Part shown: positions 1 to 64,000 of the stretch, one piece after another
Layout: the number at the start of each line of letters is the position of its first letter
Position numbering within the stretch: position 1 is the stretch's first letter
DNA from: Clostridium pasteurianum DSM 525 = ATCC 6013
GTDB lineage: Bacteria; Bacillota; Clostridia; Clostridiales; Clostridiaceae
DNA: 64,000 nucleotides
Reading direction: 5' to 3'
Assembly: GCF_000807255.1 (NCBI RefSeq)
Contig: NZ_CP009268.1
Coordinates: forward strand, 2,386,384 to 2,450,383
Notes under the pieces: generated by a model
The model's input: the letters and a program-made list of their open reading frames with translations, nothing else
Told to the model about the DNA's origin: nothing
Database searches by the model: none
Made by a program: the position numbers and the translations under genes

Positions 1-1762
1 AACTCTTTCTTGCTTTTTCTTTTCTATTTTCCTTGTTTATATGATCTTTTATGTCCTTTAAAGCTGATTCTTCTTCATCTGAAGCATTTTTCCCTTGAAT
101 ATTTTCCTTCAATTTCGATACTAACAATGAAGGTGAGGTAGTACCAATAGCTATGGAAACATAGAGATCTTCTATACTATTGAGATTGTTTTTCTTTAAA
201 ATTGATTCTAAACCAATTTCTTTTATAAATTCAGCAAAATTATGTCCTTGTTTTTTTGCTTCCTTCTCTACAATTTCTTTTCCCCTAGTTATATTTTCCT
301 CTCTTTTAGCTTTTTTAAACCAGGCCTTTATTTTAATCTTTGCCTGGTTACTTTTAACACTGTTAAGCCACTGGATATTAGGTCCTTTATCTATTCCAGA
401 AGTTAAAACTTCTACTATCTCACCCGTTTTGAGTTTATAATCTAAAGGAACTATTCTGCCGTTTACTTTGGCACCTACACACCTATTTCCTATATCTGTA
501 TGGATTTTATAAGCAAAATCCACTGGTGTAGCTTCTGAAGGTAAACTGATAACAGATCCCTTAGGTGTAAATACAAAGACTTCATCCTCGAATAAATCTA
601 TCTTAAAATTTTCCATAAATTCTTCCGGATTAGTAGTTTCTTTCTGCCAATCCAACATTTCTCTTACCCAAGTAAGTTTTGTATCAAAATCTGCCTTTTC
701 TATTTCTACACCTTTATTATCTGTTCCCTCTACTATTCCCTCTTTATACTTCCAGTGAGCTGCAATACCATATTCAGCGGTCTTATGCATTTCATAAGTT
801 CTTATTTGAATTTCAAAAGACTTTCCTTGAGGTCCTATAACTGTAGAGTGAAGAGACTGATACATATTAGGCTTAGGCATAGCAATGTAATCCTTAAATC
901 TTCCCGGTATAGGTTTATACATTGTATGGACTATTCCAAGAACTGTATAACACTCTCTTATATCATTAACTAGTATCCTTATGGCCGTCAAATCAAATAT
1001 CTGATCTAAAGTCTTATTTTTATTTACCATCTTTCTGTATATACTATAAAAATGTTTAGGTCTTCCATCAATATCTGCCATTATATTAGCATCTTCCAAA
1101 TTTTTATAAAGTTCACTAATTATGCCCCTTATATATTCTTCTCTTTCCACTCTTTTTTCTGCTATATCATCTACTAATTCATAGTACTCATTAGGTTTTA
1201 TATATCTAAAAGCCAAGTCTTCTAATTCCCACTTTATTTTTGAAATACCAAGCCTGTGAGCTAGGGGAGCAAATATATCCAGAGTTTCTTTTGCCTTTTC
1301 CTTTTGTTTGCTAGCAGACATATATTTTAAAGTTCTCATATTATGTAATCTATCTGATAATTTTATTAATATAACTCTTATATCCTTTGCCATTGCAAGT
1401 AACATTTTTCTCACATTATCTGCCTGCTGTTCTTCTTTAGTCTTATAACTTATTTTACCTAGCTTTGTTACACCTTCAACTAAGTTTGCCACTTCACCAT
1501 TAAATTCTCTTGTAAGATCCTCATGAGTATATTCCGTATCTTCTATAACATCATGAAGAAGCCCAGCTGCTATAGTATTTTGGTCCATGCCCATCTCTGC
1601 TAAAATACATGCTACCTCTTCTGGATGTATAATATAAGGTTCTCCAGATTCTCTTTTCTGTTTTTTATGGGCATTCATAGCGAAATTATAAGCTTTATTA
1701 ATAAAATTTTTATCAACATTATAACAGTATTTATCTATCGTTTCCATTAGCTTGCTAAGCAT
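1..1762 (-). CDS. relA: Bifunctional (p)ppGpp synthetase/hydrolase RelA/SpoT, C-terminus cut by window edge
   Basis: Makes and degrades the stringent-response alarmones (p)ppGpp in the cytoplasm. The frame is open from an ATG at 1762 to the left edge, about 587 codons, so roughly the last 140 residues of a typical 725-residue protein are missing. The N-terminus carries an HD hydrolase domain with HDVIEDT and the LSDRLHNMRTL stretch. The synthetase domain follows (GRPKHFYSIYRKM, YQSLHSTVIGP), then a TGS domain (VFTPKG, PVDFAYKIHTDIGNRCVGA). The start has a good ribosome binding site (AGGGAGAG). It lies downstream of apt in the same direction, the usual Firmicute order. The C-terminal ACT domain should lie outside the window. 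Confidence 0.95.
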   Translation of the reverse strand, partial: MLSKLMETIDKYCYNVDKNFINKAYNFAMNAHKKQKRESGEPYIIHPEEVACILAEMGMDQNTIAAGLLHDVIEDTEYTHEDLTREFNGEVANLVEGVTKLGKISYKTKEEQQADNVRKMLLAMAKDIRVILIKLSDRLHNMRTLKYMSASKQKEKAKETLDIFAPLAHRLGISKIKWELEDLAFRYIKPNEYYELVDDIAEKRVEREEYIRGIISELYKNLEDANIMADIDGRPKHFYSIYRKMVNKNKTLDQIFDLTAIRILVNDIRECYTVLGIVHTMYKPIPGRFKDYIAMPKPNMYQSLHSTVIGPQGKSFEIQIRTYEMHKTAEYGIAAHWKYKEGIVEGTDNKGVEIEKADFDTKLTWVREMLDWQKETTNPEEFMENFKIDLFEDEVFVFTPKGSVISLPSEATPVDFAYKIHTDIGNRCVGAKVNGRIVPLDYKLKTGEIVEVLTSGIDKGPNIQWLNSVKSNQAKIKIKAWFKKAKREENITRGKEIVEKEAKKQGHNFAEFIKEIGLESILKKNNLNSIEDLYVSIAIGTTSPSLLVSKLKENIQGKNASDEEESALKDIKDHINKENRKEKARKS

Positions 1763-1887
1763 TGATTTCTCTCCCTAAAATCAAAGGCTGGTTATTACAC
1801 CAGCCAAATTATTTTACTATAATTATATATTATTATGTAATACTTTGCAATTTAAAATTAGGCTTTAGTGGTTTTATTTGTCTTAAC

Positions 1888-2406
1888 TTAAAATTCATAC
1901 TTAATAAGTGAATCTACATCATATTTTTTCAATTTTTCTCTTCCATTAAGACCAGTAAGTTCTATTAGAAAATTTATAGAAACTACTTCTCCACCTAGTT
2001 CTTCTACAAGTTTTGTCACAGCTTCTATAGTTCCACCTGTAGCAAGTAAATCATCTATTATTACCACTCTTGCTCCATTAGTAATAGCATCCTTATGTAT
2101 TTCAATAATATCCTTTCCATACTCAAGACCATATTCAATACCTAAAACTTCAGAAGGCAATTTTCCTTTTTTCCTTGCGGGTATAAAACCAGCATCTAAT
2201 GCATACGCAAGTGGTGCACCAAACATAAATCCCCTTGCTTCCGGTCCTATAACTAAATCTATATTTTTATCCTTCAGTATTTCAGCAAAGGAATCAATTG
2301 CATATTTAAAGGCTTTCTTATCCTTAAGCAACGTAGTTATATCTTTAAAACTTATGCCTTCTTTCGGGAAATCTTCAATAACTCTAATCTTATCTTCCAA
2401 ATTCAT
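1888..2406 (-). CDS. apt: Adenine phosphoribosyltransferase
   Basis: Salvages adenine by converting it with PRPP to AMP. The 172-residue length is standard. The PRPP-binding loop is visible as [13 protein letters not shown], and [13 protein letters not shown] is the conserved Apt signature near residue 57. It sits between the RecJ-like gene and relA, all on the minus strand, which is the common clostridial arrangement and puts purine salvage beside alarmone metabolism. A ribosome binding site (AGGAGG) precedes the ATG. Nothing is unusual in the protein. Confidence 0.96.
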
Positions 2407-2514
2407 TTTTTATTCCTCCTAAATTAAAACAAACATAAATGAACCTTATTTAATTTGGGTTAGCTCCATAGTGAGGTATTAACAATAAATATTAGCACAT
2501 ATTTGCAATTAAAT

Positions 2515-3369
2515 TTATTTTAAAATCTCTTTATTTAAATACTTTGCAATTTGAAATGCTCTATAACTGTCATGAGTAGTAAAAAGCTCCACAGCAATTC
2601 TGGCATTATCAATTCTTCCAACCACACTTTTTGCGGAAATAACTGATTGTGACAATTTAATTACTGCTTTCTGATCAATTTTTTTAAAATTATTAATCTT
2701 CATAAGCGCTTTTATCCCATAATTATTAGTAGCAGCAAGATGTTCTAATCCTATGTCAACTATTGTCCTATTTTCTGCTTCTAAAGGCAATTTACTTGAA
2801 ATAGTCCCAATCATAGCTAAATCTATATACTTATATACCCCTTTTATTTTATAGTACCTAGAAACTGCTTCACAGAACTTAAATGCAATACCTGCAGCAG
2901 ATAAAAATTTAAAAGGATATTTACACAATTTTTTATTAGGATTTATGATTATTGCCTGTTCACAATCACTATAGATTTCATGATAATCAGTAACTATAAC
3001 ATCTATTCCCATATCTTGTGCTAACATAATTTCATCTTTTGAATTACTTCCACAGCCTACTGTTATAAGTAAATCAGCACCAAGATACCTTATGTATTCC
3101 TTCAAAGATTCACTGCTTATTCTATATTCCTCATCCATGTAATCTGGTATAAAATATTCTACATCAGCATTAAGATATTTTAATAATAAAAATAGTATGG
3201 ATATACCTGATATACTATCTACATCACTATACCCATATATTATTATCTTTTCTTTATTATTTACTGCTTTAAGAACTCTATTTATAGCTTCCCTCATGCC
3301 ATCCATAAAAAAAGGATTATGAAATTTTAACTGTTTTAAATAGTGGACATTTTCTTCAATTATCTCCAT
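2515..3369 (-). CDS. Truncated, catalytically degenerate RecJ-like DHH-family protein
   Basis: It occupies the slot where full-length recJ (single-strand-specific 5' exonuclease, usually 560 residues or more) lies between secF and apt in clostridia, but is only 284 residues. Only the N-terminal DHH core is present; the DHHA1 half and OB fold are missing. Metal-binding motifs have eroded: motif I reads GYSDVDSIS where RecJ has GDYDVDGI, motif II reads VGCG instead of VD(C/N)G, the DHH triad reads DYH, and motif IV reads GTISSKLPL instead of GTVADVVPL. The frame has no internal stop and has a ribosome binding site, so it may still be translated. I infer it is not an active nuclease. It may be a decaying gene or a repurposed nucleic-acid or nucleotide binder. 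Confidence 0.75.
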   Translation of the reverse strand: MEIIEENVHYLKQLKFHNPFFMDGMREAINRVLKAVNNKEKIIIYGYSDVDSISGISILFLLLKYLNADVEYFIPDYMDEEYRISSESLKEYIRYLGADLLITVGCGSNSKDEIMLAQDMGIDVIVTDYHEIYSDCEQAIIINPNKKLCKYPFKFLSAAGIAFKFCEAVSRYYKIKGVYKYIDLAMIGTISSKLPLEAENRTIVDIGLEHLAATNNYGIKALMKINNFKKIDQKAVIKLSQSVISAKSVVGRIDNARIAVELFTTHDSYRAFQIAKYLNKEILK

Positions 3370-3490
3370 AATTTATTCCTCCAGTTTTATAGAAAACATA
3401 ATATATTATATAATATATACTTTCATAATACAAATGTTTTGAGCTAAAAACTAAAGTATACCACTATTCATTTAAATTTTAATAAATTAA

Positions 3491-4378
3491 TTAAGACTTT
3501 TTACTTTCTATTTTTCTTTTATTAGCTCTCTTTTTTAGTAAAAACCATACTGGACTAGCTATAAATATAGATGAATAACAACCTGAAGCTATACCAACCA
3601 GTATTGGAAGCGTAAATTCCCTTACACTTGGAACAAATATATGTACACAGGTTATTGTAACTATTGTAGTTGTTACAGTACATATTGACCTTCCTACGGT
3701 TTGATATATACTTATATCAGCCATTTCTATCAAATCTTTGCCTCTCAGCTTCCTTTGATTTTCTCTTATTCTATCAAATATAACTATAGTATCAGCTATA
3801 GAATATCCTATTATAGTTAAGATTGCTGCTATAAAAGGTGTATTAATAGGAAGATTACCTATAGCATACACTCCCAATGTAATTAATATATCATGAATTA
3901 GAGCTATTACCGCTGCTAAACCAAACTTAAATTCAAATCTGTAGGCTATAAAAGCTAACATCAATACCATAGATACTGCTAATGAAATTACAGCTTTTTT
4001 TATAAGCTCGTTTCCTACAGTAGCTCCTATTCTTTCTCTGTTTATTAGATTTGAATCTTTTAATTTATACTTTTCCTTAATATCATTAAACAATTTTGTT
4101 GAATTTTCATCTGAAATAGCTTCACTATTAATTCTTATATCCAATTCCTTGTTATTTGCTTTAGTAGTCTCAAACTCATTAGCTTTAACATATTTTTGTA
4201 TTATCTTATCCGCATCTTCTTTATTAAAATCCTTGTTAATATTTATTTGAATAATAGTACCGCCTCTGAAATCTATACCAAAATTAAGTCCTCTGTAGGC
4301 AGTAAAGCCTATACTGATTATAATTAAAATGGCGGAAATGGTAAACCAAATTTTTCTATTTTCAACAACTTTAATCAT
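3491..4378 (-). CDS. secF: Protein translocase subunit SecF
   Basis: Membrane subunit of the SecDF complex that uses the proton motive force to assist Sec-dependent export. The 295-residue protein has an N-terminal membrane segment, the conserved periplasmic start FGIDFRGGT, and a cluster of C-terminal membrane segments containing GYSIADTIVIFDRIREN, the SecF signature. It begins four bases after the secD stop, so the two are translationally coupled. The C-terminus is lysine/arginine rich, as usual. Confidence 0.96.
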   Translation of the reverse strand: MIKVVENRKIWFTISAILIIISIGFTAYRGLNFGIDFRGGTIIQININKDFNKEDADKIIQKYVKANEFETTKANNKELDIRINSEAISDENSTKLFNDIKEKYKLKDSNLINRERIGATVGNELIKKAVISLAVSMVLMLAFIAYRFEFKFGLAAVIALIHDILITLGVYAIGNLPINTPFIAAILTIIGYSIADTIVIFDRIRENQRKLRGKDLIEMADISIYQTVGRSICTVTTTIVTITCVHIFVPSVREFTLPILVGIASGCYSSIFIASPVWFLLKKRANKRKIESKKS

Positions 4379-4382
4379 CTGT

Positions 4383-5621
4383 TTACCCCCTCTTTACCCC
4401 AAAGTGTTTAGGCTTACTTATTATTCCAATATCAATAGCCCAATTTAATAGATGTTTTGTTACAAATAATGCTGTAAATAAACTTACAAGTACTCCTATT
4501 ATAAGTGTTAAGGCAAATCCTTTTACAACACCTGATCCTAGAAAATATAATACAACCCCTGCAATTATTGTATTTATATTTGAATCTACAATGGAGGACA
4601 TAGCATTTTGAAAACCTGCTCTAGTAGCTGACTTTATAGATTTTCCAGCTTTAAGCTCTTCCTTTATCCTTGCAAAAATAAGCACATTTGCATCTACTGC
4701 CATACCAACAGTCAATAAAAATCCGGCTATTCCTGAGAGAGTAAGTGTTGCACCTATACCAGAAAATATGAAAAGTACTAAAAATACATATAGTATAAGA
4801 GCTATATCCGCCATAATTCCCGGAAGTCTAAACCATATAAACATAAGTGCTAAAACTATTGCTATACCAATTACACCTGCACGTACACTCAAAGGCAGTG
4901 CATTGGCACCAAGAGTTGCACTTACAGTTTTAACTTCTACAGTTTTAAGTGTTACAGGAAGTGCTCCAGCACTTATTATATCTGCTTGTCTTTTTGCTTC
5001 CTCAATACTCATAGACCCAGTAATTTGAGCTTTTCCATCAGATATAACAGAATTCACTGTTGGACTTGTAAGAACTTCATCATCCATATATATAGAAATA
5101 GTCTGACCTAAGTATTTTTCAGTAGCAGCTGCAAATTTTTTAGTACCGCTGTCACTTAACTGAAGGTTTATAAGCGGCTTATTATTCTGTGGATCAGTAC
5201 CTACACTGGCACTTTTCACATCGCTTCCCGTTAAAACTGTTGTATTGTCAGGACCTACAAATTTCAGCTGACCAGTTTTACCTATAGTTTTCAGTACATC
5301 ATCAGGATTATACTTGCCTGGAACCTCAACTCTTATTTTATCGCTTCCTTCTTTCGCTACGCTGGTTTCACTTACTCCCATTCTATTTACCCTTGAATCA
5401 AGTAATTGTATAGTTCGCTGCATAGTAGCATTGGAAACATTTTTGTCTGTAATCTGCTGTACTACTGACACTCCACCTTGAAGATCCAGACCTCTATTTA
5501 TAGTTTTACTGAAAGGTTTCACCTCATAGGTACTTCCCACAAAACCAAAAGTACCTAAATAAGCTAAAACTCCAATTATAACTATACTCAGTACAAAGAA
5601 AACTGCACTCTTTTTCTTCAT
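4383..5621 (-). CDS. secD: Protein translocase subunit SecD
   Basis: Partner of SecF in the export motor. The protein is 412 residues with an N-terminal transmembrane helix and a signature at about residue 45 (NRGLDLQGGVSVV). The extracytoplasmic P1 domain follows, then five membrane segments including GIAGFLLTVGMAVDANVLIF, the conserved SecD motif. Separate secD and secF genes, rather than a fusion, are typical of clostridia. The gene follows scfB on the same strand with about 95 bases between them. Confidence 0.96.
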   Translation of the reverse strand: MKKKSAVFFVLSIVIIGVLAYLGTFGFVGSTYEVKPFSKTINRGLDLQGGVSVVQQITDKNVSNATMQRTIQLLDSRVNRMGVSETSVAKEGSDKIRVEVPGKYNPDDVLKTIGKTGQLKFVGPDNTTVLTGSDVKSASVGTDPQNNKPLINLQLSDSGTKKFAAATEKYLGQTISIYMDDEVLTSPTVNSVISDGKAQITGSMSIEEAKRQADIISAGALPVTLKTVEVKTVSATLGANALPLSVRAGVIGIAIVLALMFIWFRLPGIMADIALILYVFLVLFIFSGIGATLTLSGIAGFLLTVGMAVDANVLIFARIKEELKAGKSIKSATRAGFQNAMSSIVDSNINTIIAGVVLYFLGSGVVKGFALTLIIGVLVSLFTALFVTKHLLNWAIDIGIISKPKHFGVKRG

Positions 5622-5717
5622 TTTTATCCTCCTTTGTTGGAAATATTTTTAGCCACCCATTTTACATTATAGTTGTGCACATATAATTAGTCAATATTAG
5701 GTAATTTCTTAGTGTCT

Positions 5718-7082
5718 TTAATATTTCATTGTTTTTGCTTTCAGTGCTATAGAACATTCTATTCTCTTTTTCTGCATCTTACAGCCTATTTCATAAGGTA
5801 TATGGAAATCCTTATTAAAATTATAATTATTGGCCTGACATCCACCGCTGCAGTAAAATCTTGCCCAGCAATCCCTGCATTTAGGTTTATTATATATATG
5901 AGCTTCTTTAAACTCCTTTGAAATTTCTTCATTTATATTGTCATCAAATATGGTACCTAATTTGAATTCTTCATTACCTACAAACTGATGACAGGGATAC
6001 ACATCTCCATCAGGTGTTATTGCCACATATTCATGACCTGCCCCGCATCCGGATATTCTCTTATAAACGCAAGGACCACCCTGTAAATTTATATTAAAAT
6101 GATAAAACTTAAATTCATTTCCCTCTTTATGTCTCTTAAGCATTTCTTCATATAATTTATCATATTGCTTAAATATTGTTTCTAAATCTTCTTCTCTTAT
6201 AGAAAGTGGATCTTCCTCTGGGAGTACCACTGGTTCAATAGAAATTTCTTTAAACCCCAAATCTGCCATATGTTTTACATCTTCAAAAAAATCTGTGTTA
6301 TTTCTTGTAAAAGTACCTCTTGCATAATATTGTTTAGAACTGTCTCTCATATCTACCATTTTTTTAATATTGGGCAAAATTACATCATAACATCCACTTC
6401 CATCTGCCCTTACTCTAACACTATCATTAACTTCTTTTCTTCCATCTATACTTAAAACTATATTCCCCATATTTTTATCAATATATTTCATTATTTCATC
6501 ATTTAATAAAGTTGCATTGGTAGTCATAGTAAATCTTATATTTTTATTATGTAATTTTTCCTGTACTTTTGCATACTCAACTATTTCTTTAACTGTATCA
6601 AAAGCTAAAAGCGGCTCTCCACCAAACAGGTCTACCTCTATATTATTTCTTGGGCCTGAATGTTTTATGACAAAGTCAATAGCTTTTTTACCTACTTCTG
6701 GAGACATTAACATTCTACATCCTTTGTACTCGCCTTCCTCCGCAAAACAATATTTACACTTTAAATTACAATCATGTGCTATATTTAAACACAAAGCTTT
6801 AATATATGACTTACCCTTTACTGATTCTCTTGCTATATCTTCATATAAATCTTTTGAATAAAGGACTTCTTCATCAACAAGTATTTTTATTTCATCATAA
6901 GCTTCAGATATTTCTTCTATAGTATATATATCTGAAAACTTATTTATAAGCTCTTCTTTTGATTTCAGCCCCTCTTCATCCAGCAAATCATAAACTAATT
7001 GGTCTATAGCATGTACACTTCCTGTATTTATATCTATAACATAATAATTATTACCTTGAATAAATTTATGAATTAATGACAA
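5718..7082 (-). CDS. scfB: SCIFF peptide (ranthipeptide) radical SAM maturase
   Basis: Radical SAM/SPASM enzyme that installs thioether crosslinks in the SCIFF peptide encoded just upstream at 7201-7338. The 454-residue protein has an N-terminal peptide-recognition region (about residues 1-90), the radical SAM motif CNLKCKYC at about residue 109, and a Cys-rich SPASM region near the C-terminus (GCGAGHEY, CHQF, PKCRDCWARFYCSGGC) for auxiliary Fe-S clusters. The reading frame begins at a TTG at 7082 behind a strong GAGGAGG; the in-line ATG five bases upstream is out of frame and stops at once, so TTG is the likely start. The family is defined by this peptide-enzyme pair near secDF/yajC in Clostridia. 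Confidence 0.95.
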   Translation of the reverse strand: MSLIHKFIQGNNYYVIDINTGSVHAIDQLVYDLLDEEGLKSKEELINKFSDIYTIEEISEAYDEIKILVDEEVLYSKDLYEDIARESVKGKSYIKALCLNIAHDCNLKCKYCFAEEGEYKGCRMLMSPEVGKKAIDFVIKHSGPRNNIEVDLFGGEPLLAFDTVKEIVEYAKVQEKLHNKNIRFTMTTNATLLNDEIMKYIDKNMGNIVLSIDGRKEVNDSVRVRADGSGCYDVILPNIKKMVDMRDSSKQYYARGTFTRNNTDFFEDVKHMADLGFKEISIEPVVLPEEDPLSIREEDLETIFKQYDKLYEEMLKRHKEGNEFKFYHFNINLQGGPCVYKRISGCGAGHEYVAITPDGDVYPCHQFVGNEEFKLGTIFDDNINEEISKEFKEAHIYNKPKCRDCWARFYCSGGCQANNYNFNKDFHIPYEIGCKMQKKRIECSIALKAKTMKY

Positions 7083-7121
7083 ATCATTTTCCTCCTCAAA
7101 ATATAAACTTAAAGCAATAAT

Positions 7122-7182
7122 TAAGACATCTGAAAATAAATAGACTAGAATAATTACTAGTCCATTTATCTAAGATGTCTTA
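7122..7182 (-). terminator. Long hairpin between scfA and scfB (partial terminator/attenuator)
   Basis: TAAGACATCT at 7122-7131 pairs with AGATGTCTTA at 7173-7182, and an inner stem (AGACTAG with CTAGTCC) closes a loop of about eight bases. Read from scfA the hairpin is followed by a weak U-rich tract (TAATTATTGCTTT). I infer that it lets the small peptide be expressed in excess over its maturase by incomplete termination or mRNA stabilisation. Confidence 0.6.
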
Positions 7183-7200
7183 ATCTACTGCTTGTATTAA

Positions 7201-7338
7201 TTATTGCTCACAAGCTAAATTTGCCACAGTACATGAAGTTTTACATGCAGACTGACATGAATTAGCACACTCTTTGCAGCCAGGTTTTTTTAAACTTTCT
7301 TTTATATTTGATTTGTTTATACTTTTTATGTGTTTCAT
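7201..7338 (-). CDS. scfA: SCIFF (six-cysteine-in-forty-five) ranthipeptide precursor
   Basis: A 45-residue peptide, ATG at 7338 and TAA at 7201, behind a GGAGG ribosome binding site. It has a lysine-rich leader (MKHIKSINKSNIKES) and six cysteines at positions 21, 24, 28, 32, 36 and 43 (core PGCKECANSCQSACKTSC). This matches the SCIFF family, whose core is crosslinked through cysteine sulfur by the adjacent radical SAM enzyme. The peptide is nearly universal in Clostridia. Quorum-sensing or regulatory roles have been proposed for ranthipeptides but nothing in this sequence settles the function. Confidence 0.96.
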   Translation of the reverse strand: MKHIKSINKSNIKESLKKPGCKECANSCQSACKTSCTVANLACEQ

Positions 7339-7401
7339 AAAAATTCCTCCATTCAATAAATTACTTGCTCAATTATAACACAATAACTCTTTTAAATAAA
7401 G

Positions 7402-7782
7402 TCACTCTATGTTAATTCCAAGCATTCCAGCTAATATGCCTACAAACACACATAACCCTAATCTAGATAAATCCTTTACTGTAAGCATTGCATCTCTACT
7501 CTGAGCTACAAGGGCAACCAAATAAAATATTATAAAATATATTAATGCCACCATAAGTCCATTTAGCCATCCTTTTTTACCAGTTTTTCTAGAAGCATAC
7601 ACCGAACCATACACTACGCTTAAAAGAGTTGCAACAATAATAAGTACTGAGGTAATACTCTCATTAACTTGCACAAAATGGACTACTACCGCATATATAA
7701 GTAATATAGCAAGAGTCATAAAGAAGCCCATAAGTACGCCTTCTATAACATTAACATATATACCCTTTCTTCTCTTCTCCAT
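7402..7782 (-). CDS. TIGR04086-type small integral membrane protein
   Basis: A 126-residue protein with four predicted membrane helices and a positively charged N-terminus (MEKRRKG). I chose the ATG at 7782 because AGGAGGTG lies just upstream; a GTG three codons earlier would sit in the ribosome binding site. The length, topology and position between yajC and the SCIFF gene match the TIGR04086 family, which is found only in this neighbourhood. The function is unknown. Transcription with yajC and scfAB suggests a link to membrane events or peptide export, but that is inference. Confidence 0.8.
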   Translation of the reverse strand: MEKRRKGIYVNVIEGVLMGFFMTLAILLIYAVVVHFVQVNESITSVLIIVATLLSVVYGSVYASRKTGKKGWLNGLMVALIYFIIFYLVALVAQSRDAMLTVKDLSRLGLCVFVGILAGMLGINIE

Positions 7783-7841
7783 AAAAAACACCTCCTATCT
7801 AATACTATTTATGTAGACAAGAGGTGTTTTATTACTATTTA

Positions 7842-8132
7842 TTATTTACTTGTTTCTATTTCTTTAGACTTACTGCTAACTATGGCATTTATAGCACGCT
7901 TTAAAACTTTTAGTCTTGCCTTATCAGGACCAGATTGAATAATTACATAATCATCTTGAATGTTAGTAATTTTGCCAATAATCCCGCCTGTTGTTACTAC
8001 TTCATCATTAACTTTTATGCTGCTGATAAGATCATTAAATTTTTTCTTTCTCTTTCTTTCAGGTAAGAATATCATCATATAGAATAATCCCAGCACTATT
8101 ACCATATATATTATAATAATATAGTTCTGCAC
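7842..8132 (-). CDS. yajC: Preprotein translocase subunit YajC
   Basis: Small accessory subunit of the SecDF-YajC holotranslocase. It is 96 residues from a GTG start at 8132, chosen because AAAGGAGG lies eight bases upstream. An upstream in-frame ATG at 8162 would overlap tgt. One N-terminal membrane helix (about residues 5-22) is followed by the family motif FLPERKRKKKF and a beta-rich domain containing KVNDEVVTTGGIIGKI. It follows tgt directly, as in most bacteria, and lies upstream of secDF on the same strand. Confidence 0.94.
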   Translation of the reverse strand: MQNYIIIIYMVIVLGLFYMMIFLPERKRKKKFNDLISSIKVNDEVVTTGGIIGKITNIQDDYVIIQSGPDKARLKVLKRAINAIVSSKSKEIETSK

Positions 8133-8148
8133 AAAAAATTCCTCCTTT

Positions 8149-9279
8149 CTAGGCTTTTCCATCCCACATATTCAACTTTTCTTTTTTAAACTCCTCAAAA
8201 TAATCTCCATCTATAGAATTTCTTATGTCTTCCATAAGTTTATTATAAAAATAGAGATTATGAAGGACACATAACCTTAACGCAAGCATTTCTTTGGCTT
8301 TAAATAGATGTCTTATATAAGCCCTTGAATAGTTTCTACAAGCAGGACATTCGCATCCTTCATCTATTGGTGATGAATCCAATTCATATTTTGCGTTGAA
8401 TAGATTTATTTTACCATATTTTGTGAACACATGTCCATGTCTTCCATTTCTAGCTGGAAGAACACAATCAAAAAAATCTACTCCCCTTGATACTGCTTCC
8501 AGAATGTTGCTTGGGAGACCTACTCCCATTAAATAAATGGGCTTATTCTGTGGCAGGTGTGGAACTACCACATCTATAATCCTATACATTTCTTCATGGG
8601 TTTCTCCTACTGCAAGTCCTCCAATAGCATATCCATCCAAATCAAATTTTGAAATAGTTTTAGCATGTTCTATTCTTATATCATCATAGATGCCACCTTG
8701 GTTTATGGCAAAAAGCATTTGTTTTTTATTTATAGTATCTTCAAGAGAGTTAAGTCTATCCATTTCATCCTTACACCTTTGCAGCCATCTTGTAGTTCTG
8801 GCTACGGAATTTTCTACATAACTTCTCGAAGAGGGATTTGGAATACACTCATCAAATGCCATAGCTATAGTAGATGCTAAATTGCTTTGAATTTGCATAC
8901 TTTCCTCTGGTCCCATAAAGATTTTTCTACCATCTATGTGAGAGCTAAAATATACTCCTTCTTCCTTTATTTTTCTTATATTAGATAAAGAAAATACTTG
9001 AAATCCTCCAGAGTCCGTCAAAATTGGTCTATCCCAATTCATAAATTTATGTAGACCACCTAATTGCTTAACAATTTTATTTCCTGGTCTTAAACTTAAA
9101 TGATATGTATTTGAAAGCTGCACTTGACAATTTATTTCCTTTAAATCCATAGTAGATACTGCCCCTTTTATAGCAGCCAAAGTACCTACATTCATAAACA
9201 CAGGAGTTTGTATAACTCCATGGGTCGTTGTAAATTCTCCTCTTCTCACCTTACCAGTGGTTTTTAGTAATTTGTACAT
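8149..9279 (-). CDS. tgt: tRNA-guanine transglycosylase
   Basis: Exchanges guanine 34 in GUN-anticodon tRNAs for the queuine precursor preQ1. The 376-residue length is standard. Visible motifs are the catalytic DSGGFQVFSL near residue 90, the second aspartate in RGVDFFDCVLPARNGRHG, and a C-terminal zinc site (CECPACRNY with a distal His in CVLHN). It is followed by yajC and preceded by queA, the next step in queuosine synthesis. A repeat element (9307-9436) separates it from queA. Confidence 0.97.
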   Translation of the reverse strand: MYKLLKTTGKVRRGEFTTTHGVIQTPVFMNVGTLAAIKGAVSTMDLKEINCQVQLSNTYHLSLRPGNKIVKQLGGLHKFMNWDRPILTDSGGFQVFSLSNIRKIKEEGVYFSSHIDGRKIFMGPEESMQIQSNLASTIAMAFDECIPNPSSRSYVENSVARTTRWLQRCKDEMDRLNSLEDTINKKQMLFAINQGGIYDDIRIEHAKTISKFDLDGYAIGGLAVGETHEEMYRIIDVVVPHLPQNKPIYLMGVGLPSNILEAVSRGVDFFDCVLPARNGRHGHVFTKYGKINLFNAKYELDSSPIDEGCECPACRNYSRAYIRHLFKAKEMLALRLCVLHNLYFYNKLMEDIRNSIDGDYFEEFKKEKLNMWDGKA

Positions 9280-9306
9280 TAGGTTTATCTTCTCCTTACG
9301 TAGTCT

Positions 9307-9436
9307 ATTGAAGCAAGTTCTTAATTCAGGTGGGGATTCTTTTACCCCATCTGAATTTTAGAACTGCGAATGCATGGCTTACTTGGCGTTGAACTCCCAC
9401 TTGAAGAAGGGGGAGACTCACGGCAAGTTAGTCAGG
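9307..9436 (-). repeat. Dispersed structured repeat, copy A (short form)
   Basis: Read on the minus strand this block starts CCTGACTAACTTG and ends CTTGCTTCAAT. It is nearly identical over its last 95 or so bases to 44993-45224. It folds into two stems: a long one whose arms contain CTTGCCGTGAGTCTCCC and GGGAGTTCAACGCCAAG, and a second with arms AATTCAG(A)TGGGG and CCCCA(C)CTGAATT. No protein is encoded. Candidates are a non-autonomous IS200/IS605-type remnant or a mobile structured RNA. Confidence 0.8.
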
Positions 9437-9483
9437 TTAAAATAATCTTACTACAAACAAAGTCCTTTAAATATTGGATATGA

Positions 9484-10509
9484 TCATCTTATAAACATAG
9501 CATCTCCAAAACTGAAAAATCTATATTTTTCTCTCACTGCTGTATTATAAGCTTTCATTATTATTTCTCTGTTAGATAAAGCACTAACTAACATTATAAG
9601 AGTAGATTCAGGAAGATGAAAGTTGGTTATAAGTCCATCTACTACTTTGTATTTATAACCTGGATATATAAATATATCTGTCCATCCAGAGGCTTCCTTT
9701 ACTTTCCCTTGCTCATCTCCAATAGTCTCAAGAGTTCTTGTGGAAGTTGTTCCTACCGAAATAATTCTGCCACCTTCTTCTTTTGTTTTATTTATTATAT
9801 CTGCACTTTCCTTTGACAACTGATAAAACTCTGAGTGCATATGATGTTCTTGAATATTGTCTACTTTTACAGGTCTAAAAGTACCTAATCCCACATGTAA
9901 TGTTAAAAATACTATTTTTATCCCTTTGCCTCGAATTTTATCTAAAAGCTCCTCTGTAAAATGTAATCCAGCTGTAGGTGCTGCTGCAGATCCTTCATTT
10001 TTGGAATACACCGTTTGGTATTGCTCTCTATCCTTAAGTCTTTCTGTTATATAGGGTGGGAGAGGCATTTGACCTAATTTGTCTAAAATTTCCTCAAAAA
10101 TCCCACTATACTGAAATTCTATTATTCTATTACCTTCTTCAGCTATTGATTTCACCTGGGCCTTTAACATGCCTTCTCCAAATTCAAATTTTGCCCCTAC
10201 TTTAGCTTTTTTGCCAGGTTTAACCAAAGTTTCCCAAGTATTTTTATTCAATCTCTTTAACAGAAGCAATTCTATTTTACCACCGCTATCTTCTTTACTC
10301 CCTATAAGACGTGCTGGAATAACTCTTGTATCATTTAAAACTAAACAATCCTTAGGATCCAAATATTCAATTATATCTTTAAAAATTTTATGTTCAATTT
10401 CTCCTGTCTGTTTATTTAATACCATTAATCTGCACTCATCTCTCTTTTCTGATGGATGCTGTGCTATCAATTCCTCTGGTAAATCAAAATCAAAATCTTT
10501 AAGTTGCAA
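9484..10509 (-). CDS. queA: S-adenosylmethionine:tRNA ribosyltransferase-isomerase
   Basis: Transfers and isomerises the ribosyl group of SAM onto preQ1-tRNA to make epoxyqueuosine. Motifs are [13 protein letters not shown] at the N-terminus, [12 protein letters not shown] near residue 65, [16 protein letters not shown] and [14 protein letters not shown]. The frame is open from a TTG at 10527, but I prefer the TTG at 10509, which has GAGGGTG at good spacing and gives 341 residues, the family length. It is followed by tgt, the same pathway, and preceded by ruvB. Confidence 0.95.
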
Positions 10510-10586
10510 AAACTTCACCCTCTTCAAAGTTAACTGTTGTATGTAAAATCTTAAATTAATTACTTTTTATACTATATAAATATTTT

Positions 10587-11630
10587 CTATTTCCTATTTT
10601 CCTTAAATACAGAACACTGAGTATAATTTCTATCAGAACTTATAGGTCTATTTAAATGCTTATAAGTTTTATCTGTAGCCACTCTTCCCCTTGGAGTTCT
10701 CATTATAAATCCTTTTTGAAGTAAATAAGGTTCATAAACATCATCTAAAGTATCCAGTTCCTCCCCTATAAAGTAAGCTAAGGTCTCAAGTCCTACTGGC
10801 CCACCATTGAAATTATCAACTATAGCTTCCAAAATTTTATTATCTATTTTATCAAAACCTTCTTTATCTATTTCCAATAGTTCCAAAGCTTTTTCTGAAG
10901 AAGGAATATCAATAGTTCCATTTCCCATTACTTCTGAATAATCTCTAACTCTCTTTAAAAGCCTATTGGCAATTCTTGGAGTTCCCCTAGAACGTCTTGC
11001 TATTTCAAGAGCTGCTTTTTCCTCTATACCTACTTTTAATATTGAAGATGATCTGACAATTATCTCTTTAAGTTCTTCATCTTTATAAAACTCCATAGGA
11101 CACATTACTCCAAACCTATCCCTAAGAGGTGAAGTTAAAAGTCCAACTCTAGTAGTAGCTCCAATTAGAGTAAATTTTGGCAAGTCTAATCTTATAGACT
11201 TAGCAGCCGCTCCTTTACCTATAACTATATCTAAAGCATAATCCTCCATAGCAGGATATAATATCTCTTCCACACTTCGATTAAGTCTATGAATTTCATC
11301 TATAAATAATACATCAAATTCAGATAGACTAGTCAATATAGCAGCTAAATCTCCAGCTCTTTCTATAGCCGGTCCTGAAGTTATTTTAAGATTTCCCTTC
11401 ATTTCCCTTGCAATAATATTTGCAAGAGTAGTTTTCCCAAGTCCCGGAGGTCCATAAAATAAAACATGATCTAAAGCTTCTTTTCTCTTTTTTGCCGCCT
11501 TTACAAATATACTGAGCTTTTCCTTTACCTTATTTTGCCCTATATATTCTTTTAATCTTTGGGGTCTTAAACTATATTCTACATCTAAGTCTTCATTTAA
11601 ATTTACAGAACTTACAATCCTTTCCTCCAT
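10587..11630 (-). CDS. ruvB: Holliday junction branch migration ATPase RuvB
   Basis: Hexameric AAA+ motor that drives branch migration with RuvA. The 347-residue protein has Walker [10 protein letters not shown] near residue 62, Walker [11 protein letters not shown], sensor [18 protein letters not shown] and the C-terminal winged-helix region with [12 protein letters not shown]. Its start is ten bases after ruvA stops, so the genes are coupled. The ruvA-ruvB-queA-tgt order is a widely conserved cluster. Confidence 0.97.
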
Positions 11631-11640
11631 ATTTACCCCC

Positions 11641-12243
11641 TCAATTCATTAAAAATTTTAAACATTCCTTTATTATGGATTCTAAACTTTCACTTTTATC
11701 AGAAGCTTTAATTGCCTTTTCTGCTTCTTTTTCAGAATAACCTAAAGATATTAATGCCCCCATAGCCTCAGCTATATTTCTTTCCTGTACAAAAATATCT
11801 TCTGATCCACTGCCTTCAGTAACTTTTGCCACAAATTCATCTGCTTCAAATTTATCTTTTAATTCAAGAATTATCCTTTGAGCTATTTTTTTACCTATAC
11901 CAGGTGCTCTTGTTATAAGTTTCTCATCTCCCGTTAATACAGCATACTTTAAATTATTAACTGTAGATATAGATAAAAGAGACAGACATGCCTTAGCACC
12001 CACTCCATTTATTGTAAGCAGTTTGTTAAACATATCCCTCTCTTCCTCTGTATGAAATCCATAGAGCCCAATAAAATCTTCTCTCACTATTTGCTCTAAG
12101 TATAGAAGAACATCTTCTCCTGTTTTAGGCATAGCAGCTATAGTACTTCCTGAAACATATATCTTATATCCAATACCATTATTTTCTATAATAATGTAAT
12201 CTTTATCTATACCAATAAAAATACCCTTTATGTATGTATACAA
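11641..12243 (-). CDS. ruvA: Holliday junction-binding protein RuvA
   Basis: Tetrameric DNA-binding partner of RuvB. I place the start at a TTG at 12243, giving MYTYIKG, the invariant RuvA beginning, with AGGGA six bases upstream; the frame is open further to 12288 but that adds residues unlike RuvA. The resulting 200 residues fit the family. The OB fold, a helix-hairpin-helix region ([17 protein letters not shown] and [12 protein letters not shown]) and a C-terminal domain III ([17 protein letters not shown]) are in order. Confidence 0.95.
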
Positions 12244-12337
12244 ACTTAATCCCTCATTATCTTTAAAATCTAATATATACTTTACCATTTTAATTAGGGT
12301 AATTCAAGTTATTATGGAAACCTTAAATTCATAGCAG

Positions 12338-12380
12338 AAGAAAAAAGCCCTCAGACTTAAGATGTAAAGTCTGAAAGGCT
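12338..12380 (-). terminator. Rho-independent terminator after the BofC-like gene
   Basis: On the minus strand, AGCCTTTCAGACTT pairs with AAGTCTGAGGGCT and is followed by a run of six T. It overlaps the last codons of the BofC-like gene and separates it from ruvA. Confidence 0.85.
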
Positions 12381-12974
12381 GTCTCTTGCTTCTTCTATAG
12401 TATCATACTCCTGAGAATCTTTATTAAATATTACTTCGTCTTCACCTTTATGATTAATATTTCCTCCAACCTCTTGAAGTTCTAGTTCTCCCTTATCATT
12501 AGCTACATAAATTTCAAAAGAATTTCCATTAAGTTTTGGTACAAATTTACCCGGAGAATGAACTTTTACACATAATATTTCATTATCTTTGGTTTCAATT
12601 ATAAATCCTTTTTCCTTAAAACTATTATATACATCTTTAACCTTCTTACCAGCCATATCTTCACTAGTGGTATTAGAAGTCTTTAATATATCTTCACTAA
12701 ACTCATTCTTGCCATTTAAATTATTATATTTTCTATCCACATACATAACTGGCAAGTCCTCTTTTATTATTGTATCATTTGCAGCAGGATTCTTTTCACT
12801 ATTATATACATTTATAGTCTGTACATTAGAATCTGTTTCTCCTGTTTTTAAATACTTTTTATACAAATAAGCTATATCAGTTTTTAAAACACTTCTATAT
12901 CCATAACAATATGAAGCTGTAAAAGTAACTAATAATATTAAAATTCCTATAGCGATCTTTCTCTTATTATCCAT
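12357..12974 (-). CDS. Membrane-anchored BofC-like protein (tentative)
   Basis: A 205-residue protein with one N-terminal membrane helix (about residues 7-26), then an extracytoplasmic linker rich in Asn and Thr and a folded C-terminal region of about 100 residues. In Bacillus, bofC, a forespore-secreted inhibitor of the sigma-K checkpoint protease SpoIVB, lies just upstream of ruvAB. The size, membrane signal and identical position suggest a clostridial BofC-type protein, and the C-terminal part (EIYVANDKGELEL) is compatible with a BofC C-terminal fold. The similarity is weak and rests largely on synteny, so I leave the symbol empty. Confidence 0.55.
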   Translation of the reverse strand: MDNKRKIAIGILILLVTFTASYCYGYRSVLKTDIAYLYKKYLKTGETDSNVQTINVYNSEKNPAANDTIIKEDLPVMYVDRKYNNLNGKNEFSEDILKTSNTTSEDMAGKKVKDVYNSFKEKGFIIETKDNEILCVKVHSPGKFVPKLNGNSFEIYVANDKGELELQEVGGNINHKGEDEVIFNKDSQEYDTIEEARDSLSDFTS

Positions 12975-13034
12975 GTTAATCCCTCCTATAGAGGAATTAT
13001 TGACAGATAATTCTATTTTTAAACATTAAATTTA

Positions 13035-13664
13035 TTATTTTTCTGCAACTGAACAAATCCAATTTTTTTCTTCTTTTATTTCTATCTGTACATTCCTATA
13101 ACCAGCCTTTTTAAATAACTCTTCAAATTCTTTAGGAGTATATATTTTAAGATTTCCCATTTTTACATACTCATCATTTCTATCTTTAAACTTTTCATCC
13201 TTATATATTTCATTTATTACAAGAATTTTTCCTGATGGTTTTAAAACTCTTTTTATTTCCTTAAGATTATCTACTACATCTGGCCAAAAGTAAATAGTTT
13301 CCACTGCAGACACAAAATCAAATTTTTCATCTTCAAAAGGAAGTTTTTCTACAGTAGCATTATAGATTTCCACCTTTCCTTGAGCTACAAGATCCTTATT
13401 GTAATCACTAGCCCAATTTACACAATCTATTGAATAATCAATTCCAAAAACTTTTCCTTTAGGTGTTAAAGAAGCTAACCTATTTATAGTTCTTCCTCCA
13501 CCACAGCCTATATCTAAAATCTTACTATTTTCCTGTATATTTACCTTTCTTAGTCCCCAGCCTGTCAATTCAAAATGACTTTCATTCATATCTTCTACAA
13601 CAACTTTTCCTGTATCGCCTGCAGGCTTTCTACATTGATTTAATCTTTTTGCCATATCACTCAT
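13035..13664 (-). CDS. Class I SAM-dependent methyltransferase
   Basis: A 209-residue soluble protein with the SAM-binding motif I ILDIGCGGGRTINRL (about residue 49), the acidic residue of motif II in VFGIDYS, and motifs IV/VI in KFDFVSAVETIYFWPDV and VLKPSGKILVINEIY. It belongs to the broad UbiE/Methyltransf_11 group. The substrate cannot be read from the sequence. It stands alone with its own ribosome binding site and is followed by a bidirectional terminator. Confidence 0.85.
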   Translation of the reverse strand: MSDMAKRLNQCRKPAGDTGKVVVEDMNESHFELTGWGLRKVNIQENSKILDIGCGGGRTINRLASLTPKGKVFGIDYSIDCVNWASDYNKDLVAQGKVEIYNATVEKLPFEDEKFDFVSAVETIYFWPDVVDNLKEIKRVLKPSGKILVINEIYKDEKFKDRNDEYVKMGNLKIYTPKEFEELFKKAGYRNVQIEIKEEKNWICSVAEK

Positions 13665-13869
13665 ATAAATACTGCCTCCTAATTACAATAGTATTACTTA
13701 ATAATCATTATCATGTTCATTTATTTAAATAATACTTCATTTTATACTTAAGGTCAATTGCCTTTAAATTGTATTTGTATATCTTAATATTTTATGCCTA
13801 CCCCATTATTTCATTGAAAATTTGCCCTGCTACTTTTTGAATTACATATAAATTTATATTATTATCAAT

Positions 13870-13912
13870 AAAAAACCTGTTTAATTAAAAAATATAATTA
13901 AACAGGTTTTTT
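13870..13912. terminator. Bidirectional Rho-independent terminator
   Basis: AAAAAACCTGTTTAATTA at the left pairs with TAATTAAACAGGTTTTTT at the right, a near-perfect palindrome with A and T tracts at both ends. It can terminate both strands in the 13665-13941 gap, which holds nothing else that I recognise. Confidence 0.85.
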
Positions 13913-13941
13913 ATTGAATTATAGATCAGAATTTTTATAAT

Positions 13942-14223
13942 CTATTCTACAATTTCCCATATATTTTTCATTTCCTTGATATATCCATATTCAATAAAAT
14001 CATCATCTATTGTTTCTCGTTCTCTATTATAATAGGATATTGGTATAGTAACTTCCAAAGATCCTCTTTGTGAGAGTTTACCATCTAAATAGTTTTTTTT
14101 CATGTTATCAAAATTTTGAACAAGCCTTATACCTAAATTTGAATCTGTATTATAAGTAGCCCTCCAAAAATCTCTTTTAGTTACATTTTCTTTTAATCTA
14201 ACCTTTACTCTTTTAAAAGCCAT
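13942..14223 (-). CDS. Hypothetical protein (93 aa)
   Basis: I do not recognise this family. It is a 93-residue, highly charged soluble protein (many Lys, Arg, Asp and Glu) without membrane segments or cysteines. The start has a good ribosome binding site (GGAGG, seven bases before ATG), which supports translation. It is flanked by a terminator on one side and 240 bases of AT-rich DNA on the other, so it is probably monocistronic. The pattern of alternating hydrophobic residues suggests a small beta-rich fold. Confidence 0.65.
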   Translation of the reverse strand: MAFKRVKVRLKENVTKRDFWRATYNTDSNLGIRLVQNFDNMKKNYLDGKLSQRGSLEVTIPISYYNRERETIDDDFIEYGYIKEMKNIWEIVE

Positions 14224-14467
14224 ATTTATACCTCCATTATTAAAAATTTTTAATATAAAATTAATTATATAATAATTGAATAGTAAACTAACTACAATAT
14301 AGTTTATTAAATAGTAATATTTCTATATTTAGCTTTTATTTGTATTTTATACAACAAATTTTAATCTTTAGAAAATAAATTTATTTTTAGTTTAATATTG
14401 AAAAAGTAAATAAAACGTTTACTATATATTATGATGATAAATTTTTTTGATTTCGCTTTTTTAATAT

Positions 14468-15061
14468 TTATTTAATTTCTTTTCTTATTTTAAAATTTAC
14501 TCCTAAGCTGTCTGCAATCTTTTTACACTCTTCAATGTGTTCTGGAGGTAAACAATCCACTACAGAGAGTTGTACATCTTTAACAATTTTTCTACATTTC
14601 TTAGTAAAATCTAAAATATAATTAAAAGCTTCTTCCCCAAATATACTATGGCATATGTGATCATATTCTTTAGCATTTCTGGCATTTAAACTTATAGATA
14701 CACTATCTACAATATATTGAAATCTAGGTGTAACATCATAGTTATGAATTTTATTTGCCTGACCATTAGTATTTATCCTTATAGGTATATTAGCTTTTTC
14801 TTTAACCTTTTTACAGACTTCAATTACTACATCAATATTTTCAAGTGGCTCTCCAAATCCACAAAACACCAATTGTTTATATTTGCTAAGGTTTCTTGAA
14901 AATATATCCTTTATTACTTCCTCTGAACTTGGCTCCTTTTCAAGCCATAAATCATTCTGGAAAGCATCTTTAAGATTTCTCACACAAAAATCACAGGCAT
15001 TTGAACATTTATTTGTTACATTAACATAGAGGTTATCTTTTACTTCATATGTAATAATCAT
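14468..15061 (-). CDS. TatD family-linked radical SAM protein
   Basis: A short radical SAM enzyme of 197 residues. The cluster-binding motif is CSNACDFC near residue 19, followed by a radical SAM half-barrel with VFCGFGEPL and RINTNGQ. The size and sequence match the group often fused to or encoded beside TatD nucleases (TIGR04038); no tatD is present in the window. The ATG at 15061 is chosen because AAGGAA precedes it at workable spacing. The reaction is unknown. Confidence 0.8.
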   Translation of the reverse strand: MIITYEVKDNLYVNVTNKCSNACDFCVRNLKDAFQNDLWLEKEPSSEEVIKDIFSRNLSKYKQLVFCGFGEPLENIDVVIEVCKKVKEKANIPIRINTNGQANKIHNYDVTPRFQYIVDSVSISLNARNAKEYDHICHSIFGEEAFNYILDFTKKCRKIVKDVQLSVVDCLPPEHIEECKKIADSLGVNFKIRKEIK

Positions 15062-15230
15062 AAGGATCAATTCCTTTCTTATATGGCTATTTATTAAAGT
15101 ATAAAATTACATTAAAATCTAATTTATTATATATTATATCACAGTTAAATGATAAATTTTAAGAAATTGCTATTATGCAGCAGCATTTATTTCTTTAAAT
15201 ATAACTTATTAATAATTGACTTTATAATAT

Positions 15231-15269
15231 AAAATAAGAAGTTCGTTAAATTTTAGAACTTCTTATTTT
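15231..15269. terminator. Rho-independent terminator-like palindrome
   Basis: AAAATAAGAAGTTC pairs with GAACTTCTTATTTT around an 11-base loop. The palindrome lies downstream of the winged-helix gene (minus strand) and upstream of the radical SAM gene. Confidence 0.7.
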
Positions 15270-15321
15270 ATATTTTTCGCTGTAATAGCTCTCTTTTGTA
15301 TAGATTTACTTTATATTTCTT

Positions 15322-15501
15322 TTATTTACTTATTGAATAATAACATCTCTTAGGTGATACTATCTTGCCTTCCGCCTTTAACTCTTTAATGGCTTTTTCT
15401 ACTTCTTTCTTTTCAATATTAACTAAATTAACAATTTCATTAGTTTTCAATGAATGCTCAGTTTCACTTAATATCTTGATAATAGATTCTTTTGTACTCA
15501 T
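15322..15501 (-). CDS. Small winged-helix transcriptional regulator-like protein (59 aa)
   Basis: An ORF of 59 residues from an ATG at 15501 with GGAGGG upstream. The sequence reads as a single winged helix-turn-helix: a first helix (ESIIKILSETEH), a recognition helix pair (LKTNEIVNLVNIEKKEVEKAIKEL) and a wing (GKIVSPKRCYYSIS). It resembles the compact wHTH proteins found near metal and redox genes. It lies beside the Fe-S/FMN membrane protein and could regulate it or the divergent ABC transporter; that is inference from position only. Confidence 0.75.
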   Translation of the reverse strand: MSTKESIIKILSETEHSLKTNEIVNLVNIEKKEVEKAIKELKAEGKIVSPKRCYYSISK

Positions 15502-15630
15502 ATTTATCCCTCCATAACATCAATATAATATTTTCAAAATATATATCAAGTTTTCAAATATGTTTAGTTGTATTTTAAGCCATTGTAATATTATCTTGTG
15601 ATTTTATCAATAAATTCCACATATTAATTA

Positions 15631-16839
15631 TCATTTAATTTTGGCTTTTTCTAATGCTTCTTGTGTACTTACAATAATCCCCTCAGAACTTGCACTAGCT
15701 CCAGATACTACGTCCACTTCTGTTGATTGGGCTTTTATTATTTCATTTGGTATTATATTTATGACTTTTTCATAGTATCCTTGTGTGCCCTCCGTTTGTT
15801 TTGCTTTAATATCTACAATTTTTCCATCTTTAATGGTTACCGAAACTTGTACATTAGGTTTAACATAAATAGAAGAATTTCCCGTATAAATACCATCTTT
15901 ATACTTAACTTTATTTAATGACTTTTTGCTTTGAACTGTATTCACCGTTGCTTCCATAGCTATATAATTTTTATTTACAGCTGCACCGGCCATACCATTA
16001 GCAAAATATATCACTCCAAAACTAACTATAGCAACTAAACTCACTACTGTTGCATTAATATTTTTATTAAATATATCTGTTTTTATATTTTTTCTAGGAC
16101 ATATTTCTACACATTTCAAACAATTTATACACTCACCATTATGAATACTATTAAACTTATATAATGATAATCCCATAGAACAATTATCTGTACAAATTCT
16201 ACAACTGCCACATCTTTCTTTTAATTTACTAATTTTAAAAGGTGCTATTTTAGAGCTTAATACAAATAAAGCACCTAAGGGACATAGATATCTGCAAAAA
16301 AATCTCTCAATTAATGCAGATCCAATTAATATAAATACTAAAACTATAAACCCTAAAATTAAACTACTGTTAATACTCCAAAATTCAATTATTCCAGCAA
16401 AAGCCTCCCAAGGATTACTAATCTTAAAAATTTTACTTTTCATCGTCCATGAAAAAATTATTATAAGCATTAAAATCACATATTTTGCGTATTTCAAAAT
16501 AGAATCTGCTTGTCTATCTAATTTAAAATTAATCTTAAATACCTTTTTTATTGATAGATAAATTAAATCATTTAATGTTCCAAAAGCACAAATAAATCCA
16601 CAAAAAAATCTTCCTAAAAATATAGTCATAATTGCAATGGTTATAATTTCAATTAAATTAGGATACATCTGTATAAAATTAAAATTACCTTTAATAATTT
16701 CCAAATATACATTTTTTATTTCACTAAATATTAATGAAAATAGTCCTGGAAATAATATCAAAAATATAATTTGTAAAATAATTCTTATTATTTTTATTTT
16801 ATGTAATTTCCAATTGTAATTTCTAATTCTTTTTAACAT
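15631..16839 (-). CDS. Membrane 4Fe-4S ferredoxin / FMN-binding protein (NosR/NapH-like plus RnfG-like domain)
   Basis: A 402-residue electron-transfer membrane protein. I choose the ATG at 16839 because AAGGAGG precedes it; an upstream start at 16893 lacks this. Membrane helices carry FFCGFIC and FFCRYLCPLGAL, the NapH/NosR-type motifs. Two ferredoxin motifs follow (CGSCRICTDNC and CINCLKCVEICP). After another helix comes an extracytoplasmic FMN-binding domain with VVSGASASSEG, where flavin is normally attached covalently to Thr/Ser. It probably passes electrons across the membrane to an external flavin. It is divergent from the ABC transporter at 17313. The partner is not known. Confidence 0.85.
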   Translation of the reverse strand: MLKRIRNYNWKLHKIKIIRIILQIIFLILFPGLFSLIFSEIKNVYLEIIKGNFNFIQMYPNLIEIITIAIMTIFLGRFFCGFICAFGTLNDLIYLSIKKVFKINFKLDRQADSILKYAKYVILMLIIIFSWTMKSKIFKISNPWEAFAGIIEFWSINSSLILGFIVLVFILIGSALIERFFCRYLCPLGALFVLSSKIAPFKISKLKERCGSCRICTDNCSMGLSLYKFNSIHNGECINCLKCVEICPRKNIKTDIFNKNINATVVSLVAIVSFGVIYFANGMAGAAVNKNYIAMEATVNTVQSKKSLNKVKYKDGIYTGNSSIYVKPNVQVSVTIKDGKIVDIKAKQTEGTQGYYEKVINIIPNEIIKAQSTEVDVVSGASASSEGIIVSTQEALEKAKIK

Positions 16840-17144
16840 TTTTAACCTCCTTAATTTATTGATTAAAATTTTAGTAAAGCTATGCAAAGCCAATTATTAA
16901 GTATTCCAATATGTTTGCTTATATATTAAAAGCTTTATTCTTCTTTGTCAAGAGAACTATATAAATTTACTATTCCCTTAAATTTTACTTTAAATTTTTA
17001 TTGTTATTATTGTTTTTTTTAAAGAATATGTGTAATAATTAATTAAATTTCAACAATGAAAATGCAAAAATAAGAAATAAAATTTATGTATTACATGAAT
17101 AATGTAGAACTTATGTAGAATCTATTAATAAAAAGTAAATCATA

Positions 17145-17193
17145 TTGACAATGGTATTAAAAAGTGTTAACATAGTAATCAAATATGATTACT
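17145..17193 (+). promoter_or_regulatory. Promoter with palindromic operator for the ABC transporter operon
   Basis: TTGACA (17145-17150) and TAACAT (17168-17173) are spaced by 17 bases. Directly downstream, AGTAATC-AAATAT-GATTACT (17174-17193) is a perfect 7-base inverted repeat covering the expected transcription start, where a repressor would block initiation. The remaining gap 16840-17144 is AT-rich promoter DNA for the divergent Fe-S gene. Confidence 0.65.
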
Positions 17194-17224
17194 TGATTTA
17201 TTGATTTTTAAGTGATACAGTTGA

Positions 17225-17275
17225 CCAGAAGGCTGGAGACTAGATATCTATTTTTTAGATGTCTAGTCTTTTGTT
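17225..17275 (+). terminator. Leader hairpins and intrinsic terminator upstream of the ABC operon
   Basis: A small hairpin CCAG-AAGG-CTGG (17225-17236) is followed by GACTAGATATCTA / TAGATGTCTAGTC (17238-17264) and TTTTGTTAT. The terminator lies between the promoter and the first codon, so the operon is probably controlled by attenuation or a small riboregulator. I do not recognise a described riboswitch class. Confidence 0.7.
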
Positions 17276-17312
17276 ATATTAAAAATAAACAATATTTTAG
17301 GAGGAATTTTAA

Positions 17313-18170
17313 ATGAGCGAAATAATTGAAAACGTACATGAAGAAAGAGAAGATAATGATTACAAAGTTACCATTAAAAATATAAAAAAATCCTATACTG
17401 TAATATCAGATGAAGGAAAAACAGATGAAGAATTTTTAGCATTGGAAAATTTCAATTTACAGATAAAAAAAGGTGAATTTATAACTATAGTTGGGCCTAG
17501 TGGTTGCGGTAAATCTACTTTCTTAGATATTTTAGCTGGATTATCTAAACCTACTTCTGGTGAAATATATATTGACGGCAAATTAATAACAGGTCCAGAC
17601 CTTGATAGAGGAATTATTCTTCAGGGATATGCATTATTTCCATGGCTAAATGTAACACAAAACATTGAATTTGGACTTGAAATAAAAGGAATTTCAAAAG
17701 CTAAAAGAAAAGAAATAAGTGCTAAATTTATTAATTTAGTAGGATTGGATAAGTTTAAGAATAGATATCCTCATGAATTATCAGGCGGTATGAAACAAAG
17801 AGTGGCAATTGCCAGGGCCCTCGCCTATGATCCGGAAGTTTTACTTATGGATGAACCCTTTGCAGCTGTAGATGCTCAAACCAGAGAATCACTGCAGGAA
17901 GAATTATTAATTATTTGGGAAAAGACAAATAAAACTATTGTATTTATAACGCATAGTATTGAAGAAGCAATATTTCTAGCAGATAGAGTAGTAGTAATGT
18001 CTTCTAACCCCGGCAAGATTGAAGAAATTATTAAAATAAGTTTACGAAGACCTCGAAATACTTCTGATGTAATAAACTCTAAAGAATTTTCTAAGATATG
18101 GAACCTTCTTCACAATAATAAGCCTAACAATAAGACAAATGAAAAAGCTTCCCTGAAAGTTTCTCTATAA
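17313..18170 (+). CDS. ABC transporter ATP-binding protein, nitrate/sulfonate/taurine (NrtD/SsuB) type
   Basis: Cytoplasmic ATPase of an importer. The 285-residue protein shows Walker A GPSGCGKST, Q-loop LQGYALFPW, signature LSGGMKQRVAIARAL, Walker B VLLMDEPF and the H-loop ITHS. The NrtD/SsuB/TauB subfamily normally serves importers of nitrate, sulfonates, taurine or thiamine precursors. A good ribosome binding site (AGGAGG) precedes the ATG. It is first in an operon with two permeases but no substrate-binding protein, so the substrate cannot be assumed from the family. Confidence 0.92.
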   Translation: MSEIIENVHEEREDNDYKVTIKNIKKSYTVISDEGKTDEEFLALENFNLQIKKGEFITIVGPSGCGKSTFLDILAGLSKPTSGEIYIDGKLITGPDLDRGIILQGYALFPWLNVTQNIEFGLEIKGISKAKRKEISAKFINLVGLDKFKNRYPHELSGGMKQRVAIARALAYDPEVLLMDEPFAAVDAQTRESLQEELLIIWEKTNKTIVFITHSIEEAIFLADRVVVMSSNPGKIEEIIKISLRRPRNTSDVINSKEFSKIWNLLHNNKPNNKTNEKASLKVSL

Positions 18171-18247
18171 AGGTCTTTAATTTGTTGTGAATTGCTTTCT
18201 TAGAATATGTAGAACAAATAATTTGTAAAAACAATAAGGAGATTATT

Positions 18248-19396
18248 ATGAGTGAAACAAAGATAAATTATAGTTATTATATATGGAGATATAGTGGAGT
18301 TGCATTATTTTTAATTCTGTGGGAATTTTTTTCTCGAGTTGGTGTTTTAAATCCTCAATTTATCCCACCCTTTTCAAAAATCCTAGGACAAATTTATATC
18401 TTATGGTTTAACAATGCCTTATTTACAAATATTATGGTAAGTTTATGGAGAGTCTTATTGGGACTTATTATAGCTTCTATTATTGCAATACCTCTGGGGT
18501 TCTTACTCGGTGGTTGGTTCAGCGATATTGCTGATTGGATGGATCCACTTTTTAGAATATTTGGGCAAGTAAATCCTTTTTCATTAATGCCTATATTCAT
18601 ACTTTTTTTTGGAATGGGTGAAACTGCAAAACTTGCAGTAGTTGCCTGGGTATGTATATGGCCGGTTTTATATAATACTATATTAGGTGCTAGAAGTGCA
18701 GATAAGCTTATAATAAAAACTGCTGTTTCCATGAATGTATCTAACTGGCAGTTGTTCAGGAAAGTACTTTTACCATCAGCTGAGCCTTCAATTTTTGCTG
18801 GCCTTAGAGTTGGAGCGGAGATGTCCTTTTTTATGTTGATTGCAGCAGAAATGATAGGTGCAAGTGCAGGATTAGGATGGCTTTTTCATAATGCTTCCAT
18901 GAATAATCAGATTCCTCGCATGTATTCAGCTGGTTTATTTATTGTGTTTTTTGGAGTTATATTAAATAGATCTTTAATATATGTTCAAAACAAGTTGTTT
19001 TTTTGGAAGGAAGCAGAGCACGGTTTTAGCTTTTCTAAAGTAAACAAGTCAAGTACTAAATTTGGTAAATTTCAAATTTCAGCATTGACTATATTAATAA
19101 TTTTAATTATAGGTATTGGAAGCTATGAAGTTAATTATGCCAATACTGTAGAATTTAGCAGTAAATATAGTAATAGTAATGCTCCTGGTCATATGGATCA
19201 TATGGATATGAATAATAAGAAAGATTCCAATAATACAAATACCACAAACACTGATAATAAAACTAATTCTGATCATATGAATATGGATAATCATAACAAA
19301 GTTGATGGTTCCTCTAAAAACATGCAAGATGATAGTTCAAACCATATGAATATGAATGATAGTAATAAATCTAGCCATATGAACATGGATAAATAA
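18248..19396 (+). CDS. ABC transporter permease with a tethered His/Met-rich extracytoplasmic tail
   Basis: Residues 1-250 or so form a SsuC/TauC-type permease with six membrane helices and the EAA-like loop around AVSMNVSNWQLFRKVLLPSAEPS. The 382-residue protein is about 120 longer than the family. The extra part has one more hydrophobic helix (ISALTILIILIIGIGSY) and then about 85 residues almost entirely Asn, Asp, Ser, Lys, His and Met, with repeated metal-ligand motifs (HMDHMDM, DHMNMDNH, NHMNMND, SHMNMDK). An added helix would place the tail outside the cell. I infer a metal-capturing tail, perhaps for copper or nickel, in place of a binding protein. Confidence 0.85.
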   Translation: MSETKINYSYYIWRYSGVALFLILWEFFSRVGVLNPQFIPPFSKILGQIYILWFNNALFTNIMVSLWRVLLGLIIASIIAIPLGFLLGGWFSDIADWMDPLFRIFGQVNPFSLMPIFILFFGMGETAKLAVVAWVCIWPVLYNTILGARSADKLIIKTAVSMNVSNWQLFRKVLLPSAEPSIFAGLRVGAEMSFFMLIAAEMIGASAGLGWLFHNASMNNQIPRMYSAGLFIVFFGVILNRSLIYVQNKLFFWKEAEHGFSFSKVNKSSTKFGKFQISALTILIILIIGIGSYEVNYANTVEFSSKYSNSNAPGHMDHMDMNNKKDSNNTNTTNTDNKTNSDHMNMDNHNKVDGSSKNMQDDSSNHMNMNDSNKSSHMNMDK

Positions 19397-19424
19397 TATT
19401 CTTTAAGAAGGGAGAATCCAACTG

Positions 19425-20198
19425 ATGTCAAAGAAAAAAAATGATACTTTTTATAAATTTTTGATTATATTCATATTCCTTTCAATATGGGAAATCAGCA
19501 GTAAATTAGAAATACTAGACCCTCAATTTGTTCCATCTTTTTCCAGTATACTGATAACTCTATGGACCATGCTTCTTTCTCAAAACCTCATGCTAAGTGT
19601 TGCTATAAGTGTACAGAGGGCTTTACTTGGACTTGCTATTTCAATTATAATCGGTATACCGTTAGGATTTTTACTTGGAGGCTGGTTTTCCAAATTGGAC
19701 CTAATAGCAGAGCCTGTTATAGAGATTTTTTCTCAAATTAATCCATTTCTATTGTTTCACGTTTTTATTTTAATTCTAGGTATTGGAGAAAGTACTAAAG
19801 TAAGTGTTATTGCGTGGACATGCATATGGCCCATAATGTTTAACACAGTTTACGGCATCAGAAATATGGATGCCTTAATATTAAAAGAAGCCAGATCCTT
19901 TGGACTTGGCAGATGGAAATTATTTCATAAAGTTGTTATACCAGCAATCTTACCCTCAATCTTTGTGGGGCTTAGAATTAGTGCAGGTTATTCATTTTTT
20001 ATGCTTATAGCAGCAGAAATGATGGGAGCCAGTTCAGGACTTGGATGGCTGCTTTTAAGCTATCAGCAAACCTATGATATAAAGAGGATATTTGCAACAG
20101 CACTTGTAATAGCTTTTCTTGGGCTAATTACAGACATTATAATAAAAGCTATTCAAAACAGATTTGTAGTTAATACACTTATCGAAGAAAAAAATTAA
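19425..20198 (+). CDS. ABC transporter permease, SsuC/TauC type
   Basis: Second permease of the operon, 257 residues, the usual length, with six membrane helices and the EAA loop around EARSFGLGRWKLFHKVVIPAILPS. It is clearly a paralogue of the preceding permease (both contain GIPLGFLLGGWFS-like and FFMLIAAEM stretches) but lacks the His/Met-rich tail. The two probably form a heterodimer. It starts 28 bases after the previous gene and is followed by a terminator. Confidence 0.92.
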   Translation: MSKKKNDTFYKFLIIFIFLSIWEISSKLEILDPQFVPSFSSILITLWTMLLSQNLMLSVAISVQRALLGLAISIIIGIPLGFLLGGWFSKLDLIAEPVIEIFSQINPFLLFHVFILILGIGESTKVSVIAWTCIWPIMFNTVYGIRNMDALILKEARSFGLGRWKLFHKVVIPAILPSIFVGLRISAGYSFFMLIAAEMMGASSGLGWLLLSYQQTYDIKRIFATALVIAFLGLITDIIIKAIQNRFVVNTLIEEKN

Positions 20199-20215
20199 TC
20201 TATACAGTTACAACT

Positions 20216-20266
20216 GTACTTTGCAAAATGGATTTAAAAATAGATTCCCTTGCAAAGTACTTTTTC
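20216..20266 (+). terminator. Rho-independent terminator of the ABC operon
   Basis: GTACTTTGCAA (20216-20226) pairs with TTGCAAAGTAC (20250-20260), followed by TTTTTCTT. Confidence 0.85.
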
Positions 20267-20375
20267 TTATTATTGCTGAAAAGCTCTGTCTTCTGATCTA
20301 ATTAAAAGGTTGAATCAACTGAAGGTATAATAATCAGGCGAGTTTTATATGTATAGAAAAGTTATTAATAAAATT

Positions 20376-21905
20376 TTAAAGAAGTGGTGCAAATAATCTT
20401 AAAAAGGCCTGAATAACTTTAATATACCAGGGTCTACATTTCCATTCATTAAAACTTATTTCTGCACTTACTTTAAAAGTTTCAATTATATCATTTTTCA
20501 TATCCTCTATTATAGGAGCTCCACATATCCAAATACCATTTTCAAAATGAAGATTAAAACTTCGATAATCCATATTTATACTTCCTGTTATTCCATTATC
20601 GTCATCACTGATTATAGTTTTTGAATGAATATATCCCGGCGTATATTCATAAATTTTCACTCCAGCTTTTATAAGTCTACCATAATTTGAACGAGTGACC
20701 ATATGAACATACCATTTGTCCCATATTCTAGGAGTAACAATTCTAACATCTATACCACCCATAGCTGCCAAACATAATGCATCCATCATAGATTCATCAA
20801 TCACTAAATAGGGAGTAGTTATATATACATATTTCTTAGCATTGTAAATTATTTGTCTATACATAACTTCTGCTGGGTTATGAGGATTGTTAACAGGTCC
20901 ATCAGTAAAAGGTTGATAAAATCCATCTCCAACTATTTTTACAGTAGGTTCATATTTTAGATAATTTTCTTTTATTTTACTTTCAGTTTCCCACATTTGA
21001 AGAAATGTTACAGTAAGACTCCAAACTGCATCTCCTTCTATTCTGATAGCAGTATCCTTCCAATGTCCATACTTGTTATATAAATTAGCATATTCATCAG
21101 CAATATTAGTTCCTCCAGTATATCCAATATTGCCATCTATAACTGCTATTTTCTGATGATTTCTATAGTTTATATAAAGTCTGTAAATATTTTTATGCAC
21201 TTGATTAAAAGGAATAACCTTTATATTTTTACTTTTCAATTCTTTAACTATATTATCGGGTACTGTCATAATACTTCCAAGATCATCATAAAGCAGCCTA
21301 ATCTCTACTCCTTGTGCTGCTTTCTCCTTGAGAATTTCATATATGTCATTCCACAGCTTTCCATCAGAAACAATAAAATACTCAAGAAAAATAAATTTCT
21401 TGGCATTTTTCATATCTATAAGCATATCTTTAAACTGAAGTTCTCCTAATTTATAATACTTACTTTCAGCATGCTTATATAGAGGAAATCCCTCATGATC
21501 TAAATATTGTGAAAATTTTTTTCTGATTGGATAATATTCCTGTAGCATCAATTGAATCTCAGAATCCCTGTTGAGCCATATCCTTTTATTTGATAAAATT
21601 CTTCTAATTCTTTTGCTTCGCAATGCCTGTGTGCCAGTTCTTCCCCATAAAATATATAACAAATATCCAAATACAGGTAATAAAATAATAATAGAAATCC
21701 ATGCAATAACATAAGTAGAGTTGCTTTTTTTATTTACTAGAATCAGTACTCCAATCAATCCAAAAATCTCAATCAAAAAATACAGATAGACTGATTTTTG
21801 TCTTAAATTAATTGCAAGAAAAGCCAGCAAGAATATTTGAGCTAAAATAGCTATTCCTACCGTAATAATACGAATCATTCTATATATCTTTTTAGATTTT
21901 CTCAT
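20376..21905 (-). CDS. cls: Cardiolipin synthase
   Basis: Membrane phospholipase-D family enzyme that joins two phosphatidylglycerols to cardiolipin. The 509-residue length is typical. Two N-terminal membrane helices plus a PLDc_N segment (IAWISIILLPVFGYLLYILW-like region) precede two HKD motifs: NHQKIAVIDGNIGYTGGTN and YIHSKTIISDDDN. AAGGAG lies upstream of the ATG. It is a single-gene unit; no link to its neighbours is visible. Confidence 0.94.
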   Translation of the reverse strand: MRKSKKIYRMIRIITVGIAILAQIFLLAFLAINLRQKSVYLYFLIEIFGLIGVLILVNKKSNSTYVIAWISIIILLPVFGYLLYILWGRTGTQALRSKRIRRILSNKRIWLNRDSEIQLMLQEYYPIRKKFSQYLDHEGFPLYKHAESKYYKLGELQFKDMLIDMKNAKKFIFLEYFIVSDGKLWNDIYEILKEKAAQGVEIRLLYDDLGSIMTVPDNIVKELKSKNIKVIPFNQVHKNIYRLYINYRNHQKIAVIDGNIGYTGGTNIADEYANLYNKYGHWKDTAIRIEGDAVWSLTVTFLQMWETESKIKENYLKYEPTVKIVGDGFYQPFTDGPVNNPHNPAEVMYRQIIYNAKKYVYITTPYLVIDESMMDALCLAAMGGIDVRIVTPRIWDKWYVHMVTRSNYGRLIKAGVKIYEYTPGYIHSKTIISDDDNGITGSINMDYRSFNLHFENGIWICGAPIIEDMKNDIIETFKVSAEISFNEWKCRPWYIKVIQAFLRLFAPLL

Positions 21906-22150
21906 AAGATTCTACGCTCCTTAAGACATCAGTACTAAAATTATAACATAATAAATTTTTATATTACAAAAAATTTATTATTTATATTCTAAAAGATTCA
22001 TTTTTTAACTTATTTTTTATAAAATAATTAGACCTGTAAGATACAGATCTAAGCTTTAAATTTTTATTTAATTATTTATTGCTACAACTTCTATTTATTA
22101 AAAGTTTTATTATATACTTCTGCTGTAATTTCAAATTTACTTATGTTTTT

Positions 22151-22867
22151 TCACGATCCCCAGATAGCTACATTTTGATTATCTAAAGCAAATCTATTGT
22201 TCTCCCATTTTAAAGTATTTAAGACATAGCCCAAACCATCTGCATTATACCTGCCTGCTATTCTTTGGTATGCCAATAACTCATATACTCCATTTGCATC
22301 AAAATCAACTGGATACAAACCACTAAGCGGATTTACAAATCCACTAATAGGACTTTTTAGTTTACCATTTGCATCATATATCTCATTTAAATAATCGGCC
22401 CCCCTAGTAGATATATCTATAATATATTTTTTATTATTACTCTCACTGACAACTTCTACCCTATAGTTATCCTTGTAAGTAACAGTATATTGATATTCTT
22501 CATTGTATACATCAAAGTCAAATAATAATTGTGGCCTATTATTGATAAATGAATAAATGTAGTAATACATTATTGCACCACTACCACCCGAATTAATACC
22601 TATTAATATATCATTTATAGAATTACCCGTAAAATCTCCTAAAAACAATGTTGGATTATATCCTGAATTTTGTTTAAGTTGTATATTTGCAAATCTACCA
22701 GTTCTTCCATCCTGTATTACAAGAGTAATATTTTGAACAAAAGGACTATCTGGAGTCTTTACTCCTGTTAAATACACTCCATCTGGTATTATATCTCCAT
22801 TCACATCTCCTCTTGCATAAGCTACAATTCTAGGGTGTACTGCAGTTTCTCTAAAATAATTATACAT
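22151..22867 (-). CDS. VCBS/FG-GAP-repeat-like protein, possible surface or coat protein
   Basis: A 238-residue protein from an ATG at 22867 with AAAGGAG upstream; a start further upstream lacks a ribosome binding site. Calcium-loop-like repeats typical of VCBS/FG-GAP beta-propeller units are visible: ARGDVNGDIIPDGVYL, FLGDFTGNSINDILIG, YPVDFDANGVYELLAY. No signal peptide or membrane helix is seen, so it is either cytoplasmic or carried to the spore or cell surface without one. It is divergent from the lectin-like gene at 23065, and the two share the 200-base promoter region. The function is unknown. Confidence 0.7.
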   Translation of the reverse strand: MYNYFRETAVHPRIVAYARGDVNGDIIPDGVYLTGVKTPDSPFVQNITLVIQDGRTGRFANIQLKQNSGYNPTLFLGDFTGNSINDILIGINSGGSGAIMYYYIYSFINNRPQLLFDFDVYNEEYQYTVTYKDNYRVEVVSESNNKKYIIDISTRGADYLNEIYDANGKLKSPISGFVNPLSGLYPVDFDANGVYELLAYQRIAGRYNADGLGYVLNTLKWENNRFALDNQNVAIWGS

Positions 22868-23064
22868 AAATGGCTCCTTTAAAATACAAGCTTTATATAT
22901 CTTATGAATCAAACCTTAATTATGTTATAGGATTTAATACAAATAACAAAAATTTTTAAGTACCAACGATTTCTATATAATTTTTTGTAACACAATTTAA
23001 TTTAAATCATAAAATATAACTGATAATATTTTGAAACCGCAACAAAAATACAAGGAGGTTTCCA

Positions 23065-24372
23065 ATGTATAATAATGACTTTTTTGATTATCCACATTAC
23101 TCACCCGAAAATACTTATCCATTTTTTAACGCAGCAATAGAAGATTTTTATAGATTTAATTATAATAATGATTTTAATGGAACTGAAGATTTTGATGAAT
23201 TTATAGAAGAAAACTATTCTGATAACACTAGATCTTCAGATATAGAGACAAATGTAATATTGGAATTAATTTACAATAACGAACCTGGTCTCTTTTCCAA
23301 TTTTAAACGATTCAGAATAAGTACCGAGATGGTTAATAATTTTTTCAGAGAAGCTATACCCTATGCCCTAGACAATAAGACAAAATATAGAGGAGATATA
23401 GAAACATTAACAAATAGAATATATGATGATTTTAAAAAAGAAAACTATCCTGCTGTTTTTTCAGTTTTATCTGCTGGAGTACCTGAAGATATAGTTGATA
23501 ATACCTTTAAAGGTGTAATAAGCTTCACTATTGGTGAAAGATTCATCCCGCCCTCTATGCTTGACAGATGGAGTCAGTGGGAGGATTTAGGCGGAATATT
23601 GAGTTCTGCTCCTGCGGTTTCTTCCTGGGCACCTAATAGATTGGATACATTTGTACGTGGAACTGATAATGCTCTCTGGCACAAATGGTGGAATGGTTCT
23701 AGATGGAGTGACTGGGAAAGCCTTGGTGGCGTATTAACCTCTGCTCCAGCTGCTGTTTCCTGGGGATCAAACAGAATTGATGTATTCGCTCGTGGTACAG
23801 ATAATGCTATGTGGCATATTTGGTGGAATGGTTCTAGGTGGAGTAACTGGGAAAGTCTTGGTGGCGTATTGACCTCTTCTCCTGCAGTTTCTTCTTGGGC
23901 ACCTAATAGATTAGATACCTTCGTACGTGGAACTGATAACGCTCTCTGGCACAAATGGTGGAATGGTTCTAGATGGAGTGACTGGGAAAGTCTCGGTGGA
24001 AATCTGACTTCTGCTCCTGCTGCTGTTTCTTGGGAACCAAACAGAATTGATGTGTTTGCAAGAGGTCAAGGCAATCGTCTATTACATTTATGGTGGAATG
24101 GTTCTAGATGGAGCAATTGGCAGAACCTTGGCGGTAATATAACCTCTGCCCCTGCAGTTTCTTCAAGATCATCCAATAGACTTGAAGTATTTACAAGGAA
24201 TAGAAACAATCAGTTAATCACTATGTCCTGGAATGGTTCTAGATGGAGCAATTGGAGAAATCTTGACGGCACTATAACCTCTGCTCCTGCTGCTGTTTCC
24301 TGGGGTCCAAACAGAACTGATGTATTTGCAAGAGGTACAAATAATGCTATGTGGCACATCTGGAGGAATTAA
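23065..24372 (+). CDS. Lectin-like protein with PLL/DUF346-type beta-propeller repeats
   Basis: A 435-residue protein without a signal peptide. Residues 1 to about 165 form an acidic, Asn/Tyr/Phe-rich N-terminal domain that I do not recognise. The rest is six tandem units of about 47 residues built on WSxWESLGG, LTSAPAxxSW, NRxDxFxRGTDNAxWHxWWNGS. This pattern matches the bacterial PLL-type lectins that fold into beta-propellers and bind fucose or related sugars; those have seven blades, and here six units are visible, so the N-terminal part may complete the propeller. The repeats are very similar at the DNA level, a sign of recent expansion. AAGGAGG precedes the ATG. Confidence 0.8.
   Translation: MYNNDFFDYPHYSPENTYPFFNAAIEDFYRFNYNNDFNGTEDFDEFIEENYSDNTRSSDIETNVILELIYNNEPGLFSNFKRFRISTEMVNNFFREAIPYALDNKTKYRGDIETLTNRIYDDFKKENYPAVFSVLSAGVPEDIVDNTFKGVISFTIGERFIPPSMLDRWSQWEDLGGILSSAPAVSSWAPNRLDTFVRGTDNALWHKWWNGSRWSDWESLGGVLTSAPAAVSWGSNRIDVFARGTDNAMWHIWWNGSRWSNWESLGGVLTSSPAVSSWAPNRLDTFVRGTDNALWHKWWNGSRWSDWESLGGNLTSAPAAVSWEPNRIDVFARGQGNRLLHLWWNGSRWSNWQNLGGNITSAPAVSSRSSNRLEVFTRNRNNQLITMSWNGSRWSNWRNLDGTITSAPAAVSWGPNRTDVFARGTNNAMWHIWRN
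23566..24369 (+). repeat. Tandem 141-base coding repeats in the lectin-like gene
   Basis: Six units of about 141 bases. Units alternate between a type with AVSSWAPNRLDTFVRG and a type with AAVSWGxNRIDVFARG, so the higher-order period is about 282 bases. Later units are more diverged. Confidence 0.85.
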
Positions 24373-24476
24373 TTATAATAATTTCTAATATATAAAATGT
24401 CTAGTAAAATCACTAAAGCAAATATATTAATAAAATAACTATTGAACCTAAAAATAGCACCTTACTTAACTATAAA

Positions 24477-24522
24477 GAAGTATTTCATAGTACATAGATA
24501 ATATGCATTATGAAATAACTTC
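24477..24522. terminator. Hairpin between the convergent lectin-like and DUF2513 genes
   Basis: GAAG-TATTTCATA pairs with TATGAAATA-A-CTTC around a loop of about 19 bases. The T tract is weak, so termination is only probable. Confidence 0.45.
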
Positions 24523-24567
24523 TTATTGTCATATAGCAAAAACATTTTAAAAACATACTAAAACTTT

Positions 24568-24942
24568 CTATTGTTCTTCCTCAATCAAAAGAGACTTAAT
24601 TACATCTTCTGCTAATCTAACTAAAATCGCCAATGATACAGAAGCTATATCTTTAGTTGAATTCTTTAGTTTTTCCCATACCTTGTCATCTCGAATTGCA
24701 TCTATGTATTCATGACCTTTCCAAGATAAAAAGGACACATCTAAAGGAACTTTATTCCTATAGTTTATTACATCAATAAGTCCTCCTTGATGGACTTTGG
24801 TAATATGGTAATTTACTGTGTCTTCATCATAATCTTTTAAATGCGATATTAAATCTTCTGCAGCTATAAAGGGATATTCATAAGTTGTATTTTTTTCTAC
24901 ATATAAAAGTATGTCTCTTATACAGTCATTATTTAATCTCAC
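24568..24942 (-). CDS. DUF2513 / YjcQ-like protein
   Basis: A 124-residue protein from a GTG at 24942, preferred because AAAGGTGGTG lies just upstream; an ATG at 24969 would fall inside that region. The sequence LNNDCIRDILLYVE, DTVNYHITKVHQGGLID and LSWKGHEYIDAIRDDKVW follows the DUF2513 pattern, with a winged-helix-like N-terminal part. The family is common in prophages and mobile regions. The function is unknown; a DNA-binding role is plausible from the fold. Confidence 0.75.
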   Translation of the reverse strand: MRLNNDCIRDILLYVEKNTTYEYPFIAAEDLISHLKDYDEDTVNYHITKVHQGGLIDVINYRNKVPLDVSFLSWKGHEYIDAIRDDKVWEKLKNSTKDIASVSLAILVRLAEDVIKSLLIEEEQ

Positions 24943-25109
24943 GCTAATCACCACCTTTCTAAAGTTCAATTCTACAAAATACTATAAAATCCTTTAGAAA
25001 AATATGTTAAATAGTAAAATTTCTTATGTATTAATTATGTTTATATTATCAATAATTGGAAACACTAAGTTTACTCAATAAAAAATATAAGTAATGGGAG
25101 ATGAACATA

Positions 25110-25247
25110 GTGTTCAGCAAATTTCTTGATTTAGTAAACCGTAGTGGTCATATAAATCTTTTTAATGGTATAATATTATTTATTGGATTTTCTATTGCAT
25201 TTACCCTTATAGGAATATATGCTTATAAATCTGACAAAAAGAAATGA
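25110..25247 (+). CDS. Small single-span membrane protein (45 aa)
   Basis: An ORF from a GTG at 25110 (GGGAG nine bases upstream; an ATG at 25101 in the same frame is too close to it) to a TGA at 25245. The product is 45 residues with one hydrophobic helix (LFNGIILFIGFSIAFTLIGI) and a lysine-rich end (KSDKKK). A terminator with a T tract on this strand follows at 25319-25350, which supports a real transcript. I do not recognise the family. Confidence 0.5.
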   Translation: MFSKFLDLVNRSGHINLFNGIILFIGFSIAFTLIGIYAYKSDKKK

Positions 25248-25318
25248 TATATGCCTTTCTAATTTTTAATAATAATCAACATCTATAATTCTAAAATAAA
25301 AAATTTTATAAAACTGTA

Positions 25319-25350
25319 GAGGACACCCCCTTGAAGGTGCCCTCATTTTT
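25319..25350 (+). terminator. Rho-independent terminator
   Basis: GAGGACACC and GGTGCCCTC form the stem (one mismatch), followed by ATTTTT on the plus strand. It sits between the small membrane ORF and the convergent Spo0E-like gene. Confidence 0.75.
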
Positions 25351-25367
25351 CATTTTGATATAATAAG

Positions 25368-25535
25368 TTAAATATCTTTATTTATTAACTCATCATAATC
25401 ATTTAGCAGCTTGTCTATTTTTTGACTTAATGCTACTAACTTTGGGTCAGTTAATGAAGAATTTTCATTCATTAGAGAATACATTAGCTGTCTTAATTCT
25501 TCTATTTTCTCAATTACTTCTTCCATTGTTTTCAT
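25368..25535 (-). CDS. Spo0E-family sporulation regulatory phosphatase
   Basis: A 55-residue protein from an ATG at 25535 with AAAGGAGGG upstream. It is a two-helix hairpin with the family signature SQKIDKLLNDY (Spo0E motif SQxLD) in the second helix and IEKIEELRQLMYSLM in the first. Spo0E-like proteins dephosphorylate Spo0A~P in the cytoplasm and delay entry into sporulation. The gene stands alone. Its presence supports a spore-forming host. Confidence 0.85.
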   Translation of the reverse strand: MKTMEEVIEKIEELRQLMYSLMNENSSLTDPKLVALSQKIDKLLNDYDELINKDI

Positions 25536-25788
25536 AATATCCCTCCTTTCACTAAAAAATATTAGCAAAATTCGGAAATATTTGATATATTATGTACAAT
25601 TTTTTTATTAAAAATATAACCTTAAACTAAACAACATTTATTCATGTAATAATAAAAAGGACCCTATTAAAAGGTCCTTAAATTTTAAAGTTAATTTATA
25701 AAAAATGTGTATAATTTTTAATTTAGTACAATTTATACTGCTGTATTTTGCCACTGGTAGCTTTAACATTTATTCCCTCTAAAAACTA

Positions 25789-25818
25789 ATATAAAAAAAG
25801 TGCCTGTTACAGCACTAT
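25789..25818 (-). terminator. Rho-independent terminator of the sulfite reductase gene
   Basis: On the minus strand AGTGC-TGTAACAG-GCACT is followed by TTTTTTTATATT, directly after the stop codon. A second hairpin (AAGGACC / GGTCCTT, 25657-25679) with a T-rich tail lies further downstream. Confidence 0.8.
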
Positions 25819-25822
25819 TTTT

Positions 25823-26497
25823 TTATAAATAACTATCAAGATCTATTTGTTTTTTGAACTCATCTAATCCTACTCTATCTATATAGCTTCCTAATCTTTC
25901 TCTAACAGTTGCATTTTCTTCATATACTTGAATAACTTTTTCTACTAAATCATATATCTTCTCTTCTGATATACAGGCTGCTATTTTATCTGCTATTCTT
26001 GGTCTGGCTCCACCTTTTCCACCAACATAAAACATCCAGCCTTTTCCACTTCCTATTAATCCTATATCTTTAAAGGCACTATCTGCACAACTATTAGGAC
26101 AACCACTTACACCCATTTTAAATTTATTAGGTAATTTTTTACCATGATATAAACTATCTAATTTTGATCCAACTGCTACTGAATCCTGAAGGCCCCTTTT
26201 ACAAAAAGTAGTTCCTGGGCATACTTTTACACTTCTTACGCATAAACCTATTGCTGCACCGGGATTCATGTCCAAATCTTTCCAGACGTTATCTAAATCT
26301 TCCTCTTTTAATCCAACTATTGCAATTCTTTGAGCTCCAGTAACTTTAATAGCTGCCGCATTATATTTTTCAGCTATATCGGCAATAGTTCTTAAATTAT
26401 CTGGAGTTACAATTCCAGCAGTTAAATGTGGTGCAACTGCATAAGTTTCTTTATCTCTTTGTACTATTGCTCCCTTTTCTAATAAATCTGTTTTCAT
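25823..26497 (-). CDS. Small siroheme/4Fe-4S sulfite (nitrite) reductase
   Basis: A 224-residue single-unit siroheme reductase. The cluster-siroheme ligands are clear: CPGTTFC gives Cys93 and Cys99 (C-x5-C), and CPNSC gives Cys133 and Cys137 (C-x3-C). The N-terminal ferredoxin-like half (VAPHLTAGIVTPDNLRTIADI) and basic residues are present. It is half the size of NirB or SirA-type enzymes but matches the low-molecular-weight assimilatory-type sulfite reductases known from anaerobes. The substrate could be sulfite or nitrite. No electron-donor gene adjoins it. The ribosome binding site GGAGGGG supports the start. Confidence 0.85.
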   Translation of the reverse strand: MKTDLLEKGAIVQRDKETYAVAPHLTAGIVTPDNLRTIADIAEKYNAAAIKVTGAQRIAIVGLKEEDLDNVWKDLDMNPGAAIGLCVRSVKVCPGTTFCKRGLQDSVAVGSKLDSLYHGKKLPNKFKMGVSGCPNSCADSAFKDIGLIGSGKGWMFYVGGKGGARPRIADKIAACISEEKIYDLVEKVIQVYEENATVRERLGSYIDRVGLDEFKKQIDLDSYL

Positions 26498-26611
26498 TTG
26501 TGTACCCCTCCTAAATTTAGCTTTTTAATATACGTTATTAACTAATAATCCAATTTAATTGTACCATATTTATATAATAATTCAATTCCCTTTCATACTA
26601 ATTTTTGTATC

Positions 26612-26719
26612 TTATTCCTCAAAATTAAATAACTCTTCCACCGTAATATTAAATATAAATGTTAAATAATCATATACGACCTTAATGCTCCTGTTAACTT
26701 TTAATGACCACTCAAGGAT
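26612..26719 (-). pseudogene. Possible remnant of an HTH regulator C-terminus
   Basis: A short open stretch on the minus strand ends with LTFIFNITVEELFNFEE and a stop at 26612, which resembles the end of a Cro/CI-type regulator. No start, ribosome binding site or HTH core is left. It lies in the 26498-26869 gap next to the histidine kinase remnant. Confidence 0.35.
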
Positions 26720-26747
26720 ATATATCAGAAAATTCCATATCTATCAT

Positions 26748-26881
26748 CTATTTGTTAAAATAATTATTTATATTGAAATTTATTTCTGTAAGTCTTGCAG
26801 GCAATACTATTTTAAATATACTGCCTTTACCTAGTTCACTTTTTACACTTATATTTCCACTGAGCAAAGTCAAAAAACTTT
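26748..26881 (-). pseudogene. C-terminal remnant of a sensor histidine kinase
   Basis: On the minus strand, in a frame different from proC, bases 26881 to 26748 encode SFLTLLSGNISVKSELGKG and then SIFKIVLPARL, ending at a TAG. This is the G2 box and last strand of a HATPase_c domain. The rest of the kinase is missing: the frame is blocked by a stop where it enters the proC 3' end. The fragment overlaps the proC stop codon, so proC abuts the breakpoint. Confidence 0.7.
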
Positions 26882-27688
26882 ATTTTCCAATTCATTGGTT
26901 CTCTCTAAAGCTTTTTTTACAGCAGACATAACAATTCCATGAAAACCTGATTCATTTAATACATGAGATGCATTAATCCCAATACCTGCTGGTGAATTCA
27001 TTCTATCTGTAATTTCATATGGATGCTTCCCTATTTTTTGAAGAGTTACTGCAGAAGCAATCAAATTTTCCAATGCAATTGATGTTGAATCTTTACGTGA
27101 AAATCCAGATTCTACTCCTGAATCTATCAATGCTGCGATAAAATACATAATATAAGCAGGCCCAGCACAACTATATGCCGTAAATGCATTAATAAGTTTT
27201 TCGTCAATAAACATAACCTTTCCTAATCCGCTTAAAAGTGTTACTATAATTTCCTTATCACCATCTTTAGTTTTTTCATTTAAACTTACAGCACTATAAC
27301 CATGTTTTGCTTCAATCATAGTATTGGGCATAACACGAACTATCTTATGCTGACTTCCAAATATATTTTCTAATTTTTCAATTCTAACTGCCGCACATAT
27401 GGATATAATAATAGTTTCCTCAGATAATTCATTCTTTATATGCTGTGAAGCCTGCACAATATCTTGTGGAAGTACTGCAATTACAACAACATCGGCATCC
27501 TTAACAACAGATACAGCGGTGTTAGCACTACTTATTCCATATGTAGCTTCAAGATATTTTCTTCTTTCATCTAATATATCAAAAACTGTAATATTTTTAG
27601 GTTTGAAAACTTCATTGGATACAAGTCCTCCAATAATACCCTCTGCCATATTTCCTCCGCCAATAAAAGTAATTTTCTTATCTAACAT
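26870..27688 (-). CDS. proC: Pyrroline-5-carboxylate reductase
   Basis: Last step of proline synthesis: NAD(P)H-dependent reduction of pyrroline-5-carboxylate. The 272-residue protein starts with a Rossmann motif (KITFIGGGNMAEGIIGGL) and has the dimerisation region with AYSCAGPAYIMYFI and the C-terminal segment MNSPAGIGINASHVL, where most ProC have TSPGGTT. That divergence suggests a separate ProC subgroup. It follows two ATC-hydrolase-family genes and might belong to their pathway rather than to bulk proline synthesis. AGGAGG precedes the ATG. Confidence 0.85.
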   Translation of the reverse strand: MLDKKITFIGGGNMAEGIIGGLVSNEVFKPKNITVFDILDERRKYLEATYGISSANTAVSVVKDADVVVIAVLPQDIVQASQHIKNELSEETIIISICAAVRIEKLENIFGSQHKIVRVMPNTMIEAKHGYSAVSLNEKTKDGDKEIIVTLLSGLGKVMFIDEKLINAFTAYSCAGPAYIMYFIAALIDSGVESGFSRKDSTSIALENLIASAVTLQKIGKHPYEITDRMNSPAGIGINASHVLNESGFHGIVMSAVKKALERTNELENKVF

Positions 27689-27751
27689 AAAATTATGCCT
27701 CCTATCTTTATGTTTTAATTTATTATAGATAATTTTTTTATATAATACCTC

Positions 27752-28462
27752 TCAGGGCCTGTTCCATTTATCATCATATTGCCCATATAGTACAGATAAG
27801 TAGTCTTTTCCAAATAATTCTGTATATTTATCTAATACTTTATCAGTAATTAGCTGTCCTTCTTCACCAAGCTCATTTTTTAAAGTTTTACTTATGGAAT
27901 ATAGAAGATGTGCTGTATGAAAATCAAAATTTCTAGTAAAGCTGCTACCTAATTCTTCTTTCTTTTTAGTAAGTTTTTTAATATCCTCTTCCGTCATAGC
28001 ATTTCCCCAATGAAATTCACAGCAATCTGCTCCAAAACTTAGATCGCTTGTTGCCTTCATATGAAAATTCTCATTGTAACCATTAAAGACCGCTGAATCT
28101 ATATTAACACAGTAATATTTTCCATGATCTAAAAGATTATATTTTTTCCAGTTCTCACACCATTCGCATCTTGTAACATTAGTAATATACTCTGGCTCCA
28201 GATTAACAATTCCAAATTCCATTTGTCCTTTTTCTGCAGCCCATTCCCCATAAGCTTGACTATTTATAAAATCTAAAGAATCTCCATTTGCAATTGTTCT
28301 TTCTGCCATTCTTTTTCCCCGTTCACGTCCATAATTTTCAACACAATTATAAATTATTTCCTCCCCTTTTTCCTTAAACTGCTCTATAGTATATTTAGCA
28401 AAAATCGCAAATAATACCGCATGATGCTCAATTGAACAATGAATATTATCTTTTTTTCCCAT
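27752..28462 (-). CDS. L-2-amino-thiazoline-4-carboxylic acid hydrolase-family protein (paralogue 1)
   Basis: A 236-residue soluble protein of the ATC_hydrolase family, whose founding member opens the thiazoline ring on the way to L-cysteine. Recognisable pieces are HHAVLFAIFAKYTIEQFKE, ENYGRERGKRMAERT, the Cys-rich TRCEWCENWK and the GADCCEFHW segment. It sits between a second family member and proC, all on one strand with short gaps, so the three are probably co-transcribed. The actual substrate is not proven by sequence. Confidence 0.75.
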   Translation of the reverse strand: MGKKDNIHCSIEHHAVLFAIFAKYTIEQFKEKGEEIIYNCVENYGRERGKRMAERTIANGDSLDFINSQAYGEWAAEKGQMEFGIVNLEPEYITNVTRCEWCENWKKYNLLDHGKYYCVNIDSAVFNGYNENFHMKATSDLSFGADCCEFHWGNAMTEEDIKKLTKKKEELGSSFTRNFDFHTAHLLYSISKTLKNELGEEGQLITDKVLDKYTELFGKDYLSVLYGQYDDKWNRP

Positions 28463-28561
28463 TTTACTGCCTCACATTCTTATTATGTTTTTTTATATTT
28501 ATTATCTTATTTATATACAACAAAACCTTTGAATATGATACATATACTCAAAGGTTTACTA

Positions 28562-29062
28562 TCAATTAATTTTGTTAAATCGTAATTTACATACAGGCAA
28601 TCCATCTGCAATTGTTCCTTCTAATTTAAACTCCAAATTATTAAATTGTTTAGCAAATGCATGATCACCCTCCATGGTAATCTCACATAATTTTGCAATT
28701 TCTTCTGGTGTTTTCCCCTGCTTTAACCATTCTGTTACATAAGGACAATAGTGAAAATCTATGGCTAATACTTCATCGTTTTTTTCTACTACTTCCATTT
28801 CAAATATATCTTTATTATGATCTGTTCCAAAAATTGATGCAAACTCTTTAAAATCTGATGAATCCTTCATATTATTATATAAGTCTTTTCCATTATCTGC
28901 ACCATACTTTGCAATTGCTTCACGTGCAAATATATCATCAAGCCCATGCTTTTTAGCCGTCTCTAACATATTACTTATTGTAGCTGCCCTTCTCGCACTA
29001 ATATCACGCATTCCATCAACTGATGAATTCACAATTGATGGTTTATTATTTTCAAATGCCAT
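28562..29062 (-). CDS. L-2-amino-thiazoline-4-carboxylic acid hydrolase-family protein (paralogue 2)
   Basis: A 166-residue member of the same family. The N-terminal half is short (RRAATISNMLETAKKHG, AREAIAKYGADNGK). The C-terminal half has the typical AIDFHYCPYVTEWLKQG and CEITMEGDHAFAKQF followed by LPVCKLRF. It is first of the three-gene group (this gene, paralogue 1, proC). The two paralogues may form a heteromer. Confidence 0.75.
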   Translation of the reverse strand: MAFENNKPSIVNSSVDGMRDISARRAATISNMLETAKKHGLDDIFAREAIAKYGADNGKDLYNNMKDSSDFKEFASIFGTDHNKDIFEMEVVEKNDEVLAIDFHYCPYVTEWLKQGKTPEEIAKLCEITMEGDHAFAKQFNNLEFKLEGTIADGLPVCKLRFNKIN

Positions 29063-29196
29063 AGTTGCCAGCCCCCTTGTCTAACTTTATAATAGCTACT
29101 TTTAATACTTTATTTTTTTATGATACTCCGCAAAATATACTTTGTCAATATGTTTACTATAGTTAAAACACATCATAATTAAATTTTTTTGAATGC

Positions 29197-29343
29197 TTAC
29201 ATACTCTTTTCTTTTTTAGAAACTTGTCCTTCTTTTGTCCTCAAAATAATCTCTGATTGTAACTTTGATATTTCTTCTGCTAAAGCTAATAAAGCTTCCA
29301 TAAGCTTTGGTGATTCTAATGTAATTTTTAAATTAATATTCAT
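29197..29343 (-). CDS. Small hypothetical protein (48 aa)
   Basis: An ORF from an ATG at 29343 with AAGAGGTG at good spacing to a TAA at 29197. The peptide begins MNINLKITLESPKLMEALLA and continues as an amphipathic helix (LAEEISKLQ) with a basic tail. Short proteins with this start are common in clostridial phages and genomic islands, but I do not know the function. Confidence 0.5.
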   Translation of the reverse strand: MNINLKITLESPKLMEALLALAEEISKLQSEIILRTKEGQVSKKEKSM

Positions 29344-29895
29344 ATACAACACCTCTTATTTGATTTTTATTTTTCCTAAAAATTTATTTTATAAATATAT
29401 ATATGACTTTAGATATCTTTTTTCTTATATATATTTATAATTTCATAAGAATCAGAAAGTATATCTTCTTTTTTTAATCTACACGCATATTCTGCATTTA
29501 TTGAGAGCCATATCTAATTCTCTAAATAAAAAAACTTCTAGGACAATATCCTCAGAAGCTATTTATATTTAACGCTTTAATTTTTTATAAATCTCTATGC
29601 TGATATAATAACAGATAAATTTGGTGTTCTTATTTCTCCCCTTTTTGCTGTCTTATTAAATGAATCCATATTAATTATTAGCATATGCAATAACAATTTG
29701 TTTATGGGTTAAATCATTAGATATTAAGTTTTCTTTTATAGAATACGTTTCTCCGTACCTACCAGCAATTGATTTTATGGCAATGGTATTAGTATTAGAA
29801 ATTCATTTTCAAAATAAAGTTATTCCTTTAAGACATTTACTATTTTCCCCAAGTCACAGTTACCTTTGCAAATGGAAAGATTAAAATTCCATCGC
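29344..29895. other. Gene-poor stretch with possible decayed coding sequence
   Basis: No intact gene is seen. On the minus strand 29671-29802 is an open stretch of 43 codons without a start (containing IKSIAGRYGETYSIKEN) that ends at a TAA, followed by a 24-codon ORF (29595-29669) without a ribosome binding site. The codon pattern hints at a decayed gene. The rest is AT-rich. Confidence 0.4.
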
Positions 29896-31242
29896 CTACT
29901 TTATACAATAAGCTAACCATCTAAAAAATCTTCCTATATTTTTAAAAGAGACTATATTGCACAATAATTCTGTCAGCTTTCCAAACTTTCTATAAAGGAA
30001 ATTAAATGTTAGAAATGGAATCCATTGCTTTTTAGATTTTGGTAGTCTTTTCATTATATTTTTAAACGTGTACACTTCTTTATATATCCATAGATATCCA
30101 TTATATAATTCTTCTGCTGTCATATTCTTGGGTTTATATACCACATGCGCAGTATTATAATTTGACAAATTAAAATCTACAATTCTATTTTCCTCTATTA
30201 ATGATGAGTATAACTTTGTACCAGGATATGAGGTAAGGATATGTGAGGTTACCGTTTCTATCTTATTTTTAACTATCCATTCTAATGTATTTTTAAATAC
30301 AGAGACATCATCTTCATCTAATCCAAAAACAAAGCTTGCATTTATCATTATTCCCCTTTTATGAATTTCATCTACAAGTTTCTCATATCTCTTTACACTA
30401 TTTTGCACCTTGTGGACACTATCTATTGACTTACTATTTATACTTTCAAAACCTATAAATAGACTTTGGCAACCAGACTCCTTCATTTCATCTAATAATT
30501 CAGGCATGTACACTATATTAGAAGTAACTGCTGCGTTCCACTTTAGTTTAAGAGGTTTTATTTCCTTTAATACTTTTTTTGTCCATTTGGAATTTCCAAT
30601 AAAATTATCATCAATAAACATTATATGCCTTGTTTTTAATGCATTTATATCTTTAATTACATCATCTATGGGTCTATTAATATAAGTTTTAAGTACATTT
30701 TTGCAACTATTATAGCAGAAATCACATTCAAAGGGGCACCCCCTGCTTGTACTAATTATATTAGTATATAAATACTTTTTATTATCAATAATGTAATAGT
30801 TAGGTGATACTATTTCTTTCCCAGCAAGATTTTCCATATCATAATATATATTCTTAAGTGAATTATTTTCTTTATCCTTAAGGATTTTTGCCCAAACTCT
30901 CTCAGCCATTCCCACACATATTGCGTCAAAGCTATTAAGAACACCCTCTGGATCTGCTGTAATATGTATACCTCCTGCAATTACTGTTATTCCACGATTT
31001 TTGAATTCCTTTGATATTTCCAACGCTCTATTCATAACATCCACAGTGACAGTTATTGCTACCAAATCTACATGCTCATCAAAATCTATCTTTTCAACAT
31101 TTTCATTTTCAATAATAACTTCATACTCTTTCGGCGTAAGATTTGCTATTGTCAATAAAGCTAATGAAGGAGACATTCTTGTTTTTAACTTTGTATCCAT
31201 AGGCCTTGGCAGCATTGCAGGTTGAATTAATTTAATCTTCAT
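29896..31242 (-). CDS. B12-binding-domain radical SAM protein
   Basis: A 448-residue enzyme. An N-terminal cobalamin-binding Rossmann domain (about 1-140) contains VDLVAITVTVDV and VIAGGIHITADPEG. The radical SAM motif is CPFECDFC near residue 175, followed by IMFIDDNFIGN and SLFIGFESIN. The C-terminal 100 residues form the usual helical extension. Members of this class methylate unactivated carbons or rearrange substrates, but the substrate cannot be named here. It is followed by the gene-poor stretch and preceded by the HTH/DUF2975 pair. Confidence 0.85.
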   Translation of the reverse strand: MKIKLIQPAMLPRPMDTKLKTRMSPSLALLTIANLTPKEYEVIIENENVEKIDFDEHVDLVAITVTVDVMNRALEISKEFKNRGITVIAGGIHITADPEGVLNSFDAICVGMAERVWAKILKDKENNSLKNIYYDMENLAGKEIVSPNYYIIDNKKYLYTNIISTSRGCPFECDFCYNSCKNVLKTYINRPIDDVIKDINALKTRHIMFIDDNFIGNSKWTKKVLKEIKPLKLKWNAAVTSNIVYMPELLDEMKESGCQSLFIGFESINSKSIDSVHKVQNSVKRYEKLVDEIHKRGIMINASFVFGLDEDDVSVFKNTLEWIVKNKIETVTSHILTSYPGTKLYSSLIEENRIVDFNLSNYNTAHVVYKPKNMTAEELYNGYLWIYKEVYTFKNIMKRLPKSKKQWIPFLTFNFLYRKFGKLTELLCNIVSFKNIGRFFRWLAYCIK

Positions 31243-31309
31243 ATATTACCTCCTGAAATAAACTTTACTCAACATTTTACTAATCTACTTGTAGTATTCA
31301 ACTTCCCAT

Positions 31310-31519
31310 TTATGTATCATTTCTATATTCTAAAATATCACCTGGTTGGCATTCCAAAGCTTTGCATATTGCCTCTAAAGTTGAAAATCTAATAGCTTTT
31401 GCTCTTCCATTCTTTAGTATAGAGAGGTTTGCCATGGTTATTCCAACCTTCTGTGTAAGTTCTGTTACACTCATTTTCCTTTTAGCCAGCATCACATCAA
31501 TATTGATTATAATTGCCAT
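31310..31519 (-). CDS. XRE-family HTH regulator, YozG-like
   Basis: A 69-residue DNA-binding protein made almost entirely of one Cro/CI helix-turn-helix (MLAKRKMSVTELTQKVGIT, NLSILKNGRAKAIRFSTL, ICKALECQPGDILEY). The ATG at 31519 has GTGAGGTG upstream. It lies about ten bases after the DUF2975 gene, a pairing repeated in many Firmicutes in which the regulator probably controls the membrane partner. Confidence 0.9.
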   Translation of the reverse strand: MAIIINIDVMLAKRKMSVTELTQKVGITMANLSILKNGRAKAIRFSTLEAICKALECQPGDILEYRNDT

Positions 31520-31529
31520 GTTATTCACC

Positions 31530-31982
31530 TCACACCGTTAAATCATTTTCTGATTTTATATCAATAGCATCTTGTAAAAGCCTTTGAAGAACAGCAGCAA
31601 AGACTCCAACTACAGAAGAAGCAAAAATAAAAATCACTGGGAATCCCATGAGACCTGGGGCGTCGTCTGCATCCGCTATAGGAAATACCAATGGCAGGAG
31701 TACTGCATATATAATACTTATTGTTATTGCACAGTATTTGATATACTTTAAAGCCTTTACAGATAATTCCGAGAAAGCTTTGTTCTTGTCAATATAGCTT
31801 AAAAGTTTTAAAGCTTGATATACAGCAAAGAAAAACGTTATGGCGGTTGCATACACACCTATTAAAATGGGATAGTGTAAATAATCTGCAGCTGAAGGCA
31901 ACCAAAATATACATAGAGCAAGAACTGGAATTCCAATAAGAATTACAGATATCCTTAAGAAAATTGTTGAACATTGTTTCAT
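31530..31982 (-). CDS. DUF2975 membrane protein
   Basis: A 150-residue protein with four predicted membrane helices (around residues 8-28, 40-62, 88-112 and 118-140). Size, topology and the directly following YozG-like regulator identify the DUF2975 family. The function is unknown. The ATG at 31982 is preferred because GAGGTG precedes it. Confidence 0.85.
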   Translation of the reverse strand: MKQCSTIFLRISVILIGIPVLALCIFWLPSAADYLHYPILIGVYATAITFFFAVYQALKLLSYIDKNKAFSELSVKALKYIKYCAITISIIYAVLLPLVFPIADADDAPGLMGFPVIFIFASSVVGVFAAVLQRLLQDAIDIKSENDLTV

Positions 31983-32400
31983 AAAAAGCACCTCACTTAT
32001 ATATTGTTAATTTAATTTTAGCACGTATTTTATCGTTTAACAATATATTATTATTGAATTTAATTACTTATTTATTGTTATCACTTTGTAAATTTAAACA
32101 AAAACTCAATAGACTCAATAGTAAAAGAAGACGCAACTTTGTAAAACCAGATGCAATGTTTGTAATCAACAACTAAATATTTGTAAATGAAATGCAGTTT
32201 TTGCACTCGAAAAGCCAGTTTTGTAAATGAAATGCAGTTTTTTTAACCAAAATGCAGTTTGATTTTCCTACTTTTCTGCTGTATCATAATAGAAAACTGC
32301 AAGCCAAAGGGAGGTCGATTCCCTCTCGATTTTTTTGTAATCGGAGAATCCACCCCTGTTTAGCTTCTGTATGAATTGCTGGCGGCGCAGTTTTATCGTT
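31983..32400. other. Intergenic DNA holding the left end of the IS30 element
   Basis: No gene is seen. The motif TTTGTAAATGAAATGCAGTT occurs at 32180 and again at 32220, and AAAATGCAGTTT follows at 32249. These resemble, in inverted orientation, the TTGTAAATCGAATTGCA sequence at the other side of the transposase, so this is probably the left terminal region. Confidence 0.6.
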
Positions 32401-33699
32401 TTATTTTTTGAGAAGAACTGGCTTTAACATGATGTCACTGGCTGCAACTGGTGCACATCTAAGTTTTGTTAAAACTTCTTCTCCGTGATAAAAGCTGAAC
32501 GTTTCGTATGGGCTACGGTTGTTCAGCTTTTTTCTTTTGTATGAGTTGATATGGTTCATCATCAGACTGATATCTTCTTGCGTCAGGCTATTAAAACTAG
32601 TTCCTTTAGGAAGAACCCTACGTATCAGTTCATGGTTTACCTCAATCGCTCCTTTTTGAAACGGACTTCCCGCATCACAGTAAAACACATGGGTTCTTAA
32701 ACCAAACCGTGGTCCAGGACGATACTCGATTGCTTTTGGGTTGGAAAACTCGCTGCCGTTATCTGTTAGGATAATAGGAAACAGTTTTCGAAAAAGTTCC
32801 TCACCAAGATCTTTTTCAAGCATGTTGAATATATCAATCACGGATTGGGAGGTATTTGCATCACGCAGGAATGCCAGCATTAAGCTGCTTTCCACAAAGT
32901 GAATAGTAAGAATACATTTTCCACCTTTGGTTCCAATCACAGAATCCATCTGTACCACCGATATATCTGGATTCTTATTCAGAAAAACATTGAAGTCTTC
33001 GTAATTACGTCCAATACGACAACCTTTATCTACCTTGAATTCCGGCTTTTTATAACGTTCGCGGAATTTAACTTTGCGAGGAAGATCAATGTTGCGTACA
33101 TCAAACAGGCAGGCGTCTATATAGTTGTAAATAGTTTTCTCACTACACATAAGTTCATCTTCATGCGTAACGTATATTTGATGAACAGATTGACCGTTTT
33201 TAACCAGTGGAGAAATAATAGCGTTTAGTCTTGCTATTTCATCTTCAGAAACACATAAACCGCTTCTTGCTTCCGATATTACTTCTGAAGCTTTGATATG
33301 GGCATGTTCTGCATCATAAATATTTTTGAGTAATGTGCATTTGCCAAGGCTTTCACAGCCATTACACACATATGGGACACGAAATCTGGCAGTACATATT
33401 TCTTCTATGAAATCATCGCATCTTGCATTGCACTGAGCACACAGCTTACAGTAGGCCGCCGATTTTCTAGAGCAGTCATTGCCACAGATATTCTTCTTTC
33501 TACAGTTAAAACGGTTCTTGCAAGTATTATAAGGGAAACCAGGATAACCTGTAGCAACTTCAGAGCTGTTTTTACGTACTTCTCTGGAAATCGTAGTTGG
33601 ATTCTTATCTAATCTGCGACTGATTTCTTTAAATGAAAGACTTTCTTTCAGATGTTTCTGTAACTCAAGTCTTTCTTCATAAGTAAAAAATTTAGACAT
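32401..33699 (-). CDS. IS30-family transposase
   Basis: A DDE transposase of 432 residues. The N-terminal HTH_38 domain is clear (FTYEERLELQKHLKESLS, FKEISRRLDKNPTTISREV). A cysteine-rich insert follows (CKNRFNCRKKNICGNDC, KLCAQCNARC, CNGCESLGKC), probably zinc-binding. The catalytic core shows Asp in VVQMDSVIG, the second Asp in ILTDNGSEFSN and Glu in FQKGAIEVNHELIRR. The gene is intact. The first codons lie inside the 199-base unit that is duplicated upstream. Confidence 0.93.
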   Translation of the reverse strand: MSKFFTYEERLELQKHLKESLSFKEISRRLDKNPTTISREVRKNSSEVATGYPGFPYNTCKNRFNCRKKNICGNDCSRKSAAYCKLCAQCNARCDDFIEEICTARFRVPYVCNGCESLGKCTLLKNIYDAEHAHIKASEVISEARSGLCVSEDEIARLNAIISPLVKNGQSVHQIYVTHEDELMCSEKTIYNYIDACLFDVRNIDLPRKVKFRERYKKPEFKVDKGCRIGRNYEDFNVFLNKNPDISVVQMDSVIGTKGGKCILTIHFVESSLMLAFLRDANTSQSVIDIFNMLEKDLGEELFRKLFPIILTDNGSEFSNPKAIEYRPGPRFGLRTHVFYCDAGSPFQKGAIEVNHELIRRVLPKGTSFNSLTQEDISLMMNHINSYKRKKLNNRSPYETFSFYHGEEVLTKLRCAPVAASDIMLKPVLLKK

Positions 33700-34241
33700 A
33701 TATCCTCCATTCTGCCACCAACGTTTTAAGGATAAATCTCTGATAAAAATAATGCAACAAAAAAGACTGGCTCATCACCAATCTTTTTGTAAGCCAGGAT
33801 GCAACCTCCTGAGCATATATATTTAATCAAAAATTTTATAACTCAAATAGAGTTGAAGGGTTGCAATTCGATTTACAATTGAGGAAAAATTTAGACATAT
33901 ATCCTCCATTCTGCCACCAACGTTTTAAGGATAAATCTCTGATAAAAATAATGCAACAAAAAAGACTGGCTCATCACCAATCTTTTTGTAAGCCAGGATG
34001 CAACCTCCTGAGCATATATATTTAATCAAAAATTTTATAACTCAAATAGAGTTGAAGGGTTGCAATTCGATTTACAATTGAGGAAGGATAAATCTCTGAT
34101 AAAAATAACGCAACAAAAAAGACTGGCTCATCACCAATCTTTTTGTAAGCCAAGATGTAAACTCCTAGTATATATATTTTATTTAAGAATTATAACTCAA
34201 TCTGAAATCGGAAGGATTGAATTTCAATTTACAATTGAGGC
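33690..34241. repeat. Tandem triplication of the IS30 upstream end (199-base period)
   Basis: The block 33691-33889, which includes the first codons of the transposase and its upstream region, is repeated almost exactly at 33890-34083. A third, diverged and shortened copy follows at 34084-34240. Each unit ends with TTTACAATTGAGG and contains a hairpin-like AAAAAGACTGGCTCATCACC / AATCTTTTTGTAAGCCAG segment. No intact gene is present in 33700-34256. Confidence 0.9.
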
Positions 34242-34256
34242 CATAAAAAAAATTAT

Positions 34257-35663
34257 TTAAATCTGCTCAGGCTCCTGGTTCATCATGGAATATCCGCTTC
34301 TTATACATTCATTAATATTGGACATATCATCTTTTACTTCAACATTGTTAAGTTTTTTTACTACTCCATAAGGTTTCTTCAAAGAAAGCTTGTCCCCTCT
34401 TCCAGAAATAACCCATAAAGTTTTATATCCTCTAGGTACCTCCTGTAGTTTATCTTCACCTTTACCGTCGGTAAAATACACCAGCAAATTAATGTCATTA
34501 TTATTAGCATATTCAAAAACAGGATTAAATCTGGTGGCTCCCCTTATGTTCATTCTGTTTCTTATATCCTTTACTGATTTGATTTTATACACCCTTCTGA
34601 TTTCACTGTCACATTCTATAACGGTAATTTCATGATTATAGTTTTTTACTATACTAATTATCTCTTTAATAGCCTGATTAAATTCTTCATCACTAATACT
34701 TCCGCTTATGTCAATAGCAACAGCAATCTTTGCCTTATAACTCCTAAGCTGACCTCTTAAATCCAGCCTATAAGGCTGTCTCCTGCTTCTTCTGGTTATA
34801 GTTTTCTTTTTATTGCTAATAACAGTTCCCATTAACCTTTTAAGATATAAGTTCCAAGGCAGCTCACCTTTACTGTTTTTAAATGATAATATCACACTGT
34901 CTAAATAGTCAGGAATTGTACCCTTTTGAGAGCTATTGATAAACTTCTCAGTAAATTCTTTAAGTGTTTTTTCATCTATCTCACTTGAATCCTCCCAAAT
35001 ATCATGGGTGTTTTCAGGACTATATTCAGTTTCTATTTTTTTATCTTTATTATCATTATCCTTAGGAACATCTTTTCCTTCTTCTACCAAATCTATGACA
35101 GCTCTAAGCTTTTCTGCATAATATTCAAAAGGTTTATATGGTAAGAGTTTTAAAGAATATTTTACATTCACCCAATCTAAAGTAGTGGCATATGGAGGCA
35201 GATTATCTAAATAGGTATTTACTACTATATCCATTGCCATATTAACAACCAGTGTACTATAGTCTCTTTTAAATTCTTTTGCCCTTATTAGATGCATAGA
35301 TAATATGTGGAGTATTTCGTGTTTAATAGTGGTTTCCATTTGTTTTATATTAAGATTTAAAAAAATTATGGGATTAAAATATATAATATATTTAGCTCCT
35401 TTAAAATTCACGGCAGTAGGACTGTTTATATCAAATCTTATCTTTCGTGACATCTGAAACAAAAAATATCCATAAAAATTATCTTTGTCCTCCATAAGAC
35501 TTAAATTAACTTTATCTACAAGGCTGAAAAATTCTTTTTCAAAATCTTCTAGTACATCTTTATCAGCTTTACTATTCTTATAATTTGTTTTAAAAGAAAC
35601 ATCTGCAATTTTATTTGCTCTTTCATAAAGTTCCTTTACATGATCTTCAAAATTATTTTCCAT
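34257..35663 (-). CDS. DUF2201-type protein: metallopeptidase-like domain plus VWA-like domain
   Basis: A 468-residue cytoplasmic protein. The N-terminal half contains a zinc-protease-like HEILH motif (TTIKHEILHILSMH) in a helical domain, as in DUF2201_N. After a charged linker the C-terminal half is a von Willebrand A-like domain with a MIDAS sequence AVAIDISGSIS and a later acidic site VYFTDGKGED. The next gene upstream encodes a MoxR-type ATPase; the stop-to-start spacing is only six bases. MoxR-VWA pairs usually act as metal-insertion or remodelling chaperones. Here the substrate is unknown. Confidence 0.85.
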   Translation of the reverse strand: MENNFEDHVKELYERANKIADVSFKTNYKNSKADKDVLEDFEKEFFSLVDKVNLSLMEDKDNFYGYFLFQMSRKIRFDINSPTAVNFKGAKYIIYFNPIIFLNLNIKQMETTIKHEILHILSMHLIRAKEFKRDYSTLVVNMAMDIVVNTYLDNLPPYATTLDWVNVKYSLKLLPYKPFEYYAEKLRAVIDLVEEGKDVPKDNDNKDKKIETEYSPENTHDIWEDSSEIDEKTLKEFTEKFINSSQKGTIPDYLDSVILSFKNSKGELPWNLYLKRLMGTVISNKKKTITRRSRRQPYRLDLRGQLRSYKAKIAVAIDISGSISDEEFNQAIKEIISIVKNYNHEITVIECDSEIRRVYKIKSVKDIRNRMNIRGATRFNPVFEYANNNDINLLVYFTDGKGEDKLQEVPRGYKTLWVISGRGDKLSLKKPYGVVKKLNNVEVKDDMSNINECIRSGYSMMNQEPEQI

Positions 35664-35669
35664 ATACTA

Positions 35670-36800
35670 TCACCTTATTAAATTATAGGATTTAAAATAG
35701 GATTCTACAAAAGCTTCATTTTCAATGGCATGTTTATATATTTCACTATAACTGTTCCTAATATCCTTCATAATTCCTACCCTTAAATCTGCAGGATATA
35801 TTTTTAAAAGTTCATTAAGTCTGTTAATGTAATAATCCGAATCATAATTATTATTGCTTATACTAGCTTCCAAGATTTTCAAAATATTCTTTGCAGACAG
35901 ATAAAGTCTTGTATGACTTTCATTTTTCACTCTTTCTATAATAGCCCCACTGAGAGAATCTGCTAAAAAAGCATCTGCATAGGATATTAGAGGATTATAA
36001 TCTGATTCAATAAAGCTTACAAACTCTTCAGCAATTAATTTACCTACATTTCCTTTTATAACATTTAGAAAAACTGCTCTAGGTATTGTATCTTTTTTCT
36101 CTTTATAAATTTTGTAAGCACTAGAAATTCTCTCATAACTTCTTGGAGTTGCCATTATATCATCTTCATTTATTTTATATAAATATTCCGGAAAGGTTCC
36201 GATAAATTCTATAACCTTTTCTTCTATTCCTGCATTTGCTGCCCAATCTAACCACTGAATATAGTCAGGCTCCATATATAGCCACACAAATCTATTTTCC
36301 TGCGCTGTATCCATATCCACAACCTGGTAATCATAGCCATATTTACTTGAAGGATTCATGGCTGCTAATATTTTTACACTCCTATGCAGCTTATATCCAT
36401 TAATTTCTCTATTTAATATTAAATTCATAAGCTCCTGTTGTACTGTATGTTCACAACGATTTATCTCATCTATGAATAAAAGAACTGTTTTGCCTTTGGA
36501 TATTTCTTCATCAATTTCCCTCAGCTTATTATGCACTGCATATACTGTGGTTTTCTTTAGTTCCTTTTCTCCTTTATTATTAACTTTGTCATAAGCTTCT
36601 ATAGTTGGAAGACCGCCTATTTCACCTTCTTTAAGGAGATTACCATCAATTACAACTAAACTAAAGTTATTTTTTTCAACAATTTCTTTTGCTAAAGCTG
36701 TTTTTCCTATCCCGCTTTCACCAACTATTAATGGAACTTCTCCAGTAGCTAGTACTAAGTCAACACTTTTTAATGTATCTGTAAAATTCATTATAATCAC
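35670..36800 (-). CDS. MoxR-type AAA+ ATPase
   Basis: A 376-residue AAA+ protein. Walker A is VGESGIGKTALAKEI near residue 27, Walker B is VLLFIDEINRC, the sensor is ILAAMNPSSKYGYD and the arginine-finger region follows (AQENRFVWLYMEPD). This is the MoxR/DUF2201-partner group. It lies two bases after the repeat protein and six bases before the VWA protein, so the three are one operon. I infer it remodels or activates a target presented by the VWA partner. Confidence 0.88.
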   Translation of the reverse strand: MIIMNFTDTLKSVDLVLATGEVPLIVGESGIGKTALAKEIVEKNNFSLVVIDGNLLKEGEIGGLPTIEAYDKVNNKGEKELKKTTVYAVHNKLREIDEEISKGKTVLLFIDEINRCEHTVQQELMNLILNREINGYKLHRSVKILAAMNPSSKYGYDYQVVDMDTAQENRFVWLYMEPDYIQWLDWAANAGIEEKVIEFIGTFPEYLYKINEDDIMATPRSYERISSAYKIYKEKKDTIPRAVFLNVIKGNVGKLIAEEFVSFIESDYNPLISYADAFLADSLSGAIIERVKNESHTRLYLSAKNILKILEASISNNNYDSDYYINRLNELLKIYPADLRVGIMKDIRNSYSEIYKHAIENEAFVESYFKSYNLIR

Positions 36801-36802
36801 CC

Positions 36803-37606
36803 CTATACTATCTTCAGCTTTTCATCTACAGTTACTTTTTTAGCCTTTTTACTTCCATATTTATAAATAAACATTACCTTATTCTCTGGTATAATGTGAT
36901 TATTCTTATCTGTATTATTATAATTTAAAAAATCTCTCACATATTTTTCATCAACATCTTCCTTTGATAATTGCTCCTTTAACAGTTGTTCTAATTCCTC
37001 TTTAGTTATTTCTTTAATGAAATATTTAATCACCAAAAAATTTACCTTTAAAAATTCCAATATTTTATTCTTATCTAAATTGTTTATAAGATTAATAGCC
37101 TTGTAATTATTCTTTACAGCCATAAACTGGGCATTATGAGAAGGTGAATTTATATATCTCAATGCATCGTAGCTTATTTTTACAGCCTCTTCTTGTACAC
37201 GCTCAGAGGGTTCTTTAATAAACTTTAATGACTCGTAATTTTTTCTTACAGCCAACAACTGCAATTCCTCACTTGGATTATCAATATATTTAATAGCCCA
37301 TCCGGCTTGATTTATAGCCAATTCAATTAATTTATCCGTTGGATTCTTAATAAACTCCAAATTAGTCCATCCAGAATTTATTGCTTTTATCTTCATATGT
37401 TCTGAAGGATTATCTATAAACTCAATAGCTCTCCCGTTACTCTCTAAAGCAGCTTCCTGTACCTCTTTGCTTGGATTATCTATATTTTTTAATGCAAGTC
37501 CATTTCCCTTAACTGCCAATAGCTTCATCTCATCTGTAGGATTATCTATATGTGCTATAGCATACGGGTTTTTCTTTATAATTTTAATAAGCTTTGATTC
37601 TTCCAT
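36803..37606 (-). CDS. Repeat protein with degenerate 24-residue helical repeats (DUF4116-like)
   Basis: A 267-residue protein from an ATG at 37606 with AAAGGAAAG upstream; upstream in-frame starts lack a ribosome binding site and would add an unlikely hydrophobic segment. It contains about seven to eight repeats on the pattern IDNPSEExQxxAVKxNxxALK (for example FIDNPSEHMKIKAINSGW and YINSPSHNAQFMAVKNNY). Such short paired-helix repeats resemble DUF4116 or HEAT-like solenoids and suggest protein binding. It is first in the operon with the MoxR ATPase and VWA protein and may be the adaptor or client. Confidence 0.75.
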   Translation of the reverse strand: MEESKLIKIIKKNPYAIAHIDNPTDEMKLLAVKGNGLALKNIDNPSKEVQEAALESNGRAIEFIDNPSEHMKIKAINSGWTNLEFIKNPTDKLIELAINQAGWAIKYIDNPSEELQLLAVRKNYESLKFIKEPSERVQEEAVKISYDALRYINSPSHNAQFMAVKNNYKAINLINNLDKNKILEFLKVNFLVIKYFIKEITKEELEQLLKEQLSKEDVDEKYVRDFLNYNNTDKNNHIIPENKVMFIYKYGSKKAKKVTVDEKLKIV

Positions 37607-37738
37607 AATATTTCTTTCCTTTTGTAATTTAATATAGATTATTATACCACTGTATAGAAAAATAATGTAGTGTGCAGGACTTGCTTGGGTAAAAAAACTC
37701 ATACCATAATTTGAAGAAGCATAAAACATACTCAATAT

Positions 37739-37927
37739 TTACTTAAAACCCTTTGATATCATAACGGCACCTAGTGCAATGCCTTCAAAAACTTCTTTAA
37801 TAACTTCTGCAATCATCATATTTGTAATTTTCTTGCACTCTTTTCCAGATATGTCATATAGTTTTTTAATTAGCTCATTCATTAAAAGGAAGCAAGGATA
37901 AAGAACAAAGACTGATATCACCATCAT
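37739..37927 (-). CDS. Small hypothetical protein (62 aa or 47 aa), doubtful
   Basis: An open frame with a hydrophobic start and an amphipathic body (NELIKKLYDISGKECKKI). Neither candidate ATG (37927 or 37882) has a ribosome binding site, so it may be a remnant. The gap 37928-38174 holds the terminator at 38096-38127 and nothing else that I recognise. Confidence 0.3.
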   Translation of the reverse strand: MMVISVFVLYPCFLLMNELIKKLYDISGKECKKITNMMIAEVIKEVFEGIALGAVMISKGFK

Positions 37928-38095
37928 TTAAATTAAGTTATTCATTCTTCTGTAAATATAATTCATGAGAAAAGGCCTGTATCTGTGCACGTACCATTCA
38001 TTTAGATAACGAATTAAGAATAGCCACATAATCTACAGTATTAAATTCTTACATAGTGGATCGTTTTTTTATTTGAAAGAAATGCAAAACAATAA

Positions 38096-38127
38096 TGCCG
38101 CTTGAACCTAGTAAGGTCTTAGCGGCA
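38096..38127 (-). terminator. Rho-independent terminator of the radical SAM gene
   Basis: TGCCGCT (38096-38102) pairs with AGCGGCA (38121-38127) with an inner ACCT/AGGT stem. On the minus strand it is followed by TTATTGTTTTG. Confidence 0.7.
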
Positions 38128-38174
38128 AATTATTATTTGTTGAAAATAAAGGAAAAACAAAATGACAAGACTCT

Positions 38175-39299
38175 CTAAAAAATCATCTCTCCTGCTTTAT
38201 AGCCATCAGGCAATTCTTCTTCACTTAAAAATTTAAAATTGTCATCACGCAATATTGGTAAAAATACTTCGTATGGTATTCTTGAAAATTCACAACCATA
38301 ATTACTTGATCCAAACCACTTACCCTCTTTGCTGCTCAAATTCAAATCTCTAGCAAATTTTGTATGGTTTGAGCAATCATGAACTGCTAAATCCCAGCTT
38401 TCTTCATAGGCTATTTTCATGAATTTTAAAGTTAATTCTCTGCTCCAAGCTGGAGAAATATAGCCATGTCTTGAAATATACATATTTTCTCCATAATAAT
38501 TATCTATATTATTCTCATTTAAATGTAATTCTGCACAATTGATAAAATCAAGTTTTGTGTCCAATATTGCTTGCTTTTTCTTAAAAAATTCTTCGAAAAA
38601 CTCAGGAGTCATTGGAGTTTCAATTCCTACGCTTTTAATATATTTTTTAGCTATTCCAATATTCTCAATAACTTTATCTGAGCAGTTGGAAGCACCTAGA
38701 TTGAAACGTATTTCGTCAAGTCCAGCTTCACCTAATGCTCTTAATGTTTCTTCTGTAGCTAAAGTGCCATTTGTATATAAATGTTGATAAATTTCAGCAT
38801 CACTAAATTTCTTTATAATAGAATAGTATTTTTCAATTTCCATAAATGGCTCTAAATAAACATAGGAAATACCCGTAGGTTTCTGTTGCACCGAAAGAAG
38901 TAAATCAATATCCTTCTCATAAAATTTTGTTTCTCCTATCTCCCACATACCTTCGCCAACTGGAGGAATATTATCCAATTCTCCATAATTATAACAGAAC
39001 TTGCACTCTACGTTACATTTGTTTGTTTTCCTAATTGCACTCAACCCGGTTCCCGTCAGACAAGAACGGCATCCCTCAGAGAATTTATTTTCGTTTCCTA
39101 CAAAAAAAGTTCTATTTTCCAAAGTTTTCAAGCCCTTAATTTCTGACATTAACATATCATTTCTATGATCAATAGCTGCCTCAATTTGTGCAAAGGCAGC
39201 ATAAATTATTTCTTGCTGTTTTATCATAACTTCCTCATCCTCTGGCAATATTGAAAAAAATTCAAACCATGCCAAAGCATCTTTCTTTGAAATTTTCAT
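38175..39299 (-). CDS. Radical SAM protein of unknown role
   Basis: A 374-residue enzyme. The N-terminal 85 residues form a helical region followed by CRSCLTGTG and then the radical SAM motif CNVECKFC at about residue 95. A partial barrel follows (YVYLEPFMEIEKYY, YQHLYTNGTLATEET, EIRFNLGASN). The C-terminal 150 residues contain further cysteines (INCAELHL, VHDCSNHTKF, NYGCEFSRI) that could bind another cluster or the substrate. No precursor peptide is visible next to it. AGGAGG precedes the ATG. I do not recognise the subfamily. Confidence 0.8.
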   Translation of the reverse strand: MKISKKDALAWFEFFSILPEDEEVMIKQQEIIYAAFAQIEAAIDHRNDMLMSEIKGLKTLENRTFFVGNENKFSEGCRSCLTGTGLSAIRKTNKCNVECKFCYNYGELDNIPPVGEGMWEIGETKFYEKDIDLLLSVQQKPTGISYVYLEPFMEIEKYYSIIKKFSDAEIYQHLYTNGTLATEETLRALGEAGLDEIRFNLGASNCSDKVIENIGIAKKYIKSVGIETPMTPEFFEEFFKKKQAILDTKLDFINCAELHLNENNIDNYYGENMYISRHGYISPAWSRELTLKFMKIAYEESWDLAVHDCSNHTKFARDLNLSSKEGKWFGSSNYGCEFSRIPYEVFLPILRDDNFKFLSEEELPDGYKAGEMIF

Positions 39300-39436
39300 A
39301 TGTATCCTCCTCGTCTCTAATATGTATATATTACTGAAATAACTTTGCTATATTTATATGTCTCAGCACGCGAAAGCCCTCCAGTGTAAATACTTGTACT
39401 GAAGGACTGCAAACCATTAGTGTTAATATATTTTAG

Positions 39437-40801
39437 CTACATGTGTTTCCTTTCTAGCCTCACCACACATTCCAAATGCCCTGTCATAGGAAACATATCC
39501 ATCCCTTTTACTCTCTCCACCTTATACCCTCTGTCTATAAGCTTCCTAAGATCTACCATAAGAGTCTTAGGATTGCAGGAAACATATACTATCTCCTTGG
39601 CATCAAATTTTATTACATAATCCAATGCCTTTGGATGCACTCCCGGTCTTGGTGGATCAAGGATTATTACATCTGGTTTATCCTGAAGATCCTGAATTAC
39701 TTTTGCTACATCTCCTGCGATGAAATTGCAGTTATCCAGATCATTCAGCTTTGCATTTTCGTTCGCAGCTTTTACTGCTTCTTCTATAAGTTCAATACCT
39801 ATGACTTTTTTAGCATTTTTAGCCGCTGCAATTTGACCAATGGTACCTGTACCACAGTATAAATCAAAGATAAGTTTTGAAGCTGCTTCGCCTATAAAGT
39901 CCATAACTATACTATAGAGTTTTTCAGCTCCAAGAGTATTAGTTTGAAAAAAAGACAGTGGTGATATTTTAAACTTAAGTCCAAGTACTTTTTCAACTAT
40001 ATAATCTCTTCCATAGAGTATATCAATTCTATCCGCCGCTACTACATCTGAAAAGGAATCATTGGTAGTGTGAAGAATTCCGACTATTTTGTCTTCTAAA
40101 TCAAGATCCAGCAATAATTTAGTAAATTCTTCTATATTAAACTCATCTTGAGAAGTGGTTACTAAATTAACTAGAATTTCTCCTGTATGTTCTGTCTCTC
40201 TGATTACCAGATTTCTAAGATATCCTTCTCTTTTCATTATTCTATAATAAGTTGTATTTTTATCTCTAAAGTAGTTTACAACTGTGTCTAAGATCACTCT
40301 AAAATCTTTGGAAACAAGAGTACATTCATGGACATTTACAATTCCAAAGGCTTTATTTCTTATATGCATACCTAAAGTAAGCTCTCCGCCCTTTTCCACA
40401 TCTCCAAAGCTGAACTCCATTTTATTTCTGTACTCAAATTCTTTAGGGCTTTTTTCTATGCCTTCATATTCAAAACCTTCTATGTCTGCCTCTTTAAAGA
40501 GTTTTAACAGCTGTATTTCTTTTAATCTAATTTGCTCTTCATAATCAATAAATTGATGAGTACAACCTCCACAGACTCCAAAGTGAGGACACTTTGGAGT
40601 AACTTCTCCTTCTATACTGTTAAGAGATTTTATAAGCTTTGCCTCACCATATTCTTTCTTAAGTTTTTTTACATTTCCCAGTATTTTTTGTCCTGGAACT
40701 GCGCCTTTTATGTATATTTTTCTATCTTCACTATAGGCAATACCCATACCTGGGAATTCTATATCTACTACTTCAAATTCATATTCCTTGTGTCTTCTCA
40801 A
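39437..40801 (-). CDS. 23S rRNA (uracil-5-)-methyltransferase, RumA/TrmA family
   Basis: Methylates C5 of a uracil in RNA (usually U1939 of 23S rRNA for this architecture) with SAM. The 454-residue protein has a TRAM domain at the N-terminus, a 4Fe-4S motif ([10 protein letters not shown] and a distal HECTLVS), the [12 protein letters not shown] segment, SAM motif [26 protein letters not shown] and the catalytic YVSCNPKTL. Which uracil is modified cannot be fixed from sequence. It stands alone and ends near a hairpin. Confidence 0.92.
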
Positions 40802-40915
40802 ACCAATCTCTCCTAGGCTATTTTTACTGTTGTTTAATAATTACAATTTATTCTATTACTACCACATGGAGAAAAAACTCCACCTGAAACAAAAAACTCT
40901 CTTTCTATCAAGCTT

Positions 40916-41323
40916 TTATTTTGTTAATTTTAAATGAGCTAGTTTCTCTCCAAAGGTATTTGACGCTTTTGATTTATGCAGTATTGTATTATATATTATA
41001 TTTACAATTACAAATAAAATAATAAACATACCTTCTCTATTTGCTATTTTCCATCCAAAGAGATGAATAATACCATCTATTATAAACAAAACTACAGCAG
41101 ATATTCCAACAGAAATTGCCTGATCTATTATAATACTTATAAAGGAATCCTTAACACTTATCTTTCCTATCTTATCTTTAACTTTATCTTCCTTTTTACT
41201 GTCTACTGCATCCTTTGTTTTTGGTACATCTGTTTTTAAATTTTCCTGTGAACTTGTATCCACAGAAGTTATTTTTGCATTTTCTTCCTTTTTTATTTCA
41301 TTATTTTCATTTTTTACACTCAT
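40916..41323 (-). CDS. Small RDD-like membrane protein
   Basis: A 135-residue protein. The first 55 residues are charged and disordered (many Lys, Glu, Asp, Ser). Two membrane helices follow (about 60-85 and 98-118) and the end reads SNTFGEKLAHLKL, a pattern seen at the end of RDD-family proteins. The assignment is tentative because the protein is short and the RDD signature weak. Confidence 0.55.
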   Translation of the reverse strand: MSVKNENNEIKKEENAKITSVDTSSQENLKTDVPKTKDAVDSKKEDKVKDKIGKISVKDSFISIIIDQAISVGISAVVLFIIDGIIHLFGWKIANREGMFIILFVIVNIIYNTILHKSKASNTFGEKLAHLKLTK

Positions 41324-41833
41324 TCTGCATCCTCCAATTAATAATTTTATTACAAGACTATAATACCTTTAATTTTTTATACTAGAATCTATAGCTTAAT
41401 TTTTAGATAAAACATCTAAGACTAAAACCAATAAAGTTAATAGTAAAAAAATATATTTACTTATTATTATAACATCATTATTATGCAATAGTGTGACTTA
41501 TATGTAAATATATATTTATTGAATATACTGTAACATTTATAATTAATACAGTTAATTTTGATTATCTTATGATAGAATTATATATTATATATTTATCCTA
41601 TTGTAAAAAATATATCAGAATAAAAGATATATTATGAAAATTTAACATAATAAATAGCATAATGATATAATGTAAGTTGGTCTACAACTTTGTACACTTG
41701 AATTATATAAATATATCAAACAATTACTTATAAAATAGTTCACATTTTATTTTTACTGTATACATAGAATTGTGTTATATATTTATAGATAATATTTTTT
41801 ATATAATTATTCTCGTAGGAGGTTTTTGCATAA
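41324..41833. other. Intergenic promoter region between divergent genes
   Basis: A 510-base, very AT-rich stretch between the RDD-like gene and the LTA synthase-like gene. I see only promoter-like AT tracts and the AGGAGG of the plus-strand gene (41818-41823); no RNA gene or open frame with a ribosome binding site is apparent. Confidence 0.5.
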
Positions 41834-43771
41834 ATGTACATAGATAACAATACTACAAAATTGACTAAGTCAGAAAAAATCAAGCAATTTTTTATTAAAA
41901 ACCTAGATATAATTTATTTTATAGTCATACTGTCTATAAAATCCTTTAACTTTAATAAATTTATCTCTCCTGTATATTTTAATTATTTTTATATTGGTGC
42001 CGCTACCATATCCGCTGTGGGGGTTTTTGCCAGTATAGCTTTATTGTTTAAAAATAACACTAGGACAAGACTCCTATATATATTTAATATAGTGTTAAGT
42101 GTACTTATAATTGTAGATACTGTTTACTACAGATATTTTAAGGATTTAATGTCTCTTGGTGTAGTGAGAAATGGATTTTTATTAGGTGGGGTTGGTGCCA
42201 GTGTAAAAGAGCTTATAAAGCCAACAGATTTCTTATATCTTTTAGATATATTTATATTAATTCCATTTTTAAGATTTTATAAGAAAGTTCCAAGAATACA
42301 ACTGAAATTTATTAAGAGATTTGCAATCTTTTTAATAGTATTTGCCATATTTGTAGCTGTAGATGCAAAAAAAATACACGATCTAGATAAGGAACAGCCA
42401 AGACTTATTTCTACAATGTTCAACAGACTTTATCTTGCTCAAGTATTAGGTCCTATAAATTTTCACATACTGGATACTTATAATGTAACTTCAACAGCTG
42501 TATCTAATATGCAGAAATTGCCTGAAGAAAGGCAAAATGAAATAAAGACTTATCTAGAAAATAAGAATTCCAATACAACTACAACTGCAAATTTAAAAGG
42601 TGCTGGTAATGGTAAAAATTTAATAGTAATTCAAGTAGAAGCTCTGCAGGAATTTGTCATAAATAAAAAACTTGATGGTCAAGAAATTACCCCTAATCTA
42701 AACAGGTGGATAAATAAGAGTCTATATTTTAATAATTATTTCTATCAAGTAGCAGCAGGTAATACTTCTGATGCAGAATTTTTATCAAACAATTCACTAT
42801 ATCCAGCTGCTTCTGGTGCTGCTTATTACATGTATTCTGGTGACACTTTAAATTCCATGGCTAAAGAATTCAAGGAAAAAGACTATTATACCGCTGCATT
42901 GCATGGATATAGAGAAGGTTTCTGGAACAGAAATGTAATGTATAAATCTGAAAAATTTGATGATTTTTATGGACAAAGAGCCTATAACATTAATGAAAAT
43001 GTAGGCCTGGGTTTAAGTGATAAATCCTTTTTAAATCAGAGTTTTGATAAGATAAAAAGCTTTTCTCAACCTTTCTTTGCCTTTACTATAACTTTAAGCA
43101 GTCATTATCCTTATGATGATGTAAATGGCTATGACAAAGGTACTACTAATAAATTTAATTCAGGAAAATATGAAAACACTTTATTAGGTGATTATCTTAA
43201 GGGAATACACTATACTGATGAGCAGCTTGGAATGTTTTTGGACAAACTTGAATCTTCTGGAATGATGGATAATTCTATAGTAGTGTTATACGGAGATCAT
43301 TATGCTATTCCTAAAAACAGTATGCCTTTGCTATATGATTTTGAAGGCATTAAAAATCCTACAGACTTAGATTGGTTTGAGCTTCAGAAGGTTCCAATGC
43401 TCATACATTTTCCTAAAGATGAACACAAAGGTATAAACAGTCTATATACAGGCCAAATAGACTTATTCCCTACTATAGCTAACCTTTATAATCTTTCCAA
43501 TAAATATATGCTTGGAAAAGATATGTTAAATAGCAGTACTGGAGATGTGAATTTTAGAAGTGGTTCCTTCACTGATGGAAATGCCTTTTATGTATCCTGG
43601 ACCAATACCTATTATGATGTTAAAACCAAAAAAGTTATTCCTTCTACTCCAGCCTTAGAAGCTAAAAAGGAGACTACACTTACGGAACTTCAGTATTCAG
43701 ACGATATTTTAAATCACAATCTCTTGAAAAAATTTCTTCAGGAAGACAGTGAAAATAAGTCTAATAAATAA
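41834..43771 (+). CDS. LTA synthase-family sulfatase-type membrane enzyme
   Basis: Polyglycerolphosphate or phosphoglycerol transferase of the cell envelope. The 645-residue protein has five N-terminal membrane helices (residues 25-195) and then an extracellular sulfatase-fold domain. The catalytic threonine is in AAGNTSDAEFLSNN (Thr311 by my count). Metal-binding positions appear in QVEALQEF and in VVLYGDHYAIP. These match LtaS. The chain ends with a short charged tail. AGGAGG precedes the ATG. It is monocistronic with a strong terminator; several paralogues per genome are common, so the exact polymer made is uncertain. Confidence 0.9.
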   Translation: MYIDNNTTKLTKSEKIKQFFIKNLDIIYFIVILSIKSFNFNKFISPVYFNYFYIGAATISAVGVFASIALLFKNNTRTRLLYIFNIVLSVLIIVDTVYYRYFKDLMSLGVVRNGFLLGGVGASVKELIKPTDFLYLLDIFILIPFLRFYKKVPRIQLKFIKRFAIFLIVFAIFVAVDAKKIHDLDKEQPRLISTMFNRLYLAQVLGPINFHILDTYNVTSTAVSNMQKLPEERQNEIKTYLENKNSNTTTTANLKGAGNGKNLIVIQVEALQEFVINKKLDGQEITPNLNRWINKSLYFNNYFYQVAAGNTSDAEFLSNNSLYPAASGAAYYMYSGDTLNSMAKEFKEKDYYTAALHGYREGFWNRNVMYKSEKFDDFYGQRAYNINENVGLGLSDKSFLNQSFDKIKSFSQPFFAFTITLSSHYPYDDVNGYDKGTTNKFNSGKYENTLLGDYLKGIHYTDEQLGMFLDKLESSGMMDNSIVVLYGDHYAIPKNSMPLLYDFEGIKNPTDLDWFELQKVPMLIHFPKDEHKGINSLYTGQIDLFPTIANLYNLSNKYMLGKDMLNSSTGDVNFRSGSFTDGNAFYVSWTNTYYDVKTKKVIPSTPALEAKKETTLTELQYSDDILNHNLLKKFLQEDSENKSNK

Positions 43772-43796
43772 AGTTTGATTTTATTTATTAGTTTGA

Positions 43797-43836
43797 AGCT
43801 GTGTCGCAATGCTTGTGACACAGCTTTTAAATTATT
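43797..43836 (+). terminator. Rho-independent terminator of the LTA synthase-like gene
   Basis: AGCTGTGTC (43797-43805) pairs with GACACAGCT (43817-43825), followed by TTTAAATTATTTT. The rest of the gap to 44111 is AT-rich and holds no gene that I can see. Confidence 0.85.
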
Positions 43837-44111
43837 TTACATTAATAATAATTATTTAAATTTAATTATATATATTTAAATTTAATATATATTTATAATT
43901 TTTATCTTAATATTACCATAAAAAAATTATCAAATTAAAAATGAAATTATATTATACAATTTTCATAAATATTAACTTTATTGATTTTTCATGAATTTTA
44001 GTATAGTCTTTTTACTGAAAGTAATTTTTTATTGAACAATATAATGCTATCTTTCGAAATTATTGTAAAATAATACAAGCCAATTTAAAGAAAGGACGAT
44101 GAGAATATTCA

Positions 44112-44939
44112 ATGACACAATTTTTACAAATCCATAACAATTTAGCTGCTAACTTATTTCAAAATCCCACATTTCATCAAATAAATCCAAGTGTCTTAAT
44201 ACTATTATGCGTATTTGGATTTATTGCGGCAGCTGTAGACTCTATTGCTGGCGGCGGCGGATTAATAAGCCTTCCTGCATTTTTACTAGCCGGACTACCT
44301 GCGAGGTTAGCTCTAGGTACCAATAAATTTTGTTCTACTTCTGGTACTTTAATGAGTTCTTTTCAATACAACAAAAATAGCAAAATAAATTTTCAATTAG
44401 TAAAATATTTGGCTCCTTTTACTCTTGTTGGAGCTGCCCTTGGAGTTTTAACTGTACTAAATATAAATGAAACTTTTATGCATACTATTGTGCTTATAGC
44501 AATTTTACTTGTAGGAATTTTTAGCCTTTTATCAAAGTCAAGAGGACTTTCAAATAATTTTAAAGGATTAACCGGAAAAAATATTACTCTTGGAATTTTA
44601 TTAGCTTTTTCCATAGGTTTTTATGATGGATTTTTGGGACCTGGCACTGGCTCTTTTCTAATTTTTGGCTTCATAAGTATCTTTGGATTTGATTATATTA
44701 ATGCGGGAGGAAATGCTAAATTTTTAAATTTAGTAAGCAATCTAGCTTCTCTCATATTATTTGCATTAAATGGACAAGTAAATTATATTTTGGGAATTCC
44801 AGTTGCTATATGTATGATTTTTGGAGCAAGATTAGGTACAAAGCTTGCTCTCCTTAAAGGCTCAAAGATAATAAAACCTATATTTATTACCATGTCCTTT
44901 GCAGTAGCTGTAAAAATGTTAGTTTCCCTATTTAATTAA
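44112..44939 (+). CDS. TSUP-family (TauE/SafE) anion exporter/permease
   Basis: A 275-residue integral membrane protein with about eight helices. The two family motifs are present: AAVDSIAGGGGLISLPAFL near residue 42 and GFYDGFLGPGTGSFLIF near residue 175, which form the internal duplication of TSUP proteins. Members move sulfite, sulfoacetate, taurine breakdown products or other organic anions. The substrate is not given by the neighbours. It is monocistronic with its own terminator. Confidence 0.9.
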   Translation: MTQFLQIHNNLAANLFQNPTFHQINPSVLILLCVFGFIAAAVDSIAGGGGLISLPAFLLAGLPARLALGTNKFCSTSGTLMSSFQYNKNSKINFQLVKYLAPFTLVGAALGVLTVLNINETFMHTIVLIAILLVGIFSLLSKSRGLSNNFKGLTGKNITLGILLAFSIGFYDGFLGPGTGSFLIFGFISIFGFDYINAGGNAKFLNLVSNLASLILFALNGQVNYILGIPVAICMIFGARLGTKLALLKGSKIIKPIFITMSFAVAVKMLVSLFN

Positions 44940-44946
44940 AATAAAA

Positions 44947-44990
44947 AGCTGAGCTGCAATAAATCAATCTATTGCAGCTCAGCTTCTTTT
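44947..44990 (+). terminator. Rho-independent terminator of the TSUP gene
   Basis: AGCTGAGCTGCAATA pairs perfectly with TATTGCAGCTCAGCT (ending 44984), followed by TCTTTTC. Confidence 0.88.
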
Positions 44991-44992
44991 CA

Positions 44993-45224
44993 CCTGACTA
45001 ACTTGGCGTAAGTCTCCCACGCACTCTGTACAGTCCTCACACCAAATTAAAATTTGGGCTCTCTACTTGCACTCTGTACAGCCCTCACACAAAATCGAAA
45101 AGAAGATTTTGGTTCTCTGCTTTTCTTCAAGTGGGAGTTAGACGCCAAGTAAGCCATGCATTCGCAGTTCTAAAATTCAGATGGGGTAAAAGAATCCCCA
45201 CCTGAATTAAGATCTTGCTTCAAT
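44993..45224 (+). repeat. Dispersed structured repeat, copy B (long form)
   Basis: Starts CCTGACTAACTTGGCG and ends CTTGCTTCAAT, matching 9307-9436 in inverted orientation. The outer stem pairs ACTTGGCGTAAGTCTCCCAC (45001-45020) with GTGGGAGTTAGACGCCAAGT (45131-45150). The loop contains two related units beginning GCACTCTGTACAG, each with its own small hairpin. A second stem with a TAAAAGAAT loop follows. No protein is encoded; the gap 44940-45234 is wholly explained by this element and a terminator. Confidence 0.85.
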
Positions 45225-45234
45225 TTAATATGAA

Positions 45235-46884
45235 CTATCTTTCAAATATGGCACCCTTATCTGCTGATGAAACTCCTTTAGCATATCTCTTTAGATATCC
45301 CTTAACTTCCTTTTCCTTAGTTTTAGGAGTTCTCTTTTTAAGCTCTTCTTCATCTACTAGAAGATTTAAAGTTTTCTTAACCATATCAATTTCTATGATG
45401 TCGCCTTCCTGAACATAGGCAATAGGTCCACCAAGAGCAGCTTCTGGTGATACATGTCCAATAGATGCCCCTCTTGTAGCTCCAGAAAATCTTCCATCTG
45501 TTATAAGTGCTACGGTTTTATCCATACCCATACCTGCAAGTAAAGATGTAGGCGAAAGCATTTCCCTCATACCGGGACCACCCTTTGGTCCTTCAAATCT
45601 TATAACTACTACATCTCCATGATTAATTTCTCCGCCAAGTATAGCCTTTGAAACCTCTTCTTCACTATCATATACCCTGGCTGGTCCTTTATGCTGAAGC
45701 ATTTCCTCTGCCACTGCTGCTTTTTTAACTACAGCACCATCGGGAGCTAGAGTTCCCTTTAATACTACAAGACCGCCAGTAGCGCTATAAGGATGATCAT
45801 ATCTTATTACATCATTATTTCTTACTTTTGCATTTTTCACATTTTCATAGACAGTTTTACCTGTAACTGTCAAGCAATTTTCATTAATTAATTCTCTGTC
45901 GATTAATGAATTAATTAATGCAGGTATTCCTCCTGCAAAATGGAAATCTTCAATATGATGATGCCCAGCAGGACTTAACTTACAAAAATCTGGTGTTCTC
46001 TCACTTATTTCATTTACTCTATCGAAATCGATAGTTATTCCAACTTCATTAGCTATAGCTGGTAAATGAAGTAGAGAGTTTGTAGAACATCCAAGAGCCA
46101 TATCTGCTGTTATAGCATTCATAAAAGCTTCTTCAGTAAGTATTTTTGATGGTGTTAAACCTTTTTTTACAAGGTCTACTATTTTCATTCCAGAAGTCTT
46201 AGCCAATCTTAATCTTTCAGAGTATACTGCTGGTATTGTTCCATTATAAGGAAGGGCAAGTCCAAGAACTTCTGAAAGACAATTCATAGAATTAGCTGTA
46301 TACATACCTGAACAGGAGCCACATGTAGGACAAGCTGTATTTTCAAGTTCTGAAAGTTCCTCTTCAGTCATATTTCCTGCTTTTACAGCTCCTACTGCTT
46401 CAAATACTCCGCTTAAGTCTGTAGCTTTACCACAAGTATTACCTGCAAGCATTGGCCCACCACTTATAACTATTGCAGGAATATCAAGTCTCGCTGCCGC
46501 CATCATCATTCCTGGAACAACCTTATCACAATTAGGTACAAGTACTATACCATCAAAGGCATGGGCACTTGCAACTATTTCTACGCTATCTGCAATTAAC
46601 TGTCTTGAAGGTAATGAATAACTCATACCCTTATGATTCATGGATATACCATCACAAACACCTATAGTTCCAAAAGTTACTGGAACTCCTCCAGCCATTC
46701 TTACTCCATCTTTTACCGCTTGTACAACTTTATCTAAATTCATATGACCTGGTATTATTTCACTATAGGAACTTGCAATACCAATAAGTGGTCTTTCCAT
46801 TTCTTCATCTATAAAACCTAAGGCTTTAAAAAGTGATCTATGTGGGGCTTTTTCTAAACCCTTTCTAGCTGAATCCGATCTCAT
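45235..46884 (-). CDS. ilvD: Dihydroxy-acid dehydratase
   Basis: Fe-S dehydratase of valine, isoleucine and leucine synthesis. The 549-residue protein shows the cluster-binding cysteines in NCDKVVPGM and [17 protein letters not shown], and the conserved [18 protein letters not shown] stretch. It is last in the leuC-leuD-leuB-ilvD operon; the spacing from leuB is 14 bases. The repeat at 44993-45224 lies directly after its stop codon. Confidence 0.97.
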
Positions 46885-46898
46885 ATAAAATCCCTCCT

Positions 46899-47972
46899 CT
46901 ATAGTCGTTCAAGAACTAAATTTCCCATTTCTGATGTTCCAACTTTTTTAGTCCCTTCAATATATATATCTGCAGTTCTATATCCTTCATTTAATACTTT
47001 TTCTACTGCTGCTTCTACATCTCTTGCTGCTTCTGACATATCAAGAGAATACTCCATAAGCATAGCAGCTGAAAGTATCTGTGCAAGGGGGTTAGCTATA
47101 TCCAGTCCAGCTATATCAGGAGCTGAACCATGGATAGGTTCATACATTCCAAAGCTGTCCTCTCTTATACTTGAAGATGCAAGCATTCCTATAGAACCTG
47201 TTATCATAGAAGCCTCATCTGATAATATATCACCAAATATATTGTTTGTTAATATTACATCAAATTGAGATGGCTTTCTAACCAGCTGCATAGCAGTATT
47301 ATCAACGTATAGATGACTTAATTCTACTTCAGGATATTCTTTAGATACTTCGTTTACAGTTTTTCTCCATAATCTTGATGCATCCAGTACATTGGCTTTA
47401 TCCACTGAAGTAACTTTCTTTCTTCTCTTCATTGCAGCTTTAAAAGCAGAATGAGCTATTCTTTTAACTTCATCTACATTATATTTTTCTGTGTCAAAAG
47501 CTGTTTCTACTCCGTTTACCTCTTTAGTTCCTCTATCTCCAAAATATATACCACCTATAAGTTCTCTTACTACTAATAGATCAACGCCCTCATCTATTAT
47601 TTCATTTTTTAAAGGAGATGCAGATTTTAATACATTATAAACTTTTGCTGGTCTTAGATTTGCATATAAGCCAAGGGCACCACGAAGTCCTAGAAGGGCT
47701 CTCTCTGGTCTTTTAGAGCCTTCAAGATTATCCCACTTAGGTCCTCCCACTGCTCCTAAAAGTACAGCCGCACTGCTTTTGCACACATCTATTGTTTCCT
47801 TAGGAAGTGGTTCACCATAAGCATCTATGGCATCTCCCCCAGCTTTAACTTCTACAAAATTGAATTTTGTATCATATTTTTCTCCAACTTTAGTCATTAT
47901 CTTTACAGCTTCTCTTACAATATCCGGACCTATACCGTCTCCAGGTATAACTGCAATTTTAAATTCTTTCAT
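46899..47972 (-). CDS. leuB: 3-Isopropylmalate dehydrogenase
   Basis: NAD-dependent oxidative decarboxylation of 3-isopropylmalate in leucine synthesis. The 357-residue protein begins with [14 protein letters not shown] and has [26 protein letters not shown] and [15 protein letters not shown], the cofactor loop. Length and residues are standard. It is co-transcribed with leuD upstream (90-base gap) and ilvD downstream. Confidence 0.97.
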
Positions 47973-48062
47973 CTATATTCAAGCTCCTTATAATCCATAT
48001 TTATATACGTATCTAAAATGTAACAAAATTTTTATCCGTTGACTATATATTACCTCATAAAA

Positions 48063-48557
48063 CTATTTAAAGCTTCCATTTTTAACACAGTTTATAAGTC
48101 CTTCATTTTTCATAATATCTATCATAAACTGAGGATAAGCCTGTGCTTTATATTCTTTTCCCAAAGTTATATTTTTTATTATACCTGTAGTAAAATCAAC
48201 TTCAAGTTCATGATTATTTTTTGCATCATTTACAGCCTCTTCACATTCAAGTATTGGGAATCCTATATTTATGGAATTTCTATAGAATATTCTTGCAAAG
48301 CTTTTAGCAATAACACAGGATACTCCTGCTGCTTTTAATGCTATAGGAGCATGCTCCCTTGAAGATCCACATCCAAAATTCTTATCTGCAACTACTATAT
48401 CTCCTGGGTTTAATTTTTCAAGAAAATTTACGTCTAAATCTTCCATACAGTGTTTTGCAAGGTCTTTTGGATCTGATGAATTTAAATATCTTGCTGGAAT
48501 TATAACATCCGTATCCACATTATCTCCATATCTTAGAACTTTACCTTCTGCTTTCAT
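48063..48557 (-). CDS. leuD: 3-Isopropylmalate dehydratase small subunit
   Basis: Swivel domain of isopropylmalate isomerase. The 164-residue, short LeuD type typical of anaerobes shows [14 protein letters not shown] and [15 protein letters not shown]. Its start codon overlaps the leuC stop by one base, so the subunits are translationally coupled. Confidence 0.97.
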
Positions 48558-49825
48558 TATAATACCTCCTCTGGTGAAACAATTTTTCCCGCTATTGCAG
48601 ATGCTGCTGCTATTGCTGGACTAGCTAAGTATACTTCGCTTTCTGGATGTCCCATTCTACCAACGAAATTTCTATTTGTTGTGGATATAGCTCTTTCTCC
48701 CTTAGCAAGTATTCCCATATATCCTCCAAGGCATGGTCCACAAGTTGGTGTACTTAGCACTGCTCCTGCTTCTATAAATACTTTAGCAAGTCCTTCTTCT
48801 ATTGCCTGAAGATATATGCTTTGGGTACCTGGTAGTATTATAAGTCTTACACCTTTTTTAACTTTTTTACCCTTTAAAATTTCTGCTGTAACTCTTAAAT
48901 CTTCTATACGTCCATTAGTACAGGAACCTATAACTGCTTGATCTATTTTTACCTCACCTACATTATCTATAGTTCTTGTATTATCAGGCAAATGAGGGAA
49001 AGAAACTGTTGGTTTTACTTCACTTAAATCTATTTCAATAACCTTTGAATACTCAGCATTTTCATCCGCTTCAAATACTTTCCATTCTCTATCAGTTCTG
49101 TCTTTAACGTACTCTAGAGCTTTTTCATCCACAGGAAATATTCCATTTTTAGCTCCTGCTTCAATGGCCATATTAGCTATGGTAAATCTACCATCCATAG
49201 ATATCTCTTTTACCCCTTCACCAACAAATTCCATAGATTTGTAAAGTGCTCCATCTACACCTATCATTCCAATAATATGAAGAATAAGATCTTTACCACT
49301 TACCCATTTATTAAATTTACCTTTTAATACAAACTTAATTGCTTCTGGTACCTTAAACCATGCTTTACCAGTTGCCATTCCAACAGCCATATCTGTACTA
49401 CCTACTCCTGTTGAAAAAGCACCTAGTGCTCCATAAGTACAAGTATGTGAATCAGCACCTATTACTATATCTCCTGGTATAGTAAGTCCTTTTTCAGGAA
49501 GAAGTGCATGTTCTATTCCCATTTCCCCTACTTCAAAATAATTAACTATTTCCATTTCATAGGCAAATTCTCTTACTAATTTACAATGTTCAGCAGACTT
49601 TATGTCTTTATTTGGTGTAAAATGGTCTGGTACTAGAGCTATTTTATTTTTATCAAAAACCTTGTCAATTCCTAATTTTCTAAATTCTTTTATGGCTACA
49701 GGGCTGGTAATATCATTGCCTAAAACTAAATCTAAATTAGCATTTACAAGTTGTCCCGCTTCAACATAATCTAGTCCAGCATGTGCTGCTATTATTTTTT
49801 GAGTCATTGTCATGCCTTTTTTCAT
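48557..49825 (-). CDS. leuC: 3-Isopropylmalate dehydratase large subunit
   Basis: 4Fe-4S subunit of isopropylmalate isomerase. The 422-residue form belongs to the short LeuC type found in clostridia and archaea. Cluster ligands are in [12 protein letters not shown] and [28 protein letters not shown] is also conserved. It is first in its operon. Upstream (49826-50182) I find no T-box, only AT-rich DNA and the hairpin at 50054-50087, so transcription may come from a local promoter or read-through. Confidence 0.96.
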
Positions 49826-50053
49826 ATATGATTTTCCTCCTTGGATTTAAGACTAAATCTTATAATAATCTATTTTAATACATACTATAATTAAGCTACA
49901 TTTTATTATAACCTCTTTTATTATATAATTAAAATACATATTAATTATATCTATTATAACTGCAGGTTATTAAACAAACCATCCTAAAGAATATATTATT
50001 ATATATTTGTAATAAATTCAATATTCAGTATATTCCAACTTTAATTATAGAAT

Positions 50054-50087
50054 AGAGAACCAAGTTTATTTATAAACTTGGTTCTCT
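50054..50087 (-). terminator. Hairpin between ilvC and leuC
   Basis: AGAGAACCAAGTTTAT pairs with ATAAACTTGGTTCTCT, a perfect 16-base stem. The downstream T tract on the minus strand is weak, so it may be a partial terminator or mRNA stabiliser after ilvC. Confidence 0.6.
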
Positions 50088-50182
50088 AAAAATAGCATAT
50101 TTATATATTTTCAGTTCTTACTTAAGTAAAGCATCTCCTATTTGTAAGCTTTAGAAAATGTCAACATATGTTCTGTCAGGAA

Positions 50183-51202
<1,020 letters not shown>

Positions 51203-51580
51203 CTAGATTTATTTTAAAAATTTTTTAAATTTTTATAAGCATATACTATTTTACTACAATTACTCTATAATTAAAAAGCTTTAATTTATTATTCTTTAAA
51301 AAACTTAACTTTTAACAAATTTTATATACTTAAAACACAATAAAAAAACAATGCACAAATAAACTGATGCATTAATATTCTGTTCAATTTTATGTAAATT
51401 AAACTCTTTAATTATTTTACATAGTACATTCATCACTTTCCAAAAATCGTAACACCAAAAATTTAAATTGTCAACCTGTGTATACATATTTTTTAAAGTA
51501 TTAATATTAGCCAGCTATTCTATCACATTTTTAATAAAAAGCATAAAAAATTAAACAAATACAAATTTTAAAAAATATCA

Positions 51581-51609
51581 TTGACTTATTTTTATTCAGA
51601 TAGTATATT
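51581..51609 (+). promoter_or_regulatory. Promoter for the ilvB leader
   Basis: TTGACT (51581-51586) and TATATT (51604-51609) with 17-base spacing, about 35 bases before the first T-box leader. Confidence 0.65.
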
Positions 51610-51639
51610 AATACATAAATAAATACGAAATTTAAAAAA

Positions 51640-51847
51640 CCTTGAAAGGGAACAGTAAGTATAAGAGATGTCCAAAAGAGAGCGGGGGTAGCTGAAAACC
51701 TGTGGATAATTGTATGCCGAATCTCACCCTGGAGTTGTAGACTGAATTAAGTAGGTTGCGCCGGTTAAAACCGTTATATAAATCAAGAAATAAATTGGGT
51801 GGTACCGCGAAACAGTCTCCTCGCCCCAGGGCGGAGTACTGTTTTTT
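51640..51847 (+). promoter_or_regulatory. T-box riboswitch 1 (specifier CTC, leucine)
   Basis: A complete tRNA-sensing leader. It has the stem I region with AGAGAGCGGGGGTAGCTG, a specifier loop GAAT-CTC-ACCCTGGAG, and the T-box sequence TGGGTGGTACCGCGA at 51796-51810. The terminator ACAGTCTCC...GGAGTACTGT is followed by a long T run. Alignment with T-box 2 places the specifier at CTC, a leucine codon. Uncharged tRNA-Leu should favour antitermination. Confidence 0.9.
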
Positions 51848-51867
51848 ATTTTTATTTAAAATTAAAT

Positions 51868-52078
51868 GCCATGACAGGGAAGAGTATGCATAGTATTATT
51901 CAAAAGAGAGCAGGAGAAGCTGAAAACCTGTGGATACCTATTATGTTGAAAATCACCCTAGAGCTGCAGGCTGAAGTTAGTAAGCTGTGCCGGTCTATTG
52001 ATCGTTATCTTACAAGAAAATTTTTGGGTGGTACCGCGAACAGACACTCGCCCCAGGGCATTGTGTCTATTTTTTTGT
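51868..52078 (+). promoter_or_regulatory. T-box riboswitch 2 (specifier ATC, isoleucine)
   Basis: A second complete leader in tandem, with AGAGAGCAGGAGAAGCTG, the specifier region GAAA-ATC-ACCCTAGAG, the T-box TGGGTGGTACCGCGA (52025-52039) and the terminator AGACAC...GTGTCT plus a T run at about 52042-52077. The specifier reads ATC, an isoleucine codon. Transcription must pass both terminators to reach ilvB. Confidence 0.9.
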
Positions 52079-52173
52079 ATTTTTTTAATTGTTTGATTAT
52101 TGAAACTTAAAATTTTTTAATTATTTATTATATTTTAATCATTAACATCTAAAATATTTAAGGGGGATTTAAA

Positions 52174-53832
52174 TTGAAATTATCTGGTGCGAAAGTACTA
52201 TTAGAATGCCTAAAAGAACAAGGAGTTGACGTAATTTTTGGTTATCCTGGTGGGGCAGTGCTGCCTATATATGATGCTCTGTATTATGAAAAAGATATTA
52301 AACATATATTGACTGCTCATGAACAGGGTGCAACTCATGCTGCTGATGGTTATGCAAGGTCAACAGGAAAGGTTGGTGTTGTAATAGCAACCTCTGGACC
52401 TGGTGCCACCAATACAGTTACAGGTATTGCTACTGCCTATGGGGATTCCATACCCTTAGTAGTTGTTACTGGTCAAGTTGCTAAATCTTATCTTGGCAAA
52501 TCTTCCTTTCAGGAAGTTGATATTACTAGTATAACTAAAGCCATAACTAAAGAAAACTATATTGTAAAAGATCCAGAAAGTCTTTCAGATACTATAAGAA
52601 GAGCTTTTAAAGTTGCTTCAGCTGGCCGTCCAGGTCCTGTACTTATAGATATTCCAAAAGATATACAAAATACTATAATCGACTATAATCCTTTAGTTGA
52701 ATCAAAAAAAGATTCTCTGCCTGAACCTGGTAATTTATCTGCGGCAATTGATCTTATAAATAGTTCAAAGAAACCCGTTATTTATGCTGGAGGTGGAGTA
52801 ATAAGTTCTAATGGGGCAAAGGAATTATATGATTTTGCGAAAAAAATAAATTGTCCAGTATCTTGTTCACTTATGGGACTTGGCGGATTTCCAAGTGATG
52901 ATGAATTATTTCTTGGTATGATAGGTATGCACGGTACTTATACTTCTAATTATGCCTTTTCCAATTGTGATTTGCTCATTGCCATAGGTTCACGTTTCAG
53001 CGATAGAGTTACCGGAAAAGTCAGCTCTTTTGTACCAAACGCAAAAATAATTCACATAGATATTGATGCCTCTGAGTTCAGCAAAAATTTACCTGAAGAT
53101 GTTTCTATAAGAGGTGACGTTAAAGCTGTTCTCTCTAAACTAATAAAATCTTTAGATAATAAATATGAGGCTGAATGGTTAGGACAAATTAATGCTTGGA
53201 AGACTTCTCATCCTCTAATGTATAAAGAGAATACCAGTGTAAATCCACAGATTGTACTGGATAAATTATATAAATTTACAGAGGGAAACTGCATAATCAC
53301 TACTGAAGTTGGTCAAAATCAGATGTGGACAGCACAATTTTTTAAATTTCTGCATCCTAGAAGTTTTATTACCTCTGGTGGTCTTGGAACCATGGGTTTT
53401 GGTTTAGGTGCGGCTATTGGAGCCTGTATAGGGAATAAGGGCAAAAAGGTAATAAATATCGCTGGTGATGGAAGCTTTAGAATGAATTGTAATGAACTGG
53501 CAACTCTGGCAAAGTATAAACTTCCAGTAATTCAGCTTGTTCTAAACAATCACGTACTTGGTATGGTATATCAATGGCAGGATATGTTCTATAATCGTAA
53601 TTTTTCTCAAACTGTATTTGATTCTACACCAGATTTTTGTAAACTCGCAGCAGCTTATGGAATAAAATCTTTCAAAATATCTTCTAATAATGAAATAGAA
53701 GAAGTATTAAAAGCTGCTCTTGCTTTAAATGAACCAGTTATAATAGATTGTGAAATATTAAAAGAAGAAAAAGTTTTACCTATAGTCCCTCCTGGTTCTG
53801 CAAATACAGATTTAATTGAATTCGAAGATTAA
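52174..53832 (+). CDS. ilvB: Acetolactate synthase large subunit
   Basis: ThDP-dependent condensation of pyruvate to acetolactate. The 552-residue protein starts at a TTG (52174) with AAGGGGGA upstream. It has GYPGGAVLPIYDAL, the catalytic Glu in TAHEQGATHAADGYAR, GPGATN, and the ThDP motif NIAGDGSFRMNCNEL. FAD-region residues (IAIGSRFSDR) indicate the anabolic AHAS type rather than the FAD-free AlsS. No ilvN regulatory subunit follows; a terminator does. So either ilvN lies elsewhere or this form works alone. Confidence 0.95.
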   Translation: MKLSGAKVLLECLKEQGVDVIFGYPGGAVLPIYDALYYEKDIKHILTAHEQGATHAADGYARSTGKVGVVIATSGPGATNTVTGIATAYGDSIPLVVVTGQVAKSYLGKSSFQEVDITSITKAITKENYIVKDPESLSDTIRRAFKVASAGRPGPVLIDIPKDIQNTIIDYNPLVESKKDSLPEPGNLSAAIDLINSSKKPVIYAGGGVISSNGAKELYDFAKKINCPVSCSLMGLGGFPSDDELFLGMIGMHGTYTSNYAFSNCDLLIAIGSRFSDRVTGKVSSFVPNAKIIHIDIDASEFSKNLPEDVSIRGDVKAVLSKLIKSLDNKYEAEWLGQINAWKTSHPLMYKENTSVNPQIVLDKLYKFTEGNCIITTEVGQNQMWTAQFFKFLHPRSFITSGGLGTMGFGLGAAIGACIGNKGKKVINIAGDGSFRMNCNELATLAKYKLPVIQLVLNNHVLGMVYQWQDMFYNRNFSQTVFDSTPDFCKLAAAYGIKSFKISSNNEIEEVLKAALALNEPVIIDCEILKEEKVLPIVPPGSANTDLIEFED

Positions 53833-53911
53833 AATGTTATTATATAATGTACACTTATTAATTTTCATTATGTGACACCCTTTTACTATTAAAAATTTTT
53901 AATAGTAAAAG

Positions 53912-53960
53912 GAAGAGGTATTACAATAATAAATACAGATTGTAAGACCTCTTCTTTTTT
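53912..53960 (+). terminator. Rho-independent terminator of ilvB
   Basis: GAAGAGGTATTACAAT pairs with ATTGTAAGACCTCTTC, followed by TTTTTT. A separate palindrome (53879-53912, CCTTTTACTATTAAAA and its complement) lies just before it. Confidence 0.85.
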
Positions 53961-54013
53961 ACTTAAGACATATGAAAATAAATAACTCTACTTACTATTT
54001 TATTAGTATATAA

Positions 54014-55381
54014 TTATTCTGGAAGTATTAAAAATCTTATAATAAATATTACTGCCAATATGTATACTAATGGATGTACTTTTTTACCCCTTCCAGTAAC
54101 TAATTTCAATATTGGATAAGATATTATTCCTGCTGCTATTCCATTGGCAATACTATAGCTAAAAGGCATAATTGCTATAGTGAAAAATGCTGGTAATGCT
54201 TCAGTAAAGTCGTCAAAATTGATTTTTGTAACTGATCCCATCATTAAAACTCCTACAATAACAAGTGCTGGAGCAGTTGCCTGGGCTGGAACCATACCCA
54301 CAAGTCCAGAAAAGAATAAAGCAAATAAAAATAGTATTCCCGTTACAAGTGAAGTAAGCCCTGTTCTTCCTCCTTCTGCTACACCAGAAGTAGATTCAAC
54401 ATAAGTTACTACAGTACTAGTGCCAAGTAAAGAACCTGCAGTTGTAGCTACCGCATCACAAAGTAATGCTTTTGACATATTCTTAACTCTTCCATTTTCA
54501 TCTACCATATTAGCCTTTTGTGCAGTTCCAACTAGAGTTCCCAAAGTATCAAATAGATCTACTAAGCATATAGTTATAACTACCATTATCACACTGACTA
54601 TTGCTCCTACAACTCCAGCTTTACCTATGCCAAGAAGTCCTCCAAAATCCATTTTAAGAAATGTAGGTGATATACTAGGTGGTAATCCTATAAGTTTATC
54701 AAAGGATACAGGATGTGTTATTTTAAGAGGTATTCCTATAACTGTCGTAGCTAATATACCTATTAATATTGACCCTTTAACTTTCTTAGCCATAAGTATT
54801 GCCGTAATAAGAATTCCTATTAAAGTCAATGTTGCACTTGGTTCAATTAATTTACCAAATCCAACTAATGTAGCTTGGTTTGAAACTATAATGCCGCCAC
54901 TCTTAAGTCCAATAAGTGCAATAAAAAGGCCTATACCGCCAGATATGGCAAATTTCAAAGTTTGTGGCAGTGCATCTACTATTTTTTCTCTTATAGATGT
55001 CAATGTAATTATTATAAACAATACCCCTGAAATAAAAACTGCCGCCAATGCCTGCTGCCAGGTATAATGCAATGTTAAACATACTGTAAAAGTAAAGAAA
55101 GCATTAAGTCCCATACCTGGAGCCTGTGCAAAAGGCAAATTGGCATATAATGCCATTATAAGTGTTCCCACTGCCGCAGCCAGACAAGTGGCAACAAAAA
55201 CTGCATTAGGTTCCATTCCAGTAAGCTTCAATATACTTGGATTTACAAATATAATGTAAGCCATAGTTATAAATGTTGTAATACCTGCTACAATCTCTGT
55301 CTTTGGATTTGTGTTATTCTCTGATAACTTAAAATATGATTCCAAAAATGATTTTTCTTTTGTACTTCCGTCTTTTGTCAA
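54014..55381 (-). CDS. NCS2-family purine permease (guanine/hypoxanthine type)
   Basis: A 455-residue membrane transporter with about 12-14 helices. Motifs of the AzgA-like NCS2 group are present: ITTFITMAYIIFVNPSIL near the start, APGMGLNAFFTFTV, LVDLFDTLGTLVGTA, and AEGGRTGLTSLVTG. These members import adenine, guanine or hypoxanthine with protons. A guanine riboswitch and terminator precede the gene, so guanine or hypoxanthine is the likely substrate. Confidence 0.92.
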   Translation of the reverse strand: MTKDGSTKEKSFLESYFKLSENNTNPKTEIVAGITTFITMAYIIFVNPSILKLTGMEPNAVFVATCLAAAVGTLIMALYANLPFAQAPGMGLNAFFTFTVCLTLHYTWQQALAAVFISGVLFIIITLTSIREKIVDALPQTLKFAISGGIGLFIALIGLKSGGIIVSNQATLVGFGKLIEPSATLTLIGILITAILMAKKVKGSILIGILATTVIGIPLKITHPVSFDKLIGLPPSISPTFLKMDFGGLLGIGKAGVVGAIVSVIMVVITICLVDLFDTLGTLVGTAQKANMVDENGRVKNMSKALLCDAVATTAGSLLGTSTVVTYVESTSGVAEGGRTGLTSLVTGILFLFALFFSGLVGMVPAQATAPALVIVGVLMMGSVTKINFDDFTEALPAFFTIAIMPFSYSIANGIAAGIISYPILKLVTGRGKKVHPLVYILAVIFIIRFLILPE

Positions 55382-55409
55382 AATATATTCCTCCCTTAAA
55401 AAATATAGA

Positions 55410-55442
55410 ATAAAACAAAATTCCGTTATTCTTTAATAACGG
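55410..55442 (-). terminator. Riboswitch expression platform (intrinsic terminator)
   Basis: On the minus strand CCGTTATT-AAAG-AATAACGG is followed by AATTTTGTTTTATTC. It lies between the guanine aptamer and the permease start, so ligand binding should switch the gene off. Confidence 0.8.
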
Positions 55443-55497
55443 ATTATACTTTAAGTCTTAATAAAAAATATAAAGGCCTAAAATATTAAATTAGGTT

Positions 55498-55567
55498 CAT
55501 CCATAGTCAAAGATTTAAGGTACCTTGGTAGAAACTCTTGACCCATATTGTCAAGATTATACGGATG
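55498..55567 (-). promoter_or_regulatory. Purine riboswitch, guanine type
   Basis: The aptamer is nearly consensus: CGTATAATCTTGACAATATGG, then GTCAAGAGTTTCTACC, AAGGTACCTTAAATCTTT and GACTATGGATG. P1 pairs CATCC with GGATG. The specificity base in the GACTATG junction is C, as in xpt (guanine/hypoxanthine), rather than U as in add (adenine). Confidence 0.93.
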
Positions 55568-55874
55568 TTTATTATACGTGAAAGATTTTATCATTTAATA
55601 TTGCAAAAGTCAATATAGTTTTTATTACTTGTTTTATAATGTGAATTCCCATTGAATAAATTAAAATTCTCTTCTATCTTAAATAATCTGTACTATATCA
55701 TATCTATACTAAGTTAAATATCTTATTTTAATATCAATTTTAATAATTAATTTATTATATAGATTTGCATGAAGATTTGAAATATATGTCATTTTAATAT
55801 ATTTAATTATATAGTATTTTTTCATTATCGTGTAATTTAAACCACTTCATTTGTTATAAGATAAGCAGAAATAT
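55568..55874. other. Intergenic region upstream of the guanine riboswitch
   Basis: AT-rich DNA between the permease leader and the response regulator stop. It should contain the minus-strand promoter of the permease; I see no gene. Confidence 0.5.
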
Positions 55875-56945
55875 TTAATAATCCTCTTTATCATAGTTTC
55901 TATATTTACTGGGAGTTATTCCAATAATTTTTTTAAAGACCTTAGTAAAATATCCACATTCATAATATCCAAGATCTGCAGCTATATCTACTATTGGTAA
56001 ATCTGTATCTTTTAGCATCTTCTTTGCTTTTTGCATTTTGAAGTTGTTTACATAGTTGATAAAATTGACTCCCATTTCCCTCTTAAATAATCTGCTAAAA
56101 TAATATACACTTAAATTAGTAATACAGGCCATTTTTTCTAAACCTATCTCTTCTCTATAATTTTCTTGTATATATTTTATAGCTGGTTCTAAAGTCTTAT
56201 TGATATAAACTTTACCTTTTTCACTTTTATTGTTTATTTTTATAGAATCTTCTTCTATAGTTTTCTCTAATATTAATATTAAAAATTTTTCTATAGTTTT
56301 AGAAGCAGATTCAATATCAGAAGAATATTTTAGCTTATTAGAATATTCTTCTGATATTGAATCATTATCTTTAAAATTGAAAGTACATGCTGCCTTTATT
56401 ATTCTTTCCATGAGAAGTTGTAATCTTTCCTTAAATAAGACAGCATCATTATTACTAATATGAATATAACTATTTATAATGTTATTCATTAAATCTATTG
56501 CTTGCTTTTTTTCATAATATACAATCTTATCTATTAATTGAAATTCCATTTCCTTTATTTTATTCTTGTTGAATTTTAAATTAATAATCTGAGTATTTAA
56601 AATTTCCAGTAATTGATTATATTTTAAAGGTTTCAATATATAATCGTTTACATTTAAAGTTAAAGCTTTATGAATTAAATTAAAGTCATCATAGGCTGTA
56701 AGCATTATAATCACTTTATTTTGATTTTTATTTTTAATTATCTCAGAAGCCTTCATGCCATCTATACCAGGAATCTTTATATCCATAAAAATTATATCTG
56801 GATCTAATTTTTCATCAAGCTCTATAGCTTCTCTGCCGTTTTCAGCTTCGCCTACAACTTCTATTTCATCTTTAATGTTTTTTAACATAATTTTCAAGGC
56901 TTCTCTTTCTAAATTTTCGTCATCAACTAATAATATTTTATACAT
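55875..56945 (-). CDS. AraC-type two-component response regulator (YesN-like)
   Basis: A 356-residue regulator. The receiver domain (1-120) has the acidic pocket LLVDDEN, the phosphoacceptor Asp55 in FMDIKIPG, MLTAYDD and LKPLK. A helical linker of about 120 residues follows. The C-terminal 100 residues are an AraC double HTH (LEKMACITNLSVYYFSRLFKRE-type first half and IVDIAADLGYYECGYFTKVF second half). No histidine kinase adjoins. It lies 316 bases downstream of dhaT on the same strand and may control the dha operon, as two-component systems do in other glycerol fermenters. Confidence 0.88.
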   Translation of the reverse strand: MYKILLVDDENLEREALKIMLKNIKDEIEVVGEAENGREAIELDEKLDPDIIFMDIKIPGIDGMKASEIIKNKNQNKVIIMLTAYDDFNLIHKALTLNVNDYILKPLKYNQLLEILNTQIINLKFNKNKIKEMEFQLIDKIVYYEKKQAIDLMNNIINSYIHISNNDAVLFKERLQLLMERIIKAACTFNFKDNDSISEEYSNKLKYSSDIESASKTIEKFLILILEKTIEEDSIKINNKSEKGKVYINKTLEPAIKYIQENYREEIGLEKMACITNLSVYYFSRLFKREMGVNFINYVNNFKMQKAKKMLKDTDLPIVDIAADLGYYECGYFTKVFKKIIGITPSKYRNYDKEDY

Positions 56946-57187
56946 CAGGAATCTCCTATATAGTTATTTAAACATAATATTTCCTACTATATTTTAAATC
57001 ATAACATAAGATTAAATAAAAATCCATACAACACATTATGGTATTAAAATATAACTTTATACAATAATACCCCTACAGCATCTCCACAAATAGGTGCTAC
57101 TGCAGTATTGAAATGTAATCCTCTAAAATTTCACTTATAAATTGTTCTATGTACTTCTTCCCTTCATGCTTTTTATAAATGTTTAAT

Positions 57188-57223
57188 AAATATATCCTTG
57201 ATAAACTTATCGAGGATATATTT
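57188..57223 (-). terminator. Terminator-like palindrome after dhaT
   Basis: AAATATATCCTTGATAA pairs with TTATCGAGGATATATTT (one mismatch). The minus-strand tail is T/A-rich. It closes the dha operon. The rest of 56946-57261 shows no gene that I can support. Confidence 0.65.
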
Positions 57224-57261
57224 ATATTTCTAAGGAATACTTATTATATGAAAGATTACAA

Positions 57262-58419
57262 TTAAAATGCTTCTCTAAATATTTTAACTATATCTTTTTC
57301 ATTACCTTTTCTTGGATTACTGAATGCATTTCCATCTTTCAATGCCATTTTTGCCATATATTCAAAATCTTCTTCATTAACTCCCATTTCTTTAAGACTT
57401 GCTGGTATTCCAACATCCTTTGAAAGTCTAAACATAGCATCTATAGCTTTTTCTGCTGCTTCCATTACTGAAAGTCCTTCAATATTCTCTCCCATGAATT
57501 CTGCTATATCTGCAAATTTCTTAGGATTTGATATAAGATTATAGCGTTCTACATGTGGTAATAACATGGCATTGGCAACACCATGTGCCATATCATACAG
57601 GCCTCCTAATTGATGTGCCATAGCATGTACATATCCTAAATTTGCATTATTAAATGCCATTCCTGCCAGAAGTGATGCGTAGGCCATATTTTCTCTAGCT
57701 TCCAGATTTTCTCCAAGGGCTACTGCCTGACGCAGATTGTTAGCTATTAATTTTATTGCTTGTATAGCTAAGGCATCTGTTACTGGGTTTGCATCTTTAG
57801 AAACATAGGACTCTATGGCATGAGTTAAGGCATCCATTCCTGTAGCTGCTGTTAATCCTGCAGGCTTTTTAATCATAAGTATTGGATCATTAATGGATAC
57901 TAACGGCAGATTTCTCCAGCTTACAATAACAAATTTAATCTTTGTTTTTGTGTTTGTGATAACACAATGACGAGTAACCTCGCTGCCTGTTCCAGCTGTT
58001 GTATTTACAGCTACTATCGGAGGCAATGGATTAGTAAGGGTTTCTATACCAGCATAGTCATAAAGATCTCCCTCGTGTGTAGCTGCAATACCTATTCCCT
58101 TTCCACAGTCATGAGAACTTCCTCCTCCTACAGTAACTATTAAATCACAGTTTTCTTTTCTATATACTTTTAATCCATCTCTAACATTAGTATCCTTAGG
58201 ATTAGGCTCTACATCATCATAAAAAGCAACATCTATTCCTGCTTCTTTAATATATTTAACCGTTTGAGCTACAGCTCCATCTTCCATATTTCTCAAGAAT
58301 TTATCTGTAACTATTAAAGCTTTCTTTCCGCCTAATATTTTACATCTTTCTCCCACTAATTTTATTGCACCTGCTCCCATAAAGTTTACATTTGGTGCTA
58401 AAAAATCATACATTCTCAT
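57262..58419 (-). CDS. dhaT: 1,3-Propanediol dehydrogenase
   Basis: Reduces 3-hydroxypropionaldehyde to 1,3-propanediol with NADH. The 385-residue iron-containing group III alcohol dehydrogenase has GGGSSHDCGKGIGI, TTAGTGSEVTRHCVI, and the metal-binding histidine region AMAHQLGGLYDMAHGVANA. The N-terminus MYDFLAPNVNFMG is close to known DhaT. It is the last gene of the dehydratase operon, which supports the assignment over other alcohol dehydrogenases. Confidence 0.93.
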   Translation of the reverse strand: MRMYDFLAPNVNFMGAGAIKLVGERCKILGGKKALIVTDKFLRNMEDGAVAQTVKYIKEAGIDVAFYDDVEPNPKDTNVRDGLKVYRKENCDLIVTVGGGSSHDCGKGIGIAATHEGDLYDYAGIETLTNPLPPIVAVNTTAGTGSEVTRHCVITNTKTKIKFVIVSWRNLPLVSINDPILMIKKPAGLTAATGMDALTHAIESYVSKDANPVTDALAIQAIKLIANNLRQAVALGENLEARENMAYASLLAGMAFNNANLGYVHAMAHQLGGLYDMAHGVANAMLLPHVERYNLISNPKKFADIAEFMGENIEGLSVMEAAEKAIDAMFRLSKDVGIPASLKEMGVNEEDFEYMAKMALKDGNAFSNPRKGNEKDIVKIFREAF

Positions 58420-58473
58420 TTTATAATTCCTCCTAGAAATTAAAATTATATTTATTTAATATGATGATTACAA

Positions 58474-58905
58474 TTAAACATCATTTATTGAATCTAATGC
58501 ATATTTAGCAATAGACATATCTTCTTCTACAGTTCCCCCACTTACTCCAATGGCACCTACTACTTGATCATCAACTATTATAGGTAATCCTCCTCCAAAG
58601 GTTGAAATTCTACAATTATTTGTCAATTGTAAACCATAAAGACTTGCTCCTGGTTGTATTACTGGAGTTACTTCATGAGTTCCTTGTTTTAAAGCTAATG
58701 CAGTAAAAGCTTTATTGGCAGCTATATCTATACTGCTTATAAATGCATTTTCCATTCTGGTTAGAAGCATCAAATTTCCGCCAGCATCCACCGCTGAAAA
58801 AACTATTGAAATACTTATACTTTTAGCTTTTTCTTCTGCAGCCTTACACATTTCTTTAACTGTTTCTAAGCTTATCTGCTTAAAATCATTTATTTTTATT
58901 GCCAT
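58474..58905 (-). CDS. GlcG/HbpS (DUF336) family protein, OrfY-like
   Basis: A 143-residue protein with the family pattern VDAGGNLMLLTRMENAF, ANKAFTALALKQGT, FGGGLPIIVDDQVVGAIGVSGGT. Related domains bind heme or cobalamin in HbpS and in the C-terminal half of PduO. An equivalent gene (orfY) accompanies dha operons elsewhere. Its role is unsettled; handling of corrinoid or protection of the dehydratase is plausible. Confidence 0.85.
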   Translation of the reverse strand: MAIKINDFKQISLETVKEMCKAAEEKAKSISISIVFSAVDAGGNLMLLTRMENAFISSIDIAANKAFTALALKQGTHEVTPVIQPGASLYGLQLTNNCRISTFGGGLPIIVDDQVVGAIGVSGGTVEEDMSIAKYALDSINDV

Positions 58906-58919
58906 GATATACTTCCTTT

Positions 58920-59441
58920 CTAACTTCTATTTGTTTCTGCTTCTACTCTTGCAAGTATAAACAAAACATCTGATAATCTATTTATATATTTATACAACTC
59001 TTTTCTAACTTTTAATTTGCTTTTTAAGGCCACCATTAATCTTTCTGATCTTCTAACCACAGTTCTTGATACATGTAATGATGCTGATGAAATTGTATCA
59101 CCTGGAATAACAAAACTTTTTTGAGGTCCCACAATTTCTGTATATCTATCTATAATCTTTTCCAATTCTTCAATATCCCCTTGTGATATTGTATCTTTTA
59201 GATAGGCTTTTCCCTTTTCATCACTGGCAAGCTCTGCCCCTGCTATAAAAATTTTATTCTGAATATTTCTTAAGATAATCTTTATATCTTTACTTTTAAT
59301 AAGGGAATAAGCAAGACCTATAAAGGAATTTGCTTCATCTAAACATCCATAGCATTCTACTCTTAAATCATCTTTATTAATTCTGCTTCCTCCAAATAAA
59401 CCAGTTTCTCCCTTATCACCACTTCTAGTATATATACTCAT
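58920..59441 (-). CDS. PduO-type ATP:cob(I)alamin adenosyltransferase
   Basis: Makes adenosylcobalamin, the cofactor of the dehydratase. The 173-residue protein contains the ATP motif YTRSGDKGETGLFGG at the N-terminus and SRTVVRRSERLMVAL and YKYINRLSDVLFILAR at the C-terminus, the three PduO signature regions. It sits between the reactivase small subunit and the DUF336 gene, so cofactor supply and dehydratase are co-expressed. Confidence 0.95.
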   Translation of the reverse strand: MSIYTRSGDKGETGLFGGSRINKDDLRVECYGCLDEANSFIGLAYSLIKSKDIKIILRNIQNKIFIAGAELASDEKGKAYLKDTISQGDIEELEKIIDRYTEIVGPQKSFVIPGDTISSASLHVSRTVVRRSERLMVALKSKLKVRKELYKYINRLSDVLFILARVEAETNRS

Positions 59442-59454
59442 ACTTCTTCACCAC

Positions 59455-59826
59455 CTAATACATGAAATCCATGTTTTTAAAGGGATTTTTCTTTACTAAT
59501 CTAGCAGCATTGGCCCCAATGAATCTAATATTCTTTTTGGTATCTGTTATTTTAACTTTAAATAATGGATTATTTAAAGTTAATTTTGAATAATGAATGA
59601 CTATTATATTATCTGTTCCAATACCTATACCAACTTCTAACTTGGAATTCTTTGCTGCAATATATCCCAGTTTAACAGAATCTTTTTCACTGTTTTCTTC
59701 TATTTTATAAGGTATACTTTCCTCTTCCATGCCTAAAAGTATGTTATTTAATATATTTTTATCTTTAATATTAGGATTAAAGTATACATTTATGGTAGGC
59801 TTATTAATATTAAACTTTTCTTTCAT
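59455..59826 (-). CDS. Glycerol/diol dehydratase reactivase small subunit
   Basis: A 123-residue subunit of the chaperone that swaps damaged cobalamin out of the dehydratase. It matches the DdrB/GdrB/PduH type in size and in VYFNPNIKD, GIGIGTDNIIVIHY and IGANAARLVKKNPF. It starts five bases after the large reactivase subunit. Confidence 0.9.
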   Translation of the reverse strand: MKEKFNINKPTINVYFNPNIKDKNILNNILLGMEEESIPYKIEENSEKDSVKLGYIAAKNSKLEVGIGIGTDNIIVIHYSKLTLNNPLFKVKITDTKKNIRFIGANAARLVKKNPFKNMDFMY

Positions 59827-59831
59827 TTTTC

Positions 59832-61652
59832 TTACCTATCCTTATTAATATCTAGTATTAATCCTGTAGCCACTGCATTTCTCGGTCCTTCTAAACCTCT
59901 TATATTCCCCCTGCCTGCAACTACACCATATTTTGATAAAGCATCTGTAATCAGTTGTGGTACTTGAAAATCTAAAGAAGATCCTCCAACTAATACGACA
60001 AATTCTATATCTCTTATACTGCCTGTTGGTGAAACAATACTTAAAGCTCTAATACAATTTGTAACAAACACCTTTTCCTTAGCCATTTTTCTAATCATTT
60101 TAATCTTTTCTATAGAAGCTTCTATATTTATCGGTATTAAATTACCTTCTTTTAATATTACAGTTCTTGCAAATATAGAAGGATCAAAATGCTCCTCAAA
60201 GAATTCAACAGTTCCATCCTCATGTCTTATATGAAATAGACTTTCTACTTTGGCTAATGGATATCTTTTTATATCCTCTGCTAAATCAAATGAATTTAAT
60301 CCTAATTCAGAATTTATAAGCATAGTTACCATATTCCCTGCTCCAGCTAAATGTACAGAACTTATTTCACCATTTTTATTTATTATAGAAGCATCTGTAG
60401 ATCCAGCACCCATATCCAGTATAGCTAATGGTTTATTGCTTCCAGGTGTAGTAAGTGCTCCTAGTATTGCCATTTCTGCTTCTACTCCACCTATTTCAAC
60501 CTCTACTGATAACTTATTTTTTAATTCGTCAGCTATTATCTGCATTTGAAGTTTATCAGCTTTAACCATGGCAGCAATTCCTACAGCATTTTCTAAGGAA
60601 AATTCTCTAGCTAAGCCCCCTACTATCTTCTGTGGAACAAAAGTATCTACTGCAAGAATATCCTGTATTTTTATACTTTGAAAATCTTGATTAGTTAGCT
60701 TTGACATAACTTGTCTTACTCGTTCAAACATACCACCAACATTAGTGCCTGATTCACCTTTTATATCTTCTATTGATACTGTAGATTTTACTACTTCCAT
60801 TATCTTTGAAGCACCATCTTCTACATCAACTACGCTGGTTCTTCTGATTCCAGTTATGTTAATCTTTCCTGCAGGTATTCTTCTTTCCTGCACATCACCT
60901 TTTGGTGTTTTTATAACCACTGCTGATCTATTTCCTATTAATGCTCTTGATATTGGAACTACAAGTTTCGTCTCTTCTGCATTTAAATTAAATACTGTAG
61001 CAATACCATAGGGATTAGATAATACCTCAACTACACCACCTTGTGGTGCTACTTCAACTGCTGCCTTCATATTTAAAGGAACTTTTTCTAGTAAGGTAAC
61101 TTCGTCAACTATAGGAATAACTTTATCTAATCTATTATTAATCAACACACCATCATCTCTTTGAACAATAGCTCCAACTATATTTACACCTTTTTTTAAA
61201 TATTTATTTATAGTTTTTGCTGCATATTCAAAATCCACTTTTTTAAGAATTATTACGATAACAGTATTATTGTTCTTTATACTTTCAAGTTCTTCAATGT
61301 CAACAGTAATTCCAACACCCGTTCCTATTCCCCCTGGAGTAGAAGGATTATGTCCAATCATTGTTGATTCTGTTATAATTGTCTCTGTTATAGTTTCCAT
61401 AGCTACGTCTCCAATTACTGGAGCTGCTTCATTAATTCTAATTAAACCCAAATTTTCTATATCTGTAGAACATTTTTCCAAAGCCTGATTTAATGAATCT
61501 ATAACCCCTTTAATATTCTGTTTCGTTCCTTTAATTCCTGTAGTCTTTACAATGCCACTTGAAACAAACTCTATTTTATTACCATCTTCAATCTTTGCTA
61601 TTGCTACTTCTGTTGTAGCATTTCCTATATCAATACCAGCAACGAATTTCAT
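59832..61652 (-). CDS. Glycerol/diol dehydratase reactivase large subunit
   Basis: The ATPase of the reactivating factor, 606 residues from an ATG at 61652 (AGGTGG upstream). The actin/Hsp70-like nucleotide site is visible in AGIDIGNATTEVA at the N-terminus and AILDMGAGSTDASII near residue 410. GHNPSTPGGIGTGVG and GMFERVRQVMSKLT are typical of DdrA/GdrA. Together with the small subunit it releases inactive cobalamin from the dehydratase in an ATP-dependent way. Confidence 0.95.
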   Translation of the reverse strand: MKFVAGIDIGNATTEVAIAKIEDGNKIEFVSSGIVKTTGIKGTKQNIKGVIDSLNQALEKCSTDIENLGLIRINEAAPVIGDVAMETITETIITESTMIGHNPSTPGGIGTGVGITVDIEELESIKNNNTVIVIILKKVDFEYAAKTINKYLKKGVNIVGAIVQRDDGVLINNRLDKVIPIVDEVTLLEKVPLNMKAAVEVAPQGGVVEVLSNPYGIATVFNLNAEETKLVVPISRALIGNRSAVVIKTPKGDVQERRIPAGKINITGIRRTSVVDVEDGASKIMEVVKSTVSIEDIKGESGTNVGGMFERVRQVMSKLTNQDFQSIKIQDILAVDTFVPQKIVGGLAREFSLENAVGIAAMVKADKLQMQIIADELKNKLSVEVEIGGVEAEMAILGALTTPGSNKPLAILDMGAGSTDASIINKNGEISSVHLAGAGNMVTMLINSELGLNSFDLAEDIKRYPLAKVESLFHIRHEDGTVEFFEEHFDPSIFARTVILKEGNLIPINIEASIEKIKMIRKMAKEKVFVTNCIRALSIVSPTGSIRDIEFVVLVGGSSLDFQVPQLITDALSKYGVVAGRGNIRGLEGPRNAVATGLILDINKDR

Positions 61653-61668
61653 AATTTCCACCTGCCAA

Positions 61669-62109
61669 CTAGTCCTCTATTCTAACTTTATTTCTCTTAC
61701 TGTATACTTCAGCAGCTTCCCTAATAAAATCAGCATTTACTTTTGCATCATATTTTTCCTCCAGCTCATCTGCTATTGCAAGTAATTCATTTTTAGTTGA
61801 ACGATATGGTCTTAATGCATTATATATTTCAAGTATTCTTTCATCTGATATAGATATTAGTTCAGCAGCTCTTCTAAAATTTCTTGCAATAGCGCATCTA
61901 CCTGATCCTTCAGCAACTTGGGCTTGCAATTCAAGTGTATCTCTAGATATTCTAACATCTTCTGCCTTAACATTTTCATCTATAACAGCTTCTAAAGTTA
62001 TATCCTTCAAATTTTTACCTGTAGGAGTTTTAATCCATTCAGATCTTTTAGCAGCTAATGGATAATCATTTTCATAGTCTACTTTTATGTTATTTGTTAT
62101 ATCACTCAT
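61669..62109 (-). CDS. B12-dependent glycerol dehydratase small subunit
   Basis: Gamma subunit of the dehydratase, 146 residues. It carries the family pattern YPLAAKRSEWIKTPTGK, RISRDTLELQAQVAEGSGR, ARNFRRAAELISISDERIL and YNALRPYRSTKNEL. It is 15 bases from the medium-subunit gene, consistent with co-translation of the alpha2-beta2-gamma2 enzyme. Confidence 0.95.
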   Translation of the reverse strand: MSDITNNIKVDYENDYPLAAKRSEWIKTPTGKNLKDITLEAVIDENVKAEDVRISRDTLELQAQVAEGSGRCAIARNFRRAAELISISDERILEIYNALRPYRSTKNELLAIADELEEKYDAKVNADFIREAAEVYSKRNKVRIED

Positions 62110-62123
62110 TAAAGATTCTCCTT

Positions 62124-62663
62124 TCAGCTAATTATTTCTAATTCTATTGGTTTTGCATTTTGTACAACATGCTTTGTTTCCTTTATGTGCAATAAAGCTG
62201 CCTTAGCCTGAAACTTTGGTCTTACCATTTGATCATTTCGTGTAGGTACTGGATTTGGAGATTCTCCTTTTGCATATTTTGCTGCATTTTTACCAATTAA
62301 TCTAAAAATATCCAAATCCAATAATGGTGCTTGTGGAAAAAGTTCCAAATTATTAAGGGGTAATAAATCCTTTTGATGAATTACAGTAGTACCTTTAGAT
62401 TGAATACCAATACCTATTCCAGAACCACTAAGTACAGCTGCATCATGTGCTATAAAAGAAACATCAGATGTTCTTATTATTCTGACCACACGTGATTTTA
62501 AACCTTCTTCTTCAATTCCTGCAATTAACTCTCTCAATATTTTGTCATGAGGTACTCCTACAATGCTCTGATGTTGATATTTCCCAAAAGCAGGTGCAAT
62601 TCCAATCACTACTTCATTACTCTGATTTCCCGACAATGCAATATCTTTTTCTTTTAATTCCAT
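62124..62663 (-). CDS. B12-dependent glycerol dehydratase medium subunit
   Basis: Beta subunit, 179 residues from an ATG at 62663, chosen because GGAAGGGAG lies just upstream; an ATG six codons earlier falls inside that site. [19 protein letters not shown] and [13 protein letters not shown] are strongly conserved. [17 protein letters not shown] and [17 protein letters not shown] match the glycerol dehydratase (DhaB2) type. The long N-terminal extension that targets PduD to microcompartments is absent, so the enzyme is probably free in the cytoplasm. Confidence 0.94.
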
Positions 62664-62693
62664 TTTATAACTCCCTTCCAAGTTAATACTTTT

Positions 62694-64000
62694 TTACTTT
62701 ATATCTTCTGGTTTCATGGCATTAGGAATATTTTTAATTTCATCCCATCTCTCTTTACTCAACCTGTAGCCTGTTCCTGGTCCCATATAATCATTACAAT
62801 CATTCACTGCACTAACTACATTAAAATTCTTATCTATTATTGCGGATGTTTGAAGATAATCCCCTGATATTCTTTGTTTAAGCATATTAAGAATATTCTC
62901 AGCTATATCATCAAAACCATGCTTACTCAGTGCTTTCACCACATCTATTCCAGTGATTCCTCTATTTATCATTTCCTCTGCAGCTTTAAGATCTTCCACT
63001 ACATTTCTTTCTGGCACATCTTTACTACCATGAGAATAAGTTACTGCTTCTACTTCTTCATCCGTAATAGCTGGAAGTTTTAATCCTTCAAATACAGCTT
63101 GTATTGCTCTAGCAGCCTTATTTCTTATAGTAATTACCTCTTCTTCTGAAACCGGTCTTAATCCGCCATCAACCATAAGATCTCTTTGAATCACATTATA
63201 ATCATCAAAATCTTCAGCATCAAAGTTAGAACCAGCAAACATATTATCATAATTTGGAACTGAACTATATCCTGAAAATATAAAATCTGTTCCAGGTAAC
63301 ATCTGCATAAGCATTCTCGCAGTTCTTCTTATATCTGAATGAGAGAAGGTTTGATCATTTGCAGATGCTACTTCTATATCCAGCATAGTAGTTATAAGAT
63401 TTTCTCCAAGTACTGCTCTTATTCCAGAAGGAAGAGCACCAGTCATTCCAATACAGCTTACTGAACCATTTTGTAAGCCTTGTACTCCTGCGGCTTTAGT
63501 TATATAAATACATCTAGCTTCAAGATAAAGCATTGATTTTCCCTCTGCATATCCCATTAAAGCTTCTGATCCTGATCCCGATGTAAATCTCATCTTTAAT
63601 CCTCTAGATGCGTAGGCTGATGCTAAAAATGCCTTAGACCAAGGAGTATCATCTCCATCTGTAAAAACATTTTCCGTGCCATATACAGAAACAGTCTCAG
63701 CATAACTTGTCAATCCTCTCATTCCAAGTTCCAATTCAGTAGCTTCCTCTATGGCACATTGAGTTAAAACGCCACCTCTGCCTACTTGTGCTCCCACCAA
63801 TAAAGCTAAAGCATTAAAAGGTGCATATCTAACAATTCCCACCGTAGTTTCCTGTTCATCAAATCCTCTTATGGCAGCTTCAGCTGCATCTGCTGCTATC
63901 TGTACTGGATTGTCTTTAAGATTTGTTACATGGCATTGATTAGATGGAGTTTTTCTTGCTCTCATTTTTTGAAGTGCCATCATCATTTCTACAACATTCA
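62694..64000 (-). CDS. B12-dependent glycerol dehydratase large subunit, N-terminus cut by window edge
   Basis: Catalytic alpha subunit that dehydrates glycerol to 3-hydroxypropionaldehyde with adenosylcobalamin. About 435 codons of some 555 are visible; the frame runs off the right edge (NVVEMMMALQKMRARK at the edge). TPSNQCHVTNLKDNPVQIAA, FTDGDDTPWSKAFLASAYA, SANDQTFSHSDIRRTAR and PNYDNMFAGSNFDAEDFDD agree better with glycerol than with propanediol dehydratases. The operon promoter lies outside the window. Confidence 0.95.
   Translation of the reverse strand, partial: NVVEMMMALQKMRARKTPSNQCHVTNLKDNPVQIAADAAEAAIRGFDEQETTVGIVRYAPFNALALLVGAQVGRGGVLTQCAIEEATELELGMRGLTSYAETVSVYGTENVFTDGDDTPWSKAFLASAYASRGLKMRFTSGSGSEALMGYAEGKSMLYLEARCIYITKAAGVQGLQNGSVSCIGMTGALPSGIRAVLGENLITTMLDIEVASANDQTFSHSDIRRTARMLMQMLPGTDFIFSGYSSVPNYDNMFAGSNFDAEDFDDYNVIQRDLMVDGGLRPVSEEEVITIRNKAARAIQAVFEGLKLPAITDEEVEAVTYSHGSKDVPERNVVEDLKAAEEMINRGITGIDVVKALSKHGFDDIAENILNMLKQRISGDYLQTSAIIDKNFNVVSAVNDCNDYMGPGTGYRLSKERWDEIKNIPNAMKPEDIK

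Follow-up and report, generated by a model that had tools for sequence, protein, structure and literature searches.

The closest described systems include the ABC importers SsuABC, TauABC and NrtABCD-CmpABCD as well as nitrogenase-like C–S-cleaving enzymes. In Rhodobacter capsulatus the SsuCAB importer is needed together with the nitrogenase-like isethionate reductase and, according to the excerpts available of that work, the corresponding 26-kb locus comprises an SsuABC-type importer and IsrBHDK, i.e., the genes of the radical SAM protein B and of H, D and K (PMC11423573). PDB entry 9FMG, whose molecule name reads only “Nitrogenase”, is identified in the accessible part of another paper as the MarDK-H complex of methylthio-alkane reductase (PMC12552129). 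Furthermore, the available portion of a preprint (PMC10418091) describes type 1 mlp gene clusters having close MarHDK homologues and, among other sulfur genes, methionine transporters; the term “SAM riboswitch” occurs in the available text of an earlier version.

The operon under study belongs to a clostridial genome (G000; 4,352,101 bases in one contig) and lies within a 64,000-nt stretch that is hereafter, in its entirety, called the window and to which all coordinates refer unless preceded by a locus handle. It encodes an ATPase followed by two permeases, T and P, the former being extended by a seventh hydrophobic helix and a tail rich in His and Met. The explanation that we favor, with moderate confidence, is that ATPase–T–P is a NitT/TauT-type importer of organosulfur compounds for C–S-cleaving nitrogenase-like enzymes and uses binding proteins encoded elsewhere.

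The operon and its two permeases

Leader, ATPase, T, P and a terminator-like hairpin follow one another in this order and in one direction, the ribosome-binding sites of the three genes being recognizable by eye. The features of the locus are:

15631–16893 (−): divergent neighbor, a NapH-like membrane 4Fe-4S protein with Fer4_5 and FMN_bind domains (Pfam)
17145–17173 (+): sigma-70-like promoter TTGACA-N17-TAACAT, located by eye; both hexamers also occur in G148
17174–17193 (+): perfect palindrome AGTAATCA-AATA-TGATTACT, a possible operator, from a genome pattern search
17220–17240 (+): leader RNA hairpin GTTGACCAGAAGGCTGGAGAC, defined by pattern sites and covariation
17236–17273 (+): terminator-like hairpin beginning inside the GAGAC of the leader, −20.3 kcal/mol
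17313–18170 (+): ABC ATPase of 285 aa, SaoA/NtrCD/TauB-like (Pfam ABC_tran; best NCBIfam match SaoA)
18248–19396 (+): T, permease of 382 aa with an extra helix and a His/Met-rich tail (ORF, Pfam, alignment)
19055–19141 (+): seventh hydrophobic helix of T, residues 270–298 (hydropathy)
19142–19393 (+): His/Met/Asn/Asp-rich tail of T, residues 299–382 (composition, shuffles)
19425–20198 (+): P, partner permease of 257 aa (Pfam; tree clade 100/98)
20216–20260 (+): terminator-like hairpin after the operon (fold)

Both T (70.6 bits) and P (98.7 bits) exceed the cut-off of the Pfam profile BPD_transp_1 (26.4 bits), as expected of the binding-protein-dependent permeases of type I ABC importers. By sequence, CmpB and a nitrate permease are the solved permeases nearest to T; residues 16–250 of T align with residues 32–274 of the 280 of CmpB and the sequence past residue ~255 is extra. 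A comparison of the lengths of T and P puts the extension at ~125 aa, in agreement with the ~120 residues including an additional hydrophobic helix that had been recognized in an earlier sequence-only reading of this DNA. The curated NCBIfam cut-offs of SaoA and SaoP (360 and 295 bits) are reached neither by the ATPase (261.1) nor by T (121.5) and P (133.7), and membership of the operon in the SAO system was accordingly rejected; those of SsuC and TauC (347 and 342 bits) are likewise above the scores of T (92.1 and 111) and P (119.7 and 114.3). A phage link of the permease was also discarded, as none of the 22 phage records matched did so over 80% of the query, the best 5 of the 22 having 30–31% identity.

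Neither of the two kinds of SsuA-like binding protein studied was found between positions 9001 and 30000 of the window and none was recognized by eye among the ORFs between 14000 and 24500, so that the description of the operon as an ATPase and two permeases devoid of a binding protein proved correct. The divergent neighbor has a paralogue in the same genome (L118:12373–13545; 51.5% identity over 394 residues), 138 nt upstream of which there is a leader RNA of the type found in the window operon.

Tailed T permeases are present in at least nine of 206 genomes of the family among the matches listed (the window genome, G148, G136, G134, G127, G126, G125, G131 and G128), each beside a P. A peptide-pattern scan of contigs yielded three tailed records, from Clostridium tyrobutyricum, Clostridiaceae bacterium BL-3 and an uncultured Clostridium, as well as one further, distant permease without the T extension. 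Three tail-less homologues, collectively designated T′, were read in G032, G003 and G008, a fourth (G032:C239:1232–2071; 39% identity) being outside this set. A tree was built of 46 permeases of the fetched regions, L053_01 and the truncated L036_00 having been excluded beforehand; in it T and T′ form one clade (100/99) and the partner P another (100/98); the T′ rows are long branches, so that their placement is less sure than that of the nine tailed rows. In each of the 12 T/T′ loci read (nine tailed and three T′) T or T′ has P as its immediate neighbor, and we infer that the two permeases form a heterodimer. The T proteins of the window, G148, G134 and G136 constitute a single clade (100/99), and the several flank genes that the window and G148 loci have in common indicate that these two occupy the same chromosomal place. 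A 435-aa ORF with repeated WNGSRWS units is found at 23065–24372 of the window and has a relative near the T locus of G148 (L039).

Enzyme neighbors and binding proteins of the tailed permeases

In seven of the nine tailed loci ATPase–T–P lies among nitrogenase-like D/K or H genes, and in six of the nine D/K proteins are encoded directly after P, the D protein sharing 74–100% identity with the second D protein encoded in L043. The latter scores 810 bits against PDB 9FMG and 808 against 9D9U, to be compared with 119 for the next entry, a nitrogenase, whereas its K partner reaches 776 bits against the chains of the same two structures, the next best score being 84. The D proteins of the T′ loci L050 and L054 are 66–67% identical to that of L043 and that of L049 only 34%; G136 has T, yet its best Mar D match attains only 59%. 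In G135, a Mar-like D (85%) is accompanied by one permease, a binding protein and an ATPase, T and P being absent from the 19 kb read, which indicates that T/P are dispensable.

Among the neighbors of the tailed permeases, P recurs in all nine loci and nitrogenase-like genes and binding proteins recur in seven; the ATPase–T–P units of the window and of G148 stand alone and not among nitrogenase-like genes. The MarD homologue of the window genome (73% identical to the L043 D) is located at 1.113 Mb and the Mar-like D of G148 (74%) at 1.05 Mb, in both cases apart from T/P; no leader of the searched pattern and no SsuABC-type genes were found beside the Mar-like genes of the two genomes, and exporter-like and Opp-like ABC genes were recognized by eye 2–10 kb from the MarDK-like genes of G000. 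Thus, the MarDK–transporter vicinity seen in six of the nine tailed loci does not occur in the window genome. The nitrogenase component 1 profile Oxidored_nitro has 41 matches in the 4.35 Mb of G000, 40 of them over the cut-off; a few of the matches are pieces of a single gene.

In five of the nine tailed loci (L043, L044, L045, L047 and L048) Rfam detects a SAM riboswitch ahead of the genes that lead up to T, none being detected in L039, L042 and L046 or near the window operon. These riboswitches fit a response to sulfur or methionine starvation better than a response to metals.

As to the binding proteins, an SsuA-like one (SBP3) is encoded within 8 kb of T and on the same strand in seven of the nine tailed loci; in the same seven loci there is also another permease, with which SBP3 may in reality cooperate. 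A separate ATPase for each transporter set is found in G134 and G136. In G000 three SsuA-like lipoproteins are encoded in a row at 3.65 Mb, with no ABC permease or ATPase directly beside; one protein of this triplet was scanned and found to match Pfam NMT1. A permease–ATPase pair of the SsuBC kind is located ~6 kb from the triplet, which may serve only this pair. On the other hand, the three proteins group, in a 100/100 clade, with the binding proteins encoded at the T loci of G134 and G136, which matches the T clade; those of the other five of the seven loci belong to a different clade. The corresponding G148 triplet is 80–89% identical to that of G000 and 75–79% to the G134/G136 proteins, and each of the six binding proteins of G000 and G148 has its own leader. 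No candidate for a cognate binding protein is encoded in the operon, homologues being located at another locus in both G000 and G148; the G000 triplet may serve T/P, either exclusively or together with the permease in its vicinity. The notion of a transporter operating without a binding protein is not upheld, as seven tailed loci encode one nearby and the two remaining genomes three each at another place.

A second kind of binding protein, SBP9, endowed with a His-rich stretch, is found in the T′ loci of G032, G003 and G008, beside P only in L049 and ~7 kb from T′ in L050 and L054; all three T′ loci read also hold SBP3. Among 200 genomes of the family, close homologues of SBP9 (45–46%) are present only in G003 and G008, G032 being the source of the query; none was found in the tailed genomes, where matches do not go beyond 25–28%. 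The presence of SBP3 in the T′ and in most tailed loci speaks against the earlier suggestion that the tail replaces the binding protein, and the lack of close SBP9 homologues in the tailed genomes speaks for it, albeit as one evolutionary contrast only; the suggestion is weakened rather than abolished. SBP9 relatives at 25–33% identity often bear a Cys-Cys motif where SBP9 has His; the SsuA-like binding proteins with this conserved motif include L078, L083 and L085, that of L078 being encoded next to a P-type ATPase gene.

The leader RNA and its targets

The leader, GUUNAC-YAG-loop-CUR-GAGRC, sits between promoter and ATPase and runs into the terminator. In the short fold of the window leader AGTT pairs with GACT around CCAG/CTGG and this pairing competes with the terminator. 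A genome search with the pattern GTTNACYAGA-N1-6-CTRGAGRC gave 17 exact sites, as opposed to none for the reversed control. Of 200 genomes of the family, 28 contain matches; a class sample of 391 genomes contributed nine, of which four had already come up as family members. Since the reversed control gave two matches in the class sample, single matches outside the family may be due to chance. The palindrome adjacent to the promoter was set aside as an operator, being the only zero-mismatch site to AGTAATCANNTNTGATTACT in the genome and not fully kept in G148.

At the free Y–R position, the 112 listed sites have C-G in 61 cases, T-A in 46, T-G in 4 and C-A in 1 (Fisher p 1.5e-25, and 2e-9 for 52 distinct strings, the sites being related and the p values not to be taken literally). 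When the four-base stem was left free, complete pairing (G-U included) was found for 49 of 82 matches, three of which are CTGG/CCAG swaps. A hairpin followed by a T run with a ΔG under −6 kcal/mol is present after 41/41 distinct leader sites and in 94/205 shuffles; this threshold is weak and −13 kcal/mol separates better, with 37/41 sites and 29/205 shuffles. No Rfam match at gathering score overlapped the leader sites in the stretches scanned; the window leader remained without a match at limits as loose as E = 5, and for one other leader all matches were sub-threshold. The mechanism is most likely antitermination, whereby something would stabilize the small leader hairpin and thus release the genes that follow.

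With the addition of the CTGG-stem types, at least 20 leader sites are present in G000, each located 24–293 nt upstream of a same-strand ORF; the three additional ones come from regions that happened to be read, so that 20 is a lower bound. The leader precedes the window ATPase (by 73 nt), the three SsuA-like binding proteins, two permeases and one further ATPase; two nitrogenase-like component-1 genes, a NifB-like radical SAM protein, a DmsA-like molybdoenzyme, MoeA and TatA; an FMN/4Fe-4S membrane protein, a response regulator, an MFS gene and an alpha/beta hydrolase; and, finally, an FMN_bind protein, a flavin-type protein and a glycosyltransferase-like gene. The names MFS, TatA, NifB-like, flavin-type and glycosyltransferase were assigned by eye and the others by annotation search. 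Outside the window operon, the leader occurs in L117, L118, L119, L035, L036, L038, L043 and L120, before a dispersed set of sulfur and nitrogenase-like genes; in the window genome the operon is ~1.2 Mb away from most other targets. The sites of G000 define a testable regulon within a single clostridial genome, some of whose members are nitrogenase-like enzymes.

The presence of the leader before L119:8430–11096, L118:16175–17404 and L118:17905–18213 (DmsA-like molybdoenzyme, MoeA and TatA-like protein, respectively) places Mo enzymes on the same switch. A very Met-rich ORF of 177 aa (L113:5462–5992) is located ~3 kb from the leader-controlled hydrolase. Other regulatory RNAs of the window are two T-box leaders in tandem at 51633–52058 (+) and a purine riboswitch at 55484–55584 (−).

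The tail and the function of the importer

HM and MxM motifs are a mark of Cu(I)/Ag(I) sites. The 84-residue tail of T contains six His and ten Met, with five HM and four HMxM, as the sequence-only reading had noted in counting four or five such motifs; four HMxM were reached by none of 20,000 shuffles of the tail. HMxM is kept in all nine tailed orthologues, two to four times in each, within tails of 36 to 84 residues, and in the other eight the excess has a shuffle p of 0.0049 or less, the nine being related and not independent. In all nine the loop between TM6 and TM7 has 4–8 K+R against 0–3 D+E and, by the positive-inside rule, the tail is probably extracytoplasmic, as had been supposed; this topology is based on hydropathy and on the said rule and, as the scan splits helices, only the last segment and the preceding loop were used. 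T′ homologues possess the hydrophobic stretch of the seventh helix and lack the His/Met tail, so that the helix probably came first and the HM repeats later.

Given the architecture, which is both unusual and conserved, and the orthology, gene order and shared leader established by these comparisons, ATPase–T–P would be an SsuABC-like ABC importer having the T/P heterodimer as its permease, with a methylthio-alkane or a related thioether or sulfonate as the most likely substrate and sulfur source. The imported organosulfur would feed nitrogenase-like enzymes that cleave C–S bonds in the manner of methylthio-alkane reductase. The ancestral cluster would have been split in the window genome, so that ATPase–T–P, the MarDK-like genes and the SsuA-like lipoproteins are now at three places; the lipoproteins, under the same leader RNA, would be the probable suppliers of the substrate. 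Most simply, a cluster like that of G134 would have become scattered in the genus, the leaders staying with the transporter parts. Judging from the gene order and regulation of the relatives, it is rather probable that the importer works in an SsuABC-like manner and goes with the nitrogenase-like use of organosulfur; methylthio-alkanes are small and an importer is perhaps needless for them. By virtue of the seventh helix the tail would lie on the outer side of the membrane and could plausibly bind Cu(I) or some other soft metal there. A soft-metal role of the tail inside a sulfur importer is plausible; the tail might help to catch or strip soft-sulfur ligands or might only buffer copper at the mouth of the importer.

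The latter possibility leads to an alternative in which the sulfur importer is an ordinary one and its tail serves to buffer copper or as a shield, keeping Cu(I) off the thiol/thioether substrate or off the translocation path. A copper-type P-type ATPase and/or a SafE-cupredoxin, the two kinds of copper gene studied (clusters c11 and c13), are present in 5 of 20 regions (L037, L040, L041, L049 and L051), in L049 both being located directly before T′, and in the G000 island they lie between CysK and three binding proteins; yet neither is found in any of the nine tailed regions read (8 of the 20 regions plus positions 9001–30000 of the window), so that a shield appears possible, albeit doubtful. 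The said island (L117:2326–10842), with CysK, both copper genes and three SsuA-like binding proteins, represents in itself a copper–sulfur association. That the tail is a neutral low-complexity extension without function would agree with its variable length and with its absence from T′, but is rather improbable in the light of the HMxM frequencies, which exceed the shuffled expectation in all nine orthologues, related as these are.

The metal (Cu/Ni/Co) importer advocated by the sequence-only reading, with the tethered tail in place of a binding protein, could draw upon the conservation of an HM-rich and probably outer tail, upon the lack of a binding protein in the local operon, upon the distribution of the His-rich SBP9 and upon the fact that the nearest named families, even with scores under the cut-offs, are SaoA/SaoP of a selenocysteine-assisted organometallic system. 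However, most tailed relatives lie beside Mar-like or nitrogenase-like genes, five of the nine have the SAM riboswitch and the leader is shared; binding proteins exist near T or elsewhere in the genome; T′ loci also hold SBP3 and only one of the three has SBP9 beside P; the copper genes studied are missing from the tailed regions read; and a low-complexity tail of 84 residues would hardly fold around a substrate. Metal import is therefore quite unlikely. We attach equally little credit to a joint reading, in which Cu(I) loaded on the tethered HMxM motifs would capture thiols and thioethers outside the cell and pass them to the T/P pore, the tail taking over the role played by SBP9 in the tail-less T′ loci and the new antitermination leader RNA coordinating a dispersed regulon for nitrogenase-like sulfur scavenging.

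In the full-text literature searched, with subscription journals mostly outside, no description was found of the leader, of a tailed SsuC permease (the tail being little targeted by the searches) or of a dedicated importer for methylthio-alkane reductase. If true, the organosulfur importer that we favor would represent a specific uptake system tied to methylthio-alkane-reductase-like enzymes and would offer a genetic handle on the gathering of organic sulfur by anaerobes, and a metal-motif tail tethered to the permease of a sulfur importer would be a novelty within the reach of the searches.

With the NitT/TauT systems SsuABC, TauABC and NrtABCD-CmpABCD, ATPase–T–P has in common the ATPase and the permease fold, but it differs from them in its two different permeases, the seventh helix, the His/Met tail and the lack of a local binding protein, T and P being under the NCBIfam cut-offs of SsuC and TauC. 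The SAO system (SaoA/SaoP/SaoX) supplies the best NCBIfam names for the ATPase and the permeases, with scores under the curated cut-offs. The type 1 mlp clusters, as described in the available portion of the preprint (PMC10418091), come without mention of a tailed permease. Pairs homologous to the D/K of MarBHDK follow T–P in six of the nine tailed loci, whereas the accessible parts of the reports on this enzyme (PMC12552129; PMC9147875) describe no importer and the enzyme genes of the window genome are at another locus. With respect to SsuCAB/IsrBHDK, for which the available excerpts mention no His/Met tail, the D/K following T–P in the relatives are of the Mar type; the likeness consists in the association, at one locus, of an SsuABC-type importer with a nitrogenase-like C–S-cleaving enzyme.
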